Notes under the pieces: generated by a model
Database searches by the model: none
What the model was told of the DNA's origin: nothing
The model's input: the letters and a program-made list of their open reading frames with translations, nothing else
Made by a program: the position numbers and the translations under genes
Assembly (NCBI GenBank): GCA_013298775.1
Contig: JAAFIV010000016.1
Location: forward strand, 1-64,000
Source: Ignavibacteria bacterium
GTDB lineage: Bacteria > Bacteroidota > Ignavibacteria > Kapaibacteriales > UBA4661
DNA length: 64,000 nucleotides
Reading direction: 5' to 3'
Shown: piece after piece, positions 1 to 64,000 of the stretch
How positions within the stretch are numbered: the first letter of the stretch is position 1
Layout: every line of letters begins with the position of its first letter

Positions 1-2
1 AA

Positions 3-116
3 ATGAAGCATTACTGGATTCGTCTGGCAGCCTTTGAGTCTTTCACCGCACTCCGTACCGAAGTTTACCGTGTCCTTAATGCTATTGGCTCAGAATACCG
101 AATTTCTTTTCAATAG
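3..116 (+). CDS. 3' end of a gene cut by the window edge, possibly an IS630-type transposase tail
   Basis: An open frame enters from the left edge and ends at TAG 114-116, giving 37 visible residues that begin MKHYWIRLAAF and end NAIGSEYRISFQ. The pattern of an aromatic-rich stretch, then an amphipathic helix, then a short terminal strand resembles the C-terminus of IS630-family (DDE_3) transposases. This is recognition from memory of the family, not from an alignment. Its last 7 bases overlap the end of the convergent lipoprotein gene, which itself stops abruptly, so an insertion that clipped that gene is possible. It could equally be an unrelated hypothetical protein. Confidence 0.35.
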   Translation: MKHYWIRLAAFESFTALRTEVYRVLNAIGSEYRISFQ

Positions 117-1129
117 GTACTTAGCACGTAGGGTAGTTTCAAATCAAATGTTTTTTGAAGAATTTGCTGCACAATTCCCGTTTGGCGGTTGATAGTTCCG
201 ATTTCATTCGTTATCACCGTCTTCCCTGTTGCACGTTTGTAGTACGCAATCGTTTCTTCCAATGCTTTTGTATCAATGGAGTTGATGTTCGGTAGATCGG
301 GTGTTTGTAGAGTATTTTCGCGCTGTTGGATGGGTTCGTACCAATGGAAATTCACAAAGTCAATATCCATCGTTTTGTAAGCCGCAACAAGCTGTTTTCC
401 TTGAGCGAGATTGTCCTTGAGCTTGGGAAATCGCTTCATCTCTGGCAAATCATCCGCAAGCGCGGCGGGCATGGAGCGACGGGCATAATCGGCAGCTTCG
501 GTGCGTAGTCCGCGAGAGTAGTAATCGTCCCAAACAAGCAAGGTCGAAACCCGCGCCGTTATGCCACCGTTGCAGATTTTCAGACTTTTCGATCTCGCTA
601 CTTCTATCGCTGCTCGGAGAAGAGCGATGTATTTATCAGGCTCCACAACGTGGTATTTATCGTTTTCTTCCTCGTTTTCAATGACAATCAATTCGGGTTG
701 ATATTTATTCAAAATAGACGTTACACTTGCCTTGTAAGTAACAACATCACTTGGATAGGGCATCGGAGTTACATTCTCGCCTGTTTGACTGCTATTAATA
801 TTCAGCACCACTTTCAAGCTATTCATAGCAAAGGATTCGTAACGGTCGGAAGAACCAGTCCACATCGGAATCGCGATGGCATCACGCACACAGGACACGC
901 CGAGTGCTTGCATCACCTGAAGGCGACGTGCTGTCGTGAATTGCACACCATCGGCAGTATTGACAAGTACACCGTAGGGATGCTTGATGGTGCTTGTATT
1001 GGTCATGGTTTTCATGGTGTCGGGACCTGTCGTTGTTCCGCCACCTTGCCTACATGAGGAGCAAATGAAAAGGCATAAAATACCAATGATGATGCGGTCT
1101 GCACGAATTATGCGGAAAAGGTTTATCAT
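110..1129 (-). CDS. Lipoprotein with a glycoside-hydrolase-like TIM-barrel
   Basis: The 339-residue protein starts with a basic N-terminus and a hydrophobic stretch ending in a weak lipobox (ICSSC, lipid Cys26), then a Gly/Thr/Pro-rich linker, so it is probably an outer-membrane lipoprotein. The rest has the look of a (beta/alpha)8 clan-A glycosidase. The segment LIVIENEEEN (about 147-155) resembles the strand-4 Asn-Glu acid/base, and VITNEIG (Glu309) resembles the strand-7 nucleophile. FVNFHWYEP (258-266) is a typical substrate-facing strand. I do not recognise the exact family. The protein ends a few residues into what looks like strand 8 (LPYVLSTY), so it may be C-terminally truncated. Neither other frame continues the fold in the 110 bases left. 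It lies at the far end of the glycan locus, divergent from lysA. Confidence 0.75.
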   Translation of the reverse strand: MINLFRIIRADRIIIGILCLFICSSCRQGGGTTTGPDTMKTMTNTSTIKHPYGVLVNTADGVQFTTARRLQVMQALGVSCVRDAIAIPMWTGSSDRYESFAMNSLKVVLNINSSQTGENVTPMPYPSDVVTYKASVTSILNKYQPELIVIENEEENDKYHVVEPDKYIALLRAAIEVARSKSLKICNGGITARVSTLLVWDDYYSRGLRTEAADYARRSMPAALADDLPEMKRFPKLKDNLAQGKQLVAAYKTMDIDFVNFHWYEPIQQRENTLQTPDLPNINSIDTKALEETIAYYKRATGKTVITNEIGTINRQTGIVQQILQKTFDLKLPYVLSTY

Positions 1130-1330
1130 AACGGTTCCTCAAAAAATGAAAAAAGAATGCCTCAAAATACGTTGCCTTCGGCAATATTGCCGATTAGACA
1201 ATTCTTGCAAAACAAATATTCATACCTTCCTTGATTTTCCCTACCAAATCCTTGCTTTATTTCCCAGAATGGCGTAGATTAAGGCGTTCAGGCAATTTCT
1301 TTCCCCAACACTTTTATTTCCTTCCCTTTT

Positions 1331-2563
1331 ATGCAGCTTCAGAATAACCGCTATACGCTTGGTGGCGTAGATATGCTTTCGCTGATTGACGAATTCGGTG
1401 CGCCTTTGTACGTGTACGATGCTGGCACTATCCAACGTCAGTACACCCGCTTAGATACTGCCTTTCAGGGCATTCAGCATCAAATCAAGTATGCATGCAA
1501 AGCACTGACGAACATCAACGTTTTGAAGGTTATCAAAGATTGCGGTGCGGGATTGGATACGGTTTCGGTAAATGAGTTGAAAATTGGCATACAAGCTGGC
1601 TTTCAGGCAAGTGATATTTTCTTTACGCCCAACAACACGTCCTTTGAAGAAGTGAAAGAAGCCATTGCGCTTGGAGCGCAGTTGAACCTTGATAATATGC
1701 CGATGTTGGAAAAATTGGGTAAGGAATTTGGCGGTAGCATTCCCGTGTGCATCCGCATCAATCCTCACATCATGGCGGGCGGGAATGAGAAAATCTCCAC
1801 TGGACACATTAACTCAAAGTTTGGTATTTCCATCACGCAATTAGATGAATTAGAACACCTCGTGAAAGCGCATAAACTCGACGTTTCGGGCTTACATATG
1901 CACACGGGTTCGGAAATTGTTGATACGGACATTTTCCTGAAGGGCGCACAAATACTGCTTGAAGCGGGTCGTCGCTTCCCCTCCATTCGCTTTTTCGATT
2001 TCGGCGGCGGCTTCAAAGTGCCATACCAAGCGGGCGACAAGCAAACCAATGTGGAAGAACTCGGCGAAAAACTCTCCGCACTCTGTCACTCAGAAATGAA
2101 AGTTCGCGGAACGAGCTTTTATGCGTGTTTCGAGCCAGGGAAGTATTTAGTAAGCGAATCGGGCTTTTTGCTCACAAAAGTAAATGTTTTGAAAAAAACG
2201 CCAGCGACCACCTTTGCGGGCATTGATTCTGGCTTGAATCATCTCCTGCGCCCCATGTTCTACAAAGCGCATCACGACATCACCAATGTTTCCAACCCAA
2301 GCGGAGAACGGCGTACATACTCGGTTGCGGGCTATATCTGCGAAACCGATAACTTTGCGTGGGAGCGCGAAGGTATTGCAGAAATCCGCGAGGGCGACAT
2401 TTTGGCATTCCACAATGCTGGCGCGTATGGAATCATGATGGCTTCCAACTATAATTCTCGCCCACGCCCCGCAGAAGTGCTGATTAAGAACGGCAAAGCA
2501 CATCTTATTCGCCGCCGCGAGACGCTTGAAGACTTGCTTGCGACGCAGATTGAACTTGCCTAA
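1331..2563 (+). CDS. lysA: Diaminopimelate decarboxylase
   Basis: This PLP enzyme makes L-lysine from meso-diaminopimelate, the last step of lysine synthesis in the cytoplasm. All 410 residues fit group IV (alanine-racemase-fold) decarboxylases. The Schiff-base lysine is K57 in YACKALTN, HMHTGSE (189-195) lies on the PLP-facing strand, the glycine loop FGGGF is at 224-228 and EPGKYLV starts at 268. The C-terminal barrel brings C337-E338 of CETD, the cysteine of the neighbouring subunit, and Y366 in NAGAYG. Arginine or carboxynorspermidine decarboxylases are less likely because the CETD and NAGAYG blocks are DapDC-like. The ATG at 1331 is the first in frame; no Shine-Dalgarno sequence is visible. 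It is a single gene, closed by a hairpin terminator shared with susD. Confidence 0.95.
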   Translation: MQLQNNRYTLGGVDMLSLIDEFGAPLYVYDAGTIQRQYTRLDTAFQGIQHQIKYACKALTNINVLKVIKDCGAGLDTVSVNELKIGIQAGFQASDIFFTPNNTSFEEVKEAIALGAQLNLDNMPMLEKLGKEFGGSIPVCIRINPHIMAGGNEKISTGHINSKFGISITQLDELEHLVKAHKLDVSGLHMHTGSEIVDTDIFLKGAQILLEAGRRFPSIRFFDFGGGFKVPYQAGDKQTNVEELGEKLSALCHSEMKVRGTSFYACFEPGKYLVSESGFLLTKVNVLKKTPATTFAGIDSGLNHLLRPMFYKAHHDITNVSNPSGERRTYSVAGYICETDNFAWEREGIAEIREGDILAFHNAGAYGIMMASNYNSRPRPAEVLIKNGKAHLIRRRETLEDLLATQIELA

Positions 2564-2573
2564 AACCTCTCTT

Positions 2574-2657
2574 GTGAGGCTCTCAATTCTTATTGAGGGT
2601 CTCACTTTACCACGCAGTTACCGAAGTGAGAGCCTCAAGAAGAATTGAGACCCTCAC
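2574..2657. repeat. REPIN-like paired-hairpin repeat, copy 1
   Basis: Two 32-base arms in inverted orientation enclose a 20-base spacer. The left arm opens gtgaggctctcaat and closes attgagggtctcac, so it folds on itself. The right arm is close to its reverse complement. It lies between the convergent lysA and susD, just before their shared terminator. Its relatives at 4.3, 7.6-7.9, 8.4 and 19.0 kb form one family around the RAYT gene at 7866-8408. Confidence 0.85.
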
Positions 2658-2706
2658 AAAAAAAAGACCTCCGCACCGCATAGAAGCGAGCGAAGGTCTT
2701 TTTTAT
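2658..2706. terminator. Bidirectional intrinsic terminator between lysA and susD
   Basis: An A-run (2658-2665), a stem gacctccgc paired with gcgaaggtc (one mismatch) around a loop of about 15 bases, and a T-run ending at 2706 make a hairpin with A and T tracts on opposite sides. It can therefore stop transcripts from both convergent genes. Confidence 0.75.
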
Positions 2707-2724
2707 TGAACCTGTATCTTTTTC

Positions 2725-4233
2725 TTACGGTCTATCCCACCACACACGAGCAAGGAAGATACCATACTCGTTTGCATTCACCCGTCCACGCGCTTCGGCT
2801 TCGTTGGCGGTGTTGAATATCTGCTCACTTTGCGGATATTGTGCGCGGCGAGGTACCAGACCGCCCGTGACATTTCCGGCAGGATTAAGCGTGCGAAGGC
2901 GCGGAAAGCCCGTTCTACGCCATTCTGCATACGGCTCCAAACCATCCAAAAATGTACAAATCCACTTTTGCAAAATGATTTGTTCCAACGCATTTGATTC
3001 ATTGTAAGCAATACGCGGCTGCGCAATATATCGAACAATCGAACTATCCGCAGGAATTGGCGGGTTGTTTGGGCAGATGGAATATTGCGTCATACCTGCA
3101 CGAATTCCTGCTTCGTAGTGTTCGCGGGCTGTGCGAGGTGTTGTCCAACCGCGCCATTTTGCTTCAGCCATGAGCAATTCTACTTCTGCGTAGGTAATAA
3201 AAATCGTTGGAGAATCACGGTTTGGCGAAGCAAGATGCGGACCTACTCGTGCAAGCGTATTCGAGTTCAATGCCTGACGCTGTGCGGACGTAATGCCATT
3301 CGGCAGACCACGATTTGGGCGTGGAGCTTCGTTGATAATGCGCAAACGAGGGTCATTGGTGCTGTCCAGCGTACTAACGAATAATTCACTGAGGCGATAA
3401 TCGTCGAACTGATTGAGCGTTTGCCACGTATTTGATTGCTGAATCCGTGCGCCGTTTGCTTGGTCAATCCACGCCATATCAGCGTTTGACTGCATCACAC
3501 CTGCGGCGATTGCTTCTTCTGCTTCGCGTTTTGCTGTTGCGGGGTCCACTTTTGATAGACGCATTGCAAGGCGCAAACGCAAGGAATTACCGAATCTGCG
3601 CCAGCGCGTGAGGTCGCCGCGATATACGCCGTCATTAATGGTCAATGTGCGTTTTGTATTGTCAAAAGCCGCAACTGCCTCTTTTAATTCCTTCAACATA
3701 TCGCGGTAAATTGCCTCTTGCGTATCATATTTCGGAGTGAAATTGCGGTCGTAGAAGCCGCGTCCTGCCTCGAAGTACGGCACATCGCCAAACAAGTCGG
3801 TAATGCGGTGAAATACGAATACTTTCCAAATACGCGCAGCCGAAAGAATGTTTACATCGTTCGGATTTTTCTTTGCGCGTTCTACAATATCCGTTGCAAA
3901 CTTCACCACGCCCGGCTGACCAATTACGCCGCGTCCAGCGTACCACCACTCCCACTGAGCGTTTGGCATGCCGCGATACATTTCTGGACCAAACTCAGCT
4001 GTTTTTGGAGAAAGGTGCTGCACCACGCATGAAATGGCGGTGTAGTTATAGGTTTGCTGCTCGAAGTTGTCCCCCGCCGTGCGGAGTTGCATATTGGAAA
4101 ACATGAGCAAAGGGTCAATATCCGTTACCTGCGTGGGATTGGTGTTTAATTGCTCAAAGCCCGCCGTGCAGCTTGTTAGCCACAGTCCAAGTGCGGCAAA
4201 GAGCGCGAGACTACTGCTTTTTAAGGTTTTCAT
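2725..4233 (-). CDS. SusD/RagB-family nutrient-binding outer-membrane lipoprotein
   Basis: SusD-type lipoproteins sit on the cell surface, capture oligosaccharides or peptides and lid the SusC transporter. This one has 502 residues with a signal peptide and clear lipobox LTSC (lipid Cys22), followed by the NTNP motif usual after the tether of the SusD_2-like branch. Helical TPR-like segments typical of the fold follow, and the tail ends in NEYGIFLARVWWDRP. It is the second gene of a susC-susD pair. The 141-base gap to susC contains a REPIN, unusual for a pair normally only a few bases apart. The downstream hairpin at 2658-2706 likely ends the transcript. The substrate cannot be read from the sequence; the neighbours suggest a glycan. 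Confidence 0.93.
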   Translation of the reverse strand: MKTLKSSSLALFAALGLWLTSCTAGFEQLNTNPTQVTDIDPLLMFSNMQLRTAGDNFEQQTYNYTAISCVVQHLSPKTAEFGPEMYRGMPNAQWEWWYAGRGVIGQPGVVKFATDIVERAKKNPNDVNILSAARIWKVFVFHRITDLFGDVPYFEAGRGFYDRNFTPKYDTQEAIYRDMLKELKEAVAAFDNTKRTLTINDGVYRGDLTRWRRFGNSLRLRLAMRLSKVDPATAKREAEEAIAAGVMQSNADMAWIDQANGARIQQSNTWQTLNQFDDYRLSELFVSTLDSTNDPRLRIINEAPRPNRGLPNGITSAQRQALNSNTLARVGPHLASPNRDSPTIFITYAEVELLMAEAKWRGWTTPRTAREHYEAGIRAGMTQYSICPNNPPIPADSSIVRYIAQPRIAYNESNALEQIILQKWICTFLDGLEPYAEWRRTGFPRLRTLNPAGNVTGGLVPRRAQYPQSEQIFNTANEAEARGRVNANEYGIFLARVWWDRP

Positions 4234-4275
4234 AATTTTTTCGATGTTGATGTTAGGTTTTGATTTTTTGTTTGC

Positions 4276-4364
4276 GTGAGGGTCTCATTTCTTAATGAGG
4301 CTCTCACTTTCTTTCTGGTTAGCATTGCCGAAGTGAGACCCTCAATAAGAATTGAGAGCCTCAC
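4276..4364. repeat. REPIN-like repeat between susC and susD, copy 2
   Basis: The element has two 32-base hairpin arms. The left arm (4276-4307) carries a matched pair of changes against the common form: position 13 is t instead of a, and position 20 is a instead of t. Positions 13 and 20 pair with each other in the stem, so the hairpin is preserved. The right arm ends tgagagcctcac at 4364. It sits inside the presumed susC-susD transcript. Confidence 0.87.
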
Positions 4365-4374
4365 GCAGAGCCGC

Positions 4375-7300
4375 TTAGAACTTCAGCGTAAGGTTTACGC
4401 CGTAGCTGCGTGTGCTTGGAAGCGAGTTGTATTCCAAACCTTGCGCGTTGCCGTTGCTGTAATTCGATTCCGGGTCCACGTTAGGAATGTTGGAAAACAA
4501 AATCGCAGCATTGCGCATAACGAAGGAAATACGCGCTCCGGTAAGAACATTGCTGAGGAACGAATCGCGCAGCATATCACTTGTAAAGGTGTAACCAACC
4601 GTGATTTCGCGGAGCTTCACAAAACTTGCATCATACATGAAGTTCTCCGTAATGCCGCCGTAGCTCGACCAAAAGTCTTGCACGTAGGCGCGGCGCGTAT
4701 TCGGCACATACATTGGTGCAGCAGTGGTTCCGGCATTCATCACGCCAACAGCGAGAATACTATCAGGGCGTGCGCCTTCGCGTCCTACAAGTGTGCCTTT
4801 ATTCTGCCCGGTGATGTACGAATTTGCATTGGTGAGCGAGAATATTTTGCCGCCAACGCGGAAATCCACCAGTGCGCTTACCGTAAAACCAAAAATGTTG
4901 AACGAATTCGACCAGCCGCCGATAGCGTCTGGAACGGCATTTCCCAAGTCTCTTGCAACGGGGTCACGCACGGGCAAACCTGTACGAGCATCATACACAA
5001 GCGGAAATCCAGGTTGTGAAGAATCACGTAACTGCGCCACGCCACGAATAACGCCATACGCCTGACCTTCCACTGCAAGCACCGTCGCGCCTGAGCGAGC
5101 ATCGCCCAGCGTGAGATTGCGCAAGCCCGGATAGAGTTCCGCAACTTTATTCCAGTTACGAGCGATATTGAACGAGGTTTCCCACGTAAATTCAGGTGTT
5201 TTCACAGGTGTTGCGGTGATAAGCAGCTCCACGCCTTCATTCACAATGCGTCCGGCGTTGATGAGTGCGCCAGTAAAGCCGCTTGTTGGCGTAATCGAAA
5301 TCGGAATAATCTGATTGCGAACATCTTGCTGATAGTATGTGAAGTCAATACCGAAGCGACCTTCAAAGAATTTCAAATCCAAACCTGCTTCAATGTTGTT
5401 GGAGATTGTTGGTTTTAATGCACCATTTGGAATGTTGAATTGCGGAGCTTGTGCCAAAATCATGTTGGTATTGCGTCCAGCTGTGTACGGAAGCGCGGCG
5501 TAGGCATAGAGAAGTTGCAACTGATAGGGGTCGGTGTCGCCGCCCACTTGCGCCCACGAAGCGCGTATTTTCCCAAGCGGAATATCTTTTTGCAAACCAA
5601 ATGCTTCCGTGAAATTGAATGTTGCATTGACGGACGGATAGAAATACGAATTGTTTGCGGCGGGAAGCGTTGAAGACCAGTCGTTACGCGCTGTTGCTTC
5701 CAAGAACAAGAAATCCTTGTACGCAAGCGTTGCCGAGCCGTAGAAGGAGTTTATCATTTTTTGGCTAAGAGCATAGCCCGGTTCACGAACAACGGTGTTC
5801 GTTACAGCAAAAAAGTCGCGGCTGATAAATTGCGAACCCAAAATCTGGAACTGCTCGTTTTTGCGGAACATCGTGTTTCCGCCACCATTGATTGTGAGGC
5901 GAAAGTCTTCCGACAAGGCTTGGTCGAAGGTTACGAGGAAATCTGCGTTGATTTCTTCTTGAAAAATGTTGCGTTCCAAAATATCGCCGTCGGGCTTGTT
6001 CAATGTGCCTTGCGGGTCAATTTGCGCTTGGCGGAAGTTGTAGGCATCTCGTCCGGCACGAACCATCACCGAAAGCGGCTCTGCTACTTGATAGCGAAGT
6101 GAGGCATTCGCAATTAAGCGGTCGCGGAAGGTAGGGTTGCGATTTTCAAACACTGACCAAAAAGGATTTGGGCTGAAATTATCGCGCGTTTGCCAACGGC
6201 GTTGAATATCAAGATTGCTGGTTGGCGTTGGATTGCGATAGTCACGAAGCAAGTTAATATCAAGGCTGCGAGGAATGCTATTCAGTGAGCGTGCCGGATT
6301 ATCAGCAGCATCGGACAAGGAAGGACGATTTGGTGCAGTTTCGCGGATGTAGTTTGCTTTCACATCAGCCGTGATGCGGTCTCCAAGCGTTGCTTGACCA
6401 CGAGCCGTCAGCGTAAGACGGTTTAATGCGGTGTTTGGGACAATGCCGATATTATCCATGTTCGATGCAGAAAAGCGAAAATTCGCTGTCTGGCTGCCGC
6501 CTGTAAAGGCAATGGTATTCGTAATGGTACGACCAGTTTGGTAGAAATCGCGGATGTTATTCGGCTGTGCAACGTAAGGACGCATCACTCCGTCGAAGAA
6601 CATTTGCTGTGAACCGTCAAGACGCGCACCCCATGAATTTGTTCCCAGAAGCAGCACACCTGCTTGTGTTGCAGGAACTACGCCTCGGTCGCCGTGTCCG
6701 TATTCATTTTGGAAATCGGGCAAAACAAGTGGCGTATCGAAGGTGAGATTGCCATTGTATTCCACGCCAATTCCCTCGCGAGCAATACCTTTTTTTGTGG
6801 TAATCACAATCACACCGTTTTGAGCGCGAGTGCCGTACAGAGCAGCAGCAGCGGCACCTTTGAGAACGCTGATTGTTTCAATATCATCAGGATTGATGCT
6901 TTGAATACCATCGCCGAAGTCCGTACCACCAAACTGTCCTGCTTGGTTGGGCGATTCGTTGTCAATCGGAATACCGTCCACCACGTAAAGCGGTTGGTTA
7001 TTTCCTGTCAGTTGCTTTTCACCACGAATAACCACGCGGCTCGAACCACCAACGCCCGTCTGACCAATGTTTACGCGCACTCCGGCAACTTTACCAACAA
7101 GAGCATTTGCGACGTTCAATTCACGTGCTTGTGTAAGAGATTCACCCGAAACGGTAGAAATGGCGTAACCAAGCGACTTGCGCTCGCGCTCAATACCAAT
7201 CGCCGTAACAACGACTTCATCCATCAAGACATCGTCTAATGCCAGAGAAAGAGCAACTACGCCACTTTCCGGCACTTTGGTTTCTGCTTTTTTGTACCCA

Positions 7301-7554
7301 ACAAGGCTTGCAACGAGTGTTTGTCCTGTTTGTGCGGAAATGGTGAAATTGCCCTCACGGTCGGAAATTGCACCGCGCAACGACCCTTTGGCAATGACTT
7401 TTACGCCAGCAAGCGGCTTTCCACTGTCTTTTGTGGTGATTTTTCCCGTAACAGAACGGGCTTGAGCAAATACCTCTCCGCTTGCGAAGAAGAGCATGGC
7501 CAAAAGAGCCACACACCGCATAAACAGAGAGATACGAGGTAGAACATTATTCAT
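4375..7554 (-). CDS. SusC/RagA-family TonB-dependent outer-membrane transporter
   Basis: This is the TonB-driven outer-membrane channel that imports the ligand held by SusD. The 1059-residue protein has a signal peptide ending in VFAQ, and a carboxypeptidase-regulatory-like domain (about 35-115: VTGKITTKDSGKPLAGVKV). A DEVVVTA box near 112 precedes the plug domain (QPLYVVDGIPIDNE and ISVLKGAAAAALYG are SusC hallmarks). A long beta-barrel ends in aromatic LTLKF. The length is normal for the family. Its start lies only 311 bases from the RAYT stop codon, and that gap is almost all REPIN sequence, so any promoter must lie within or beside those repeats. Together with susD it forms the core of a polysaccharide-utilisation-type locus. 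Confidence 0.95.
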   Translation of the reverse strand: MNNVLPRISLFMRCVALLAMLFFASGEVFAQARSVTGKITTKDSGKPLAGVKVIAKGSLRGAISDREGNFTISAQTGQTLVASLVGYKKAETKVPESGVVALSLALDDVLMDEVVVTAIGIERERKSLGYAISTVSGESLTQARELNVANALVGKVAGVRVNIGQTGVGGSSRVVIRGEKQLTGNNQPLYVVDGIPIDNESPNQAGQFGGTDFGDGIQSINPDDIETISVLKGAAAAALYGTRAQNGVIVITTKKGIAREGIGVEYNGNLTFDTPLVLPDFQNEYGHGDRGVVPATQAGVLLLGTNSWGARLDGSQQMFFDGVMRPYVAQPNNIRDFYQTGRTITNTIAFTGGSQTANFRFSASNMDNIGIVPNTALNRLTLTARGQATLGDRITADVKANYIRETAPNRPSLSDAADNPARSLNSIPRSLDINLLRDYRNPTPTSNLDIQRRWQTRDNFSPNPFWSVFENRNPTFRDRLIANASLRYQVAEPLSVMVRAGRDAYNFRQAQIDPQGTLNKPDGDILERNIFQEEINADFLVTFDQALSEDFRLTINGGGNTMFRKNEQFQILGSQFISRDFFAVTNTVVREPGYALSQKMINSFYGSATLAYKDFLFLEATARNDWSSTLPAANNSYFYPSVNATFNFTEAFGLQKDIPLGKIRASWAQVGGDTDPYQLQLLYAYAALPYTAGRNTNMILAQAPQFNIPNGALKPTISNNIEAGLDLKFFEGRFGIDFTYYQQDVRNQIIPISITPTSGFTGALINAGRIVNEGVELLITATPVKTPEFTWETSFNIARNWNKVAELYPGLRNLTLGDARSGATVLAVEGQAYGVIRGVAQLRDSSQPGFPLVYDARTGLPVRDPVARDLGNAVPDAIGGWSNSFNIFGFTVSALVDFRVGGKIFSLTNANSYITGQNKGTLVGREGARPDSILAVGVMNAGTTAAPMYVPNTRRAYVQDFWSSYGGITENFMYDASFVKLREITVGYTFTSDMLRDSFLSNVLTGARISFVMRNAAILFSNIPNVDPESNYSNGNAQGLEYNSLPSTRSYGVNLTLKF

Positions 7555-7572
7555 AGAATTTGAATTTGGTGA

Positions 7573-7704
7573 TGTGAAAGTATTTGTGTGAGGGTCTCAA
7601 TTCTTATTGAGGCTCTCACTTCTTTGGTAACTGCGTGGTGTGAAAGTATTTGTGTGAGGGTCTCAATTCTTATTGAGGCTCTCACTTCTTTGGTAACTGC
7701 GTGG
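7573..7704. repeat. 66-bp tandem duplication carrying a REPIN arm
   Basis: The unit starting tgtgaaagtatttgtgtgag at 7573 is repeated exactly from 7639 to 7704. It contains the left REPIN hairpin arm (7588-7619, again at 7654-7685) plus the linker ttctttggtaactgcgtgg. The first copy therefore has one orphan arm and the second is part of a complete REPIN. It lies directly upstream of susC. Confidence 0.92.
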
Positions 7705-7744
7705 TGGTAGAAGTGAGACCCTCACTAGGAAGTGAGAGCCTCAC
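7654..7744. repeat. REPIN-like repeat upstream of susC, copy 3b
   Basis: A 91-base element: left hairpin arm, 27-base spacer containing gtaactgcgtggtggtag, and a right arm of the variant form gtgagaccctcac-taggaa-gtgagagcctcac. It is identical over its full length to the next copy (7764-7854), 110 bases away, so the duplication is recent. Confidence 0.9.
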
Positions 7745-7763
7745 AGGAAATTCAAGCTATGAT

Positions 7764-7854
7764 GTGAGGGTCTCAATTCTTATTGAGGCTCTCACTTCTT
7801 TGGTAACTGCGTGGTGGTAGAAGTGAGACCCTCACTAGGAAGTGAGAGCCTCAC
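7764..7854. repeat. REPIN-like repeat between RAYT and susC, copy 3c
   Basis: Identical in all 91 positions to 7654-7744. It ends 11 bases before the RAYT stop codon. The whole 311-base gap between RAYT and susC is repeat sequence apart from short linkers, and no other gene is visible in it. Confidence 0.9.
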
Positions 7855-7865
7855 GGGAGAAGTAA

Positions 7866-8408
7866 TTACCGCCAATATTTTTCTGGCTGGTGATGTACTT
7901 GTTCAGAGAAATGGCGAAATTCCTCAACCGTTGGAAAGTATGCTTGCACAAGGTCTTTTTGGGGCAACGTACCATTACGCAATCCAACATAATCTTGATA
8001 GCTGGAGAACTTCCATTCATGCGGCTTTACGACAAGTTTTGCCCGCACTGGATTATCATGAATATATGCGATGACGGCTATAAGGTATCGTTCATCATCA
8101 ATCAAAAGAGCTTTGGTATGCTGTTGAAACAAGCTCCCGCTCCGCTCAACAGCCCTGTTCAATGCTCGTGTATAGGATGATAATAATTTCCCGAACATCA
8201 TCCCCACGTTATCACATTTCTCTTTCCCCCGAATCAAAAAATGAAAATGCGTTGGCATGAGACAATATGCGATTGTATCAACATAGTCATCCAACATTGC
8301 GCGATATTTTTTTAAGAAAAAGCCATAGTTTTCTTCGGTGCGAAATACCGTTTCTTGTGCGTTGGAGCGGTTAAAAACGTGATAATATGAACCATTAACG
8401 ATGTTCAT
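7866..8408 (-). CDS. REP-associated tyrosine transposase (RAYT, IS200/IS605-like Y1 family)
   Basis: RAYTs are single-copy, host-kept relatives of IS200/IS605 transposases that bind and nick REP hairpins and are thought to spread them. The 180-residue protein starts SYYHVFNRSN near residue 7. It has the HUH metal site THFHFLI (H54-F-H56), a candidate catalytic tyrosine Y79 in SSYTRALNR, and the family signature YIHDNPVRAKLV followed by KFSSYQDY (115-140). I use the ATG at 8408. The frame stays open 36 bases further to a TTG, but those codons run into a REPIN, so they are probably not translated. REPINs flank the gene closely on both sides (7588-7854 and 8432-8528), the arrangement expected if this enzyme acts on that repeat family. 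Confidence 0.9.
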   Translation of the reverse strand: MNIVNGSYYHVFNRSNAQETVFRTEENYGFFLKKYRAMLDDYVDTIAYCLMPTHFHFLIRGKEKCDNVGMMFGKLLSSYTRALNRAVERSGSLFQQHTKALLIDDERYLIAVIAYIHDNPVRAKLVVKPHEWKFSSYQDYVGLRNGTLPQKDLVQAYFPTVEEFRHFSEQVHHQPEKYWR

Positions 8409-8431
8409 TGATTTTTCGTCTTCGATGTCTT

Positions 8432-8528
8432 GTGAGGCTCTCAATTCTTATTGAGGGTCTCACTTTGGTTATTGCTTTGGTTATTGAGTGGTAGAAGTGA
8501 GACCCTCACTAGGAAGTGAGAGCCTCAC
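8432..8528. repeat. REPIN-like repeat upstream of RAYT, copy 4
   Basis: Left arm 8432-8463, a longer spacer with the partial direct repeat ttggttattg, and a right arm ending tgagagcctcac at 8528. It starts 23 bases upstream of the RAYT start codon and fills the gap to the preceding hydrolase gene on the same strand. Confidence 0.87.
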
Positions 8529-8586
8529 AAGAGGTTACGGGCGTAATGGTAAAAGTGAGAGCCTCACAAGAGGTTACGGGCGTAAT
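8516..8586. repeat. Direct duplication joining a REPIN half-arm to a gene end
   Basis: A 32-base sequence (gtgagagcctcacaagagg followed by ttacgggcgtaat) occurs at 8516-8547 and again at 8555-8586, a period of 39 bases. The second copy contains the stop codon and last codons of the GHL10 gene, so the gene's 3' end has been copied together with half a REPIN arm. Confidence 0.88.
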
Positions 8587-9812
8587 AAACTATCCCTTGG
8601 AAAGGCAGCATTCAAGCGGTACAAACCCTGACGAAGTGCGCGGGCATTTTCAAAATTATTTGGCGTGAGAGCCTCGTAAAAGAACGTAACTGAGCCTATC
8701 ATCCCCGCCGTGCGGTTCGCGGTTATCCAATCCGACATAAGCTGCGATGTCGCAATAAAGGGGTCAGCGCGACCTAAAATCCCCGGAGCTATCTTACGAC
8801 GCGCATTTGTGGGCATTTGCGATTGTAACTGCGTCAGCAATCCCTGATACGCTGGCACATCGCGGCGATACAACTGCGTACTCAGCAAATCCACCAATCC
8901 CCGCTGCATCCACGTTGGCGAATCCTGCAAATACTCTACATTTCCAAACGGAAACGGACTTGGCGACATTGCAAAGACGAGATTATTTTTCCGTGCTTTT
9001 ACACGCTCGCGCAAGCGTTGAAGCCAATTTGTGAGTTGGTCGGCTCGCCATTTTACCCAATCTGCATCTTTGAAATCCTGCGGCGCAGTGCGCCCAGTCT
9101 CGCGTTGATAGCGTGCTGTTGTTGCTGCGTCGTAGCCACCTTCGCTCGGCATTGCGGGCATTCGATCATCTCCTTGAATGCCGTCAATGTCGTAATTATT
9201 GACCACTTCCATTACCAAATCGCTCATGAAATTTTGAACGTTGGTATCAAGCGCGTTCATCCAATAAAAACCATTTTTAACGACCACTTGCCCGTCTCGC
9301 CCTATTGATGCCCATTGTGGGTATTTGGTAAGAATTGCCCCAGGCGGCGTACCTAATCCGCTATTGAACGACGAAAAGCCGTATTCAAACCACGGAATTA
9401 CCGTCAAACCCTGCAGTCGTGCCTCTTCGATGGTTTCACGAAGAACATCCCGCGAACCAAATTGCGCACCAATCGGTAAGGTGAAGTCGCGCTGCATCCG
9501 CTCAGACCGCCACAAGGTATAGCCACGCGCCCACACGACGGGAAAGACGGCATTGAAGCCATTTTCTTTTAATGTTCGCATTGCAAGGGCAATATTTTCA
9601 CGGGAATCAAATACGGTGCTGCCCGCCAACGTCAGCCACACCCCGCGTACTTCGGGCGTTGCGACACTTGGTGTAACAGTGCGGTTTGTATCGGGTGGCT
9701 TTGTAATTACTTGAGGACCAGAATTCTGCGGTGTGCAAGCACAAACGGCAAGAAAAAGAAACGCGCATGCAAGAAGCAATGCGGAAAAAGTATTCCCCAA
9801 AAAGCGGTACAT
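8574..9812 (-). CDS. GHL10-type (DUF187/YngK-like) family 10 glycosyl hydrolase-like lipoprotein
   Basis: The protein belongs to the glycosyl-hydrolase-like 10 group, (beta/alpha)8 barrels on the cell envelope whose substrates are mostly unsettled. From the ATG at 9812 it has 412 residues. The first 26 residues make a signal with lipobox VCAC (lipid Cys26), then a Pro/Thr-rich linker, then the family opening VRGVWLTLAG (about 55-64). VIPWFEYGF and the acidic segment DIDGIQGDDRMPAMPSE follow, with MSPSPFPFG and STQLYRRDV as later barrel strands. An in-frame GTG 48 bases further upstream would spoil the signal peptide. A paralogue lies at 15868-17193. It is first in a minus-strand run continuing through RAYT to susC and susD. 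Confidence 0.85.
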   Translation of the reverse strand: MYRFLGNTFSALLLACAFLFLAVCACTPQNSGPQVITKPPDTNRTVTPSVATPEVRGVWLTLAGSTVFDSRENIALAMRTLKENGFNAVFPVVWARGYTLWRSERMQRDFTLPIGAQFGSRDVLRETIEEARLQGLTVIPWFEYGFSSFNSGLGTPPGAILTKYPQWASIGRDGQVVVKNGFYWMNALDTNVQNFMSDLVMEVVNNYDIDGIQGDDRMPAMPSEGGYDAATTARYQRETGRTAPQDFKDADWVKWRADQLTNWLQRLRERVKARKNNLVFAMSPSPFPFGNVEYLQDSPTWMQRGLVDLLSTQLYRRDVPAYQGLLTQLQSQMPTNARRKIAPGILGRADPFIATSQLMSDWITANRTAGMIGSVTFFYEALTPNNFENARALRQGLYRLNAAFPRDSLLRP

Positions 9813-10023
9813 ACGGAAAGCAATTAAATTTGAGTAGAAATACACGAGAACTACACACACATTTACACTGAATCCACACTGAAACAGTCGAATATACGAA
9901 CACTTCCAATGAAGAGCAATGTTTGTTTACAGAAAAATGCACTTTTTCGCCCCTGAATACATCTTTTTTTGTCGTATTTTAGGGAAAACTCACAAAACTT
10001 TTTGAATATTAGCAGCTAAAATC

Positions 10024-10980
10024 ATGCTCATTTCTGGAACTTTTCTCGATGAAATTAGCCACGACATCCCGCACCAAAACTGGGGCGAAGCCGAGTGGGA
10101 TGCAGACTTTCAAGCAATGAAACGCGTCGGCATTGATACCGTCATTCTCATTCGCTCTGGCTACGGGCGATGGGCGACCTATCCAAGTGCGGTACTTGCC
10201 CGTGAAGAGAGTATTTACGCGCCTCCGGTGGATTTAGTCGAAATGTATTTACGCTTGTCGGAAAAGTATGGAATGACGTTTTTCTTTGGAACATACGATT
10301 CTGGCAGGTTCTGGCACGATGAGAATTACTGGAAAACGCAAGCATTTATCCGCGACAACGACGTAAATATGCGCGTTGTGGAGGAAGTATGGCAACGCTA
10401 CGGCTCCAGTCCTGCCTTTGGCGGATGGTATTTATCGCTGGAAGTGAGCCGCAGAACGGGCGCGATGACGGATATGTACGCAAAACTTGGCAAACATTGC
10501 AAAGCGGTCTCGAATGGCTTGCCCGTGCTGATTTCACCCTACATTGACGGAACAAAAGCGGTCTCGCAATATGGCGGAACACTCTCGAAAGAGCAAGCCA
10601 CAACGCTTGAGGAGCATGAGCGCGATTGGAGCGAGATTTTAAGCGGCATTCAGGGCGCGGTAGATATTTTGGCATTTCAAGATGGACACGTTCATTACCA
10701 CGAACTTGCGGATTATTTGCGCATCAATAAACAGCTTGCAGACCGCTTTGGAATGCGCTCGTGGACAAATGCAGAATCCTTCGACCGCGATATGCCAATA
10801 AAATTTTTGCCCATCAAATGGGAAAAACTGCGCTTGAAGCTGGAAGCCGCACGGGAAGCGGGCGTGGAGAAAGCGATTACGTTTGAATTTTCGCATTTTA
10901 TGAGTCCGAATTCTGCGTATATTCAAGCGCATCATTTGTACAACCGTTACCGCGAATACGCACAAAACCTTGATTTCTAA
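10024..10980 (+). CDS. DUF4434-type glycoside-hydrolase-like protein
   Basis: A 318-residue protein without a signal peptide, from the ATG at 10024. The opening ISGTFLDEISHDIPHQNW followed by WDADFQAMKRVGIDTVIL, and the later GGWYLSLEV (133-141) and AITFEFSHFM near the end, match my picture of DUF4434/DUF5109 proteins. These are TIM-barrel proteins common in Bacteroidota glycan loci with no settled reaction. Candidate acids are E139 and a Glu near residue 299 (TFEFSH). It begins a plus-strand run with the S66 peptidase (19-base gap). The 211 bases between it and the divergent GHL10 gene are AT-rich and probably hold the promoters of both; I see no confident promoter match. Confidence 0.75.
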   Translation: MLISGTFLDEISHDIPHQNWGEAEWDADFQAMKRVGIDTVILIRSGYGRWATYPSAVLAREESIYAPPVDLVEMYLRLSEKYGMTFFFGTYDSGRFWHDENYWKTQAFIRDNDVNMRVVEEVWQRYGSSPAFGGWYLSLEVSRRTGAMTDMYAKLGKHCKAVSNGLPVLISPYIDGTKAVSQYGGTLSKEQATTLEEHERDWSEILSGIQGAVDILAFQDGHVHYHELADYLRINKQLADRFGMRSWTNAESFDRDMPIKFLPIKWEKLRLKLEAAREAGVEKAITFEFSHFMSPNSAYIQAHHLYNRYREYAQNLDF

Positions 10981-10999
10981 ACAATCTAATAAATACACC

Positions 11000-12067
11000 A
11001 TGACTCGCCGCAACCTACTTTCATCGCTCGCAAGTGCAGCTTTAGCCTCGCCAATACTTGCTTCTGAGGTATTAGCTCAAAAAAAATCCTCTGCAAAAGC
11101 GAACAATGCAAAAAAACAAAAACTCATCAAACCCAAAGCCTTGCAAAGCGGCATGACCATTGGTTTAGTCTATCCTGCGGGCTGGACAAAGCAAGAAGAC
11201 GTAGAACTGGGAAAAGCATATTTGGAGAAGCTCGGCTACAACGTTATTCTGGGAGCAAATGCCGGAAAGCAGCATGGATACTTGTCTGCAACCGACAAGG
11301 AGCGTGCGACGGAATTTATGAGTGCCGTCGAAAACCCAGCTATTGACGCGATTATCTGCGCCAGAGGCGGCTACGGAACAATGCGAATGCTCGAAATGCT
11401 TGATTACACCTCAATTCGCAAGCATCCCAAAATTATTTGCGGCTATTCCGATATTACCGCACTTATCAACATCATTTATGAGCGAAGTGGGCTTGTAACC
11501 TTCCACGGACCTGGTGCGATGGCATCATTTCACGAGTTTACGGAAAAGAGTTTTATGGATGTTTTGACGACGAATCCCGAAAAAGCAGCAAAGCCGTACA
11601 GCCCAGTAATTATGCCGCCCACAGAAGGCTGGAAAGCTATGAATCTTGGCAAAAACGGCAAAGCAAAAGGGCGATTAGTAGGTGGAAATCTTACGCTGCT
11701 TTCGATGACCACCGGGACACCGCTTGAAATCAATACCAAAGGCGCATTACTCTTTTTTGAAGACGTAACCGAAGAGCCATACCGTATAGACCGCATGATT
11801 ACTCAACTTCTTTTGGCAGGAAAGCTCCAAGAGTGCGCGGGTATTGCGATTGGGCAATTTACCAAGTGCGACGCTGAGGACGCGGCGCATTCGTTCACGG
11901 TGCAAGAAGTCTTGGAAGACCGCCTGAAAGGGCTTGGAAGACCGATAGTTACTGGTTTGCAGTTTGGTCATGTTCCGCAAAAATACACATATCCGATTGG
12001 CGTTCAGGCAGAATTGGATGCGGCAAATGGGACGCTTACACTGTTGGAATCAGCAGTACAACTTTAA
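11000..12067 (+). CDS. Muramoyltetrapeptide LD-carboxypeptidase (peptidase S66) with Tat-like signal
   Basis: S66 enzymes (LdcA/MccF) cut the L,D bond before the terminal D-residue of murein tetrapeptides, or related amides. The ATG at 11000 gives 355 residues starting MTRRNLLSSLASAALASPIL. A twin arginine before a modest hydrophobic stretch suggests Tat export. Family marks are ICARGGYGTMRMLEMLD (119-135), the nucleophile S150 in CGYSDITAL, HGPGAMASF, the Glu of FFEDVTEEP (E254) and the His of FGHVPQKY (H324), completing the Ser-Glu-His triad. The frame is open 30 bases upstream to a TTG, but the ATG gives a proper signal. An exported S66 enzyme within a glycan locus hints at peptidoglycan or muropeptide use. 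Confidence 0.88.
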   Translation: MTRRNLLSSLASAALASPILASEVLAQKKSSAKANNAKKQKLIKPKALQSGMTIGLVYPAGWTKQEDVELGKAYLEKLGYNVILGANAGKQHGYLSATDKERATEFMSAVENPAIDAIICARGGYGTMRMLEMLDYTSIRKHPKIICGYSDITALINIIYERSGLVTFHGPGAMASFHEFTEKSFMDVLTTNPEKAAKPYSPVIMPPTEGWKAMNLGKNGKAKGRLVGGNLTLLSMTTGTPLEINTKGALLFFEDVTEEPYRIDRMITQLLLAGKLQECAGIAIGQFTKCDAEDAAHSFTVQEVLEDRLKGLGRPIVTGLQFGHVPQKYTYPIGVQAELDAANGTLTLLESAVQL

Positions 12068-12093
12068 TTTTTATTTTTTTGAGCAAAATAGCT

Positions 12094-12300
12094 ATGCAAA
12101 TACCAGAAATTTCGTTCTCGCCAGTTAAACAAAAACTGTTACAATTAGCTCAAGACCTTCCAGATACAGCTTCATTTGAGGATGTTATTGAGGAATTGTA
12201 TGTCATGGAAAAAGTTGAACGTTCGCTTCAAGAAGCTGATAAAGGAAATACCATTTCTCATGCACAAGTCAAAGAAATGGTGCGCTCATGGTTCGAGTGA
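12094..12300 (+). CDS. Antitoxin of a ParE-type toxin-antitoxin pair
   Basis: A 68-residue acidic protein (MQIPEISFSPVKQKLLQLAQ...) with the pattern FEDVIEELYVMEKVERSLQEAD, an amphipathic helical antitoxin core, and a C-terminus ISHAQVKEMVRSWFE. It matches small antitoxins regularly coded before ParE/RelE toxins in Bacteroidota. It should bind and block the toxin and may repress its own operon. I use ATG 12094; a TTG 15 bases upstream is also in frame. Its last 13 bases overlap the toxin start, so the two are translationally coupled. Confidence 0.85.
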   Translation: MQIPEISFSPVKQKLLQLAQDLPDTASFEDVIEELYVMEKVERSLQEADKGNTISHAQVKEMVRSWFE

Positions 12301-12569
12301 TTTGGTCAAAGCCCGCAACAGAAGACCTCCGCGCAATTTTTGAGTACCACGACCACTATTCGACACATCAAGCAAAATTGGTGCTTGATAGAATTATGAC
12401 TGCTAGTGAACAACTAGAGGTATTTCCGCGTTCAGGGCGCATGATTGCTCATTTTCGTCGGGATAATCTTCGTGAAATTTTAGTTCATCGGTATCGCATT
12501 ATCTACTACATTCGTAATGATGAAGAAGTAGAGATAATCGCTGTTGTCCACTCTTCCAAACAAAACTAA
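12288..12569 (+). CDS. RelE/ParE-family toxin
   Basis: A 93-residue protein with the ParE/RelE fold pattern: VIWSKPATEDLRAIFEYH (helical hairpin), FPRSGRMIAHF, then the strands LREILVHRYRIIYYIR and VEIIAVVHSSKQN. ParE members poison DNA gyrase and RelE members cut ribosome-bound mRNA. The P-R-S-G-R segment and the late R-Y-R-I-I-Y-Y-I run favour the ParE side, but this is not proven. The start ATG 12288 overlaps the antitoxin by 13 bases. The pair splits the S66 peptidase from the epimerase and may have arrived on its own. Confidence 0.9.
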   Translation: MVRVIWSKPATEDLRAIFEYHDHYSTHQAKLVLDRIMTASEQLEVFPRSGRMIAHFRRDNLREILVHRYRIIYYIRNDEEVEIIAVVHSSKQN

Positions 12570-12578
12570 TAATCAACT

Positions 12579-13787
12579 ATGCCTCTCCACTTCCCCACTC
12601 TCGCCACACAATACCGCAACGAACTTCTCCAAAACGTCGTCCCCTTCTGGCTTGAACACTCGATTGACCGCGAACACGGCGGTTTTTTCACGTGTTTGGA
12701 TAAGCACGGGAAGGTCTATGATACGGATAAATTCGTGTGGTTGCAGGGACGGCAAGTATGGACGTTTTCGATGCTCTATAATCGCGTTGAAAAGCGTGAA
12801 GAGTGGCTTCAAACCGCGCTTCATGGGGCAGACTTTTTAGAAAAATTCGGTGCGGATAAAGACGGAAATTACTATTTCTCGCTCACACAAGATGGTACGC
12901 CGCTTGTACAGCCCTACAACATTTTTTCGGACTGCTTTGCGTGTATGGCGTTTGCGCAACTTGGCGTAGCAACGGGTAATGAGAACTACAAACGCCGCGC
13001 AAAATCTATCTTTGAGAATATCCTGAAACGACAGCACAACTGGAAAGGCGCATACAATAAAGCGTTTCCGGGAACTCGCCCGCTCAAGAATTTTTCACTG
13101 CCGATGATTTTGAGCAATCTCACGCTCGAACTAGAAGACAGTTTGCCTCCAGAACAGGTCAATACGACGCTCGACACCTGTATTCACGAAGTGATGAATG
13201 TCTTTTTGCGCAAAAAAGGCGACATTGGCGAAGGACTTATTTTGGAGAATGTTGGGTTGGATGGCGCATTTTCTGATTCTTACGAAGGTCGTTTGCTCAA
13301 TCCCGGACACGGTATCGAAGCAATGTGGTTTATCATGGATATTGCCGTAAAGCGCGGAAATACTGCTCTTGTGGAAGAATGCAAAAACACTACTCTGCGC
13401 ATTCTGGAACACTCGTGGGACAAGGAATATGGCGGCATTTATTACTTTCTGGATGTGCTTGGGCATCCTCCGCAGCAACTCGAATGGGACCAGAAACTCT
13501 GGTGGGTACACGTTGAAACGCTGGTCGCGCTTGCCAAAGCATATTTGCACACAGGCGATAACGAGTGTTTGCGCTGGCTGGAAGTGATTCACGATTACAC
13601 ATGGAAGCATTTCCGCGACTCAGAGAACGGCGGCGAATGGTTTGGCTACTTGAATCGGCGTGGTGAGGTTTTACTGCCGCTCAAGGGTGGAAAATGGAAA
13701 GGCGCTTTTCACGTTCCGCGCTCGTTGTATCAGTGCTGGAAGACGTTTGAGGCGATTGCCCAACAAGAAAAAAAGGACAACAAATGA
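12579..13787 (+). CDS. N-acylglucosamine 2-epimerase (AGE / renin-binding-protein family)
   Basis: AGE enzymes interconvert GlcNAc and ManNAc in the cytoplasm with an (alpha/alpha)6 barrel. The 402-residue length is typical. Active-site signatures are [11 protein letters not shown] (R58 region), the histidine H244 in [12 protein letters not shown] and H378 in [11 protein letters not shown], which correspond to the paired catalytic histidines of mammalian AGE. Other residues fitting the family include [10 protein letters not shown] (306-315). Cellobiose/mannobiose 2-epimerases and mannose isomerases share the fold, but the NPGH form favours AGE. The gene starts 9 bases after the parE stop and its stop overlaps the next start (ATGA). 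With the ROK kinase and symporter nearby, HexNAc catabolism is the natural reading. Confidence 0.9.
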
Positions 13788-14896
13788 CCTTCAGCGAACT
13801 TATCCATGCTATCGAAATAACCCACCTCGACCTCAGTGCCGAAGCGGTGCGGCAGGTGAATACGTTTCAAACGCTCCGTAACTGGCTTATTGGCTGGTAT
13901 ATTGTGGAATTTGAGCAAAATGGCGCAGAGCGTGCCGAATATGGGCAGAGGCTGATTGCTACAATTGCAGATTCCTTAAAAAGCAAGAAACTGCGCGGAT
14001 TGGGCTTGAGTAATCTGAAAAATTTCCGCCAATTTTACCTTGCTTACCCGTGGTTTGCGCAAGAGATGGAGCGAGTAGTAAAAAGCACACAATTACGGAC
14101 AATGTTTAGCGAGAAAATAAGCCAGACAGTGTCTGGCTTATTACACATCACCACCAACTCGGAAGAAGCGAGTATCCGTCTCCCCGCTCAAGACCTCATT
14201 TCTACCCTCTCTTTCTCGCATTTTATCGAACTTTTACGTGTTGAAACCGACCTCAAACGACGCTTCTACGAAATTGAAACTGTCAAAAATGCGTGGAATG
14301 TGCGCGAGTTATCAAGGGCAATAGATACGCACCTTTTCGAGCGTACAGGGCTATCCAGCGATAAACCTGCGGTGATTTCACGCATAAAAACCGAACATCC
14401 CGAAACGGCAGCAGAACTCATTAAAAACCCTTATATCCTTGAATTTTTGGGTTTGGAAGAAAAAGCAGAGTATTCCGAGCATGACCTTGAAAAAGCGATT
14501 TTAAGCCATTTACAAACATTTCTGACTGAGCTTGGAAAAGGCTTTTGTTTTGAAGCACGGCAACGACGCATCACCTTCGGGAATACGCATTATCGCATAG
14601 ATTTGGTGTTTTACCATCGTATTTTGAAATGTCATGTCTTGATTGACTTGAAAATGGGAAAATATGACCATGCAGATTCAGGTCAAATGAACCTTTACTT
14701 GAATTATTACCGCAAGCACGAAATGACCGAAGGCGATAACCCGCCCGTAGGCTTGATTTTATGCGCCGACCGCGATGAGGCGTTGGTAGAATACACAACA
14801 AGCGGACTAGACAATGAAATATTTGTTTCCCGATATTTACTGGCATTGCCGGAAAAGGAACAACTTTTACGATTCCTCAAAGCAGAGCTTGAATAA
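13784..14896 (+). CDS. YhcG-type PD-(D/E)XK nuclease-domain protein (DUF1016)
   Basis: A 370-residue protein of the YhcG family. The N-terminal helical domain (about 1-150) has the usual [18 protein letters not shown], then [25 protein letters not shown] and [11 protein letters not shown]. The C-terminal nuclease-like domain carries [21 protein letters not shown] (D273, D288-x-K290) and Q301. The family's role is unclear; it is linked to restriction systems and mobile DNA. The start overlaps the epimerase stop by 4 bases (ATGA), so it is probably translated from the same mRNA even though the functions appear unrelated. There is no restriction or methylase partner nearby. Confidence 0.88.
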
Positions 14897-14959
14897 CGAA
14901 ATACCTCTCAACAAAGCATCAAATCTCAACATCTGAATACACTCATTTTTCTCAAGACC

Positions 14960-15871
14960 ATGAAAAAAATCCTCTTCCCCGCGCTATTCCTTTGGTGCAG
15001 CATTATTGCCCTTTCTCAAACTCCAGCACCACCCAAGCCAGACGCACTCGCACTCGTCTCCGACTTACACAACCAATACCGCATCATTGCTAATGAAACA
15101 TACTCGAAGCTCGGTAATTACGATTGCAAATTGGATATGTATTTGCCCAGATATAGCACAAAACCTACGCCAACGGTGATAATGATTCACGGAGGAGGCT
15201 GGGTAAGTGGCACGAAGGAAATTACGCAAATGCACATCCAGCCGTATTTGGCAATGGGTTTTGCGGTGGTGAATGTGGGCTATCGCTTGGGCAATGTCGC
15301 GCCCGCGCCTGCTGCCGTCGAGGATGTTCGCGCAGCGTTGCGATGGATTGGTCGGAATGCAAAGCAATATCTCATTGATACCTCTGCGCTTGTTGTTACG
15401 GGGCATTCGGCGGGCGGGCATCTCGCACTGATGGTGGGAATGCTGCCGCAGAACAATGAATTTGACCATGCAAGCGGCATAGATTCACTGCCGCGAGTGG
15501 CAGCAATTATCAACTGGTTTGGCATTACCGACGTTGCCGACCAAATCGAAGGCGGCGCAAACAAGCGTGATTACGCGGTGCGGTGGTTTGGACGGGAACA
15601 GAATGGTGATTTAGCGAGGCGTGTGTCGCCACTCAGTTATGTGCGCAAAGGATTACCGCCTATTCTCACGCTGCATGGCGACGCAGACCCTGTTGTTCCC
15701 TATTCGCACGGAGTTCGTTTGCAAGAAGCTCTCACGAAAGTTGTCTCTCCAAGCCGCTTGCACACGATTCCGAAAGGCGAACACGGCGGATTTTCAAGGG
15801 AAGAAACCTTGAAAGCGTACCTTGTCATTCAAGAATTTTTGCAACAATATAATCTTTTGAAAAAATCATGA
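14960..15871 (+). CDS. Secreted alpha/beta-hydrolase (esterase/lipase-like)
   Basis: A 303-residue protein with a signal peptide (MKKILFPALFLWCSIIALSQ). It has an HSL/BD-FAE-like alpha/beta-hydrolase fold: oxyanion motif IMIHGGGWVSG (74-84), nucleophile S150 in VVTGHSAGGHLAL, Asp near 243 in HGDADPVVPYSHG and His275 in KGEHGGFS. Such enzymes often remove acetyl or feruloyl groups from glycans, or act on general esters. The substrate is not readable. It overlaps the following GHL10 gene by 4 bases (ATGA), which ties it to glycan breakdown. Confidence 0.85.
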   Translation: MKKILFPALFLWCSIIALSQTPAPPKPDALALVSDLHNQYRIIANETYSKLGNYDCKLDMYLPRYSTKPTPTVIMIHGGGWVSGTKEITQMHIQPYLAMGFAVVNVGYRLGNVAPAPAAVEDVRAALRWIGRNAKQYLIDTSALVVTGHSAGGHLALMVGMLPQNNEFDHASGIDSLPRVAAIINWFGITDVADQIEGGANKRDYAVRWFGREQNGDLARRVSPLSYVRKGLPPILTLHGDADPVVPYSHGVRLQEALTKVVSPSRLHTIPKGEHGGFSREETLKAYLVIQEFLQQYNLLKKS

Positions 15872-17193
15872 GAACAATTCAAATAATTAGTCTTTCTCTT
15901 TTCCTTTTCATAGCATCTACTATTCACTGCCAGTCACAAGATAAGGAATGGACTGACCAGCAATTACAAGCTGCGGAGGATAAAATGGATTCTGTAGTGA
16001 ATTCTCTAAAATCAAAAAAATCAATTCGTCGTTACTGTTTTCCGGGTAATCTTCCTGATTCACTTTATGAAAAATTCAAGATTGCTATGGCAAAGAAAAG
16101 AGAGGATTTAAGATTAGAACGTCAATCCCAGGTTCAGGAAGTAAAATCAAATAACCCTATTCACGGCGTTTGGCTCACCAACGTGGACAGCGACGCGCTA
16201 TACAGCAAAGAAAACGTGAAGAATGCCGTACAAACGTGCGCTGAACTTGGCTTCAATACTATCTTTGTGGTTGTTTGGAATAATGCCATGACGACCTATC
16301 CCAGTGCTGTTATGCAGAAATTGACGGGCGTTCCGATTGACTCGCGCCTCGTCAAAACGCAAAACCGCGACCCGTTGAAAGAGCTTTTGGACGAGGCAAA
16401 GCCGCGTGGCATCAAGGTTATCGCATGGTTTGAGTTTGGATTTTCATGTTCATTTGACAAAGCCGATGGCGGAGACATCATTCGAGCAAAGCCGCACTGG
16501 GCTTCGCGTGGCGTGGATGGTAAGATTGTTTCCAAAAATAAATTTCAATGGATGAACGGCTTCCATCCCGAAGTGCAAGATTTTATGCTCTCTTTGCTGA
16601 AAGAAGTAGCGCAAAACTACGCTGTAGATGGCATTCAAGGCGATGACCGCTTGCCCGCATTACCAAGCGAAACGGGCTATGATGATTTCACGAAAAACCT
16701 CTACAAGCAAGAACACGGCTCGTTTCCGCCAACAAACACGAAAGATTACGAATGGGTGCGCTGGCGAGCAGAAAAAATGAGTGATATGATGAAGCGCATC
16801 CACACGGAACTCAAGGCAATTCGCCCGGATTTGATTATTTCTATGTCGCCCAGCATCTACCCTTGGAGTGTGGAAGAATACTTGCAGGATTGGGTTACGT
16901 GGGTGCGCGAGGGCTGGGTGGATATGGTTTGCCCGCAGGTCTATCGCTACAATTTCGAGGCATACAAACGCGAATTTGACAAGATGCTTTCGCGGCAAAT
17001 CGCACCAAAAGATAAGCACAAATTTGTTCCGGGTGTCTTGCTCAAAGTTAGTCCGTATCTGGCTTCTGAGGAATTTTTGAAACAAATGATAGACTATAAT
17101 CGCTCACAAGGAGTTTCGGGCGAGGTGTATTTTTTTTACGAGGGTGTTAAGAAATATCCGGCGTTGTTTAAAGAGTTGAATGGGGTGAAATAA
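15868..17193 (+). CDS. GHL10-type glycosyl hydrolase-like protein with an extra N-terminal helical segment
   Basis: A 441-residue exported protein (signal MRTIQIISLSLFLFIASTIHC; the Cys at 21 could be lipidated, but the lipobox is poor). Residues from about 98 match the GHL10 family and the paralogue at 8574-9812: HGVWLTNVDSDALY, VIAWFEFGFSCSF, WMNGFHPEVQDF, YAVDGIQGDDRLPALPSE, ISMSPSIYPWS and VCPQVYRYNF. Residues 25-95 are different: lysine/glutamine-rich, probably helical, written in AT-rich codons and absent from the paralogue. Two cysteines (Cys21, Cys57) lie in or near it. It is translationally coupled to the esterase-like gene. The substrate is unknown. Confidence 0.85.
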   Translation: MRTIQIISLSLFLFIASTIHCQSQDKEWTDQQLQAAEDKMDSVVNSLKSKKSIRRYCFPGNLPDSLYEKFKIAMAKKREDLRLERQSQVQEVKSNNPIHGVWLTNVDSDALYSKENVKNAVQTCAELGFNTIFVVVWNNAMTTYPSAVMQKLTGVPIDSRLVKTQNRDPLKELLDEAKPRGIKVIAWFEFGFSCSFDKADGGDIIRAKPHWASRGVDGKIVSKNKFQWMNGFHPEVQDFMLSLLKEVAQNYAVDGIQGDDRLPALPSETGYDDFTKNLYKQEHGSFPPTNTKDYEWVRWRAEKMSDMMKRIHTELKAIRPDLIISMSPSIYPWSVEEYLQDWVTWVREGWVDMVCPQVYRYNFEAYKREFDKMLSRQIAPKDKHKFVPGVLLKVSPYLASEEFLKQMIDYNRSQGVSGEVYFFYEGVKKYPALFKELNGVK

Positions 17194-17274
17194 GGGCTTC
17201 GGAAGGCAAAACATTTTGGCTGGATACCGTGATTTGTGTAATTTTTACAATCTTTTCATTCACTCTTAAATGCT

Positions 17275-17502
17275 ATGGAAACATCACTTACACAACCATT
17301 TACGAATGTTCAGCGTGAATTGCTGAGTGTTTTTTCCCATGAACTTTCAGAAAGCGATATTGTAGAATTACGGAAAACCCTCACGAAGTTTTTTGCTGAG
17401 AAACTTATTCGCCATGCCGACGCGACATGGGAAAAAGAGCATTGGACAGATGAGACTGTCGAACAGATGCTTCAAACAAAAATGCGTATTCCTACGAGGT
17501 AA
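17275..17502 (+). CDS. Antitoxin partner of a PIN-domain toxin
   Basis: A 75-residue protein. LLSVFSHELSESDIVELRKT and FFAEKLIRHADATWEKEHW followed by TDETVEQMLQTKMR match a common small antitoxin type always found directly before PIN toxins. The TAA stop at 17500-17502 lies 4 bases before the toxin start. It would bind and inhibit the PIN RNase. Confidence 0.82.
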   Translation: METSLTQPFTNVQRELLSVFSHELSESDIVELRKTLTKFFAEKLIRHADATWEKEHWTDETVEQMLQTKMRIPTR

Positions 17503-17506
17503 GCTA

Positions 17507-17929
17507 TTGGAAAAATTTGTCATAGATACCAATGTACTTCTTGTTTCGATTTCAACGAAATCAAAGCTCCATTGGATATTTCAAGCTCTTCTCAATGGCG
17601 TATTTACGCTATGCGTAACAACTGACATCATCGAAGAATATGCAGAGATTGTCGGCAAACATATGGGAAAACCAGCAATGGAGAGCCTTGTTAGGACATT
17701 AGAAGGGTTGCCAAATGTTGAATTGATTACCCGATATTACAAGTTTCATCTTCTTCAAGACCCTGACGATAATAAGTTTGTAGATTGTGCCATCATAAGC
17801 AATGCTCAGTGCATTGTTTCCCACGATACAGACTTTGCATCCCTTCAAGCTATTGATTTTCCAAAGGTTCGAGTTATGAACACCACCCAGTTTAAAGAAT
17901 TTCTACAAACCAAATCCCTTTTGAAATAA
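17507..17929 (+). CDS. PIN-domain ribonuclease toxin
   Basis: PIN toxins (VapC-like and the COG1569-type group) are metal-dependent RNases. The conserved acids are all present: D in FVIDTNVLL, E in DIIEEYAEI, D in QDPDDNKFVDCAI and D in IVSHDTDF. The frame is open upstream, but the PIN fold begins at EKFVIDTN. I therefore place the start at TTG 17507, giving 140 residues and sitting 4 bases behind the antitoxin stop; no ATG is suitable. The last codon lies 6 bases from the convergent ROK gene stop. Confidence 0.85.
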   Translation: MEKFVIDTNVLLVSISTKSKLHWIFQALLNGVFTLCVTTDIIEEYAEIVGKHMGKPAMESLVRTLEGLPNVELITRYYKFHLLQDPDDNKFVDCAIISNAQCIVSHDTDFASLQAIDFPKVRVMNTTQFKEFLQTKSLLK

Positions 17930-17935
17930 TTGCAT

Positions 17936-18901
17936 TCACTTCCCCAATTCCTTCCACATCAACGCCGACGCGCCCAGCACGGCTGCGTTCTTGTCCATCA
18001 GGTGCGACACAAGCAGTTTGGTTTTTCCTTTGAAAATGTTGAGCGTGTGCGTGTTGAGGCTGTTTCGCGTTGGGTCGAGGATGAGGTATCCTGCATTTGC
18101 CAGCCCGCCAAACAAGATAATTGCTTCGGGACTAAAACACGCAATCACGTTGGCAAGAGCTTTACCGAGGATTTCCCCTGTCCGCTCAAATGCTGCTTTC
18201 GCAATTACATCGTCATTTTGTGCGGCTTCTGCAATATTCGCGGCTGTGAGCGAAGCAAAACTCACCTCGCGCAAAACACTTGATTCTGTGCGCTCTGCAA
18301 GCAATTCCATCATCGTTCTGCGAATGCCCGTTGCCGAAGCGTAGGTTTCCAAACAGCCTCGCCGACCGCATCCACACACGCGCCCGCCCTCTTGCACGAT
18401 GATATGCCCCACTTCTCCCGCGAATCCATCCGCGCCGTACAACACATCGCCATTCACCACAATCCCGCTTCCCAAGCCCGTTCCCAGCGTTATCACCATA
18501 AAATGCTTCATACCTTGTGCCGCACCAAACAGCATTTCGCCCAAAGCAGCCGCATTTGCATCATTGGTAATTGCCACAGGAACGCCGAAGTGCTGATGAA
18601 TACTAGCTCGGAGCTGAACAACATCTCCCCAGTTCAAGTTTGGAGCTTGCTCAATCGTGCCAGAATAATAGTTTGCATTCGGCGCACCAATGCCGACTCC
18701 CGCAAGCTGGTACGCGCTTTGGAAGGGTGTGAGTAAGGAATCGGCAGCAGAAGTCAGGCGTGGAAAGAAGGCTGTGAACGGCTCTGTTGCTTGCGTTGGA
18801 ATGCTTGTATCTGCCAAGCAATTTCCTTTGTCATCCACAATTCCCAGCACGGTATTTGTGCCGCCGATGTCAATGCCAAGAGTGATGCGGGTTTGGTTCA
18901 T
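17936..18901 (-). CDS. ROK-family sugar kinase
   Basis: ROK kinases phosphorylate glucose, GlcNAc, ManNAc, mannose or fructose at the inner side of the membrane. The 321 residues contain the phosphate loop LGIDIGGTNTVLGIV (8-22), the catalytic Asp D114 in ITNDANAAALGE, the second ATP loop TLGTGLGSGIVV, and the ROK zinc site GEVGHI (H166) with CGCGRRGC (C176, C178, C183). There is no N-terminal DNA-binding domain, so it is an enzyme, not a NagC-like repressor. The closest context is the symporter upstream on the same strand and the HexNAc epimerase, so a HexNAc or mannose kinase is plausible. Substrate choice is not provable here. Confidence 0.9.
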   Translation of the reverse strand: MNQTRITLGIDIGGTNTVLGIVDDKGNCLADTSIPTQATEPFTAFFPRLTSAADSLLTPFQSAYQLAGVGIGAPNANYYSGTIEQAPNLNWGDVVQLRASIHQHFGVPVAITNDANAAALGEMLFGAAQGMKHFMVITLGTGLGSGIVVNGDVLYGADGFAGEVGHIIVQEGGRVCGCGRRGCLETYASATGIRRTMMELLAERTESSVLREVSFASLTAANIAEAAQNDDVIAKAAFERTGEILGKALANVIACFSPEAIILFGGLANAGYLILDPTRNSLNTHTLNIFKGKTKLLVSHLMDKNAAVLGASALMWKELGK

Positions 18902-18931
18902 GGTGCGTGTACGTTTGTGTATTATGGAAAA

Positions 18932-19082
18932 ATGAGACCCTCAATAAAAAAATGAGAGCCTCACAGGAGAGAGCGAAACTACGTGAGGGTCTCAATTCTT
19001 ATTGAGGCTCTCACTGCGATATTGCTTTGTATTGCGCGTTGTTCCTGAAAGTGAGACCCTCAATAAGAATTGAGAGCCTCAC
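18932..19082. repeat. REPIN-like repeat plus a single degenerate arm, copies 5a/5b
   Basis: The complete element at 18983-19082 has a left arm starting gtgagggtctcaat and a right arm ending tgagagcctcac, separated by a 36-base spacer. A lone imperfect arm (18932-18964, with an A-rich loop) precedes it. Both lie between the symporter and the ROK kinase genes on the same strand. This is the most distant copy of the family from the RAYT gene in the window; I see none from 19.1 to 64 kb. Confidence 0.87.
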
Positions 19083-19111
19083 AAGAAACGTGAAATCTTG
19101 ATTGGCGAATA

Positions 19112-20935
19112 TTACTCCTCCATCGTATCCCACCAATACCGCTTCAGAAGCCATGTTGTGAGCAAAAATACCGCAAGCGTTATTCCAAATTGCATCCACA
19201 TTCCGAAGACCAAATACATCGGTAAAATTACTTGCGTCATCTGCCACGTCATGCCCACAGCTACATTGAACATATCGCGCCCAAAGTCCTTGTTCTCTTG
19301 AAACGACGGGTTTTCCGCTTTGATTTTTGCAATAATCGGCTTCCAAAAACCCCACGGGCGCACACGGCGGTAAAATTCCATCAGCGTCGCATCATCTTCA
19401 GGCTTGGTGAAAAGCGTACCCGCCAGAGAGCCGATAAATGCTATGGCGAAGATGATAGGAAACGCATTCAAAGATGACATCTCTGGGAACAATTTAGGAA
19501 CAATCATTGACCCCGCCAAGCCCGCCAACATTCCCCAGAAATAGCCATATCCATTGAACCGCCACCATATCCATTTTAGTACATTCGATGCTGTGTAGCC
19601 GCCGTACAGCGAAGCGACAATCCACTTTGTGAGCGTATCAATGGATTCCACGAAAAAGCCAAAGAAAATACCAATCACGACCAGCGTAATGGATGAAATG
19701 TACGAAAGCCGCACCGATGCTTTGTCGGTGGCATCTGGCTTGATGTAGCGTTTGTAAATATCGTTCACAATGTAGGCAGGCGCAGCATTCACAAAGGCTG
19801 CAAAGGTGGACATAAAGGCAGCAATTAAGCCAGCAAGCAAGATTCCTTGCCATCCGATGGGAATAAAATTGCGAATGGCGAGCGGCAAAATTAGCTCAAA
19901 GTCAATATTTTTGCCCATCGCACCGAGTTCTTTCGAGAAAAAAACGAGCGCAAGTGCGGTCAAACCTGCGACCATGAAGTATCGCGGCATATACAAAACA
20001 AGGATAGTAAAACCGCTCATTCTGGAGGCTTCTGCTGGACTTTTCGTCGCCAAGACGCGCTGCATATCGTAGCTGGGAACAGGTCCCGCCGTGCTTGCCA
20101 AAAGCCCTTTGAAGACCATCAGCATAATTGCCCAACCGAACATGTCGAAACCGTCAGATTTGATGCGCTCATTGACGGCAGGTAGCGTACTCGACCAATC
20201 TAAATTCAAATTCCACCCAAACCAAAAATCCTTCCACCCCGCAGGAATGTGTGCGTTGATGAGTTCTGGTTGCACATTCATCATCGCAATAATCCCAACG
20301 ACAATACACGCAACGGTCATCAAAACAAACTGCATCATTTCCGTCAGAACGACGCTGTACATCCCGCCTTTGATGCAATAGAGCGTCGTCAGAGCCATGA
20401 TGACGAGCGCGTAGCCCTCGTCGTTGGTGAAAGCTCTTCCAAAAGCATGAAACGAAAGATTCCAAGGCATAAAAATCGCGGCAAACTTTCCAACACCCTC
20501 AAAACCGTACGCAATGAAGCCAATCACGGTAATCAACGCAAAAACCACGACCACAATATGCGACAACTGCGCACCACGCCCCGCGCCAAAGCGGAAGGTA
20601 ATCCATTCCGCGCCCGTCATTACGCCACTTCTGCGCATCCAAGCAGCAAGGAAAACCATCACAAATACTTGATTCCAAACGGGCCAGAGCCAAGGAATCC
20701 ACGCACTTTTCAGCCCGTAAATGAATGCGATAGAAACTGTCCACATCGTACCAGAAATATCGAACATTCCCGACGCATTGGACAATCCCAAATACTTCCA
20801 ATCAAGGCTGTTGTCCGCCAGAAAGTACGATTTGAGGCTCTTTGCAGCGCGTTTGGAAATAACAAAACCAAGCACGATTGTGCCAATCACGTAGGCGATG
20901 ATGATGGCGAGGTCGAGGGGGTGAAGATTTCCCAT
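19112..20935 (-). CDS. Sodium:solute symporter (SSS family)
   Basis: An inner-membrane importer driven by sodium. From the ATG at 20935 it has 607 residues and well over ten hydrophobic segments. The opening LDLAIIIAYVIGTIVLGFVISKRA is followed by the SSS signature SYFLADNSLDWKYLGLSNASGMFDISGTMW. GILLAGLIAAFMSTFAAFVNAAPAYIVNDIY is the conserved TM8-9 region. A TTG 27 bases upstream is less likely. The extended C-terminus (from about 490) is typical of sugar/sialic-acid-type SSS members. It precedes the ROK kinase on the same strand (a 210-base gap with REPINs), so uptake and phosphorylation of one sugar is a fair guess. Confidence 0.92.
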   Translation of the reverse strand: MGNLHPLDLAIIIAYVIGTIVLGFVISKRAAKSLKSYFLADNSLDWKYLGLSNASGMFDISGTMWTVSIAFIYGLKSAWIPWLWPVWNQVFVMVFLAAWMRRSGVMTGAEWITFRFGAGRGAQLSHIVVVVFALITVIGFIAYGFEGVGKFAAIFMPWNLSFHAFGRAFTNDEGYALVIMALTTLYCIKGGMYSVVLTEMMQFVLMTVACIVVGIIAMMNVQPELINAHIPAGWKDFWFGWNLNLDWSSTLPAVNERIKSDGFDMFGWAIMLMVFKGLLASTAGPVPSYDMQRVLATKSPAEASRMSGFTILVLYMPRYFMVAGLTALALVFFSKELGAMGKNIDFELILPLAIRNFIPIGWQGILLAGLIAAFMSTFAAFVNAAPAYIVNDIYKRYIKPDATDKASVRLSYISSITLVVIGIFFGFFVESIDTLTKWIVASLYGGYTASNVLKWIWWRFNGYGYFWGMLAGLAGSMIVPKLFPEMSSLNAFPIIFAIAFIGSLAGTLFTKPEDDATLMEFYRRVRPWGFWKPIIAKIKAENPSFQENKDFGRDMFNVAVGMTWQMTQVILPMYLVFGMWMQFGITLAVFLLTTWLLKRYWWDTMEE

Positions 20936-20995
20936 TATTTTTAGAATAGATGTTTCGTACAATCGACTTTATTCCGAATAGACTTTTTTACTAAA

Positions 20996-21015
20996 CAAGG
21001 CAGCATGCTGCCTTG
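20996..21015. promoter_or_regulatory. Perfect 20-bp palindrome upstream of the symporter gene
   Basis: The sequence caaggcagcatgctgccttg is its own reverse complement. It lies 61-80 bases before the symporter start codon, a position suitable for a dimeric regulator's operator. A short hairpin at the end of some other transcript is the alternative, but no T-run follows. No known operator is recognised. Confidence 0.4.
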
Positions 21016-21070
21016 CTCCAAAACTCTAAAAACCTTATTCGAGATAAACTCTAATGAACAGTAAGTACAT

Positions 21071-21222
21071 GATTCTTGAATTTCGCAATGCTTATGAACA
21101 ATATGAGCAAGGAACGCGGATTTGAGGATTAAGAGAATATTGAGGATGGAAAAAAGTCCTCAAAATCCTGAGAGTCTGGGCTTCGTCCGCGTTCAAAATA
21201 ATCACTGCTTTATTCAAGAATC
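21071..21222. repeat. 152-bp nested inverted repeat between GH92 and symporter genes
   Basis: The outer arms are gattcttgaa (21071-21080) and ttcaagaatc (21213-21222), and the inner arms are gaacgcgga (21112-21120) and tccgcgttc (21186-21194). The centre carries ttgaggat / tcctcaa repeats. The 337-base gap 20936-21272 holds this element and the palindrome at 20996 and no gene. It looks like a small non-autonomous repeat and could act as a transcript end for the GH92 side or insulate the symporter promoter. Confidence 0.7.
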
Positions 21223-21272
21223 ACAAATGAAGTGAACCCGAAAAAAAAGACATTAAGGCGTTTCGTATATGT

Positions 21273-23594
21273 TCATCTCTCCCCCCACAACCCGCCTCGT
21301 TCCTCGCTCATCGTCAGTTCCAATTTCCCGCCGCGCATCATTTCAGAATGGCTTACAAACGGCTTCAAGAGTGGCTTCCCGTTGAGACGCGCCGCTGCAA
21401 TATACTTCTTTTTTTCCGAAACCCCTTTTGCTGAAATTGCAAAGATTTTCCCCTTTCCCACCTGTATTTGTGCGCTCTCCACGATGGGCGAGGTAATTGT
21501 ATATTGCCCACTCGCAGGATTCACAGGATACAAGCCCATCATATTCCACACCAACCACGCCGACATCTGACCACAATCATCATTCCCGCAAAGCCCGTCT
21601 GGATGCGGTTTGTAGAGAGTGCGGATGATTTGCCGTGTCCGCTCTTGTGTACGCGAGGGATTGCCCGCAAGCGTGTACAGATGCGCTATGTGGTGGCTTG
21701 GCTCGTTTCCGTGCGCGTACTGACCAATCAAACCTGAAATATCCGCAGAAGCATTCGTGCCACTTACAGCTTGTTGCAAGGTGAAAAGGGTATCTAATTT
21801 CCGCACAAATGCTTGCTTTCCGCCGTAGGCTTCCACCAAACCACCCACATCATGCGGCACAAACCACGCATAATGCCACGCATTGCCTTCGGTGTATTCT
21901 GCATCGAAGCCGTGTTCGGAGTGCAAAGGGTCAAACGGTAGTTTCCATGCGCCATTGGAGAGTTTGCCCCGCATGAAGCGTGCGTCTTTATCGGCGATGT
22001 TTTGCCAATGCTGCGAGCGTTTGCGAAATTCTTGTTCGTCGTCCTTTTTGCCCAGCATTTGTGCGGTCTCTGCGATACACCAATCGGCAAAAGCGTATTC
22101 CAATGTTTTTGTAACTGAAAATCCATCGTTATCGTGAGGAACAAAGCCGTATTTGCGGTACACATTCACACACAGCGTGTCCTCATTTGCGGAGGCTTTC
22201 ATGGCGCGGAAGGCTTGTGCTGTCTCGCTTTTGGGGAGAAAACCCTTCCGAATGGCATCGGCAAGCACAGGCACGGCGTTATAGCCCGTCATGGTTTTCG
22301 TTTCCGTTCCCCAAAATGACCACACAGGCAATACGCCGAAACTTGTGTAATGGTCAAGCATTGAGCGCATCATCGCTGGAACACGTTCTTGCTGAACAAG
22401 TGTAAAAAGCGGATGCACCGCACGGAAAGTATCCCAGAGAGAGAAGAGGTCGTAGCGTATAGCATTCACGCGCTTTTGCGGGAAATGCTTTGTTTCCGGC
22501 GCAGTAAAAATGAAGTTAAATCGGCTTTCCTGATATTCACCCTTTGCATCAGAAAAGCGAACTGGCGCGAGAAACGAGTGATAGAGAGCAGTTGTGAACA
22601 TCGTTTTATCATCTTCGCTTGCGCTGGAAATCTGAATTTTGCTCAGTTCTTTCCGCCAAGCATTTTGCGTTTCCTCGCGGATGTGGTCGAAAGATTTCCC
22701 GCGCACCTCATCCAAAGCCGCAAGTGCGCCTTCTTCACTCACGGAAGAAAGAGCAACTTTGACGGTAATTGGTGCTAAGGATTGATTCGTAAACGCGAAG
22801 AGAATGCAGGTAGAATCAGGTGTTTGGGTAGTTTTCGCAAAAACGCGTGAAAATTCCATAGCGAAAAATACACGTTGCGCTCTTGCCCAGCCCGCAGAAA
22901 ATCTGTGTCCACTCACTATCGTCTTGGAACGCAGGTGTAGTGCGGCTTTGGTGGTATTATCCCAATTCACCGCAAAGCCTAAATCCATCACAATTCCAGC
23001 ATTCATGCTATTCGGAAATGTGTAGCGATGCACACCCACAAGTTCCGATGCCGTTAGTTCAGCAATGATGCCGCTTGCGGGGCTTAGTTTGCTAAAGGTT
23101 TTCTCGGCAAATTTCACACGATAATACCCCGCCGTTGCTGTTTCGTCCGCATGAGAAAACTGTGCAGACCAGTCTGTAAGCCGCCGTGCGCCTTCTTGCC
23201 GTGTTCCTTCTTTGGCAACGTCTTTTCCGCCGACCCAGCGCACAGAAGCGAGATTTGGTCTTGATTCTAAAGCATCAACATTCACTGGCATAATGGAAAT
23301 ATCCAGCAAATCGCCAATGCCCGTTCCGCTAAAATGCGTGTGGCTGAACCCCGCAATAATACTATCGTTGTAATTATAGCCGCCACACCAGTCCCACGCT
23401 TCCACGCCATTATCGGGGCTGAGTTGAATCATGCCAAAGGGCGCAGTTGCTCCCGGATACGTGTGTCCATGCCCCGAGGTGCCGATAAATGGATTCACGA
23501 AGCGGAGAATGTCGGTTTTATCACGGCTTTGGGGCTTCTGCGCAAACAAGAATGTTGAGCAAAAAAAGAGAAGTATTGTGAAACCAGATTTCAT
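21273..23594 (-). CDS. GH92 family alpha-mannosidase, secreted
   Basis: GH92 enzymes are calcium-dependent exo-alpha-mannosidases that trim N-glycans and yeast mannan. The 773-residue protein has a signal peptide (to FLFAQ, about residue 19) and the strong family opening RFVNPFIGTSGHGHTYPGAT with APFGMIQLSPDN. GNEPSHHIAHLY follows, and the C-terminal block GNDDCGQMSAWLVWNMMGLYP starts at about 670 and contains the aspartates of the catalytic pair. The size is normal. It is the last gene of a minus-strand run: HGSNAT-like gene, FAD oxidoreductase, GH92, with only 12 bases between the last two. Linkage preference (alpha-1,2 or other) is not visible. Confidence 0.95.
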   Translation of the reverse strand: MKSGFTILLFFCSTFLFAQKPQSRDKTDILRFVNPFIGTSGHGHTYPGATAPFGMIQLSPDNGVEAWDWCGGYNYNDSIIAGFSHTHFSGTGIGDLLDISIMPVNVDALESRPNLASVRWVGGKDVAKEGTRQEGARRLTDWSAQFSHADETATAGYYRVKFAEKTFSKLSPASGIIAELTASELVGVHRYTFPNSMNAGIVMDLGFAVNWDNTTKAALHLRSKTIVSGHRFSAGWARAQRVFFAMEFSRVFAKTTQTPDSTCILFAFTNQSLAPITVKVALSSVSEEGALAALDEVRGKSFDHIREETQNAWRKELSKIQISSASEDDKTMFTTALYHSFLAPVRFSDAKGEYQESRFNFIFTAPETKHFPQKRVNAIRYDLFSLWDTFRAVHPLFTLVQQERVPAMMRSMLDHYTSFGVLPVWSFWGTETKTMTGYNAVPVLADAIRKGFLPKSETAQAFRAMKASANEDTLCVNVYRKYGFVPHDNDGFSVTKTLEYAFADWCIAETAQMLGKKDDEQEFRKRSQHWQNIADKDARFMRGKLSNGAWKLPFDPLHSEHGFDAEYTEGNAWHYAWFVPHDVGGLVEAYGGKQAFVRKLDTLFTLQQAVSGTNASADISGLIGQYAHGNEPSHHIAHLYTLAGNPSRTQERTRQIIRTLYKPHPDGLCGNDDCGQMSAWLVWNMMGLYPVNPASGQYTITSPIVESAQIQVGKGKIFAISAKGVSEKKKYIAAARLNGKPLLKPFVSHSEMMRGGKLELTMSEERGGLWGER

Positions 23595-23606
23595 GCGACG
23601 CGAGTG

Positions 23607-25649
23607 TTATTTTTGAGGATAGGAAATATTGCCCAGCATATCAATCTTTACCTGCTTGAATGGACTAAAAGCCATATCCAGAAGCAGCACCGCATCTCGG
23701 CGGATGAGGAATTGAGTATTATTTTCAAACAATTCCCAGAGCTTATTTTCCGACCCATTCAATACCTCTTTTTGGACTAATCGAAGATAGCTGAGTGCCT
23801 GCGGAACCGTGATTTCTGCTCTCTTTTGGACGTATCGGGACGGAATAAACTTCACCGCTTTTTTATTGGGAATTGCTGCAAAAAGTGCGTTGTAAAATTC
23901 TTCCTGCGTCATGGTGTAATCGGGGTAAAACCAGGTCTGGTTTGCCCATTTGTACGGTACTCCTGTTCCTTGAATGATTCCAAGCAATCCAAACTTTTGT
24001 ACTGGCTGAAAATAACGACTTTCTGGCAAAATATCCATAAACGGCAGGAGCCAGCATCCCGCATCCAATAAGGTTTGCTGAACGGCTTGTACCGAAACAT
24101 TCTTTGGCGCAAGACTATCTTTTACCGACAGCGCAGCAAGCGTTCCAGCCGCTTGACCAATGAGCATAACGCAGGGTTGAAGCCGTGTAGAGCCATTGAT
24201 AATATTACTTACCGAAATACATTTTTCTGCCGCAATCAGGTTCGTTGTTTGGTCTTGAGCTAATTCGTCATTGTTTCGTGGTGCTTTCATCTCCTTCTTT
24301 TTTTCAGCCTTCACGTTTCTTCCCTCATCTTTTGGAATAAGACTTCCAAGCGGAATGGAAAAGGATGGAACGGGCGGAAAATCTATGCTCGGAAGCTCTT
24401 TTTGATTCGGATATTTTGCGTGATGATGATCCACGGGATAATCACCAACGGCAATTGCTGTGCGATAGACATTGCTTGAGTATGGCTTCATTACGTCGTT
24501 TATAGTCATTCGCGAAATGCCTTCTACGCGCCGCGCTTCGCGAAAATACGGGATAAGCGCGAGAGAATCTGGGCTTGGGAATTCATCATCTGGCAAGCCC
24601 AAATACTTGAATCCAAGCGTTGTTTGTAGGTGATAGATAAAGCGCATGGTTACTTGCTTTGCAGCTTCATAGCCTTTGGCGCGTTCTTCACGGCTTTTTC
24701 CAATTGGATTGAAATAATAGTCATTACCTTTTCGGGGCCAGTTCAGCATGTACTTTGCTCCCTTTCCAAAGCGCGTAAATGCTAGTGTTGGAAGCCGTCC
24801 GTAGTCGAGCATTTTTTGTGCATCTACCAATTTTGCCGCGCTATCTTCTGGAATAGAATAGCAGGATTCCTTGCAGCATCCGTCGAATTCTTTGGGGTCG
24901 TAGTTGGCGGGTTTTGGTATTCTGCGGTCTGCGTTTTCGCCAAGTTGTAGGCGGTAATCTTTCAAAACAGCAACCCACGTCAAGTCTTGAATAATGGAGT
25001 TTCCTTTCTGCGGAGCGCATTCTTCCTTAGTTTTGGTGCGGCTTTCCATGCCTACATCGAAGGGCAATTCCGCTAATGCGATGACATCGCCAAGCTCGGT
25101 GGCATCAATCACAACGCGGGCTACAACCTCAAGTGCCGATGAATCCTGAGTGTTTGGTGCAACTCCGCTTTTTGAAAAACGCACACTGTGAATTCTTTTT
25201 CCTGATTTATTCGCAAGCACTGGATAATAACCATACTGAATTGTGAGATTTCGCGCCTCTTTCACTGCCATTGCTTTCCAAATACTATCGCCAATGTGCG
25301 GTTCAAAAAGCGTATTGCTCACCCAGCCTGTTTCAATGTTTTTTGCTCCACCATAATACTCACGTAATTTTTGCCGAAACTCGCCCCACAAGCCGCTTGG
25401 AAGGTTGTTGTTTCCATCAATTGCCCCCACACCAGCACTTGTGAGCATACCACCGAGCCACGGGGTTTCCTCTACAATCATCACCTTCACGCCCAAACGT
25501 GCAGCCTGAAGACCAGCAGTGATGCCGCTTGCACCACCACCAACGATGAGAATGTCGGTTTGGATTGTATCAATTTTTTGAGAAATATTTTGCGCAAAAA
25601 TGGAATGACAGAAGAACAAAAATGCAAGGAAACAAGGAATGATGCGCAT
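23607..25649 (-). CDS. Exported FAD-dependent oxidoreductase
   Basis: Starting at ATG 25649 gives 680 residues with a signal peptide MRIIPCFLAFLFFCHSIFAQ. ATG or TTG codons up to 51 bases upstream are in frame but would lengthen the leader. The FAD-binding Rossmann motif ILIVGGGASGITAGLQAA follows at about 33-50. LGGMLTSAGVGAIDGNNNLPSG, VVIDATELGDVIAL and a late AAEKCISVSNIINGSTRLQP with IGQAAGTLAAL mark the FAD-dependent group (PF12831) often found in Bacteroidota glycan loci. An older annotation name is 'xanthan lyase', but the lyase activity does not belong to this fold. The physiological substrate, perhaps a sugar, is unknown. Confidence 0.88.
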   Translation of the reverse strand: MRIIPCFLAFLFFCHSIFAQNISQKIDTIQTDILIVGGGASGITAGLQAARLGVKVMIVEETPWLGGMLTSAGVGAIDGNNNLPSGLWGEFRQKLREYYGGAKNIETGWVSNTLFEPHIGDSIWKAMAVKEARNLTIQYGYYPVLANKSGKRIHSVRFSKSGVAPNTQDSSALEVVARVVIDATELGDVIALAELPFDVGMESRTKTKEECAPQKGNSIIQDLTWVAVLKDYRLQLGENADRRIPKPANYDPKEFDGCCKESCYSIPEDSAAKLVDAQKMLDYGRLPTLAFTRFGKGAKYMLNWPRKGNDYYFNPIGKSREERAKGYEAAKQVTMRFIYHLQTTLGFKYLGLPDDEFPSPDSLALIPYFREARRVEGISRMTINDVMKPYSSNVYRTAIAVGDYPVDHHHAKYPNQKELPSIDFPPVPSFSIPLGSLIPKDEGRNVKAEKKKEMKAPRNNDELAQDQTTNLIAAEKCISVSNIINGSTRLQPCVMLIGQAAGTLAALSVKDSLAPKNVSVQAVQQTLLDAGCWLLPFMDILPESRYFQPVQKFGLLGIIQGTGVPYKWANQTWFYPDYTMTQEEFYNALFAAIPNKKAVKFIPSRYVQKRAEITVPQALSYLRLVQKEVLNGSENKLWELFENNTQFLIRRDAVLLLDMAFSPFKQVKIDMLGNISYPQK

Positions 25650-25721
25650 GACAGAGGAGAACAAGGGCAAAAAATAGAAGGAATGATTATTCATATTCAA
25701 ATGAAAAATAAGATGAGTGAA

Positions 25722-27218
25722 CTAACTACGCCAGAAAATACGCCGTTTCGTGAACCATTGCGTTATCACCACCACGACTCCCGTGAACAATATTCCACGA
25801 AGAAAACCGAGCCATGCACCGCTAAATGCCTCATTGTACCAGCCTTGCAAGCCCGTTATGCCCAAAAGCGGAAGAAGTAACATTCCGCCTGTTACGTAGG
25901 CAATCATTGGATTTTGACCGCATTCGATAATGCTCGTCAGAATCGCTTGGAAAGGTCTCCACAGCTTGATTTCTTCGGTGATGATGGTGAGGGAAATGAG
26001 TAAAAAGAAAGCTAAACCATTGGTCAAAAAGTAGTACGAAAGCGTTGATTTATCTTTTTTGATTCCTCCTTCAAACACTTCAAACGCTAACCCCAAAAGT
26101 AGCCAATACACACCCCAATTCCAAAGTTTCCTGTGTAATGTTTGAGTGATTGTACCCTTTTGCGGTCTAAAAAGCCACCAACCAAAGGTAATCAAACAAA
26201 GATTTACCACCAAATTTAGCCACAATTCACGAGTAAAAAGTCCGAGAAGATTTACAGGAAGAAAAGCAAAACAGAGGATTGCCTTTATGCTCGTTATCAT
26301 GCGGCTTTCAGGTACTTCTGATTGTTCTTGAAGGTGTACCGCTTTTGCTTTTTTCCATCCCATTTCTTGCATCATTTCTCCAGCAACCGTTCCCACCAAA
26401 ACAATACACAGATATTGTAAAAAATAGACCTTAAACAGCCACGTTGCTGGTGTTGCAAACCATACCAAATGTTGCCACGAGCCTATAAAATTGGGTTCAT
26501 TCAGCGACAAACGCAGTGCGAGAAAAAATGCGAGCAAACCAAGTCGGAGCATTGTATTGGTGCGCGTTACAAGCCAAAGAGCCGTCCCGACAACGGCAAC
26601 GTTGGACAACACCAGCAAAATAATATCACTGCGTTGTGGATTCCAACTTGTCCCAAAACTTGGATGTTGCGGGTACGTCAAGGACACCATCAATACCGCA
26701 GAAAGCAGAATACCACTTGCTTGTAGGATATTTTCCCACTGAGCAGACTTTACGAGTGTGCGTGGAAAACGCGTAAAGGTTACGAACAGCAAGCCGTAGC
26801 CCACAAGCCCGATAATATGCGGCATCCAGCGTATTTCTTGAGGAGAAATTTCTTGCGAAGAATAGGCAAATACTTTAATATGTTGTGTGAAGATGGCAAA
26901 GAACGCAAGTAATAATCCCCGTTTCAGAACAACTCGCCCAGAAACGATGTATTCACCCCATGTTTCAGGCAAATGACGATTGCCGAAAGAAAGCGGAATG
27001 GCAGCACCCATAGAAAAGAGAAAAAAAGGAAATACTAAATCTACCCATGTAATTCCCGCAAGCGTAGGGATGAAGCGGTGTGCAGGTGGCGGCACTTGCG
27101 CATGATACATCCACGCAGGAAGCGCACCAGCAAACGTGATGCTTCCAGAAAGAACCATTCCCAAAATAGCCAGCCCACGAAGTGCGTCAATACTCAGAGT
27201 GCGGTTTGTATTCGTCAT
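25722..27218 (-). CDS. Membrane acyltransferase related to heparan-alpha-glucosaminide N-acetyltransferase (DUF5009/HGSNAT-like)
   Basis: A 498-residue polytopic membrane protein with about 11 hydrophobic segments. It opens RTLSIDALRGLAILGMVLSG and continues with ITWVDLVFPFFLFSMGAAIPLSF, the hallmark of the HGSNAT/YeiB-like branch. In this family a His in the first external loop carries an acetyl group from cytoplasmic acetyl-CoA to an outside amino sugar; candidates are the histidines at residues 39 and 47. The gene leads the run into the FAD oxidoreductase and GH92. Acetylation of glucosamine units during glycan salvage would fit the epimerase and ROK kinase, but that is inference. Confidence 0.88.
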   Translation of the reverse strand: MTNTNRTLSIDALRGLAILGMVLSGSITFAGALPAWMYHAQVPPPAHRFIPTLAGITWVDLVFPFFLFSMGAAIPLSFGNRHLPETWGEYIVSGRVVLKRGLLLAFFAIFTQHIKVFAYSSQEISPQEIRWMPHIIGLVGYGLLFVTFTRFPRTLVKSAQWENILQASGILLSAVLMVSLTYPQHPSFGTSWNPQRSDIILLVLSNVAVVGTALWLVTRTNTMLRLGLLAFFLALRLSLNEPNFIGSWQHLVWFATPATWLFKVYFLQYLCIVLVGTVAGEMMQEMGWKKAKAVHLQEQSEVPESRMITSIKAILCFAFLPVNLLGLFTRELWLNLVVNLCLITFGWWLFRPQKGTITQTLHRKLWNWGVYWLLLGLAFEVFEGGIKKDKSTLSYYFLTNGLAFFLLISLTIITEEIKLWRPFQAILTSIIECGQNPMIAYVTGGMLLLPLLGITGLQGWYNEAFSGAWLGFLRGILFTGVVVVITQWFTKRRIFWRS

Positions 27219-27247
27219 AGTAATTGGGAAAAGTATTGTGGTATTTT

Positions 27248-27391
27248 GTACACGACAAAATTTCTAAATGACGTATAAATCAGGCTTGAGTGGCACAGAC
27301 ATTCCTGTCTGTGTTGGTCGCTTGAACCCTACGCCAGCACTCACAGACAAGAATGTCTGTGCCACCACTGAAGAAATTTTTTGTCGTGTAC
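27248..27391. repeat. 144-bp inverted repeat element (family B1), copy 1
   Basis: The outer arms gtacacgacaaaatttct and agaaattttttgtcgtgtac are inverted with a 2-base length difference. The inner arms gtggcacagacattcctgtc and gacaagaatgtctgtgccac are inverted around a 30-base centre. Related copies are at 28118, 33415 and 42233. It sits between the HGSNAT-like gene and the first PD-(D/E)XK gene. Confidence 0.85.
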
Positions 27392-27408
27392 AAAGATTGT
27401 AGTATTTG

Positions 27409-28062
27409 TTAGGCAAACTGCTCTGCAAGGCGCGTGATGACTGCTTTTGCTTCACGAAGCGCGGAAAAGATTTTCAAAACATCGTTTGCATGCGAAGCAG
27501 AATACTCGATACTTTCAGCGTAAGCAGTACCATCAAGAATAAGAAAAAACCAATTCCGACCAACAACATAACAGCCATACAACGGGTATTCTATGGCGTT
27601 CAGAGAGCGTGCGGCAATCATTTCCACCAAGAGTTGCGCTCGCGGGTCTGATTCGGCAGCCCGTTCTTTTTTGTACTCATGCAAAAAGAAAAAAGGTTGG
27701 ATTGGCTTTGCTTTTCCTGTGGCAACGACAAAATCTACTCGACCTGACAAAACAAGTTCTTGATGCTCGCAATCTCGCACTGTTGCTGTGATGGTGCGTT
27801 GTGTAAAGACGCGAAATTTCTCAGAATTATACCGAGCCAAACTCACCAATGGTGCAATAAATTTGAATTTTAATTCATCTTCATTCCATAAATCTACATT
27901 TTGAAGCAAATCTTCTCGTAAATGCTGAAGGAAAAACTGCTCCTCTGGCAACGGCTGATGCTCTGCGTCAAGCCATGACGTTAAATGAGCATTCTGCTTT
28001 TCGGCTCGTAATCCAAACGTCCGCTCTACTTCGTCAATGTCCCACTGTTCAAAGGTTTTCAT
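27409..28062 (-). CDS. PD-(D/E)XK nuclease-like protein, paralogue A
   Basis: A 217-residue cytoplasmic protein from ATG 28062. It has the layout of a PD-(D/E)XK nuclease core: an early acid in DLWNEDELKFKFIAP (about 57-71), D110 in LSGRVDFVVATGK, E129-x-K131 in FFFLHEYKKE, and Q143 shortly after. A beta-strand pair GCYVVGRNWFFLIL follows. Similar small proteins appear as multicopy families in some FCB and cyanobacterial genomes; no function is established that I know of. It is paralogous to 30080-30715 with the same order and spacing of motifs. The adenylate cyclase gene lies between the two. Confidence 0.7.
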   Translation of the reverse strand: MKTFEQWDIDEVERTFGLRAEKQNAHLTSWLDAEHQPLPEEQFFLQHLREDLLQNVDLWNEDELKFKFIAPLVSLARYNSEKFRVFTQRTITATVRDCEHQELVLSGRVDFVVATGKAKPIQPFFFLHEYKKERAAESDPRAQLLVEMIAARSLNAIEYPLYGCYVVGRNWFFLILDGTAYAESIEYSASHANDVLKIFSALREAKAVITRLAEQFA

Positions 28063-28567
28063 GGTGTTGGTGTGGAAAAATGTGTATTTTTCCTCAGTAC
28101 AGTACAAAAAGTCTTCCGTAGTGGCACAGACATTCTTATCTGTAATTGTTTACGCGGGTTTCAGGCGACAAACACAGACAAGAATGTCTCTGCCCACCGA
28201 AGCCTAATTGTATGCGTTCTACAAGAGTTTTGTATGGTACGTAGGTACTATTCAACATTTTTAATAACAAAAAATTTTCACGCATAATTTACAAATCTTT
28301 GTGCGACATACCACGAAGAAATGCGTTCACCAATGCCACAGCTTGGCTTATACAGAAATCTTCTTCAGAAATCTTCTTCAGAAATCGTTCACCGACCTTG
28401 AGAAAAACATTCTCTCAATACAAGTTTCTATCAGGTGTGCAGCATTTTTGTTCTTCAAGGGCAAAAACCCAAAAACACCCTCTGAGCTTTGATAGAATCT
28501 TGCGTTCAGTGCTTTTGAAAAGGATATATTTCCATGTATTCGCATACTTTCGCACCATTATCATCCC
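28063..28567. other. 505-bp intergenic stretch without a gene
   Basis: It contains a family B1 repeat (28118-28197) and a 13-base tandem repeat agaaatcttcttc (28354-28386, about 2.5 copies). The remainder is AT-rich. Short open frames (for example 28299-28571 on the plus strand) have no recognisable features. It must hold the promoter of the cyclase at 28568 and of the minus-strand gene ending at 27409, but I find no clear match. Confidence 0.6.
28118..28197. repeat. Family B1 inverted repeat, copy 2 (core only)
   Basis: gtagtggcacagacattctt at the left and gacaagaatgtctctgccca at the right are inverted, with a centre containing tacgcgggtttcaggcgaca. The outer arms seen in copies 1 and 3 are degraded here. 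It is closest in sequence to the copy at 42233-42316. Confidence 0.75.
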
Positions 28568-30079
28568 ATGAAGAACACCATGCCGAACACGATTGAACTT
28601 CCCAGTATTTATCGAACTTCTCAAAAACAACTTGAGGAAATACGCCGCTTTGGGTGGACAAAAAAAGTAAACATCGCACCAGTGCCAGAGAAATACCGCT
28701 TTGAATTTTTGAGTGCAATGCTCAAACAAAACTTCCAGCGCATGGTTACTGGCTCGAAATTTGCCGCAATAGTTATTGGTATTTTAATTTTTCTTTTCGA
28801 TGTACTGCACGTTCCGATGAAATTCACAGAACTCATGGAAGAGGCTGCAGCACTGCGTTTTGCTCTCTTTATTGCGCTTGCGCTTGGGTATCTCTCTGGA
28901 CGGCGTTTACGCTTAGATGACCCGAATAGCTCAATGGTACAATTTTTTGTTTGGGCAAATGTCTTCCGAACCGCATATATGCTCATTGCGTGCTGGCTTT
29001 TTTACATAATGGCTCTCAATCATGAGGAAATAGATGGTCCGTTTTCTGTCTTTGTATGCCTCGTTTCGGCGGGACTATACGCAAATACTGGCTATGCGAT
29101 TATTCTTGTCGTGTTCAATGCTCTCATTTACGGCGCAATTATTTTCACAACAAGCAGCAATTTCACCGAACAAATTTCCCTTATTTTTTGTGGTTATGCG
29201 GTCTTGGCGGCAACAGGATTTTCAGCCGTCACTCTTTTCCGCAGCTTTGCTCAAGAATTTGCCATGACCAAGCAAACAGAGGAAGAACGCCGTATTGCGG
29301 TCGAATTGAATGAAAATTTGCAAAGTGCGAATGAAGAAATACAACAGCAAATTAACCTGCTTTCGGAGCAAGCGCGGGAAATTGAAATCGCCAATACCAT
29401 GCTCCAAGAGCGAGGATTGGAGCTGTCGCTAGAGCGTGACAAAGCCGAACATTTACTTCATAACATCCTTCCTCGCAGCATTGCCCAACGCTTACAAGCA
29501 GGCGAAGAAACGATTGCTGGCTCGTTTGATAATGTAACCGTTCTTTTTGCGGATATTGTTGGATTTACGGAGCTTTCCGCCACGCGTCCGGCGCAGGAAA
29601 TTGTCAGCATTCTGAACCGCGTCTTTTCTGCGTTCGACATTTTTTCCGAACAATACAATTTGGAAAAAATAAAAACAATTGGTGATGCGTATATGATTGT
29701 CGGCGGTCTGCCAGAGCCACGCGCAGACCATTGCACGGCAGTTGTGCGCATGGCAATAGAAATGCAATCTACCATTGAGCTTTTGAGTAGAACATTGAAT
29801 ATTCCTCTTTCGGTACGTGTCGGCATACATACAGGCTCGGTGGTTGCTGGCGTGATTGGGAAAAAGAAATTTGCCTATGACCTTTGGGGCGACACAGTAA
29901 ATACCGCAAGCCGCATGGAATCTCACGGAGAAGCAGGAAAAATTCACATTTCTAATGATGTGTATCACGTATTATCGCAGGCATCACACAAGCAAGGAGA
30001 GTTTCTTTTCGAGAAGCGCGAGGAGATTGAGGTAAAAGGCAAAGGCACAATGCAAACGTGGTTTATTGCACAAGGGTAG
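28568..30079 (+). CDS. Membrane-bound class III adenylate cyclase
   Basis: A 503-residue protein predicted to make cAMP. Residues about 55-225 hold about six hydrophobic segments, residues 235-300 a coiled coil, and 320-500 the cyclase domain. Metal-binding aspartates are D329 (LFADIVGF) and D373 (TIGDAYM). The purine-selecting pair is K369 (EKIKTIG) and D438 (YDLWG), the adenine-type combination rather than the Glu/Cys of guanylate cyclases. N445 and R449 (NTASRM) complete the transition-state set, so the domain should be active as a homodimer. The membrane part resembles that of the cyclase at 33616-35064. It ends directly against the convergent gene at 30080 with no spacer. Confidence 0.92.
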   Translation: MKNTMPNTIELPSIYRTSQKQLEEIRRFGWTKKVNIAPVPEKYRFEFLSAMLKQNFQRMVTGSKFAAIVIGILIFLFDVLHVPMKFTELMEEAAALRFALFIALALGYLSGRRLRLDDPNSSMVQFFVWANVFRTAYMLIACWLFYIMALNHEEIDGPFSVFVCLVSAGLYANTGYAIILVVFNALIYGAIIFTTSSNFTEQISLIFCGYAVLAATGFSAVTLFRSFAQEFAMTKQTEEERRIAVELNENLQSANEEIQQQINLLSEQAREIEIANTMLQERGLELSLERDKAEHLLHNILPRSIAQRLQAGEETIAGSFDNVTVLFADIVGFTELSATRPAQEIVSILNRVFSAFDIFSEQYNLEKIKTIGDAYMIVGGLPEPRADHCTAVVRMAIEMQSTIELLSRTLNIPLSVRVGIHTGSVVAGVIGKKKFAYDLWGDTVNTASRMESHGEAGKIHISNDVYHVLSQASHKQGEFLFEKREEIEVKGKGTMQTWFIAQG

Positions 30080-30715
30080 TTATGAAGCGGCATCCAGCCA
30101 TTCTTCGATGTATTTTTTAATTTGCTTCAAGAGAATGAGAATGCGAAAAATGTCCTCATCTGTTGCGTCAAAAGACTTACTCAAAGTGTAGGTATTATCT
30201 TCCAAAATGATAAATGTCCACTGGCGACCAAGTACGTATCCGCCGTACATCGTTGTACGATTTTCATTACGCACACGAGCTGCAATCATTGCCGAAAGCA
30301 CCTGAGCCAGAGGGTCTCTACTAGGACGGCGATGGGGCTTATACTCTTGAAGGAAAAAGAATGGAACTTGAGGCTCTGCCTTGCCTGTCGCCACAACGTA
30401 ATCAACAATACCGCTTAAAACATCACCCTTTATCGTAGCTTTGATAGTCCGCTCAAGAAAACCTTTAAATCGCTGTTCATCAAAAGGAACCAGAGCGAGG
30501 AGGAATGCAATAAACTTCATTTTCAAATCTTCTTCATTCCAAAACTCAATATTTTCAAGAGCTGTTTGCCGGAGCCTTTCCAAGGTGTTGCGCTCTATCT
30601 CCGTTAGCTCTACCGTAGAACTGAGCCATGCTTCAAGCGTGGCGTTTTTGTATGTTTGATGAATACCGAAAAACTTCTCAACTTCATCAATCGTCCAACG
30701 TTCAAAAGATTTCAT
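30080..30715 (-). CDS. PD-(D/E)XK nuclease-like protein, paralogue B
   Basis: A 211-residue protein with the same plan as 27409-28062. It shares a start like MKSFERWTIDEVEKFFG and the acid-rich IEFWNEEDLKMKFIA. Catalytic candidates are D105 in LSGIVDYVVATGK, E124-x-K126 in FFFLQEYKPH, and Q138. The strand pair YVLGRQWTFIIL follows. The catalytic set is intact in both copies. Its stop codon begins one base after the cyclase stop on the other strand. Function unknown. Confidence 0.7.
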   Translation of the reverse strand: MKSFERWTIDEVEKFFGIHQTYKNATLEAWLSSTVELTEIERNTLERLRQTALENIEFWNEEDLKMKFIAFLLALVPFDEQRFKGFLERTIKATIKGDVLSGIVDYVVATGKAEPQVPFFFLQEYKPHRRPSRDPLAQVLSAMIAARVRNENRTTMYGGYVLGRQWTFIILEDNTYTLSKSFDATDEDIFRILILLKQIKKYIEEWLDAAS

Positions 30716-30760
30716 CGTTTGGATAAAAATGGTAATGATGTTTGTATGTTATTTTCAAAA

Positions 30761-30930
30761 TTGAAGTTTAGATAAACTCTTGCGCCCCCTCATCCCAACC
30801 CTTCTCCCAGAGGGAGAAGGGCAAGATTCTATGTGGGTTATGAAGCCCTCTCCCTCTGGGAGAGGGTTGGGTGAGGGCTTCGTGCAAGGTGAGGTTTTAT
30901 ACGGCTCACAAAATTTTATCTAAACTTCAA
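30761..30930. repeat. 170-bp MITE-like element with 16-bp perfect terminal inverted repeats (family C)
   Basis: The ends are ttgaagtttagataaa (30761-30776) and its exact reverse complement tttatctaaacttcaa (30915-30930). Inside, ccctctccctctgggaga and its inverted partner tctcccagagggagaagg make a second palindrome. It fills most of the 297-base gap between the PD-(D/E)XK gene and recQ, which has no gene. The inner core recurs at 56711-56876 with different outer arms. Confidence 0.82.
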
Positions 30931-31012
30931 CAAAAGAAACTACAAAATATTTCCTTGAAGCCCAAGTATTCATGGGGCAATGAGCAATTTGCTGGCTGGA
31001 TTTAACCTGTAT

Positions 31013-33274
31013 TTATCGAGGGTACGCTGCAATAACCGCACGAATTTCACCATATTCAAAACCTTCGCCCAAAGCCTCTTTCACCAGCTTCAAACCTTGA
31101 CCTTCGCGCCATTCCTGCTCGCGCAGAGCATCAATAATGGCTTCTTCTTTTTCTTCTGTAACAATATCATTCAGGGGAATTTTCCCAGCAGCAACACAAC
31201 TTGCTAAATGTTCAAAAATAGTAGAACGAGCTAAATCCCGCATGGAAGCTATTGTTTCAGGTGTATTGCCATCTTTCAATAAACGGAGTGTCTCAAAAGC
31301 TGTCGCATTCAGTCCTTTTGAAACATCAGTATTGACGCGCTGTACAGACGATGAAGTTGAGGAGGCGGACGACGCGCTTTCTCTACTCCGTTCACGCTTT
31401 TGTGGTAATGAATTCATCTGCGACGGGAGTTGATGTTCGACGGTAAAATCCTGTATTTCTCTTGCAAATTTCTCGCCGTAGCGTTCTGTTTTTACCTCGC
31501 CAAATCCTGCAATATATCGTATTTCCTGAACGGAGACGGGTAAATAGGTTGCGAGCTGCATCAAGGTAGCATCCGAAAGCACCATAAATGGCGGCACTCC
31601 TTCGGATTCAGCAATGCTGCGGCGCACGACACGCAAGCGTTCAAAAAGCTGCTCATTGTGTGGAATAGCACTTGTGGTGTCTCGTGCGGCAAACTTTGGC
31701 GTTGCGGCAATTTCACGCTCGCGCCGTGAACTACGCTTGCGCTCTTCGGCTTTGGGAAGCATTACTTTTTCACCATCGTACAGAACGGCTTTACTTTTTT
31801 CATTGAGTTTCAAAATAGGATATTCGCCGTTATCACGCTCGCACCAGCCTTCGTTGCAGAGTTCGTTTGCAATACGCCGCCACTCTGCCGCGCTTGTATC
31901 TGCGCCTACTCCAAAGGTTTTCAGATTCAGATGCTCCAAGCGTACTTTGGCGGTATTTCCCCGCAAAACTTCAATCACATACCCCGCTCCAAAGCGTTCT
32001 CCAGTGCGAATCATTGCCGAGAAAAACTTTTGCGCATGGAGCGTAGCGTCGAAAAACTCTTGTTCTTGTGCGGGTTTCAAGCAGACATCGCAAGAGCCGC
32101 ATGATTGCTCGTCTGGGGAGAAATTTTCTCCGAAATATTTCAAAAGATATTTTCGCCGACATTGCCTTGATTCCGCATATTTCCTCATTTCCTGAAGTTT
32201 TTGTATGAGGATTCGCGTTTGCTCAGGATTATCCTCAATCACCAACATTTTTTGCAATTTCATAACATCGGCGTTGGAATATAGCAAAATCGCGTCACTC
32301 ATCAGCCCATCGCGCCCTGCCCGCCCCGTTTCTTGGTAATAACTTTCAATATTTTTCGGCAAATCATGGTGAATCACATAGCGAACATTGGATTTGTCAA
32401 TGCCCATTCCAAAAGCAATTGTTGCACACACTATCTGCACTTCATCGCGGAGAAACAAGTCCTGATGCCGCGTCCGCACGGCACGCTCTAAACCTGCGTG
32501 GTACGGCAGTGCAGAGAAACCATCAGCTTTTAAGCGGTCTGCAAGCGATTCCGCGCTCGCTCTGGATAAGGTGTAAATAATGCCACTTTCTCCTTTTCGC
32601 TGCCGAACATGAGCTACAATTTTCTCGTACGTATCGTGCTTTGGCTCAACGAAATAGCGGATATTTGCTCGGTTGAAGGAGGAAACAAAGATATTTTTTT
32701 GAGGAATAGCAAGCTGCGCTACAATGTCGCGACGCGTCTGTTCATCGGCAGTTGCGGTGAGTGCAATAAGCGGAACATTGGGAAAACGCTCTTTCAAGCG
32801 AGATAATTCGCGGTATTCAGGGCGAAAATCGTGTCCCCATTGCGAAATACAATGCGCTTCATCAATTGCAAAAAGGACGGGATTCAATGTGGCAAGAAAG
32901 TTCAGAAACCGCTCTGTTACAAGGCGTTCAGGTGCGACATACAGTATGCGAATTTCCCCTTGACGCAAACGATTCGCCAACATTCGCTGGTCGCCTTCGT
33001 CGAGCGTTGAATTCAAATATGCCGCTTCTACACCATTCAAGCGCAGCGCATCAACTTGGTCTTTCATAAGTGCAATGAGCGGCGAAACAACGAGCGTTAA
33101 TCCATCCAAACACAAGGCAGGAACTTGATAGCACAAGGATTTCCCACCGCCCGTCGGCATCAGCACAAAAGAATCTTCCCCACGCAAAACGGTGGAAATT
33201 GCGCGTTCTTGTTCTAAGCGAAAATCTTCATACCCAAAGACAGAGCGCAAGATTTGATGAGGTTTGTGAAGCAT
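31013..33274 (-). CDS. recQ: ATP-dependent DNA helicase RecQ
   Basis: A 3'-5' DNA helicase for recombination and replication-fork repair. The 753 residues contain Walker A MPTGGGKSLCYQ (K45), Walker B DEAH (138-141) with the RecQ aromatic-rich loop HCISQWGHDFRPEY, and helicase motif VI near YYQETGRAGRDG. The zinc cysteines lie in CRRKYLLKYFGE and SCGSCDVC. A winged-helix RQC region precedes an HRDC domain (about 550-620, VQEIRYIAGFGEVKTERYG). After a Ser-rich linker, a C-terminal helix-turn-helix extension (about 665-745, GNTPETIASMRDLARSTIFEH) of the kind seen in longer Bacteroidota RecQ proteins completes the length. All motifs are intact. Confidence 0.96.
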   Translation of the reverse strand: MLHKPHQILRSVFGYEDFRLEQERAISTVLRGEDSFVLMPTGGGKSLCYQVPALCLDGLTLVVSPLIALMKDQVDALRLNGVEAAYLNSTLDEGDQRMLANRLRQGEIRILYVAPERLVTERFLNFLATLNPVLFAIDEAHCISQWGHDFRPEYRELSRLKERFPNVPLIALTATADEQTRRDIVAQLAIPQKNIFVSSFNRANIRYFVEPKHDTYEKIVAHVRQRKGESGIIYTLSRASAESLADRLKADGFSALPYHAGLERAVRTRHQDLFLRDEVQIVCATIAFGMGIDKSNVRYVIHHDLPKNIESYYQETGRAGRDGLMSDAILLYSNADVMKLQKMLVIEDNPEQTRILIQKLQEMRKYAESRQCRRKYLLKYFGENFSPDEQSCGSCDVCLKPAQEQEFFDATLHAQKFFSAMIRTGERFGAGYVIEVLRGNTAKVRLEHLNLKTFGVGADTSAAEWRRIANELCNEGWCERDNGEYPILKLNEKSKAVLYDGEKVMLPKAEERKRSSRREREIAATPKFAARDTTSAIPHNEQLFERLRVVRRSIAESEGVPPFMVLSDATLMQLATYLPVSVQEIRYIAGFGEVKTERYGEKFAREIQDFTVEHQLPSQMNSLPQKRERSRESASSASSTSSSVQRVNTDVSKGLNATAFETLRLLKDGNTPETIASMRDLARSTIFEHLASCVAAGKIPLNDIVTEEKEEAIIDALREQEWREGQGLKLVKEALGEGFEYGEIRAVIAAYPR

Positions 33275-33414
33275 ATTTTCTCAATAGATTGAATGGAGTG
33301 ATGGACTTCAAAAGTACCATTTCACCGCATTTTTTCCTACAAAAAGCCATGCGCAGCCTGTGGCAATCTCCAATTTGGCAATCTCCAAACAATCACGTAG
33401 ATTCGTTTCGCTTT

Positions 33415-33558
33415 GTTCACGACAAAATCTTAAAGAAGCACGCAAACTCAGGTTTCAGTGGCACAGACATTCTTGTCTGTGTTTATCGCCGAAGACTATC
33501 ACCAACACTCACAGACCAGAATGTCTGTGCCACTACTGTAAAAAATTTTGTCATGTAC
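33415..33558. repeat. 144-bp inverted repeat element (family B1), copy 3
   Basis: The outer arms gttcacgacaaaat and attttgtcatgtac and the inner arms gtggcacagacattcttgtc / gaccagaatgtctgtgccac are inverted. Its length is the same as the copy at 27248. It lies in the 341-base gap 33275-33615 upstream of a cyclase gene and recQ; no gene is visible in that gap. Confidence 0.85.
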
Positions 33559-33615
33559 TAGAGTTCGCTTGGTTGATTTCATATCAATTCCTTTTTCACT
33601 CACCTTCAATACCGC

Positions 33616-35064
33616 ATGATTGCTCGCATTCAAAAATTTATTCGCTCGGATATAGAAATTGTGCCACCAGAACTACGAGCAGAATTTCGCAAGGAAATGA
33701 GCCACATCAATATACGGCGTATGAGCCTTATTGCTGGAGTGCTAGCATTTGCAAACATCATTTTCTTGATTACTATTGACGTGCTAAATCTTTTGCATCT
33801 TCCCGTTAAAGCCCGCATCATAGCCTTTGTGCTGCATGCCAGCATGCTGGGTGTGGCACTGGGAATTCTTTGGTTGTCCACTCGTTTCAGGGGCTTGAAT
33901 GTGGACGAAATGGAGCCGTTTCATTACCAATTAGGTTTGCTCTTACCAACGGGATTGCTGGTATTTCCGACAATCCTGCTCTACCAAATCGCGCTCAACA
34001 ACAGCAATCCCACAGGACCGTATTGCGCCGTTATCATACTTTGGGGTGCTGGTTTAATGGCGGAATTTCGCTTTGCCGTGCGGGTTATTCTTGCCAATAA
34101 TGCAATTTTTTATGCAAGCATGGTGTATTTGGGTTCTCAAATGCCCATCAATTATGGCATTGAAAGTTTTTTATCCACCGAACTGACAACGATAGGCGTT
34201 CTCTTGGGAATGAGCCTCAGTTTTCGGAAAAATGCAGAATCATTTGTCCAACGAAAGCACTTGGAATTAGAGAGAAACAGGATTGCGGATTTGAACGATG
34301 AGATAGCCGCCGCCTACGAAGAAGCAGAAGCCCTGAATAACACACTCACGAACACTCTTCGCACTCTTGAACACGAGCAAGAAACCTCCGAACGTCTGCT
34401 TTTGAATGTTTTACCGCAAAGCATTGCAGAGCGCATGAAATCAGGCGAAACAACGATTGCAGAGCATTTTACAAGCGTAACGGTTCTTTTTGCGGACATT
34501 GTAGGCTTTACCAAACTTTCCTCAAGCATGTCGCCAGCAGAACTCGTGGAGCTGCTCGACCGCTTATTTACTGCGTTTGATGCACTTGCCAATAAACATG
34601 GCATTGAAAAAATCAAAACCATTGGCGATGCGTATATGGCGGTGTGTGGTGTTCCAGAAGCCTCCGCGCAACACGTAGAGCGGGTTCTCTCCTTTGCACA
34701 TGATATTCAACACGTCATGGCGCAGTTTCGCGAACAGGAAGATTTTGATATTCAAGTGCGCATCGGTGTTCATACAGGCGAGGTAGTTGCTGGAATTATT
34801 GGTAAGAAGAAGTTTTCCTACGACCTTTGGGGTGATACGGTAAACATTGCAAGCCGCATGGAATCTCACGGTGAAGCAGGAAAGATTCATATTTCCCCAG
34901 AAGTGTATGACGCATTGCGGAATCATCAGTCATTCGGTAATGGTCGTGTATCGGGCGATATTTCACATCTCTCAATCACCAGTGGCTTTATTTTTGAGGA
35001 ACGAGGAGAGATTGAGATAAAGGGCAAAGGCAAGATGCCAACATGGTTTGTAACGCTTTCGTAA
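33616..35064 (+). CDS. Membrane-bound class III adenylate cyclase
   Basis: A 482-residue protein with about six hydrophobic segments (about 35-200), a coiled coil (210-265) and a C-terminal cyclase domain (285-480). Metal ligands are D294 (LFADIVGF) and D338 (TIGDAYM), the adenine-selecting pair is K334 and D403 (YDLWG), and N410 and R414 (NIASRM) are present, so an active adenylate cyclase is expected. The N-terminal block VPPELRAEFRKEM resembles LPEELRSRA in the kinase at 58907-60328 and VPEKYRFEFLSAM in the cyclase at 28568, hinting at a shared sensor module. Its 3' end lies 8 bases from the convergent kinase gene, with no terminator between. Confidence 0.92.
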   Translation: MIARIQKFIRSDIEIVPPELRAEFRKEMSHINIRRMSLIAGVLAFANIIFLITIDVLNLLHLPVKARIIAFVLHASMLGVALGILWLSTRFRGLNVDEMEPFHYQLGLLLPTGLLVFPTILLYQIALNNSNPTGPYCAVIILWGAGLMAEFRFAVRVILANNAIFYASMVYLGSQMPINYGIESFLSTELTTIGVLLGMSLSFRKNAESFVQRKHLELERNRIADLNDEIAAAYEEAEALNNTLTNTLRTLEHEQETSERLLLNVLPQSIAERMKSGETTIAEHFTSVTVLFADIVGFTKLSSSMSPAELVELLDRLFTAFDALANKHGIEKIKTIGDAYMAVCGVPEASAQHVERVLSFAHDIQHVMAQFREQEDFDIQVRIGVHTGEVVAGIIGKKKFSYDLWGDTVNIASRMESHGEAGKIHISPEVYDALRNHQSFGNGRVSGDISHLSITSGFIFEERGEIEIKGKGKMPTWFVTLS

Positions 35065-35072
35065 TTCAACAT

Positions 35073-37130
35073 TTACACTTGAGGCAATTCCACAATAAAC
35101 GCCGCCCCTTTGCCCAATTCACTTTCACACCAGACACGCCCCTGCATTGCCTCCACAAGTTTTTTCACAATGGATAGCCCCAGACCCGTTGAATGCTCGC
35201 CTCCGGTGGGTTGTGCAGTGAGGCGAACAAATTTCCCAAAGAGCTTTTTTTGGTCTTCTGGGGAAATTCCAGGACCTTCGTCTTTCACCACAAGTAAAAG
35301 ATAGGAAGACTCAGGAATGAGCGAGGTAAAATGGTGCGCTTTCGCGCTCGCAAAACTCAATTTCCCTTCTTCTTGCTTTTCAAAAACTTTCAAGGAAATG
35401 TGTATTGTTTTGCCTTTGGGGGAATATTTTACAGCGTTGGAAATCAGATTTTCTGACACTTGCACGAAAGCATTTCTATCGGCTTGCAGCAGCAGAGAAT
35501 CGTGCTGCGCACGAAATTCCAGTCGAATACCCTTCGCTTCTGCCGACGGTCGAACTTGCTCAAGAACGCTGCGAATAATGCTCACGCTATCAAGTGCTTG
35601 GGGGGATAACATCAAAACCCCCGACTCAAGCGCATTGACATCCAGCAAATTTTCAATTAACCCAAACATTCGCTTCGAGGCGGTAATGATTTGGTCAATA
35701 ATTTGTTCTGTATTTTCATTCCAAGCCCGCTCCATTAAAAGGATATGCGTCAGACCTTGAATTCCCGCAAGAGGATTTTTTAAGTCGTGCGCAACAATTC
35801 CCATGAGTTCGTTTTTCTCCAGATTTGCTTTTGCGAGTTCTTCATTTCGTAGGGAAATCTCAACATTGAAGCGTGAAATTTCCTCTGCCTGTTGCTGAAG
35901 TTCGTCTTGCTGCTTCAAAATTTCTTGATTCTTGAGCTTCAAAGCCGCTTCCGAGCGTTGTTTAAGACGAAAGCGATTCCAAAATAAAATCGCCAACACG
36001 CCCAGCATTACCACACCAACAAGAAGGCTGTTTCGTATGAAATGTTGGTTGCGCGTTGTCTCTCGCAAAAGCGCGATTTCTTGGCTTTGCTCCTCTTCTT
36101 GGTGAATGGCAGAAAGCGCAGCAATGCGGTTCGCGCCTTGTTCGCTAAACATAGAATCGTTGTACTTTTTCTGCAACCGTTGATAGCGCAAGGCTTCGGG
36201 GAAATTTTTCTTTGCTTCGGTCAGCAAGGTATATTCTTCGTAGCTATCGCGAATAAACTCCAACGACCCTAGTTCTTCAGCTCGCGAAAGGGCTTCTTTC
36301 AAGGCTTTTTCCGCATCCACAAAGCGGTCTTGTGTGCGCTGCGAGGCAGCAATGGTGAGCAATGCAGAAATCGCATACCGCTTTTCGCCAATGGCATTGC
36401 AAATCAATAACCCGCGTGTGGCAAAGTTCAGCGCGTCGTCGTTTTTTCCCTGTTTTGCTCTTGTTTGACCAAGATTGAGAAACGTGAGCGCGGCGTATTC
36501 GGTAGATGTGGTTTCGGAACAAAACTCAAGCGCACGCTCGTACCAGACGATTGCGGAATCAAAGCGGTTTTGATAGAAAAATGTCCCCCCAATATTGTTC
36601 AAAGAAAGCACCGTGAGATTCGTATCATTCAGTTCTCTCGCCTTGCCGAGTGCTTTTTCAAAATAGCTTTTTGCCAATCCATAGTTTCGCTGAAAAACAT
36701 AGACATTCCCAATTTGCCGCGTGAGAATGCACATTTGCCGATGGAGTTTTCGTTGGTCGGCTGCACTTGGGTCTTTCATGGAAAGCATTACTTTTTCTGT
36801 TAAACGGTACCCTTCAAGTGAGTACCGCAGGGATTCCTCAAATAAGCCCTGCACCCACACGGTATAGCCAAGTATTGTGAGTGCTTGTGCTTGACGCGAA
36901 GGATTATCTGCCGACAAAGCACGATTGTATGCGGCTTGTGCAAACGCACGCGCTTTTTTGGGTTCGCGGGCGCGTAAAAACTCTGCTTGCGAGAGCAGGG
37001 AATCAATTCCCATTGAGCGAATTTGGTCAGAATATAAGATATTCCCTTGTGTTTGAGCCACAGCACGTGGGCAATGTTCAACGCAGAGTACCAATGCACA
37101 TACAAACAACATAGCAGAGACCGACTGCAT
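35073..37130 (-). CDS. TPR-containing sensor histidine kinase
   Basis: From ATG 37130 the protein has 685 residues. In-frame ATGs up to 37226 exist, but residues MQSVSAMLFVCALVLCVEHC and the following AVAQ make a proper signal peptide only from here. A periplasmic TPR array (about 40-330) is followed by a short coiled coil, one transmembrane segment (about 368-386), another coiled coil, a HisKA domain with H448 in GIVAHDLKNPL, and an HATPase with N-box ENLISNAVKYS, G1 DEGPGIS and G2 STGLGLSIVKK. Intact and probably active. No response regulator lies beside it. The C-terminal 60 residues are almost the same as those of the kinases at 54399 and 60328. Confidence 0.92.
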   Translation of the reverse strand: MQSVSAMLFVCALVLCVEHCPRAVAQTQGNILYSDQIRSMGIDSLLSQAEFLRAREPKKARAFAQAAYNRALSADNPSRQAQALTILGYTVWVQGLFEESLRYSLEGYRLTEKVMLSMKDPSAADQRKLHRQMCILTRQIGNVYVFQRNYGLAKSYFEKALGKARELNDTNLTVLSLNNIGGTFFYQNRFDSAIVWYERALEFCSETTSTEYAALTFLNLGQTRAKQGKNDDALNFATRGLLICNAIGEKRYAISALLTIAASQRTQDRFVDAEKALKEALSRAEELGSLEFIRDSYEEYTLLTEAKKNFPEALRYQRLQKKYNDSMFSEQGANRIAALSAIHQEEEQSQEIALLRETTRNQHFIRNSLLVGVVMLGVLAILFWNRFRLKQRSEAALKLKNQEILKQQDELQQQAEEISRFNVEISLRNEELAKANLEKNELMGIVAHDLKNPLAGIQGLTHILLMERAWNENTEQIIDQIITASKRMFGLIENLLDVNALESGVLMLSPQALDSVSIIRSVLEQVRPSAEAKGIRLEFRAQHDSLLLQADRNAFVQVSENLISNAVKYSPKGKTIHISLKVFEKQEEGKLSFASAKAHHFTSLIPESSYLLLVVKDEGPGISPEDQKKLFGKFVRLTAQPTGGEHSTGLGLSIVKKLVEAMQGRVWCESELGKGAAFIVELPQV

Positions 37131-37251
37131 CCAAAAGAAGCAGCATTTGTTGATTTGGTCAAAAGTATGGAATCTCTGTTTCAGCATTCTGTTGTAGCGT
37201 TCTGTTTCAGCATTCTGTTTAAGCATGATACCTCATCAATAAACTCTTTTC

Positions 37252-37393
37252 GTAACTGGTCAGGTCATCTCGTCGGGCGGCTGTTATCACGAGTACAGTA
37301 GCCGTCCGGCGAGTATATCTGCGACGTGTTCCAAAAGCAGAACCCGCCGGACGGTCAAGAAACCGCCCGACGAGATAGTACCTGACCAGTTAC
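37252..37393. repeat. 142-bp long inverted repeat upstream of a kinase gene
   Basis: The arms gtaactggtcaggt (37252) and acctgaccagttac (ending 37393) are perfect inverses. Inside them, catctcgtcgggcggct pairs with accgcccgacgagat, and gccgtccggcg pairs with cgccggacggt. A strong cruciform or hairpin is possible. I see no other copy in the window. Confidence 0.85.
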
Positions 37394-37429
37394 CTCTTTT
37401 CCACGAATAGCGTGAACACAAGCGCGTAT

Positions 37430-39439
37430 TTACTGGGCTTTGGGAAGCATAATGTAAAACGTAGCTCCTCTGCCGAGCGTAGAATTTACCCCAATTTCAC
37501 CATTCATTTGGCGAATAAGCTCTTTGCAAATTGCCAAGCCCAAGCCCGTAGAAGACTCGCCACCAGTGGGTTTTGCCGAGAGGCGTGCAAATTTTTCAAA
37601 AACTTTTGTTTTATCGTCGTCGCTCAAGCCTGGTCCTTCATCACGAATATCTATACGAATTTTTTCGGCTTCCTGGGCTTGTTCGGTACATGACAGTGAT
37701 TGTATCTTGACGACAACTTTCGCGCCAATTGGTGAAAATTTTATTGCATTAGAAAGGAGGTTTTCCATCACTTGGGTAAAAGCTCGTTCATCAGCAATAA
37801 GCCTCCAACGCATGATTTCATCGGCTGTTGGCTCAATGAGCATGGAGATTTGTTTCTTGGAAGCAACTGTTTCAAACCGCGTGAGCATTTCAACAACACG
37901 CTCTACGGGAATGTTCTTTGGGTACAGCGAAACCGCTCCGCTTTCGAGTTTATTCACATCCAACAAATCCTGCACAAGTTGGTTCATAAACTCGGCAGAT
38001 TGAATAATTCGCTGCGTAAGCGTTGGTATTGCTGTTGCTTGCAGACCGCTTCCCCCCTTATTTCCAAACTGATGGTCAATCATATCGGCACTCATCATTA
38101 TCTGTGTGAGTGGATTTTTCAGGTCGTGCGAAACAATGCCCAAAAAGGTATTTTTAAGTTTGTTTGCCTCTGCCAGGTCGTGATTCCCTTTTTGAAGAAG
38201 GTGATTTGCATGTTGGAGTTCCATTGCGAGCTGCTCGAGACGCGTCTTTTGCTCACGAAGTGTTAGCTCAGTACGCTTTTTAAGTTGAAATAGCACAAAC
38301 AAAACAACAATAACAACGCACAAAGCCGAGATAATAGCAGCCGCGACCCAGGCTTGATATTTGCGCTCTTGCTCACCTAAACGCTTTGCAAAATCATTTT
38401 TCAGCGACTCGCTGGTAACAGCACTTTGCGTAGAAAAAATCGAATCTCGAATGTTATGAAAAAGCTGATAATACCGATACGCACCACGATAATCACGAAG
38501 AGAATCGGCAATTTCAGCACGAATACGATACAACGCAATGCGTGTAATGTGTAAGTGCATTTTTTCAATATACGTTTCCGCAGAATCCAGTGCTAATGAG
38601 GCTTCCTGATACCTTTTCTTGGGGAGATATATTTTTGCAAACGCTAAATACAATTCCGGAATAAAACGTTGATTGGGGCTTGCTTTCAGGTATGTGGAGG
38701 CTCGTTGAAGAGCCACAAGTGCGCTATCTTGTAAACCGTAATAGGAGAAAGCGGAGGCAAGCCGTAATTGAAGATACCCCAAAACAAAGTATTCATGCGA
38801 CATTTGAGACGGATTCTTTGACATTTCTCGTAATGCTTGGTAAGCTAGTTCTAAGGACAAGGCTGGATTCTTCTTTTTGGTTGCTAGTTCTGAAAAACCA
38901 CTTAAAGAATTCGCAATCATTAAAGAATCGTTCATGGATTTACCAAGTTCCAACGCGGTCGAGAGATACGTATTTGCTCGGTCAAATAATGAGTTTTGAA
39001 TAGACATTGAGCCTATCGAAAGCGACAGAAATGCTCGCCAAAAATCATTTTTTAACTCTTCTGCCATGCGCAGGGCTTGAAAAAAATGTTCGTACATCGC
39101 GCTACTTTCGCCCTTGCGACCATATGCACGACCAATCGTCCATTCGGCATACATACAACTTGCGTTATCGCCTTGCGCTTGGCGTTCCCGTAAACGCTGG
39201 GAAGCGAAGGCAATTGTGGAATCTAAGAAGCCATTGTTCAGCAATGTTTCGGCTGCTTCATAGAAATTTGCATCGGGACGACTAGGGAAAGGCAAGGTTG
39301 CAAACTGTGAGTATTCAAATTGAAATGGTAATTCTTGCGCATGAGTATTCATGCCGCTTTTCAAGAAAAAAACTGCACCCAATACACTCCATACACACAT
39401 CCTTTGTAGCCAAGGCAGAATGCCCCTAAAACGCTCCAT
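37430..39439 (-). CDS. TPR-containing sensor histidine kinase
   Basis: From ATG 39439 the protein has 669 residues. An upstream in-frame TTG exists but gives a worse leader. It has a signal peptide ending near NTHAQ, a periplasmic TPR-like helical region (about 55-345), a transmembrane segment (about 363-385), a coiled coil, HisKA with H438 in GIVSHDLKNPL, and HATPase with N-box ENLLSNAIKFS, G1 DEGPGLS and G2 STGLGLAICKE. Catalytic residues are complete. The ending NSTLGRGATFYIMLPKAQ differs from the common CESELGKGATFIVELP tail, so it is an older paralogue than its neighbour at 35073. Confidence 0.92.
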   Translation of the reverse strand: MERFRGILPWLQRMCVWSVLGAVFFLKSGMNTHAQELPFQFEYSQFATLPFPSRPDANFYEAAETLLNNGFLDSTIAFASQRLRERQAQGDNASCMYAEWTIGRAYGRKGESSAMYEHFFQALRMAEELKNDFWRAFLSLSIGSMSIQNSLFDRANTYLSTALELGKSMNDSLMIANSLSGFSELATKKKNPALSLELAYQALREMSKNPSQMSHEYFVLGYLQLRLASAFSYYGLQDSALVALQRASTYLKASPNQRFIPELYLAFAKIYLPKKRYQEASLALDSAETYIEKMHLHITRIALYRIRAEIADSLRDYRGAYRYYQLFHNIRDSIFSTQSAVTSESLKNDFAKRLGEQERKYQAWVAAAIISALCVVIVVLFVLFQLKKRTELTLREQKTRLEQLAMELQHANHLLQKGNHDLAEANKLKNTFLGIVSHDLKNPLTQIMMSADMIDHQFGNKGGSGLQATAIPTLTQRIIQSAEFMNQLVQDLLDVNKLESGAVSLYPKNIPVERVVEMLTRFETVASKKQISMLIEPTADEIMRWRLIADERAFTQVMENLLSNAIKFSPIGAKVVVKIQSLSCTEQAQEAEKIRIDIRDEGPGLSDDDKTKVFEKFARLSAKPTGGESSTGLGLAICKELIRQMNGEIGVNSTLGRGATFYIMLPKAQ

Positions 39440-39572
39440 AATGACACCACATCGAAGAAGAGAGAAAATTGGATAACTGATGCTCAAACTACGGAGAACT
39501 CAAGATTTCTCCAAGCATTCAGCACAGAGGCGTGAAAAATTGCAACGATGTTTGCGCATAGTAAAATAGTGA

Positions 39573-39691
39573 GGACTTTCCCAAACGGCTCATTGCAAGC
39601 GGCAGACAAGAGTGTCTGCCCTACCGAAGCCAGATGAAACCTACGTTAATGGTAACACAGACACTCTTGTCTGCGCCATTTGCGAAAGCCC
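39573..39691. repeat. About 119-bp inverted repeat element (family B2), copy 1
   Basis: The outer arms ggactttcccaaa and tttgcgaaagccc and the inner arms ggcagacaagagtgtctgcc and acagacactcttgtctgcgc are inverted. It is homologous, in the opposite orientation, to 58776-58898: both share the outer caatgag segment and the gcgcagacag core. Confidence 0.78.
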
Positions 39692-39730
39692 TAACAATAA
39701 AAGTTCTAACAATAAAAGTTCTGACAATAG
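39691..39730. repeat. 15-bp tandem repeat downstream of the PhoD-like gene
   Basis: Units ctaacaataaaagtt (39691-39705 and 39706-39720) and a partial third, ctgacaatag, directly abut the family B2 element and end 15 bases before the phoD-like stop codon. Confidence 0.85.
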
Positions 39731-39744
39731 TAAAACAATGCTCG

Positions 39745-42078
39745 TTACCGCACAAACACTAGCTCTCGAGCTACGGTTTGAAATGGTGTGGAAAGTACGA
39801 TTCTATATTGCCCAGAAGGTATCTGCAAGCGTGCAATGTCCACAAGGAGCGTCATCGAACCTTGTTGCAGTTCGTTGTCCACCAGTACCGCTTGCGTTCT
39901 GCCTTGCGCATCCAGAAGCTGCACTCGCACAGGGATTGGCGAATGCACGAAATAATTGAGATATACTGTGTTCACCACTGGGTTTGGATAGGCTGAAAGC
40001 ATTGTCAAATCTGATGTTGTTTGCAATGCTTTGGGGAGTAGGCTTATGGCAAAGGTATTTCCACGCGGTATGGGCGGAGCAGGAACGGCAGATTGTCCTT
40101 TACCGGAAGACGGCGCAGATACTCGTTGCAAAGCGGATTCCCCAGAGCGCGTTACAAAGCCAGCACCAAAGCGTTCTTTGCTTGAGCGTGCAAGAATCGT
40201 ATCAACAAACCAGTAATCACCTTGCATGCGGTCGGAACGGAAGTCCAGCAGCGTATAACCATGGTCGGTGAGATTTTGAAATTTCATAAAGGAATTCTGT
40301 TCATTAAGTAAGTCCGTGAGTGCTGTAAGGGATGTTGGTGTTGCCGCTTGTGCAATCGCAACAGCGTGGAAATACGCCGCAGAATGAGGAAGAAAATTGC
40401 GTAATTGATTAAAGAAAAAATTCCGAAAACCACCATACAAATTTTCATCAAAATTTCCTGATGTAATACTTGGCGACATAAATTCTACCGCCATATTCGG
40501 AATAGCACCACCCGAAGAATCAGCAAGTAAGCGGGTTTCCAAAGCGAATGCTGTATGAAAATCACCTGTGCCAATCACCAAATTTTTGATGGCATTATCC
40601 GAACAAAACTGCATAAAACGGCGGCGTTCGCGGGGGTAATTCGACCACACATCGCCATAGAACGCATCTTCAAGGGTTTCGCGGAGCTGCGTTGCAAAAG
40701 GCATAAGCCAAACCGAGTATTTGCTGATGAAGTTTGCATCGAAGCCGCGCACAGAGATTGGCGAAAACATGACCTGATTTCCAAGCAATTTCCATGTTGC
40801 ACGGGAATTCTTCACCCCCGATGTAAGCCAGTCGTACTGCGCCTTTCCAAGTAATGTGCGGGTTGGAGAATTGATAAGCGAGTCGCGTTTTGCTTTTTCA
40901 GATTCGGAAGTAATCGGGGAAATCTGCGCCTCACGAGCTTCCAAACGGGTATCGAGCATAAACACATCTACCAAACGCCCTACCGAAAAGCGGCGGCGAA
41001 TGAGCGTATCGGCATTTTCTCGCGTCGGCATCCATTCGTACACAACTCGCTTCGATATTGCCTTGCGAATCGCCCACGGACCCTCTGTTGCAGGTGTATG
41101 ATTCTCCGCTCCATCTATGTAGGAATCATTGGTTGATTCGTGGTCGTCCCAAATATGCACCATCGGATGTTGCTGGTGAAGACGCATTAAATCTGGGTCG
41201 AGACGGTATTGGCTATATCGCGAGCGGTAATCGGCAAGAGAAACAATCTCATTTGTGGGCATGCTCACGCGACCAAGTTTTTTACCACTTTCCCCGCCGT
41301 AGCTAGTTTCAGAGGCATTGTATTCGTAAATATAATCGCCCAAATGCAACACCACATCAAGGTCGTTGCGCTCGGCAATGCGAGAATACGCATTGAAAAA
41401 CCCATGCGGATAACTACTACACGACATTATCACAACGCGAACATGCTGATTTTGTGCGGTGTCGGCGGGCAAGGTTTTCGTGCGCCCAATAATGGAGCGT
41501 TGTCCAAGCCCAATAAAACGATAATAATAGGTTTTATCAGCCTCCAAACCTGTAACATCGAGCTTCACGGTATAATCTCGCTCGGCATTTGTGCGCACTT
41601 CCCCGCTTTTTACAATACGCGAAAACGACGTATCAAGGGCAAGCTCGTAGCGAACAAGCAGCGTCGTATCTCGCTCTGGGGTGATGCGCGTCCAAAGAAT
41701 AACGCGGTCTGCAAGGGGGTCGCCAGAGGCAACACCATGATAGAAAGGCTTCAAGGCTTGATTGAGCGTGGATTCATGCGCCTCCGCGCTTGGTAATTTT
41801 TCTAACGATAACCGCGCAACTTGGCTTGCAAGCTGGCTATTTTGCTTCGGAACACGCTTGTCAATCAAGGAAAAATCAGAAGTTTTCTCGGAAGTTTTCT
41901 GTGAAGTTTTCTCGGAAGTTTTCTCGGAAGTTTCCCTGGTCGAGTCGGTCTTTGCAGCTATATTCGCGAGGAAGAGATGTTCCTTTGAAAGCTCTTGAGA
42001 AAACAGAGAAGAAGGTTGTATTACGCAGAAGAAAATGACAACAAGAGCCGATATATGCTGGAGTTGTGGGAATTGCAT
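39745..42078 (-). CDS. Exported PhoD-like alkaline phosphatase with T9SS-type C-terminal domain
   Basis: From ATG 42078 the protein has 777 residues: signal peptide (to LFSQ, about 28), a low-complexity patch of TSEK-type repeats (about 50-67), a PhoD N-terminal domain (HGVASGDPLADRVILWTRIT), and a metallophosphatase core with SCSSYPHGFFN, LHLGDYIYEY, HIWDDHESTND and GTGDFHTAFA. The C-terminal ~80 residues (SAYPNPVVNTVYLNYF ... SGQYRIVL) are a type IX secretion sorting domain, so the enzyme is probably exported across the outer membrane and cell-surface bound or released. PhoD enzymes take phosphate from phosphodiesters such as teichoic acid. It is the only plainly non-signalling enzyme in a run of sensor genes. 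Confidence 0.92.
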   Translation of the reverse strand: MQFPQLQHISALVVIFFCVIQPSSLFSQELSKEHLFLANIAAKTDSTRETSEKTSEKTSQKTSEKTSDFSLIDKRVPKQNSQLASQVARLSLEKLPSAEAHESTLNQALKPFYHGVASGDPLADRVILWTRITPERDTTLLVRYELALDTSFSRIVKSGEVRTNAERDYTVKLDVTGLEADKTYYYRFIGLGQRSIIGRTKTLPADTAQNQHVRVVIMSCSSYPHGFFNAYSRIAERNDLDVVLHLGDYIYEYNASETSYGGESGKKLGRVSMPTNEIVSLADYRSRYSQYRLDPDLMRLHQQHPMVHIWDDHESTNDSYIDGAENHTPATEGPWAIRKAISKRVVYEWMPTRENADTLIRRRFSVGRLVDVFMLDTRLEAREAQISPITSESEKAKRDSLINSPTRTLLGKAQYDWLTSGVKNSRATWKLLGNQVMFSPISVRGFDANFISKYSVWLMPFATQLRETLEDAFYGDVWSNYPRERRRFMQFCSDNAIKNLVIGTGDFHTAFALETRLLADSSGGAIPNMAVEFMSPSITSGNFDENLYGGFRNFFFNQLRNFLPHSAAYFHAVAIAQAATPTSLTALTDLLNEQNSFMKFQNLTDHGYTLLDFRSDRMQGDYWFVDTILARSSKERFGAGFVTRSGESALQRVSAPSSGKGQSAVPAPPIPRGNTFAISLLPKALQTTSDLTMLSAYPNPVVNTVYLNYFVHSPIPVRVQLLDAQGRTQAVLVDNELQQGSMTLLVDIARLQIPSGQYRIVLSTPFQTVARELVFVR
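41879..41938. repeat. 12-bp tandem repeat inside the PhoD-like gene
   Basis: Five near-identical units gaagttttctcg (minus strand coding for EKTS-like steps) lie just after the signal peptide codons. They encode a Ser/Thr/Glu/Lys linker between the signal and the phosphatase. The 12-base period keeps the frame, so copy number could vary harmlessly. Confidence 0.9.
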
Positions 42079-42232
42079 GGTAAAGAAATGAAAAGTATAA
42101 TAATGAAAAACTGTACACGATTGCCACTTAGAACATTGCAAACTAAGAATTTTTTTTGAATAAACTTTTTTGAAAAAGTACCGCATTCTTGATTGATAAA
42201 CCATTATTCAGCTTTGCGATTTCTGCTCTTCA

Positions 42233-42316
42233 GTAGCGGCACCGATATTTCTTATCTATAAGTTTTTATGCGGTTTTCAGACGATAAAACACAAACAAAA
42301 ACGTCCGCGCCACTAC
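42233..42316. repeat. Degenerate family B1 repeat, copy 4
   Basis: gtagcggcaccgatatttct at the left and aaacgtccgcgccactac at the right align with the copy at 28118-28197, including the middle tgcggttttcagacgataaa. It is the most eroded member; the inner palindrome is mostly lost. It lies between the PhoD-like gene start and the next kinase gene. Confidence 0.6.
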
Positions 42317-42335
42317 TAACTTTTGCCACTTATGT

Positions 42336-44342
42336 TTATTCAATCCTTATCGGCAATTCCACAATAAACGTTGCACCACGACCCATTTCAGACGTTACCC
42401 AAATACGACCTTCGTGTAAATCAACAATCTTTTTTACTATCGCCAATCCCACGCCATTGGAAGATTCTCCACCAGTGGGCTGCGCACTCAAGCGTTGAAA
42501 AAAGCCAAACAGTTTTGATTGGTCGTCTTCGGTCAAACCGGGTCCTTCGTCTTGAACTTCTACTCGAATAACGTTCCCCATAGCCTGCGCACGCACGTAA
42601 ATCTGCTTTTCTGCGGGAGAATATTTTATAGCATTGGAAAGAAGATTATCAAATACCTGTTGTAAACGCCCTGAATCGCCGATTATTTCGAGGTGGTTAT
42701 CAATCTCCGTGCGTATTGTTTGTTGCTTTTTTGAAGCCGCGTAGGTAAATCTATCGCTCACACTAATTAACAACGCCGAGAGCGAAAATCTATCATACAC
42801 GATGTGAATTTTCCCTAAATCCAACGATGCTGAATCAAGGACATTTTTTACGAGAGTAAGCATCCCATCTGCTGATTGATGAAGTTTCCGAACCATAGAA
42901 GAAACAGCATCCGGATTTTCTTTCTCCATTTCGGCGAGGTCGGCATACGCGATAATTTGCGACAAGGGATTTTTGAGGTCGTGCGCAGCGATAGACAGCA
43001 TCTGCGTTTTGAAGCGATTTGCTTCTTCGAGTGCTGCGTTGGTGTTGTTTAGTTCCGCCGTGCGCTCGGCTACTGCTTGCTCAAGAACGCTTGCTTGCTG
43101 GCGTTTGAGAATGTTAATGCGGTCGGCAAGGGCAAAAGAAAGGAGCAATGTCTCCAATGCGGCACCAACAATGGGTATATGGTCTGCACGCCACGAAAAG
43201 GGAATAATTCCAATCGTTGAAAGACTACGCAACATACTTCCCAGTAAAAACACACTCCACCCAGCAACAAAAAATCGCGCAGGACGGTAGCCAGACCGCA
43301 TAGAGACTATTCCTACAACTATCAAAATGACACAGACAACCCCAATCATTATCGCAATCGTAGGAGCCATTATCGAAAACGGAGCAATAAATGTTAGTGC
43401 GATAATGATACAGTGAAAGACAATCACACCATACAAAACATTATCTGCCCACACCGAATACTCCTTTGGACGCAAAAAATGACGAGCAAACAACACCGCG
43501 CATAAGGAAGAAACGGGCATGGAAAAAGGCAGAATACGAATCCAGTGTATTTGAGAACTTTGAATAAAGACAGCACCCAAGCCCTTGATAGCGATATTCG
43601 ACAGCAAAAACATGAGTACATAACACACATAGTACAAATAATACCGTTCACGAACAGAAATAGCCAGAAAAAGATTGTAGCATGCCATCGCAGCCATAAC
43701 ACCATATAACAAGCCGTAGAGCAGATATTCAACAATGGTTAATCGTTCAAAGGCGCGAGGCGTGTACAATTTCAACGGAACAATCATTGCGCTTTGGGTT
43801 TGAACTCGAAGGTAACAGGTCAGTGTATCAGGAAGTGCATGGGTAATATTTGCAGAATCGTCCAAGGCAAAGACAAAAGAAGGGGAAATAAACTCTCGCT
43901 TCTCAAACGATTCTACCGCCCCACCCCGCTTGACGACAGGGTTTCTCCCATTTCGCAGCACATACAATTCTAATTGATATAAATTCGGGTAGCCCACTTC
44001 CAGAAGCCAGTTGAACGCTTGATTCGGCGGAGCAATAACTTTGAATGTAAACCAATACGTGGAAGGCGTATATCCTTCACTAAAAGCAACACTTCGCAAG
44101 GCTGCAAACCCCTTAAAATCTTGCTTTGCAATGGTGGAAATTGGTACAGTATTCGTTTTGTCTTCAAATACCGCCGTATATGCAGCGAGATTGTACTGCT
44201 CTCCTTCTTGTACAACGACGAGTGGCTCTACAACAAGCGGCATTTGGGCATTTGCATCTGGAAGACAGAGACAGAATTGCGAAAGGAAAAGAATTGAAGT
44301 AAGAACTCCGAGAACACCACGAAACGAGGAACAGCAATACAT
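42336..44342 (-). CDS. 7TMR-DISM sensor histidine kinase
   Basis: From ATG 44342 the protein has 668 residues with a signal peptide MYCCSSFRGVLGVLTSILFL; another ATG at 44396 is possible. A periplasmic beta-rich 7TMR-DISMED2-like domain (about 40-195: STYWFTFKVIAPPNQAFNWLLEV) is followed by seven transmembrane segments (about 205-405), a coiled coil, HisKA with H454 in IAAHDLKNPL, and HATPase with N-box DNLLSNAIKYS, G1 DEGPGLT and G2 SNGVGLAIVKK. It is intact. 7TMR-DISM domains are thought to sense carbohydrate-like ligands. The same architecture recurs at 54399. Confidence 0.93.
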   Translation of the reverse strand: MYCCSSFRGVLGVLTSILFLSQFCLCLPDANAQMPLVVEPLVVVQEGEQYNLAAYTAVFEDKTNTVPISTIAKQDFKGFAALRSVAFSEGYTPSTYWFTFKVIAPPNQAFNWLLEVGYPNLYQLELYVLRNGRNPVVKRGGAVESFEKREFISPSFVFALDDSANITHALPDTLTCYLRVQTQSAMIVPLKLYTPRAFERLTIVEYLLYGLLYGVMAAMACYNLFLAISVRERYYLYYVCYVLMFLLSNIAIKGLGAVFIQSSQIHWIRILPFSMPVSSLCAVLFARHFLRPKEYSVWADNVLYGVIVFHCIIIALTFIAPFSIMAPTIAIMIGVVCVILIVVGIVSMRSGYRPARFFVAGWSVFLLGSMLRSLSTIGIIPFSWRADHIPIVGAALETLLLSFALADRINILKRQQASVLEQAVAERTAELNNTNAALEEANRFKTQMLSIAAHDLKNPLSQIIAYADLAEMEKENPDAVSSMVRKLHQSADGMLTLVKNVLDSASLDLGKIHIVYDRFSLSALLISVSDRFTYAASKKQQTIRTEIDNHLEIIGDSGRLQQVFDNLLSNAIKYSPAEKQIYVRAQAMGNVIRVEVQDEGPGLTEDDQSKLFGFFQRLSAQPTGGESSNGVGLAIVKKIVDLHEGRIWVTSEMGRGATFIVELPIRIE

Positions 44343-44567
44343 GGGAATATTTTGCTTGATAAGGTCACGAAATGGATGTTGGCGTACACAATTCATAATC
44401 AAGTTTTCTCCCAAATAATTTTTTTTCTCCCCGAATGTATGTCACCAATGTACGCCACCAATTTACGCCAAAAGTACGTGCGAACCAAGAATGTGAGAAC
44501 ATTCGCACACAGCATACAGAGGATTGGTACGCGCTATCATCTATTCCAGATTTTTTTGCGAGCCTGT

Positions 44568-46511
44568 TTAGGTCAGGAACCACGTCCGCATCAGCCCTTT
44601 GCCTTTGATTTCAATCTCACCGCGCTCCTCGAAATGAAAGCCCTTTGTTGCTGGGTCGTGTGATTGGTCATTGGTCGTTGAGGCATCGTTTGGCAATTGA
44701 CCAATATCGAACGAGGAATGCCCCTGCAACGCTCGGTACACTTCGTCGGAAACATGAATTTTTCCCGCTTCGCCGTGAGATTCCATGCGGCTTGCCATGT
44801 TTACGGTATTTCCCCAAATGTCGTAACTAAATTTGCTTGTACCAATCACACCAGCAACCGCCTCGCCTGTGTGAATACCGATGCGCACTTGTATTTGAAA
44901 TGCTTGGTGCGTGTTGTGATGGTGATATTGATGCGGCTCTTTCCCATTATTCCAGAGCGTTGTTTTCAAGATTTCTTGCATCTCCAATGCCATGCGTGCC
45001 ACGCGCTCGCAATGGTCGTGGCTCCTCTCTGGCAAGCCGCCCGCGACCATGTACGCGTCGCCAATAGTTTTGATTTTTTCCAATCCATACTTTTTGGCTA
45101 CTTCATCGAACTGCTCGAAAATGCTGTTCAAACCTTGCACAAGAGACTTTGGACTAACTTCCTGCGATAATTTTGTAAACCCAACAATGTCGGCAAACAG
45201 CACAGTTACACTGTCGTAATGGTCGGCAATTGCTCGCTCGCCAGATTTTAAGCGTTCAGCAATTGCGGCAGGAAAAATGCTCAGAAGAAGCGTTTCCGCA
45301 CGATGATTCTCAAAGGCAATTGCTTCTTGCTGTTGGCGCAGAATGGCTTCGGAGCGTTGTTTGAGACGATACCGATTCACCAACACCGCCAGCAACACCA
45401 GCACTAACAATAACATCCCAATCACGACATTGCGCTGATACCGCGTAGAAGCTCGTTCTTGTTCGCGGCGTTCGCCATCGAAGACGCTTTGCATCTCGCT
45501 TAGACGCGTGGCTTGTTCTGTACTAAAAATACTATCCCGCAACGAAGCAAAACGTTTATGAAAGAGGAATGCTGTTTTGAAATCACCTTTTTGCTTGTGC
45601 AAATCCGATAAATCCTCGCAGGCACGAAGCGAGATTACGCCCGCCCCAATAGCCATAGACCGCTTGTACCCTTGCTCGGAATACTGTTGCGAACTATCAA
45701 ACTGTTTATTCGCCAAGAACGAGCGTCCGAGCGCGGTTTCAGCATCGGCAATGCCAAATTGATTGCCCATTGATTGATATAGCGATAAGGCTCTTCGCTC
45801 AAAATCTAGGCTTTGTGCGGGCTGCAACTGCAAACGCAAGATATTAGCGATACCCATATTTGCATCTGCCATACCAACAGAATCGGTGATACGTTGAAAA
45901 ATATCAAGCGATTTTGTGCGGTAATACAATGCTGAATCATAGACACCAAGCCGCCTGAAGGTACTTCCTAAGTTGGATAATGATATTGCTTCACCACGCA
46001 TATCACCAATTCGTTGCTGCAAGGATAATGCTTGTCGGGAAAAATCGAGTGCCTTCGTGAGATTATTTTGCATACGATGAATGGAGGCGACCGTTGCAAG
46101 GGCGCGTCCGTACTGCTCCTGGAGGCTTTCTTCGTCGCTCAATCGCTGCGCTTCTAGGGCATAGCTCATTGCTTGGGTGTAGTTTCCTTGGTCAATACAA
46201 ATTCCTGCAAGCAGCGTCAATGCGTCGCAAATACCTATTGGATAATCCAAAGAACGCGCCAAGGATAGTCCATAATGAGCATATTCCGAAGAAACGCGAA
46301 TTGAGGTACGACGCGTGCGTTCTGCCATTCGCAAGGCATGGTGAATACCGCCAGTATCACTTGAAAATTGGGGTTGGATGTGCTTGGGAATGGTGGCTGT
46401 GGAGTCAGATTGCTCGTGCGCAAAAACGAAAGATATGTTTTGACCGATAGGAACACAAAATAGTACGCAAAACAGTACGAAAAAGACGATACCATGCGGT
46501 AAATACGACAT
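44568..46511 (-). CDS. TPR-containing membrane adenylate cyclase
   Basis: A 647-residue protein with an N-terminal signal/anchor segment, a periplasmic TPR array (about 75-330), one transmembrane segment (about 362-380) and a cytoplasmic cyclase domain (430-645). The domain has metal ligands D441 and D485, purine-selecting K481 and D564 (YDIWG), and N571/R575 (NMASRM). The set predicts cAMP production. It carries a His-rich insert HQYHHHNTH (about 527-535) inside the cyclase domain. The sensor half has the same plan as the TPR kinases at 35073 and 37430, with the output swapped. An imperfect palindromic stretch near 44450-44500 separates it from the next kinase gene. Confidence 0.92.
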   Translation of the reverse strand: MSYLPHGIVFFVLFCVLFCVPIGQNISFVFAHEQSDSTATIPKHIQPQFSSDTGGIHHALRMAERTRRTSIRVSSEYAHYGLSLARSLDYPIGICDALTLLAGICIDQGNYTQAMSYALEAQRLSDEESLQEQYGRALATVASIHRMQNNLTKALDFSRQALSLQQRIGDMRGEAISLSNLGSTFRRLGVYDSALYYRTKSLDIFQRITDSVGMADANMGIANILRLQLQPAQSLDFERRALSLYQSMGNQFGIADAETALGRSFLANKQFDSSQQYSEQGYKRSMAIGAGVISLRACEDLSDLHKQKGDFKTAFLFHKRFASLRDSIFSTEQATRLSEMQSVFDGERREQERASTRYQRNVVIGMLLLVLVLLAVLVNRYRLKQRSEAILRQQQEAIAFENHRAETLLLSIFPAAIAERLKSGERAIADHYDSVTVLFADIVGFTKLSQEVSPKSLVQGLNSIFEQFDEVAKKYGLEKIKTIGDAYMVAGGLPERSHDHCERVARMALEMQEILKTTLWNNGKEPHQYHHHNTHQAFQIQVRIGIHTGEAVAGVIGTSKFSYDIWGNTVNMASRMESHGEAGKIHVSDEVYRALQGHSSFDIGQLPNDASTTNDQSHDPATKGFHFEERGEIEIKGKGLMRTWFLT

Positions 46512-46710
46512 ATCAAACTCTCATCAAAAGTGGTTTTCTGGTTGATATTTCTCCTGAATAATCTACGGATTTTTTCTTTGCGAAGGATGATATTTGTGAT
46601 GGAAAGAAAATTGTAGCTTTTCTTTTGAGTAAAAGAAAAAAAAGCCTATTTTGAGAAAAAATAGTACAAATGAACTTTTTCATTTCTCATTCTTGATTTT
46701 TGGAGTTGTT

Positions 46711-49700
46711 ATGGTGTATTTTTTCCTTTCTGTCCTTGCGTGTTTTCTTTGCCTTTTCCCCGCATCAATCCTCGCGCAAACAACAACATTTCCGCGTGAA
46801 TCCATACTCGCACCAGAAGCAATGACCAATCGCCGCACGACCTTTTTTGGCGATGCTACTGCTGTTGGTTGGAATCCCGCACTGCTCGGTACTCGCAAGA
46901 CGCTCGACCTTGTTGTTGTTGCCCCGATGGGCGCAGATTTACTCAGTTTAACGGGTCAAGTTGGCGTATTTACTCGTTTGTCGGGCTTTGGTGTTGGGTA
47001 CGTTGCGAATACAAATCCCGTCAATGCTGCTTCGGGCGAACTCTACGCTGGTCTTGGACTACCGATTCTTGACGATTTGCTCTGGTTTGGAGCAAGCGGA
47101 CGGCTTGTGAATCCGGGCAATATTCAGGACATACAACTTTCCTCCCTTCGCTATAACGGCGCATTACTTCTGAAGCCCGTGAATGGCTTGTATCTGTCTG
47201 GCGGTGTTACCACAATGAGTGTGGATTCATGGACAAGTGAGCGTGCGGTCGGGACTTCAACGCCACGCCACGTGCGCACTTCGCCGGATTCGATGTCCAT
47301 TTATGGCGGCGTGGTGTATTCGCCAACAAACTGGATTTCAGTATTTGCCAATTACACATCGCCGCCACTTTTTGCCACAGGGCTTGCAGGTTCCGTTTCT
47401 CCGGCTTCTCCACAGAGCGCATTAAACCTTGATATTGGAACGAGCCTTACACTTTTCAACGACCTTCTCATTGCTTCGGGAAATTATCATGTTGGCAGAA
47501 ATGCTTTTCGCGTAAGTGCGGAGTTGAATCTTGCTGCCTTTGGCGTAGGTGTAATGGCAGACCCGCTTGCAGGCTTCGGCAATCGTACACTTTTTGCCCG
47601 TCTCTCCAACGACCAAGCCCGCAATATCTCCGCCGTGCTGGGCGTGCGCACTGACGACGATGGCTGCCGCGTACCGATTGATACTTCGCAGCAACGCAAT
47701 CCCGCACAACTCCTTAGCTTGTTGAAACAAGAAAATAAGCCGCTTTTCGATACCTTGACCAAACTTTCATCCAATCCAGACCTTCTCTACAAAACTATTC
47801 AGCAACGCTACTACGACCGCCAGAAGCCGCTCCGTTCCGTCTCTGGCGAGGAAATTGCTATTGCCTCGAAACAGAATTATGCCTTGCAGGTATTGGACGC
47901 GGACAATAGTAAATTTCCCCAAGTTTCCGTTGTTATTCGTGCAGTAGATACTACCACAGGGCGCGTCGTATCTGGCTTAGGAGAGAGTGATTTTTCTTTC
48001 CGCGACCCCTTGAACAAGATGGTTTCGGTCAAGCCTTCGGATACCACCTCATCTGTTCCGCTTGATGTGGTGTTGATAATTGATTGCTCCGGCTCAATGC
48101 AAAATAAAATTGACGAAACCCGCGCCAATGCTCGCAAATTCGTAGATGCACTTCGCAAGCGTGGAGCGGATTATCGCATTGGTTGTATTCTTTACGGACT
48201 GTACGTCGTTGATGTTCTTCAGCCAACAAATGACTTTGTAAAATTCGAGAACTTTATTGCCAAAGCCCGCGCCAATCAGCCTGACGAGTACGCACCCGAA
48301 GCGTTTGAGGAACTCTTGCGCACGAAGTTTCGTCCCGATGCCGAGCGTGTAGCTATTCTCATTACCGACGAACTCACCTACACAGGTGGATATCGAAATG
48401 GTGTGGAAGCTGATATCGTGCCGCGTCTGTGGGATAAGCGCATCAAACTTGAGAAAATTATTAAGCCGTGCGACAATAACGGCGGAGGCACTGCATACGC
48501 CACATTGGGACAAGAATTTAACATTAAAGATTCCTTCGAGCGCATTTTGAATGCGATTAGCTCAGAACTAACCACGACCTACAATATCACCTATCGCCGG
48601 AATGAGAAAACAACAGCACTTACGGGCATGGTCAAGAACGAAACAGGTGCGCCGCTTCCAGCGAAAATCACTCTCACCGATACCCTCCAAAATAGCATCG
48701 GACCCCTTGAAAACGAACCTGTTGCAGGGCGTTTTATCACGCCGATTGCAGAAGGAAAGCGTTACACCGTGCGCGTAGAACCAAGCGACATTGCGAATTA
48801 TGAACCTGTATTGAAATCCGTGAACCTCGCATCAGCGCAGCATGGAGACACAGTACAGATGCCGGATATTGTCATTAAGCGGGTCGTGAAGCCAGTTATT
48901 CTACGTGGCAATGTGACGAATCAGGAAGGTCAGCCAATTCCGTCCGAAATTTCCCTCACGGAACTTGATTCTGCTGGTACAACCCTAGCTTCAGAGCTTG
49001 TTCCAACGGATGAACAAACCGCACGATATGAGAAAAAATATGCTGAAGGCAAGACGTTTACGGTATTTGTGGATGCAACTAGCGAGAAATTACGCGATGA
49101 GTACATTCCCCAAGCTAGTGAAATGGCATTCCGACGCGCTCTACAAGGTGATACGGTGGTGTACAATTACGTCCTGAATAGGTATCCGAAAGAGAGTAGC
49201 ATTATTGGAAAAATTACCGTGAAACAGCCTTCGGAACAAGGATTAAGCGGTGTGAATGTAACGGCTACCGACGTTGCGACAAACGCGAAAGCGGGCGAAA
49301 CGGTTTCCGGCGATGGTGGCTTGTTCCGCCTTACCTTGCCGAAAGGAAAAACGTATAACCTGACGTTCTCAACGCTAGAGTATTATAGCGATTCGCTCTT
49401 GGTGAAATTGCCCAAACGCGACACGACAACCGCACAAATACTCAATATTCCACCGCTTCTTTGGAAGAGAATTATTTTAACAGGAAAGGTAGAAGCTGAG
49501 AAAACGGGAGTTCCTGTTCCTTCCGCACTTGTTGTAACGCAGCGCGACAGTACAAGTGAAAACATCATTCAGGTGAGTACACAAGCGGATGGTACATATC
49601 GAATGGTTGTTCCAAAAGAAATGCCGCTCCGTCTTACTGCTCAATCTGGCGAGTATTTTTTTACTTCTTCAACTGCATATTTTAACAGGAACGACACAAC

Positions 49701-50121
49701 AACAACGGTTCAGAATTTCCGTTTGCCGGAAGAATTGCAACTGCGTATCAATTTCCCAAGCGCACAGTTTGGCAATCCAAACCCGTACATCCTTGATTCT
49801 AACGGCACGGCAACGACAATTCGCTGGCAAGATGAGATTGACCGTGTTGTGAAAAACTTGTTGCTGTTTAAGTCGTTTATTGCAAAGCTGTCTGTTATCG
49901 GGCATACCGACGATACCTCGGACGACGCATACAATCTCAAACTTGGGCAAAATCGAGCGGAATTTGTCGTAGCAGAATTAGTCAAACGAGGCATCCCTGC
50001 TGAAATTCTGCAAGCTGGATCGGAGGGCGAAACCAAGCTGCTACCGCGCCGGACAGAAGAAAACACCGAATTGTACCGCGCACGCTGTCGCCGTGTAGAA
50101 CTCGTGAAAACAAAGCGATAA
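46711..50121 (+). CDS. Multi-domain surface protein: barrel-like N-terminus, VWA domain, regulatory-like repeats, OmpA C-terminus
   Basis: From ATG 46711 the protein has 1136 residues. The signal is MVYFFLSVLACFLCLFPASI (ends LAQ). Residues about 25-310 have alternating strands like an outer-membrane barrel (GFGVGYVANTNPVNAAS, NISAVLGVRTDDDG). A VWA domain (about 450-620) carries an intact metal site DCSGS (D458, S460, S462). At least four carboxypeptidase-regulatory-like repeats (GMVKNETGAPLPAKI, GNVTNQEGQPIPSEI and so on) follow up to about 1020, then an OmpA peptidoglycan-binding domain (VIGHTDDTSDDAYNLKLGQN). It could anchor a metal-dependent adhesion module to the envelope. In-frame codons 60 bases upstream begin with TTG and would spoil the signal. 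It points against its signalling neighbours. Confidence 0.88.
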   Translation: MVYFFLSVLACFLCLFPASILAQTTTFPRESILAPEAMTNRRTTFFGDATAVGWNPALLGTRKTLDLVVVAPMGADLLSLTGQVGVFTRLSGFGVGYVANTNPVNAASGELYAGLGLPILDDLLWFGASGRLVNPGNIQDIQLSSLRYNGALLLKPVNGLYLSGGVTTMSVDSWTSERAVGTSTPRHVRTSPDSMSIYGGVVYSPTNWISVFANYTSPPLFATGLAGSVSPASPQSALNLDIGTSLTLFNDLLIASGNYHVGRNAFRVSAELNLAAFGVGVMADPLAGFGNRTLFARLSNDQARNISAVLGVRTDDDGCRVPIDTSQQRNPAQLLSLLKQENKPLFDTLTKLSSNPDLLYKTIQQRYYDRQKPLRSVSGEEIAIASKQNYALQVLDADNSKFPQVSVVIRAVDTTTGRVVSGLGESDFSFRDPLNKMVSVKPSDTTSSVPLDVVLIIDCSGSMQNKIDETRANARKFVDALRKRGADYRIGCILYGLYVVDVLQPTNDFVKFENFIAKARANQPDEYAPEAFEELLRTKFRPDAERVAILITDELTYTGGYRNGVEADIVPRLWDKRIKLEKIIKPCDNNGGGTAYATLGQEFNIKDSFERILNAISSELTTTYNITYRRNEKTTALTGMVKNETGAPLPAKITLTDTLQNSIGPLENEPVAGRFITPIAEGKRYTVRVEPSDIANYEPVLKSVNLASAQHGDTVQMPDIVIKRVVKPVILRGNVTNQEGQPIPSEISLTELDSAGTTLASELVPTDEQTARYEKKYAEGKTFTVFVDATSEKLRDEYIPQASEMAFRRALQGDTVVYNYVLNRYPKESSIIGKITVKQPSEQGLSGVNVTATDVATNAKAGETVSGDGGLFRLTLPKGKTYNLTFSTLEYYSDSLLVKLPKRDTTTAQILNIPPLLWKRIILTGKVEAEKTGVPVPSALVVTQRDSTSENIIQVSTQADGTYRMVVPKEMPLRLTAQSGEYFFTSSTAYFNRNDTTTTVQNFRLPEELQLRINFPSAQFGNPNPYILDSNGTATTIRWQDEIDRVVKNLLLFKSFIAKLSVIGHTDDTSDDAYNLKLGQNRAEFVVAELVKRGIPAEILQAGSEGETKLLPRRTEENTELYRARCRRVELVKTKR

Positions 50122-50169
50122 AAAAATCTTGAATTCAAAAGTGACAAACCAACATCGCAGCAAAAACTC

Positions 50170-50204
50170 AAAAGCCTCATCAAATCTCGCTTGATGAGGC
50201 TTTT
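50170..50204. terminator. Bidirectional intrinsic terminator
   Basis: Stem aaagcctcatcaa / ttgatgaggcttt with a 7-base loop (atctcgc), bordered by A and T tracts. It serves the convergent surface-protein gene (stop at 50121) and the cyclase gene, whose stop codon is at 50206-50208. Confidence 0.88.
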
Positions 50205-50205
50205 G

Positions 50206-52110
50206 TTATACATACTCTTCCACAAGAAGTTCTTCTTCCACAGCCGATAATACCATCTGTTCGTCGTGGTCTTCCAGCACATCGGTCGAAGAAAGAAACC
50301 ATGTCCGCATTGCGCCTTTGCCTTTTACTTCAATCTCGCCGCGCTCCTCGAAATGAAAGGTATTGGTTTTTATGTGGTAGTTGCTTGTCAGGGGTGCTGG
50401 TGAATTGAGTGCCTGATACACTTGCTGCGAGATATGCACTTTTCCTGCTTCCCCATGAGATTCCATGCGGCTTGCCGTATTTACGGTATCACCCCAAATG
50501 TCGTACACAAATTTACTTTTGCCAATCACACCAGCAACTGCGCCACCGGTGTGGATTCCTATACGTGCTTGTACTCGGTATTGTTTACCCAAATCCCTCA
50601 TCAAACCTTGTACAGCGAGCGCGAAAATGGCTGCTTGGCGAACATGCTCTTCATTGCGAAACGGCAATCCCGCAACTGCCATATACGCATCGCCAATAGT
50701 TTTTATTTTTTCTAAACCAATGTGCGTGCAGAGGTCGTCGAATTCCGAAAAAAGGTGGTCGAGCATACCCACAATATGCACCGCCGAATACAGCTCTGCA
50801 AGGCGCGTAAAACCTACAAGATCAATGAACACAACCGTAACAGCTTCGTAGGAATCAGCAATACGATATTCTCCTTGCCTGAGGCGTTGTGCAATCGGGG
50901 TTGGAAGGATATTCAGCAGAAGCCGCTCTATTTCTTGCTGTGCGTGGCTTATTTCCACATTTTTCAAGCGATAAATTTCCGCTTCTTTTTGCGCACGTTC
51001 CATTTCAAATCCTTGTTGCAAATACTTCACAGACCGCTTCCCGTCTTGCATTGCGGTTTGTTCGCGAATAGCATGAAAGGTTTCCAAATGCTGGTACGCT
51101 TCTTCAAACTTCTGCAACGATTTATAGACCAGCGACAATGATTCATGCACCCGTGCAACGAGAGTAAGCAACGACGAGGCTCCGAGCAATTTCTCCGCTT
51201 CAAGCAAGTATTCAAGCGCAGTTTCAGGGCGTTCCACGTTTCGGTATATTTCCCCAAGCGCGAATTGCACCTGCCCTAATTCTTTTGGTGTTCCATGATG
51301 CTTTGCCACCTCAAATGCCGTAAAAAGCAGCTCCAATGCTTTGTCGTAGCGTTCTTCGGAAGAATATACATCAGCAACACCCAAAAGCGAAGTACATACT
51401 CCCGCGATATGCTCTTGATGTTTGTAACTTGTGAGAGCCTGCTCAAAATACACCAATGCCTGCCGCATGCCGCGTAAATACTTGTGAGCAGTGGCTATAC
51501 TGAGAAAAACAGCAGGTTTGCGCACGACAATACGTTGCTGCACATCGTCATCGTCGGTCGGGGAATTTTCTAAGAGGCGCAGGGCTTCGCGGTAGTATTG
51601 AAGAGCAGTTTGGGCATCTTCTATGCCTAAATACGCATCTCCTATGGAGGAGCAAGCAGAGGATTCCAACACGGAAAACGTTTGTTCTTGAGCAATGGTG
51701 CGGGCTTTGGTTAAATACTCTAACGCAGTGGTGAACATGGAAATACGGCAATAGCAAACACCCAGTTGCCATGCGGCTTTCGCATGAAGTTCAGCATATT
51801 GGCGGGCTTCGGCGTGATTCATAATCCGAAAAAGGCGCGGTAATACTTCATCGAAAATACCTTCTTCTGCTTGGACAACGGCAAGCGCGTATTCGGCATA
51901 GTAATCTTCTCCCAAGAATATACCATGAAACCCTTCAAGTTTACGCTTTCGTGCGGCTTCCAGAGCTTCTTCTGCACGAAGTTTTGCAGAATGAACATCA
52001 CCACAAACAACAAGCCCCTCAGCAATTTCACTCAACTGCACCACAAAATAGCGACTTTCGCTCTGTAAATTCGCATATCTATCGTGGAAGTATTGCGTAC
52101 ATGCGTTCAT
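50206..52110 (-). CDS. Cytoplasmic TPR adenylate cyclase
   Basis: A 634-residue protein without a signal peptide or transmembrane segment. About 12 TPR-like helical pairs (about 35-345), a coiled coil (365-395) and a C-terminal class III cyclase domain (410-600). The metal ligands are D430 (VFIDLVGF) and D474 (TIGDAYM), the adenine pair is K470 and D537 (YDIWG), and N544/R548 are present. It differs from the other three cyclases in being wholly cytoplasmic, so its TPRs probably read an internal partner. The acidic C-terminal tail (DHEEQM-like, VLEDHDEQMVLSAVEEELL) is unique to this copy. Confidence 0.92.
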   Translation of the reverse strand: MNACTQYFHDRYANLQSESRYFVVQLSEIAEGLVVCGDVHSAKLRAEEALEAARKRKLEGFHGIFLGEDYYAEYALAVVQAEEGIFDEVLPRLFRIMNHAEARQYAELHAKAAWQLGVCYCRISMFTTALEYLTKARTIAQEQTFSVLESSACSSIGDAYLGIEDAQTALQYYREALRLLENSPTDDDDVQQRIVVRKPAVFLSIATAHKYLRGMRQALVYFEQALTSYKHQEHIAGVCTSLLGVADVYSSEERYDKALELLFTAFEVAKHHGTPKELGQVQFALGEIYRNVERPETALEYLLEAEKLLGASSLLTLVARVHESLSLVYKSLQKFEEAYQHLETFHAIREQTAMQDGKRSVKYLQQGFEMERAQKEAEIYRLKNVEISHAQQEIERLLLNILPTPIAQRLRQGEYRIADSYEAVTVVFIDLVGFTRLAELYSAVHIVGMLDHLFSEFDDLCTHIGLEKIKTIGDAYMAVAGLPFRNEEHVRQAAIFALAVQGLMRDLGKQYRVQARIGIHTGGAVAGVIGKSKFVYDIWGDTVNTASRMESHGEAGKVHISQQVYQALNSPAPLTSNYHIKTNTFHFEERGEIEVKGKGAMRTWFLSSTDVLEDHDEQMVLSAVEEELLVEEYV

Positions 52111-52154
52111 ACCGACGAGTGAAAAATCAATGAATGATAGAGCAAAGCTCGTAT

Positions 52155-54299
52155 TTACGCCTCTTTCGGAAGCTCAATGACAAATGTGGCTCCTTTATCG
52201 AACTTGCCTTCGTACCACACTTTTCCTTTCATTCCCTCAATAAACTTTTTCACCACCGAAAGCTCAACACCAGTTTTCTCCCCAACTGCTTCTCGCGGCG
52301 ATAATCGAATATATTTTCCAAAAATTTTCTTCACTTCTTCGTGAGTTCGTATGCTTCCTTCATCTTCAATTTCAATGCGGAGTTTCATATTGCGCGATTC
52401 CACCCGAACCCAGATATTACCGTTGTTTTCGGTTACGGCAAGAGCGTTTGTCATCAAAATTTCTAATGCTGTTGCAAGGGCTTGTTCGTCGCTTAAAACA
52501 ATGCTTTCGGGCGTGGTATTGGTAAAATGAATGGAAATTTCGCGCTCCTCCGCAGGAACTTTATATTTCCACACCGTTGCTTCAAGCATTGGAGCAACAA
52601 GGCGCGGAATCAGGAAAATGCGCTCGCCGTAGGATTCCATGCGATTTATTTCCAATAAATTCTTTACCAAATCCAACATTTTATCGGAGGTTTGGACAAG
52701 ATTTTTGGAAGCCTCTATCGTTTCTTCTGGTGCGACGCTTGTTTCCGCCAGACGCTTTTCAATCTGCTCGGCATATTCTCGCACTGCTGTAAGCGGCGTA
52801 GAAAAATCGTTGGCAAATATATCAAACAGTTCGCTTTTTTCTGATTCTCGCTCTTCCAAAAACTGTACAGCATTATTCAACGAGGAGTTATATTCCATGA
52901 GGAGTTTAGAGGTTTTTGTCAATTCCTCAGCTTGCTGTTTGAGTTCAAGATTTTGATGCGCAATGACGCTATTTGCTTCCAAAAGTTCAGTGTTTCGCTT
53001 TTCCACCTGTCGCTTTGTTTTTCGACTAATGTACGCAATGTACGCCAATGCCGCTCCAATAACCAGCACCAAGCCAATCACCAACCAAAGGCGTTGCTGC
53101 AAAATGCGCTCTTGAATTTGCTCTTGCTCGAGTATCTTTTTTTCGGCTGTAACCCGCACTAATTCTGCTTCTTCGAGTGCCTCATTTAAATCACTTCGGT
53201 ATTCAATTTTCACCAAAGAATCTTGCTCTTGCTCAAATCGTTTGCGGTACGTGAGTGCCTGTTGAAAATTACCTTCTGCCTCGTACACCTCAGAAACTCG
53301 CTCCAACGCCTCTACCGTTTCTAAAATATTTCGCGCTTTTTCTGCCCACAACAAGTTTTTCTGTGCGTATTCTTTCGCAAGTTTTTGATTGCCCATTTTT
53401 GAATACACGCTCGAAACCTGCCTATGGGAAATTGCAATAGAGTAGTTTATTTTCGCCTGTTCACGCAATGCTAACCCCTGCAAAGCGCATAATAACGCCT
53501 TGGGAAGATTATTCAATCCCACGTAGCAAATACTCATGCTGTTCCACGCCCAGCCTTCAGGACGAGGTAATTTTAAGAAATATGCAAGTGTTTGTGCTTC
53601 TTTGTGGTAGGTAAGCGCACTATCAAATATCTGCCGACGGCGGTAAATGCGCCCTGTGGCGTTCAGTGCTTCCACCAATAATGTAGAATCATTTTTTGCA
53701 CGTCCATACTTCACCGATTCTTGTAAAATGTGAATAGCGTAGGGAAGGTTTACAGAATCGTACACTTTCCGCGTGATTTGCTGCCCAACCGCAGAACCAA
53801 GCGCGAATTTTGAATATGCAAGAGCTGCACTATCGCCTAGTCGTTGCGCCTGTTGAAACAAGCTGTTTGCTTGGCGGAAACCTTCTTGAATATGTCCTCT
53901 ATCTACCTCAGCGACCGCAGCAAGCGACTCCACGACGATTCGCGTACTTTCATCGCCTTGTTTTTTGGCAAGGCGAGAGGCTTGTCGTGCATACAACACC
54001 GTGCTGTCGGGGTTGATAAATTGAAATGACAATACCTTTGAAACAGCTTCAGTCACAGCTTCGTTTTGGTCTTGTGCATGGGAAACAGGCACAACAACAA
54101 CCAAAAGGAAAAACTGTAACACAAGATGCAACAAGGCTTGTGGGTATGAACAGAGAACGAGGTTGGTAGAAAAGCGCACGCAAATAAAAGGAAAATTGAT
54201 AGAATGCAAGCCGACGACGGCAACGACGATAATGACAAATGAGTATTCTTTCGGCAATGTGCAAGAAATACTCTTTATCGGCTTTGTACATGGAAACAA
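52155..54299 (-). CDS. TPR sensor of histidine-kinase ancestry with a degenerate kinase core (predicted pseudokinase)
   Basis: A 714-residue protein: hydrophobic leader (to SHAQ), periplasmic TPRs (about 85-365), one transmembrane segment (about 405-425), coiled coil, then a kinase-like module. Where its relatives have GIVAHDLKNPL it has DIFANDFSTPL, so the phospho-acceptor His is Asn497. The HATPase keeps the N-box (E613, N618), but G1 reads DEGSIR instead of DEGPGI and G2 reads TGVEL instead of TGLGL, losing the glycines that hold ATP. The reading frame and length are normal, with no frameshift. The start is unclear: TTG 54299 is used here, no ATG exists near, and GTG codons lie further in. 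It may act as a partner or decoy for the neighbouring kinases. Confidence 0.85.
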   Translation of the reverse strand: MFPCTKPIKSISCTLPKEYSFVIIVVAVVGLHSINFPFICVRFSTNLVLCSYPQALLHLVLQFFLLVVVVPVSHAQDQNEAVTEAVSKVLSFQFINPDSTVLYARQASRLAKKQGDESTRIVVESLAAVAEVDRGHIQEGFRQANSLFQQAQRLGDSAALAYSKFALGSAVGQQITRKVYDSVNLPYAIHILQESVKYGRAKNDSTLLVEALNATGRIYRRRQIFDSALTYHKEAQTLAYFLKLPRPEGWAWNSMSICYVGLNNLPKALLCALQGLALREQAKINYSIAISHRQVSSVYSKMGNQKLAKEYAQKNLLWAEKARNILETVEALERVSEVYEAEGNFQQALTYRKRFEQEQDSLVKIEYRSDLNEALEEAELVRVTAEKKILEQEQIQERILQQRLWLVIGLVLVIGAALAYIAYISRKTKRQVEKRNTELLEANSVIAHQNLELKQQAEELTKTSKLLMEYNSSLNNAVQFLEERESEKSELFDIFANDFSTPLTAVREYAEQIEKRLAETSVAPEETIEASKNLVQTSDKMLDLVKNLLEINRMESYGERIFLIPRLVAPMLEATVWKYKVPAEEREISIHFTNTTPESIVLSDEQALATALEILMTNALAVTENNGNIWVRVESRNMKLRIEIEDEGSIRTHEEVKKIFGKYIRLSPREAVGEKTGVELSVVKKFIEGMKGKVWYEGKFDKGATFVIELPKEA

Positions 54300-54398
54300 G
54301 TAAAATACGGAGAAATAAGGAAACCACCAACCGAAAGAATTATCATTTGAAGGAAGGTGTGAAGCGGGTTTGAAGGAATTACAGCATAAATAAATGCA

Positions 54399-56669
54399 CT
54401 ATACTTTCGGAAATTCCACAATAAACGTCGCACCATTCCCCAATTCCGACTCGCACCACACCTTGCCGTTCATTGCTTCGACCATTTTTTTAACAATGCT
54501 CAAGCCCAGACCAGTGCTGTCTTCGCCATCGGTTGGGCGAGCGGTCAAGCGGACAAATTTTCCGAAGAGTTTCTTCATATCATCTGGCGAAATGCCAGGA
54601 CCTTCGTCGGCAACTTCGACGCGAAGAAACGAGGAAATTTCGCCAGTATCTTGCTTCATTGTTCCTGCTTTAGTTTTCAAGCGGATAAAAACATTTTTCC
54701 CTTTTGGCGAATACTTTACCGCATTTGAAACAAGATTTTCCAATGCTTCCATGAGAGCAGATTTATCGCCCATGACCATGAGCTTCGCATCGGCGGTTTC
54801 TTGGGAATACTGCAAACGAATATTTTTTGCTTCTGCCCGCTCACGGTAGTCTTCAACAATATTTCCCGTGATTTCAGCAAGATTCACTGGCTCAACCGTA
54901 AAGTTGAACTGACCAGATTCTATCGCATTGACATCAAGCAAATTCTTAATAATTTCCATCATGCGTTTTGAGGTACTCATGATATTTTCCAAGCGGTCTT
55001 GAAGCTGCTCCTCTGTGATTTTATCGCGGTAGGAAAGAACTATCGAAGCGGACATCGTTATCGAAGAAAGCGGATTTTTCAAGTCGTGGGCGGCAATTCC
55101 TAAAAACTCATTTTTCTCGCGATTGAGTTCTTCCAGTTGAAGATTTTTTTCTTGCAAGGTCGAATTTGCGAGTTCAATCTCCCGCGATTGCTCATCTAAA
55201 ATGGAAAGTTGTCGTTGAATTTCATCATTGCTTTCGGCAAGAGCTTTTGTGCGTTGCACAACCTTTTCTTCAAGGCGCGTATTTGCTTGCTTTTGCAGTT
55301 CCAATGCTTCTTTTTGCGCTTCTTCTTTTTGCTTTTTCAGTAAACGATATTGCCCCGCCAAACCAAACGAAAACAGCACTCCTTCTATCGCGGAGGCAAT
55401 TTCCACACTATGCACCGTGAAAGTATTTGATGGAAAAATGCCAATATTCCGAAACGACGTAACAACAGCACCAATCACGAAAGCACCAATAGCAACAAGG
55501 AAATACGCTGCACTCCGCTGCCCTTTTCGCCAAACACCAACGCTACTCACACAACACAACAGCGAACACACCAGCACGAATATCGCACCAATTCGTGCAA
55601 CTGGACGGTATGGTAAAAACATCGCGCCAATAGCACCCACATACCCAAACCAAGCGATTCCACGATGGATGGTATCTAAAAAGGGCGCGAAACGAAAGGT
55701 CTGAAGGAAGGCGCGTCCGAACACCGATAAGCTCCCGAAGGTCATAAACACTGCTACGAGCGTGGAGGTATTCACGAGCAAAGGATAATCGCCAAGAAGA
55801 AATTGACTATACCCCGCCGTTGCAGCATAATACCCCGCCGTTGAGAGAAGATATAGCACAAAACTGAGATACGACGGGACTTTCATGGTAAAATACAAAA
55901 CGATATTCAGCAGAATAAGCGTCAGTAAGGCACCAAAAATGCATCCATAAAAAACATCAATTTCCGTATTTGCGCGGCTATATTCTTTCGGGCGGTACAA
56001 CGTAAGAGGCACTTGCAGAGAGCTTTCCGTGCGGACTTTGAGGTATATCCAATGAACATCGGCATCGTTCAAGGACAGCGGAAAAACGAAATTACGTGCG
56101 GGATACAAACGCTTGCTGAACACAAAGTGGTCGCCAACGACTATTTTTGACCATTCTAGTTCGGATGTTTCAGCGTCTTTATTGATTGAACCCGCACCCA
56201 ACTCAGCATGTATGCGGCTTTTAGAAAGATACACAACAACAGTATCAAGCGGCGGATAGTCTAATTCCAACAGCCAATCACCACGCTTGGGTTCAAGATT
56301 TTGTACCTTGAAACGAAACCAATAGCTTGAGGACGTAAAACCAAACGACGGCTTATCTGCGGGCGCAGGAAGCCATTGCAAGGAGGTTTCAGTACGAATC
56401 TGCTCGAAAGAAATGCTATTGTGCGGGTCTTCGAGATATTCCATCTCATGCCCCACGACACAGGATTGAGTCTCACTATGTAGGCGTAATGCGGGTTTCT
56501 GGGGAATTTGACTATTTTGTGCTTGCCCGTTTTGTGCTTGAGCCATGACAGGAGAAAATTCAAGCAAATGCAAAAAAATACAAGCAAAAACAATGTGAAT
56601 AGCAAAAAGCCTTGAAAAGGTTGTAAAATCTACAATACTCCTCAATATACGAATGAATACAAACAGCAT
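54399..56669 (-). CDS. 7TMR-DISM sensor histidine kinase
   Basis: From ATG 56669 the protein has 756 residues. After a signal or anchor (to PVMAQ), a 7TMR-DISMED2-like domain lies at about 60-225 (SSYWFRFKVQNLEPKRGDWLLEL), then seven transmembrane segments (about 240-440), a coiled coil and HisKA with H528 in GIAAHDLKNPL. The HATPase has ENLVSNAVKYS, DEGPGIS and STGLGLSIVKK. The active site is intact. The membrane part follows the plan of the kinase at 42336. The last 60 residues match the kinases at 35073 and 60328 very closely, also at DNA level. Confidence 0.93.
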   Translation of the reverse strand: MLFVFIRILRSIVDFTTFSRLFAIHIVFACIFLHLLEFSPVMAQAQNGQAQNSQIPQKPALRLHSETQSCVVGHEMEYLEDPHNSISFEQIRTETSLQWLPAPADKPSFGFTSSSYWFRFKVQNLEPKRGDWLLELDYPPLDTVVVYLSKSRIHAELGAGSINKDAETSELEWSKIVVGDHFVFSKRLYPARNFVFPLSLNDADVHWIYLKVRTESSLQVPLTLYRPKEYSRANTEIDVFYGCIFGALLTLILLNIVLYFTMKVPSYLSFVLYLLSTAGYYAATAGYSQFLLGDYPLLVNTSTLVAVFMTFGSLSVFGRAFLQTFRFAPFLDTIHRGIAWFGYVGAIGAMFLPYRPVARIGAIFVLVCSLLCCVSSVGVWRKGQRSAAYFLVAIGAFVIGAVVTSFRNIGIFPSNTFTVHSVEIASAIEGVLFSFGLAGQYRLLKKQKEEAQKEALELQKQANTRLEEKVVQRTKALAESNDEIQRQLSILDEQSREIELANSTLQEKNLQLEELNREKNEFLGIAAHDLKNPLSSITMSASIVLSYRDKITEEQLQDRLENIMSTSKRMMEIIKNLLDVNAIESGQFNFTVEPVNLAEITGNIVEDYRERAEAKNIRLQYSQETADAKLMVMGDKSALMEALENLVSNAVKYSPKGKNVFIRLKTKAGTMKQDTGEISSFLRVEVADEGPGISPDDMKKLFGKFVRLTARPTDGEDSTGLGLSIVKKMVEAMNGKVWCESELGNGATFIVEFPKV

Positions 56670-56710
56670 GATACCTATCTCCAGTGATGCAACATCACAC
56701 AAATACGTGA

Positions 56711-56876
56711 CATAAATCACCTTACGCAAGCCCTCGTCGTGCTACCCTCACCCCTCGCTACGCGAGACCCTCTCCCAGAGGGCGAGGGTTGGAAGGCAAA
56801 AGATTCTGAAGCCCTCTCCCTCTGGGAAGAGGGTTGGGTGAGGTCGGTATTGCTTGGTTTCCGTAAGATGAGTGAC
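56711..56876. repeat. Family C repeat, copy 2
   Basis: The core gccctctccctctgggaaga and the partner ctctcccagagggcgaggg are inverted, flanked by ctaccctcacccctcgctac. The outer arms (ataaatcaccttacg / cgtaagatgagtgacat) are imperfect inverses. The core is shared with 30761-30930. It fills most of the gap between two kinase genes, upstream of the one starting at 56669. Confidence 0.7.
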
Positions 56877-56927
56877 ATAAAAACGTTACACAAACCTATT
56901 CACTATGACTTGCAACATCGGAAATGT

Positions 56928-58697
56928 TTAGCTTATTTCAAATGGTAATTCCACAAAAAAGGTCGAACCTGTGCCTGGCGTTGATTCGCACCAAACCTTG
57001 CCTTTATGCAATTCTACCAGCTTCTTTACAATGGATAATCCTAAACCAGTCGAGTTTTCACCGCCAGTTGGTCGCGAGGAGAGACGCGCAAATTTCGTAA
57101 AAAGCCGTTGGAGGTCTTCTGTGCGAATTCCTTCTCCTTCGTCCTGAATTTCGATACGCCCGTGCCGTTGCCCGGAAACATCTTGGCTTGTCAAAACCCG
57201 CACTATTACTTGCTTTAAGGCTGGCGAATACTTTATTGCATTCGAGAGAAGGTTATCAATAATTTGGCGAAGAGCTTGGGAATCCGCATATATGCTCACG
57301 CAATCGCACTCATCGTACACAAGCGAAATACCTTTTTGCTCGGCTTGCTCTTGAAATTCCTCGACAATTTCTTCAATCAATTTCACAGAACACCACTCTG
57401 GATGTAGCTCGTAATGCCCTGTTTCCATGCGGTTCAGTTCAAGTAGATTGGAAACAATTTCCAACATTCTATCGCATGCAAATATGATTGTTTTTGCAAT
57501 GCTGGGAATGGCTTCAAATCGTGTTCGGTCATGGTGGAGAACGATTCTTTCTGCGCTCAGACGAATTGCACTCAGTGGATTTTTCAAATCATGTGCTGCA
57601 ATGCCCATGAATTCATCTTTTTCGTGGTTCAGCGTCCGCAAATCCTTTGTTCGCTCGGCTACGCGTTGTTCCAAATGGGTATTGAGTTCGGCAAGCTGGG
57701 CGTTTACGACCTCTAAACTGCGTTGTTGCTGATATTCCCGCGAAACATCATGCCCAAAACATTGAATTTCATACGGAACACTATCACTATCACACACCGC
57801 AATAAATTCCCATGCGGTTTCCAGGTATTCTCCCGTTTTGAGAGGCTTACGGAGCATAACGGGAAACATTTTTCCGGGTTCTTGGAGACATTGCATGACC
57901 GTTTGCGTGCATTTCCCCCTGTCCTCTGGATGCACAGATTCTAAAGAAGATTCACCAAGTATTTTTCCAAAAAAATCAAAATGGTCAATAAAACCTTGAT
58001 TTACGTAGGTATATTTTCCTTCTAAATCAGTACGAATGATATAGTGCGAGCTAGATTGCGTCAGCGATTGCGCATATTCAGCATTCCGCTTTTGCTCCTC
58101 TGTTCTGCGAATAGATTCGAGAATGACGGCGCAGGTATCGGTAAATACTTCCAAGAACGTGATGGTATCTTGGGTGTAGGCTTGTGGTGCATTTGCAATA
58201 CCAATCATGCCCAGAAGAGCATCATTTGCCAGTATTGGAATACCGAGAAAGGTTCGGAGTGGTGGATGACCATGCGGAGTACCGTGTTTGTGCGGGTCGG
58301 AGGCGGGACTATTGGAGATATACGGCTGCTTTGTATGAATAACGTGTCCATACAGAGAATTCAATTTCGTAAACTCCATTCCTTCCTCACGATATTTCTC
58401 GTACAAGGCTGATGTTTCCTCGCTCCACGCAATATTCGTCATGCTCAATATTTTCAGATATGGAGCTTTCGTTTGTGGATGAATAACCACTTTTGCAAGG
58501 AAACCAAATTCACTTTCGGTGAGAGCAAGCAAGGTATCGAGCAATTCGGCAAAAATTGTATTTGGTTTTTCGTTTCCTTGAATAAAAAGCTGTTGAGCTT
58601 TTTGGACTGCTTTTAACAAACGCAAGGAATGATGCTCATTACCAAGCATTTCCTTATCTAAAAGTGTGTTTTGCCCCATATAATTTTCTCCACGCAT
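56928..58697 (-). CDS. GAF-PAS sensor histidine kinase (soluble)
   Basis: From ATG 58697 the protein has 589 residues and no transmembrane segment. GAF domain (about 40-195: LLALTESEFGFLAKVV, GIPILANDALLGMIGIAN), PAS domain (about 205-320: HYIIRTDLEGKYTYVNQGF), coiled coil, HisKA with H369 in GIAAHDLKNPL, and HATPase with DNLLSNAIKYS, DEGEGIR and STGLGLSIVKK. All catalytic residues are present. The GAF has the ESEFGFLA form common in cytoplasmic sensor kinases. Alternative starts are ATG 58679 or GTG 58724. It differs from its neighbours in being entirely cytoplasmic. Confidence 0.93.
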   Translation of the reverse strand: MRGENYMGQNTLLDKEMLGNEHHSLRLLKAVQKAQQLFIQGNEKPNTIFAELLDTLLALTESEFGFLAKVVIHPQTKAPYLKILSMTNIAWSEETSALYEKYREEGMEFTKLNSLYGHVIHTKQPYISNSPASDPHKHGTPHGHPPLRTFLGIPILANDALLGMIGIANAPQAYTQDTITFLEVFTDTCAVILESIRRTEEQKRNAEYAQSLTQSSSHYIIRTDLEGKYTYVNQGFIDHFDFFGKILGESSLESVHPEDRGKCTQTVMQCLQEPGKMFPVMLRKPLKTGEYLETAWEFIAVCDSDSVPYEIQCFGHDVSREYQQQRSLEVVNAQLAELNTHLEQRVAERTKDLRTLNHEKDEFMGIAAHDLKNPLSAIRLSAERIVLHHDRTRFEAIPSIAKTIIFACDRMLEIVSNLLELNRMETGHYELHPEWCSVKLIEEIVEEFQEQAEQKGISLVYDECDCVSIYADSQALRQIIDNLLSNAIKYSPALKQVIVRVLTSQDVSGQRHGRIEIQDEGEGIRTEDLQRLFTKFARLSSRPTGGENSTGLGLSIVKKLVELHKGKVWCESTPGTGSTFFVELPFEIS

Positions 58698-58775
58698 AAA
58701 AGAACAAATACCTATTTTTTCCACCCTTGTACCACTCTGAAAGCTATCTCATAACAACGTGTTTTTTTTCTCCAT

Positions 58776-58898
58776 GGACGTTCGCAAATGGCGCAGACAG
58801 AAGCGTCTAGTAGGCTACCCTCCGAACCAGATTTCGTGCGACTTCGGCAGAACAGACGCTCTTGCCTGTTCGATACAATGAGCATTTTGCGAACGTCC
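58776..58898. repeat. 123-bp inverted repeat element (family B2), copy 2
   Basis: The outer arms ggacgttcgcaaa (58776) and tttgcgaacgtcc (ending 58898) are perfect inverses; the inner arms gcgcagacagaagcgtct and agacgctcttgcctgt are imperfect. It lies 8 bases from the stop of the following kinase gene, so it may act as its transcript end. It is related to 39573-39691. Confidence 0.85.
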
Positions 58899-58906
58899 TT
58901 TTGTAC

Positions 58907-60328
58907 TCAAGCATGAATAACCTTTACTGGGATTTCAACCGTAAAGGAACTTCCTTTACTCACTTCAGAAGTGCATGAAATCTGCCCTTTGAGTACCGTT
59001 ACCAAGCGAAGCGTAATAGCCAATCCTAAACCTAAACCGCCAAACTGCCGATTTTTACTAGCATCTTGTTGTTGGAAGGGCTTAAAGAGCCGTTCCACAT
59101 GCTCTTTCGCAATTCCAATGCCCGTATCGCGTACGCCTATTCGTATATAGCTCGTAGCATCAGTATTGATGCGCTCTTCAAGTGGCATTTCGCGCAAAGA
59201 AATCTCTAAAACAACCTCGCCCTTTTCCGTAAACTTTATTGCATTTGAAAGAAGCTGTCGAATGATGACTCCGAGATGCCGCGCATCGGTTGTTACCATC
59301 AATTCAGAGCTTTCATTTTCAAAGTGCATACTGTATCGAAGCCCTTTTTGCGCTGCTTGAAGCGAATACTGATGCCCAATATCACGGAGAATACTCGGTA
59401 CATGAACAGGCTCAAGACACACTTCAATACCCGAGCTTTCGAGCTGCGACAGCATCATCAAGTTATTAAAAATCTCGTGAAGCTGCTCGCCAGCATACCC
59501 GATTTGTTTCGCAAATTCTAGGCGAATTTCCTCACTGGGCGGGTCGGCACGATTACGTAAAATCTCTGAAAAACCCATGATGGAAGCCAGTGGCGTCCGT
59601 ACTTCATGGCTCACATTTCGCAAAAAATCGGATTGAAACTGCTGCGCTTGTTGTGTGGCTTGCATTGCCTCTTGAAGTTGTACATTTTGTTCGGCAAGCG
59701 TTTGTGTGGCTTGGCGAACTTTTTCTTTTACTGAGTCGCGCTCTTCTTCAGCAAGTCTCATTGCAGAATTGCGGATGGAATCTGCAAGATAAAATGAAAA
59801 AACAACACCCGTCAGGAGCGCAATTGCTATCCACGCGTACCACATTGGCTTTCCTTCGAGTTCAAAGAGCTTTGGTAAGGGAATATTGTACATCGCAATG
59901 ACCATTAAACCAAGGATGAACACTATCTCGCTTCCAAAAACTATCAACATTATTTTTCGGCTAAAAAACATCAAGGCGAGTATTGGCGGGATGTACAGGG
60001 TATATGCAAGGATAGAAAACACCCCACCCGTGATAACCGTTGAAACCATAAACATTGAACTCAGAACAAACAAGAGCCAAAGCATTGACCACGTCAGGCT
60101 TTTGAATACTTTCAAAATAACGAGAGACATAAGGCAGCACACACACTGCAACACCGAGAAATGTGCAAGAATATCCGACCCCAAACTGTAATATACAGCA
60201 CAGCTTCCGAAGGTAATGGCAACGGTAACAAGAACCGAAACAACAACCATCTGAGCGCGTTGTAACTCATCAGAACTTGCCCGTGAACGGAGTTCCTCTG
60301 GTAAAAAATATGCAATAATCTGAAACAT
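58907..60328 (-). CDS. Multi-TM sensor histidine kinase
   Basis: A 473-residue protein with about six transmembrane segments (about 25-185), a coiled coil (190-230) and a classical HisKA domain with H241 in NVSHEVRTPLASIMGFSEIL. The HATPase has N-box LLSNAIKFTEKGEV, G1 DTGIGIA and G2 GGLGLGLAI. Its kinase core is the hybrid-kinase/ArcB-like type (HEVRTPL, no FGKF box), different from the HDLKNPL core of the other kinases here. Its ATG overlaps the stop of the preceding gene by one base (TAATG), so it is translated with the propeller kinase. It has no receiver domain. Confidence 0.92.
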   Translation of the reverse strand: MFQIIAYFLPEELRSRASSDELQRAQMVVVSVLVTVAITFGSCAVYYSLGSDILAHFSVLQCVCCLMSLVILKVFKSLTWSMLWLLFVLSSMFMVSTVITGGVFSILAYTLYIPPILALMFFSRKIMLIVFGSEIVFILGLMVIAMYNIPLPKLFELEGKPMWYAWIAIALLTGVVFSFYLADSIRNSAMRLAEEERDSVKEKVRQATQTLAEQNVQLQEAMQATQQAQQFQSDFLRNVSHEVRTPLASIMGFSEILRNRADPPSEEIRLEFAKQIGYAGEQLHEIFNNLMMLSQLESSGIEVCLEPVHVPSILRDIGHQYSLQAAQKGLRYSMHFENESSELMVTTDARHLGVIIRQLLSNAIKFTEKGEVVLEISLREMPLEERINTDATSYIRIGVRDTGIGIAKEHVERLFKPFQQQDASKNRQFGGLGLGLAITLRLVTVLKGQISCTSEVSKGSSFTVEIPVKVIHA

Positions 60329-63300
60329 TAGATTTTCTCCCGTTCTTGGTGGGATGAACGTGGAAGTGTTACGATAAACGTTGCACCCTTTCCGAGTTCA
60401 GACTCGCACCACACCGAGCCATTCATTGCTTCCACCATTTTTTTGACAATACTGAGACCGAGACCAGTGCTATCCTCGCCGCCAGTGGGTTGTGCTGAAA
60501 GACGAGCGAATTTCCCAAAAAGTTTTTTCATATCTTCTCTGGAAATGCCTGGACCTTCGTCCGAGACTTCAACCCGAACCTCACCATTGCGTGTTTTCAG
60601 GCGGACAAACACATTTTTGCCCTGTGGTGAATACTTCACTGCATTGGAAAGGAGGTTGTCAATTATCTGCTCGACTGAGGTTTCTTCCGCATAGACACGA
60701 GCTGTTTCCTCGTGTTCAAGGTGAAGAGAAATGTTCTTCGATTCACCTCGTTCGCGGTAGGTTGCTACGATATCTTGCACTATTGGAAGGACATCAAACT
60801 CACAAAAGTCCAGTGGAGATGCACTTTGTTCAAAAGAATTTATCTTTAATAGATTTGATGCAAGATGCAAAATTCGGTCGCTTGAATGAAGAATATTCGT
60901 CAGTATTTTTTCTTGAAATGCTCCATCAATATTGCGCCCTTCGTTCAGCATAATTTCCACCATACCGCGAATGCCCGAAAGTGGGCTGCGAATATCATGT
61001 GCGACAATGCCCAAGAACTCATTTTTTTCAGCGTCAAGAGTGCGCAACTGCTCGTTTTGCTCCAACAAACGCTCGCTTGAGTGCGTAATTTCGATATTCT
61101 TTTCTTCAATTTCTCGTGTTCGTTGTTGTACTAATTGTTGCAATGCTACCTTTTGTTTTTCTAAACGGCGCGAATAAATCTTCACCGATACACCAATAAC
61201 ACCAAGTCCGAAAAGCAGCAATAATACTCGCATCCACCAGCGTTCATGCCATGCGGCATCAATGCGGAAGCGCAATATCATTGGCTCGCTCCACCGATAC
61301 GCGCCCGGTTCAATTGCCCGCACCTCCAAGCAATACCGTCCTGTTGCAAGAGTAAGAAAGGTAGCAACGGCTTCCTGTTGCGGCTCCGACCACGTACTAT
61401 CGGCATGGGCATCCTCCGCAGGGCGCATGGTTTCTAGCCCACGTTCATCTAACAAGCGGTATTGGTAGCTAACAATATCTTCACCGAAGACCACCGAAAG
61501 AAATCCAAGCTGAATATCGGAACCATGTGGAAACACGATTTCACGCGCATTTGCTCCCAGCCCTGTATTGACAAGGCTTTCAGAGCTATTGTTTTGAAGG
61601 TAAATTTCGGTGAGTGGTTCTTTTTTACCATTGATTTTGAGGAAAATTGGCATGGGCGACGGCGTTACTGGCGGCGTAGTTCCTGCATTGGGAACATTGA
61701 CCAAGCCCTTTGCAGTGCCAATCCACATTCCCGATTCTTTTCCGCCCCAGAGGATTGCTCGAAACGCAATTTCATTGGCAGGTAAGCCACCATTTTCATT
61801 CAAGAAAAAGTAGTCTCCTTTTCCGCGATACACGACCACACCTTGACTTGTACCAATCCACAACGCACCTTTTTCATCAACAGCAATCGCTTTCATGTTG
61901 ATAATTTCCTCGCCAGTAGGAGCGTAGTAAATTGGCACTTTCACGACACCTTCAGCAGTATAGTGAAAAAGCCCAAGCCCCGTGCAAAGCCAGATGTCAT
62001 CCGCACTTTTCACGACCATATCATTGATTTCAAACTCGCTCGCAATCTCGCTTGGAAAGCTCTTACTGATGTCACGAAAACGGTCGCTTGCTTCATCGTA
62101 TTGAAACAAATACTTCATTCGTTCACGACTTCGTCCAGCAGCAAAAAGAATACCTTCTGGACCTTCTTTGAAGATACGGATAACGGAGGACAGCCCACGC
62201 GAACCGTTGTACAAGATTGCCTTTGGAGTCCGCATCGTTCCTTCTTCGCTGATACGAAACGCCCCAGCATCAAGCTCCCCAGTTGCCCACACGTTTTGTT
62301 TTGAGTCCGCAAAAAGGTAAAACAAGGTGGGATTACGCTCAGTTTTTGAAAGCGTAAACACGCTATCAAGGGCAATTCCACGTGCAGGAATTCGTTGTAC
62401 ATTGAGGTTTTGTGCGGGTACACGCAATAGTTTCCCATCGGTGGTGCCGCTCCAAAGCGCAGTGCGCGTGTGGGCGAGGCAGAGGAAATCGGTACTGCGG
62501 GTGCGCATCACCTGTTCTGCCGCGACACTGCTTGCTTCTGCGGTGCTTTCCATATTGCCACCTCCCAAGATGCTATTTCCAAGACCAGCAATCATGCTGC
62601 TTCCAGCACGTATTGTCCGAATACCATTTGGTTGGAGAATCATACTCGACCGCAAACGATAGGCTGCCATGCCATCGGATGTGAAAATGGTTCCGGCGGA
62701 ATCCTGCGTGATTGCTTGTATGTAGCCCCGCGAGTTATTGGCAAGCTCAATCGGCACAATGGTACTGGGTTTCAAAAGTGCCAATCCTTCATCGGAGCTA
62801 ATCCAGATTTCACCTTGCTTGCCCGATAAAATCATGTTTACTGTTGAGAACGGTAGCGGACAGGGACGAATGGTGATAGCGTTTGCGGCAAGTGAGTATT
62901 TGTCAGGGTTTCCAGACATTTTTCGTGGCGCGGCATCGCGTTCTTCAATCAGAAATAAGCCCGAAAGCCACGTTCCGACCAAAACAGCACCTTCTTTTGT
63001 GCGATGCAGTGTGGAAACACCATCAAGGGAAACCCGCGTAAACGCTGAGATGAGTGCGCCTTGCTCATTCGTATGCAGTTCGTAAATGCCGCCAGAATAG
63101 GCAATCCACAGACATCCTTTACCAAAGGAAAGGATATCCGAAGCAGCCTCCAAAGGCGCGTCATTACTTGGTAGAATAAGTTCCTGAAAACTATCGGTTG
63201 AACGATTGAAATAAAAACAGAACCCCGTTTGAGAACAAACAATGATGCTCCCAAAACCGTCTTCGGCAAAGGAAAATGAGCGTACAAAGCTATTTGTCTG

Positions 63301-63945
63301 ACAGCGAGCGGGAAACGGAAAACGCTTCACTTTGCCTTGATGAAAGCGCACAACGGATTTCGATTCCGCTATCCACAAGGTTCCGTCTTGCTCTTCAAAA
63401 ATTTGCTTGGGATAATTGATGGTGGAATCGGTTTCGACGCGCTCACCGTGAATAATCTCTCGAAAGCTGATGGTATCAGGTGTTTCGCGTATCTCTGCTA
63501 TCCCCAAATCATGCCCAACGAGAATGCGATTAGAGCGAGTGCGGTACAAATACTTCACATATCGCGACGGTAAATCGTTCCGAAAATTCCGAAAGCGCGA
63601 ACCATCGAAGCGCGATAAGCCTTCATCTAAGCCAATCCACAATATGTTGTTGGTGTCTTGTGTTACTGCTTTTGTTGCATTTGCAGAAAGTCCGTTTTTA
63701 GTTTTGTAAATATCCACTTTGAAGCGAATATTTGCGCCAAAAACTGTTTTGGGTTGGTTCTGGTTCAAAAGCGGAAATGCTGGAGAGGAAAACACGGGAG
63801 TAAAGGCACTGAAAAAAGCATATACGCTCACGGAAAAAAATATCCCCAATGCACAAAAAGCAGAATGAAGACAAAAAGATATACTGCTCCCAAAAAGGAG
63901 CCTACATATTTTTGATGAAGGAATCCTACGACAAAGCATAAACAT
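60328..63945 (-). CDS. Two-component regulator propeller sensor histidine kinase
   Basis: A 1205-residue protein from ATG 63945. A hydrophobic leader is followed by many two-component propeller repeats (about 70-730: WIGLDEGLSRFDG, LWIAESKSVVRFH, IWISSDEGLALL, WIGTSQGVVVYRG). A Y_Y_Y-like domain (about 810-885), one transmembrane segment (about 903-923), a coiled coil, HisKA with H983 in GIVAHDIRSPL, and an intact HATPase (DNLLSNAVKYS, DEGPGIS, STGLGLSIVKK) follow. In Bacteroidota hybrid systems such propellers sense oligosaccharides in the periplasm, but the receiver and AraC output of those hybrids are absent. The C-terminus is nearly identical to the kinases at 54399 and 35073. It is coupled to the next gene by TAATG. 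Confidence 0.93.
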   Translation of the reverse strand: MFMLCRRIPSSKICRLLFGSSISFCLHSAFCALGIFFSVSVYAFFSAFTPVFSSPAFPLLNQNQPKTVFGANIRFKVDIYKTKNGLSANATKAVTQDTNNILWIGLDEGLSRFDGSRFRNFRNDLPSRYVKYLYRTRSNRILVGHDLGIAEIRETPDTISFREIIHGERVETDSTINYPKQIFEEQDGTLWIAESKSVVRFHQGKVKRFPFPARCQTNSFVRSFSFAEDGFGSIIVCSQTGFCFYFNRSTDSFQELILPSNDAPLEAASDILSFGKGCLWIAYSGGIYELHTNEQGALISAFTRVSLDGVSTLHRTKEGAVLVGTWLSGLFLIEERDAAPRKMSGNPDKYSLAANAITIRPCPLPFSTVNMILSGKQGEIWISSDEGLALLKPSTIVPIELANNSRGYIQAITQDSAGTIFTSDGMAAYRLRSSMILQPNGIRTIRAGSSMIAGLGNSILGGGNMESTAEASSVAAEQVMRTRSTDFLCLAHTRTALWSGTTDGKLLRVPAQNLNVQRIPARGIALDSVFTLSKTERNPTLFYLFADSKQNVWATGELDAGAFRISEEGTMRTPKAILYNGSRGLSSVIRIFKEGPEGILFAAGRSRERMKYLFQYDEASDRFRDISKSFPSEIASEFEINDMVVKSADDIWLCTGLGLFHYTAEGVVKVPIYYAPTGEEIINMKAIAVDEKGALWIGTSQGVVVYRGKGDYFFLNENGGLPANEIAFRAILWGGKESGMWIGTAKGLVNVPNAGTTPPVTPSPMPIFLKINGKKEPLTEIYLQNNSSESLVNTGLGANAREIVFPHGSDIQLGFLSVVFGEDIVSYQYRLLDERGLETMRPAEDAHADSTWSEPQQEAVATFLTLATGRYCLEVRAIEPGAYRWSEPMILRFRIDAAWHERWWMRVLLLLFGLGVIGVSVKIYSRRLEKQKVALQQLVQQRTREIEEKNIEITHSSERLLEQNEQLRTLDAEKNEFLGIVAHDIRSPLSGIRGMVEIMLNEGRNIDGAFQEKILTNILHSSDRILHLASNLLKINSFEQSASPLDFCEFDVLPIVQDIVATYRERGESKNISLHLEHEETARVYAEETSVEQIIDNLLSNAVKYSPQGKNVFVRLKTRNGEVRVEVSDEGPGISREDMKKLFGKFARLSAQPTGGEDSTGLGLSIVKKMVEAMNGSVWCESELGKGATFIVTLPRSSHQEREKI

Positions 63946-64000
63946 CAAGCAAAAAGAGGTGTACGCAGCGTGAGACGATACACAATAACCTCAAAACACA

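Follow-up and report, generated by a model that had tools for sequence, protein, structure and literature searches.

The window analysed here is a stretch of 64,000 nucleotides from contig JAAFIV010000016.1 of an Ignavibacteria bacterium, whose genome (G000; 5.19 Mb in 95 contigs) was used as the source genome throughout. A 410-aa decarboxylase encoded in the window has its best match among named records, at 92%, in Candidatus Kapaibacterium sp. isolate PH2015_12D_48_15, followed by further MAGs of Kapaibacterium and Ignavibacteria, and on this ground the host is regarded as Kapaibacteria-like. Near its beginning lies a susC-susD gene pair on the minus strand, and most of the 141-base gap between the two genes is taken up by an 89-bp REPIN. 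The features of this locus, with arm positions numbered 1 to 32 and facing positions written in the form 13/20, are as follows.

2725-4233, minus strand: susD-like lipoprotein gene, downstream member of the gene pair
4276-4364: REPIN in the susC/susD gap, two convergent arms with a 25-base spacer
4276-4307, plus strand: focal REP arm (type X), GTGAGGGTCTCATTTCTTAATGAGGCTCTCAC, with T-A at 13/20 and G-C at 7/26
4333-4364, minus strand: partner arm (type Y), with A-T at 13/20 and C-G at 7/26
4375-7554, minus strand: susC-like TonB-dependent receptor gene, upstream member of the gene pair
7866-8444, minus strand: gene for a REP-associated tyrosine transposase (RAYT), with the ATG at 8408 as its likely start codon

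Of its 32 positions, the focal arm shares all but two with the arms at 7588, 7654, 7764 and 18983: it has T for A at 13 and A for T at 20, as the initial annotation of this DNA had correctly reported for 4276-4307. The accompanying claim that these two positions face each other is borne out by the predicted fold: as single-stranded DNA, the focal arm forms, at -9.1 kcal/mol, a stem of 14 pairs closed by a loop of four bases (z -7.45; none of 200 shuffles as good), in which 13 and 20 are partners and pairing is kept. The complement of the arm folds at -6.2 kcal/mol, and the G.T wobbles of the arm become A.C mismatches there; the wobbles may therefore mark the strand of the arm. When all 89 nt of the REPIN are folded together, the best structure is a single long hairpin (-25.1 kcal/mol). 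The annotation had gone further and called the double change direct evidence, within one window, of a maintained structure. This is more than the observation can bear, as a single double change is weak alone and T-A is one of the states that segregate at 13/20, found in 4 of the 151 arms of the source genome (fetched stretches plus window) and in 11 of the 142 distinct arms of the genus set, so that the focal copy may simply have inherited it.

Thirteen arms lie within the window at no more than three mismatches. In addition to the focal REPIN, the following members of the family are present.

2574-2657: REPIN, arms 2574-2605 (plus) and 2626-2657 (minus)
7588-7619, plus strand: REP arm of the common A-T form
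7654-7744: REPIN, arms 7654-7685 (plus), A-T, and 7713-7744 (minus), C-G
7764-7854: REPIN, near-copy of the REPIN at 7654-7744, with an identical spacer
8432-8528: REPIN on the 5' side of the RAYT gene, arms 8432-8463 (plus) and 8497-8528 (minus)
8555-8567, minus strand: half arm, GTGAGGCTCTCAC on the minus strand
18983-19082: REPIN, arms 18983-19014 (plus) and 19051-19082 (minus)

A third state of 13/20, C-G, occurs within the window, in the arms at 7713, 7823 and 8497, and 7/26, which is either G-C or C-G, constitutes a second compensated position. The two near-identical REPINs form a tandem at 7649-7855 beside the RAYT gene, which represents a local duplication, and degenerate arm halves adjoin the REPIN at 18983-19082 (18913-18983).

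The arm family was delimited with a search pattern in which 24 stem bases were fixed and the eight central bases were free, positions 13 and 20 being outside the pattern. At up to three mismatches, the source genome yielded 197 matches and the reversed control pattern 0, so the family is more than chance would produce. From 92 fetched stretches and the window, 151 distinct arms were recovered once overlaps (<20 bases) had been collapsed. A genus set of 142 distinct arms was assembled from five related genomes (G000, G001, G002, G006 and G007), leaving aside second-strand readings of palindromic places, both readings of G001:C112 and the row G000:C21:25890. Since a compensated pair counts as two of the three mismatches allowed in the pattern searches, the sampling leans against double changes. 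Arms are present in five of the eight genomes of the genus and in none of 72 other genomes of the order.

The family has the organization of REPINs. In 43 convergent pairs both arms are within three mismatches of the pattern, and they enclose diverse spacers of 8-92 bases (median 27). The arms are also predominantly extragenic, as only 15 of 138 lie inside closed ORFs of at least 120 aa, compared with 942 of 1820 random positions. They are not canonical GTAG REPs: the GT[AG]G foot is absent, the common arms start with GTGA or GCGA, and the 5' flank holds no fixed motif.

Covariation at 13/20 is pronounced. Among the 99 arms of the source genome without a pattern mismatch, the pair is A-T in 49, C-G in 47 and T-A in 3, and is therefore intact in all 99, whereas shuffling of the 3' letters leaves 48.2 paired on average and 64 at most; the covariation test that had been proposed for an alignment of the genome copies thus gives a strongly positive answer. 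With arms at up to three mismatches included, 146 of 151 are paired, versus a shuffle mean of 76.8. At 14/19, conversely, 115 of 151 are paired, which is not above shuffles (mean 112.5, maximum 117). The proposed 14-bp stem consequently holds for the fold, while the stem under constraint comprises about 13 pairs. At pairs 1-12 of the 151 arms, the non-consensus cells consist of 30 double Watson-Crick changes, 25 broken pairs, 12 pairs turned into a wobble by a single change, and 4 wobbles turned into Watson-Crick pairs. The double changes fall at 11/22 (17), 12/21 (9), 2/31 (3) and 1/32 (1), and 7/26 has two consensus states.

Because the copies share ancestry, changes were also counted on minimum-spanning networks of distinct arms; these figures give the minimal number of changes, unlike a dated phylogeny, and recombination between arms is possible. 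In the network of the source genome (69 arms), 9-11 double changes occur at stem partners and all of them preserve pairing, compared with no pair-preserving ones when partners are slid by one or two positions and 0-1 when slid by three. The genus network (142 arms, five tie-breaks) contains 27-32 stem-partner doubles, 26-30 of which are pair-preserving, versus 0 for partners slid by one or two. When the changes of each column are redistributed at random, the mean is 7.7 and the maximum in 2000 runs is 17, against 30 observed. The outcome was similar when G000:C21:25890 and three rows from the order search were included (146 arms; 28-31 doubles, of which 27-29 preserve pairing, against 0-2 pair-preserving ones with slid partners), and again when the dropped readings were also added (151 arms; 30-37 doubles, of which 27-33 preserve pairing, against 0-2 with slid partners).

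Apart from its hairpin symmetry, each arm of the genus set comes close to being a direct repeat of the 13-mer GTGAGGSTCTCAC, and each half close to being a palindrome. For this reason the direct-repeat and half-palindrome registers were tried as well, and were rejected with 2-4 and 0-2 symmetric doubles, respectively. As these registers give far fewer symmetric doubles, the arm hairpin is the conserved symmetry. Together, these data support the maintenance of arm hairpin pairing across the family, and to this extent the earlier statement that structure, and not only sequence, is maintained was right, although at most stem positions the letter itself is fixed as well. Maintenance is moreover a property of the replicating family and not of each site, since one or more of pairs 1-13 are broken in 26 of the 151 resident arms.

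The stem positions differ in the kinds of change that they accept. Across the 142 distinct arms, Watson-Crick swaps are found at pairs 1, 2, 7, 9, 11, 12 and 13, rarely at 14, and never at pairs 3, 4, 5 and 10. The two wobbles are kept as G.T in most arms (6/27 in 126 of 142, 8/25 in 131 of 142) and have been replaced by Watson-Crick pairs in 13 and 9 arms, respectively; in the source genome, each haplotype with such a replacement occupies one locus. This pattern tentatively suggests a two-layer arm code for a RAYT lineage that has no GT[AG]G guide, in which a core is read as letters and the rest as shape, and in which an X arm and a Y arm are preferentially combined in one REPIN. Under such a code, which we consider possible and far from probable, the invariant pairs 3-5 and 10 and the two offset G.T wobbles might serve as the sequence and strand mark, and pairs 1, 2, 7, 9, 11, 12 and 13 might be read for shape only. 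The joining of X and Y could then spoil a long perfect palindrome and leave each arm foldable. For each position, the scheme predicts whether a RAYT without the guide would read the base as a letter or only as part of a pair.

The RAYT of the window scores 24.8 bits with PF01797 (Y1_Tnp), above the Pfam cut-off of 23, which identifies a Y1 transposase domain. It was aligned with relatives from G007 (62% identical), G002 (50%) and G006 (47%). All four proteins match NF047646 and no other NCBIfam family; the window protein does so at 66 bits (E 3.3e-18), below the cut-off of 80. HFH and the tyrosine of AY.H.NP are conserved in all four, and we take these to be the HUH motif and catalytic tyrosine of RAYTs. 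THFH and FQ are likewise common to the four proteins, while the tyrosine motif reads YIHDNP in the window, YIHNNP in G007 and G002, and YTHNNP in G006. When an AlphaFold model of the window RAYT (mean pLDDT 68.3, moderate confidence) is compared with solved structures, 4er8 ranks first (E 2.7e-07, 16% identity over the structural match); this entry shows the E. coli enzyme in complex with a REP hairpin. Searches of solved structures with the single RAYT sequence returned none, and with a profile only 4er8 (E 0.0077); a tblastn search of database genome contigs for named RAYT relatives also returned none.

Arms of the same family lie on both sides of the RAYT gene in the window (contig C8 of the source genome), on contig C1 of the same genome and in G007, which is the arrangement of REPIN-flanked RAYTs. 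The copy on contig C1 (L170:1420-2130) is 64% identical to that of the window, carries an in-frame TAA and is flanked by GCGAG-type arms. One of these arms has compensated changes at both 2/31 (C-G) and 12/21 (G-C), and compensated changes at these pairs are also found in the arms flanking the G007 gene. The RAYT of G002 is flanked by a REPIN (L168:1398-1471) built from an unrelated palindrome, which also forms a 14-pair stem with a 4-base loop, and its two arms differ from each other at pairs 1, 11 and 12, all three of which are compensated. Two observations count against the link between RAYT and arms: in G001 there are arms but nothing that matches the RAYT, and no related arm was found in the 3.5 kb fetched around the RAYT of G006.

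In our judgement, folding is probably selected at the step at which the RAYT mobilises the arms as folded single strands, and not through the expression of susC and susD. The two convergent 32-nt REP arms, each foldable alone, would be spread by the RAYT, an HUH/Y1 endonuclease, encoded at 7866-8444. As the enzyme would act on an arm folded as single-stranded DNA, only arms still able to fold would be copied, and a one-sided stem change would spread only if the facing base had already changed to match or did so simultaneously. Propagation of matched changes would give rise to the A-T, C-G and T-A states at 13/20 and to the swaps at other pairs, with pairs 3, 4, 5 and 10 and the two G.T wobbles presumably being read as sequence in addition. 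We infer mobilisation by the RAYT of the window, its reading of folded single strands and selection at mobilisation from the following comparisons.

Among variant haplotypes of the source genome, 4 of 7 compensated ones are present at more than one locus, compared with 3 of 32 others (broken pairs 3 of 22, single wobble changes 0 of 10; Fisher p 0.012, this and the rank tests resting on the 7 compensated haplotypes). Resident arms decay, as the broken pairs noted above show. Furthermore, the gene pair is present in two relatives, G006 and G004, and nothing in their orthologous gaps comes closer to an arm than 10 mismatches in 24 bases, which points to the REPIN having been inserted here, or lost there, since the species parted. 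The spread of the compensated haplotypes, the decaying residents and the arm-less orthologous gaps together point to selection on the arms at copying. Two observations count against mobilisation: three haplotypes with a broken pair occupy two or three loci each, and no transposition event, target-site signature or read of an excision was seen.

Compensated pairs could also arise if template switching during replication, a form of quasipalindrome correction, copied one stem half onto its counterpart, with no selection for folding. Such a process is proposed for stem maintenance in PMC8794818, and it would fit the focal arm, whose nearest relative differs at exactly partners 13/20 and among whose ten nearest arms there is no one-step intermediate, as well as pairs 11, 12 and 13, which are adjacent and near the loop. 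Yet the swaps at 7/26 lie between the retained wobbles 6/27 and 8/25, which a switched tract of more than one base would erase; pairs 3, 4, 5 and 10 never swap; and compensated variants reach several loci more often than others. X and Y could also arise by half-arm exchange, and template switching could be behind some of the swaps, but as the overall explanation it has in our view a small chance of being right. Chance differences at several pairs between a few old arm lineages, later amplified with no structural selection, are very improbable as an account of the pattern. Four core haplotypes do hold most copies, so that independent events are far fewer than copies; even so, the doubles recur on many backgrounds, at seven or eight pairs and in the stem register, and their observed number was not reached in any of the redistributions.

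If selection for folding is accepted, the structure selected might instead reside in the transcript or in the REPIN as a whole. REPs affect mRNA decay in E. coli, and a resident hairpin between susC and susD could be kept because it terminates transcription or stabilises mRNA. The plus-strand arm followed by TTTCTTTC does score as terminator-like (1 found versus 0.6 expected), but this strand opposes susC-susD transcription, and the arm does not qualify as an intrinsic terminator. The element is also missing from the orthologous gap of both relatives with the gene pair, 26 of 151 resident arms carry a broken pair, and no Rfam family was matched at gathering score, the sub-threshold matches being mostly miRNA-like hairpins. 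A local RNA role of the resident hairpin is therefore unlikely, and we give it little credence. A long hairpin formed by pairing of the two REPIN arms is the form described for the REPINs of Pseudomonas fluorescens SBW25 in PMC3116915, and it is also the best fold of the 89-nt element. However, unlike what such pairing would favour, and in a departure from the SBW25 REPINs, the two arms of a pair are here less alike than random: arms of the same REPIN differ by 5.12 mismatches versus 4.60 for randomly re-paired arms, and the 7/26 type is the same for both arms in 13 of 43 pairs (a number that includes the two near-copies of the window) versus 20 expected, the fraction of re-pairings as low being 0.016. 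In the long form, two further mismatches result from the T-A change of the focal arm. The single-arm hairpin accordingly remains the preferred structure, and selection for the long one has hardly any claim to being correct.

Compensatory changes are described as common in the REPIN hairpins of SBW25 in PMC3116915, so the phenomenon itself is not new; what is presented here is a known type of phenomenon in a little-studied bacterial group. According to the same paper, SBW25 REPINs and the present ones share two inverted REPs, a variable spacer, an extragenic location and a link to a RAYT. The remark on SBW25 concerns the hairpin across the spacer of a REP doublet, whereas the covariation reported here lies within each arm. 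One noticed double change has in this way led to a clear test, in which the arm hairpin covaries and the long REPIN hairpin and the other arm symmetries do not.

A comparison with E. coli shows similar overlap. PMC8266576 and PMC6006769 describe convergent hairpin arms of two subtypes (Y and Z) for REP/BIME elements, and E. coli TnpA-REP (4er8) shares with the present system a Y1/HUH transposase flanked by arms and a conserved irregularity of the stem. Processing of E. coli REPs requires, according to PMC8266576, a REP structure with a bulge, presented as a single strand; in the present arms, two G.T wobbles replace the bulge and there is no GT[AG]G foot. In PMC6006769, subclass 2.6 of the TnpA-Y1 proteins comes from Bacteroidetes and has atypical REPs without GT[AG]G. 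The related host group, the YIH.NP motif and REPs without GT[AG]G are shared with this subclass, but its motifs (NH[LIV]H, WQ and YIH[QN]NP) are common to the window RAYT only in part, as THFH stands in place of NH[LIV]H and FQ in place of WQ. The secondary structures of subclass 2.6 are also called weaker in that paper, whereas the hairpins here are strong. No description of the present arm family was found in the literature searched (REP covariation, hairpin and transposase; Kapaibacter palindromes).

The REPIN spacers frequently start with TTTGGTAA or TTCGGTAA and end with AAA, and some contain repeated GGTAAAG; these sequences may belong to the arm as a conserved extension or may constitute a separate small repeat. 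Half arms also occur in tandem, with successive hairpins sharing a half, as at C1:55896-55946 and C23:180872-180922 of the source genome, and contig C42 of the same genome (stretch L127:666-960) carries about ten tandem 27-bp units with one half arm each (GTGAGGGTCTCAC).

Follow-up and report, generated by a model that had tools for sequence, protein, structure and literature searches.

Does the gene of a REP-associated tyrosine transposase (RAYT), which in an Ignavibacteria bacterium lies between hairpin repeats of a glycan-uptake locus, mark an undescribed element family, as the first-pass annotation of this DNA proposed, or a known type of association between a host-resident RAYT and its repeats? 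The window, i.e., the whole stretch of 64,000 nucleotides that was analysed, is the start of contig C8 in a genome of 5.19 Mb and 95 contigs.

The RAYT and its flanking repeats

The RAYT is surrounded by susC, susD and a GHL10-like gene, all on one strand, which makes glycan-uptake locus a fair label. The features of the window are as follows.

2574-2657, REPIN; its spacer has ggtaactgcgtggt in common with REPINs 1 and 2
2725-4233, susD, same strand as RAYT, susC and GHL10-like gene
4276-4364, REPIN between susD and susC
4375-7554, susC, same strand as RAYT and susD
7588-7619 (+), lone arm; it forms one half of a tandem duplication (66 nt) of REPIN 1's left portion
7654-7744, REPIN 1: arm 7654-7685 (+), 27-nt spacer, arm 7713-7744 (-)
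7764-7854, REPIN 2: arm 7764-7795 (+), arm 7823-7854 (-)
7866-8408 (-), RAYT (TnpAREP-like HUH-Y1 protein), 180 aa from ATG 8408
8432-8528, REPIN 3, upstream of the RAYT start: arm 8432-8463 (+), 33-nt spacer, arm 8497-8528 (-)
8555-8587 (-), half-arm tandem copy with a 39-nt period: right half of the 8497-8528 arm plus flank
8574-9860, GHL10 glycosyl hydrolase-like gene, same strand as RAYT, susC and susD
18983-19082, REPIN

In total, the RAYT flanks hold three full arm pairs and one lone arm. The earlier account, three paired repeats or arms on one side and one on the other, held up: one side carries two complete pairs together with a duplicated arm, the opposite side a single complete pair. 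REPINs 1 and 2 are near-identical, spacer included, and their identity (99%) ends 1 nt beyond the left arm and 4 nt beyond the right arm. The arm nearest susC lies upstream of it, with its end 34 nt from the start codon; the proposed link to susC expression is one of position only.

The RAYT reading frame is intact and open from 7866 to 8444 on the reverse strand, up to a TTG at 8444. Its start most likely is the ATG at 8408, because in the AlphaFold model (pLDDT 89) the long frame begins with ten disordered residues. A fold search of the PDB with this model gave as top match 4er8 (E 2e-8, TM 0.61/0.70, 16% identity), the E. coli REP-associated tyrosine transposase with bound REP hairpin, followed by IS608, ISDra2 and other IS200-type transposases. 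The fold search settled the identity of the protein; a PDB sequence search with one protein returned 4er8 as sole match at E 0.55. Pfam Y1_Tnp matched at 2.5e-5 and NCBIfam NF047646 (REP_Tyr_transpos) at E 3e-18 with 66 bits, below the curated cut-off of 80 bits, which belongs to the model and is not a biological defining feature. RAYTs of this clade from the same genus likewise fall under this cut-off.

The protein carries the motifs T-HFH, LFQQHTKA and YIHDNP. Counted from the ATG, HFH occupies residues 54-56, which bears out the earlier description of a complete RAYT with its HUH motif at this place. Y-x3-NP is the class 2 tyrosine signature (TnpAREP), Y-x3-Q that of class 1 (PMC6006769). 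Going by this family signature, the catalytic tyrosine is the one in YIHDNP, Tyr115 from the ATG or Tyr127 of the long frame. Tyr79, previously named as the candidate, is invariant in the alignment too, yet it lies outside the Y-x3-NP motif, and that assignment was wrong. With its HUH and Y-x3-NP motifs and its match to the TnpAREP fold, the RAYT belongs to the class 2 Y1 proteins. The genome holds this one intact copy, with repeats on both sides, and one broken paralogue of 63% identity; a search of a plasmid collection for RAYT homologues returned distant ones only.

Arm structure and genomic distribution of the repeat

The arm is 32 nt long, GTGAGGSTCTCAN-TTCNTA-NTGAGGSTCTCAC, with a 13-bp stem (14 bp in folded examples) and a 6-nt loop. 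The pairing with such long arms had seemed unfamiliar on first reading; with REPs of 20-40 nt and an E. coli y-REP of 35 nt, arms of this length are ordinary (PMC3733652, PMC8266576). Folded as single-stranded DNA, the arm reaches z = -7.9 and the arm pair z = -8.5. Both arm strands fold well, though differently: one is fully paired with two G.T pairs, and in the other these positions read as two A.C mismatches within a 3x3 internal loop. An Rfam search of the repeats gave sub-threshold matches alone, mostly to hairpin-type microRNA families, which are meaningless.

Across 44 distinct arms, the covariation score was 0.249, compared with 0.088 for shuffled arms, none of 500 of which scored as high, and with no more than 0.030 for a slid pairing. 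Compensatory changes on both sides occurred at pairs 2/31, 7/26, 11/22, 12/21 and 13/20, whereas pairs 6/27 (G.T) and 8/25 (T.G) almost never varied. As the first arm pattern had required the latter two within its two mismatches, the search was repeated with positions 6-8 and 25-27 free, and both wobble pairs were kept in 120 of 124 arms. Such fixed wobble pairs next to covarying neighbours would suggest recognition by a protein that reads the strand, rather than folding alone.

Canonical REPs bear GT[AG]G at the 5' foot of the hairpin (PMC3733652, PMC6006769). This unpaired 5' GT[AG]G is absent from the foot of the arms, and the outer flank is only weakly biased. The sole conserved flank is a TTY triplet on the spacer side (107/112, 89/112 and 101/112 for the three positions), which reads 5'-RAA on the other strand. 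If RAA were the tag, the arms would form tail-tail dimers, and for these a published rule of thumb gives variable spacers (PMC3733652). The weak bias of the outer flanks genome-wide consists of A at -14 (53/104), T at -1 (49/104) and T/C at -4/-5, and perhaps reflects a target preference.

The first-pass annotation had asked for a search for further copies, whose absence would have spoken against it. The arm was found at 88 genome sites with up to three mismatches, and a wider pattern gave 179 matches, some of them overlapping; reversed-pattern controls gave 0 in both cases. Arms are paired in inverted orientation: among adjacent strict arms less than 200 nt apart, 32 were (+,-), compared with 2 (-,+), 2 (+,+) and 1 (-,-). 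A partner motif lay within 120 nt on the spacer side of 89 of the 112 arms, on the outer side of 17/112, and beside 4/112 random control stretches. Intergenic placement was seen for 62 of 75 elements and for 12.6% of random stretches; these figures come from stretches chosen around arms and a simple ORF caller, so the densities are not genome-wide estimates. Several of the 13 ORF-overlapping elements touch just an ORF end, and a GTG within the arm can pass for a start codon. With inverted hairpin pairs as the unit, high copy number and intergenic position, the repeat has the features of a REPIN.

REPIN spacers measure 15-149 nt and are mostly unrelated to each other in sequence, which would be odd were every copy recent. 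A search for empty REPIN sites by joining of flanks, which covered some 0.93 Mb of this genome together with the retrieved loci of the genus, found none; its matches were to the sites themselves or to copies that share a larger element. Several spacers or flanks are short tandem repeats, e.g., cctttccaatgactt and ggtaaagcgagtt (L110:13161-14046; spacers of L098, L123 and L124), which would fit frequent slippage in the DNA between the arms.

Related RAYTs and the published subclasses

The broken paralogue of the same genome (L034, C1:198417-198971) is interrupted by an in-frame TAA and flanked left and right by matching hairpin pairs. Its distinctive arm, of the GTGCGGGGGTCTCGC type, occurs at two sites genome-wide, both adjoining this gene. 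The earlier wording, which spoke of a single RAYT to which the repeats might be tied, is thus only roughly right, since a further RAYT, though broken, has a repeat family of two copies to itself. In the sister species G004, the orthologous RAYT is flanked on both sides by GCGAGGGTCTCGCT pairs with the same wobble core.

Arm number tracks the presence of this RAYT clade in eight of nine related genomes. G002, G004 and G007 all hold a RAYT of this clade and 12-22 genus-type arms per genome; G001, G003, G006, G008 and G009, where a RAYT of this clade was not found, have 0-1. The exception is G005, with about 12 arm-like matches and no detectable RAYT of this clade, which gene loss or an incomplete assembly could explain. 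The first-pass annotation held that repeats in relatives lacking a RAYT would refute the association; G005 goes some way towards this. Of the NF047646 matches in G005, one is a protein of another type and the other a broken fragment, and arms lie near neither of them.

Some observations on these relatives stand apart. The RAYTs of G002 (L048) and G007 (L053) adjoin hairpins of other sequence, in G002 GCCGTTCTACCGTT-aaga-AACGGTAGGACGGC, while the 12-22 arms of these genomes are of the GYGAGG type; with other hairpins directly beside the gene, the tie between RAYT and arm looks looser there. G005:C139 (L195) and G006:C10 (L194) encode HUH/Y-x3-NP proteins of another type (WQDES.DRIIR, YIxxNP), with arms not nearby and, according to the family search, open frames of about 1000 aa.

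A tree was built from 76 homologues, with a long-branch warning from the program; in it, the window RAYT falls into a supported clade (98/94) with proteins from Balneolota, Hymenobacter, Dyadobacter, Prolixibacteraceae and others. Its sister is a group with the subclass 2.1 signature; the E. coli and 2.6-signature proteins stand apart. Most Bacteroidota relatives in the clade are flanked, often on both sides, by hairpins in excess of shuffles and specific to the family, e.g., AGTCATCCGATGACT-xxx-AGTCATCGGATGACT, and some have hairpins within the gene, between HuH and Y. With 12 shuffles per locus as control, the z values are rough. Several neighbouring 2.1-like loci also lie above shuffles, and hairpin excess alone hence does not separate the clade.

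Subclasses were assigned by the published motif table (PMC6006769), with 2.4 compared by description, and judged by this table the clade fits no published subclass cleanly. It resembles 2.1 (Bertels group 1) in FQ, H-F-H, a HuH-Y spacing near 60 and SS after the core. Subclass 2.1, however, is reported without associated REPs and with a longer C-terminus (median 238 aa; PMC6006769), whereas the clade has clear repeats and the window protein is short at 180 aa, which sets it outside 2.1. Subclass 2.4 (Bertels group 4; Cyanobacteria and Bacteroidetes) is described with WQ, YIxNNP, a variable beta 3-alpha C insertion, and REPs inside the gene as well as 'double foot' repeats (PMC6006769). In likeness to it, clade relatives show variable HuH-alpha C insertions, in-gene hairpins, Y-I-H-N-N-P and long symmetrical hairpins of 'double foot' appearance; by the same description, the differences are FQ instead of WQ and the SS after the core, which 2.4 lacks, and the GT[AG]G foot is missing from the window arms. 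With subclass 2.6 (Bertels group 5) of Bacteroidetes, known for 'atypical secondary structures' (PMC6006769), the RAYT shares the broad phylum, flanking structures without GT[AG]G, and further copies in the genome. In contrast to the FQ and the HuH-Y spacing of about 60 seen here, 2.6 has WQ, a 21-aa insertion before beta 4 and a median HuH-Y distance of 82, and proteins with its signature lie in another part of the tree.

The REPINs and REPtrons of Pseudomonas and E. coli belong to RAYT groups 2 and 3 (PMC3116915, PMC8266576). With these the window locus shares a single-copy RAYT, flanking inverted hairpin pairs, high copy number and intergenic placement. As with the mismatch bulge of the E. 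coli REP, a central irregularity of the stem tells the strands apart; here, however, it consists of two G.T pairs (A.C on the other strand) around a covarying pair, and the GTAG/GTGG tag is missing. The RAYT itself is distant from that of E. coli, as the 16% identity in the fold match indicates. We may tentatively, and with more doubt than conviction, regard the RAYT as a member of an undescribed Bacteroidota-superphylum subclass, sister to 2.1, with lineage-specific symmetrical hairpins, whose recognition within the genus would have shifted from GT[AG]G to a G.T/A.C wobble core and a 5'-RAA guide.

A probable REPtron and the alternatives to it

We read the locus as a REPtron, i.e., a single-copy, host-resident RAYT (TnpAREP) with an adjoining cluster of its own REPINs and a larger intergenic REPIN population, and put the probability of this reading at roughly 85%. 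The gene, its motifs, predicted fold and copy number, the inverted pairing and mostly intergenic placement of the repeats, the stem covariation, the near-invariant wobble pairs and the matching hairpin pairs next to further RAYTs in the genus all were observed. From these sequence features the flanking repeats are very probably the substrate of the RAYT. On the other side of the balance are the search that found no empty site, the missing GT[AG]G, the arm-like copies of G005, the mostly differing spacers and the NF047646 score under its cut-off. Binding by the RAYT, its choice of strand, the role of the guide, cleavage and mobilisation of the repeats we infer as follows. In single-stranded DNA, each arm would fold into a hairpin. 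The RAYT would then bind one arm strand, most likely the one with the two A.C mismatches in its 3x3 internal loop, and might read the 5'-RAA just beyond the foot on the spacer side as guide instead of GT[AG]G. Tyr115 would nick the bound strand, and the arm-spacer-arm unit could be copied or transferred to a new place.

What had been proposed as an undescribed element family is rather a REPtron with a non-GTAG repeat. Its architecture is known; new are the lineage, the missing GT[AG]G, the fixed wobble core and a RAYT clade that is not cleanly placed. Work on RAYTs and REPINs is founded on repeats that carry a GTAG or GTGG tag, with Proteobacteria as the best-studied case, and here a family of about 180 arms without this tag occurs in an Ignavibacteria-type genome. 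Strict covariation in the variable stem, set against two fixed wobble pairs, gives a clear-cut way to ask how a RAYT recognises its strand and selects the site of cleavage. Moreover, related RAYTs with differing repeats in sister species make the co-evolution of enzyme and repeat traceable within one genus.

The repeats could instead be two-way transcription terminators or RNA-stability hairpins under host selection, with the RAYT nearby by coincidence; we rank this second and consider it improbable. In its favour, arms lie between tandem or convergent genes, with just 1/61 between divergent ones compared with 67/457 gaps (P 0.0007), but such avoidance of promoters is also expected of a tolerated mobile repeat. 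Four of the arms in the locus were scored as terminator-like, and towards the spacer the hairpin is followed by a conserved triplet rich in T. This T bias is limited to three bases, however, and T frequency at positions 4-8 past the arm is at background (0.29), which speaks against a terminator tail. Folding alone also leaves unexplained why two G.T pairs never become Watson-Crick while their neighbours covary, and the matching repeats on both sides of the RAYTs of the genus do not fit a chance neighbourhood.

Two further readings give the RAYT another role. If another enzyme mobilised the repeat, or if it were now inert, the RAYT would be a bystander or relic. This we hold to be very improbable: G005 has its arm-like copies with no detectable RAYT of this clade, and some arm copies ride within an unrelated element with terminal inverted repeats, but the RAYT is intact, arm number follows its clade in all but one of the related genomes, and the repeat of the broken second RAYT is confined to its own locus in two copies. 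Least probable of all is an IS200/IS605-type insertion sequence, with the flanking hairpins as its ends and the scattered arms as deleted derivatives. The HUH/Y1 fold and the hairpins on both sides of the RAYT would suit it. We nevertheless rejected it, given the class 2 Y-x3-NP instead of the class 1 Y-x3-Q motif (PMC6006769), the lack of a similar second gene copy in the genome, where the sole paralogue is 63% identical and broken, and whole inverted pairs on each side instead of one left and one right end.

Of the unrelated element, five copies of 204-245 bp were found in the genome, with imperfect terminal inverted repeats of about 18 bp (CTAAYAAGGGTAGGTATT / AATAYCTACCCTTATCAG), and each holds REPIN-type arms in its middle.

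L082:7470-7714, element copy
L085:7744-7983, element copy
L093:10294-10511, element copy
L099:14377-14600, element copy
L120:4751-4954, element copy

Each copy lies within a CCCTYTGGGAG palindromic repeat, and about 11 bp recur on either side of it, imperfectly in some copies. Apparent empty target sites of this element were seen in L105, L103, L114 and L126.
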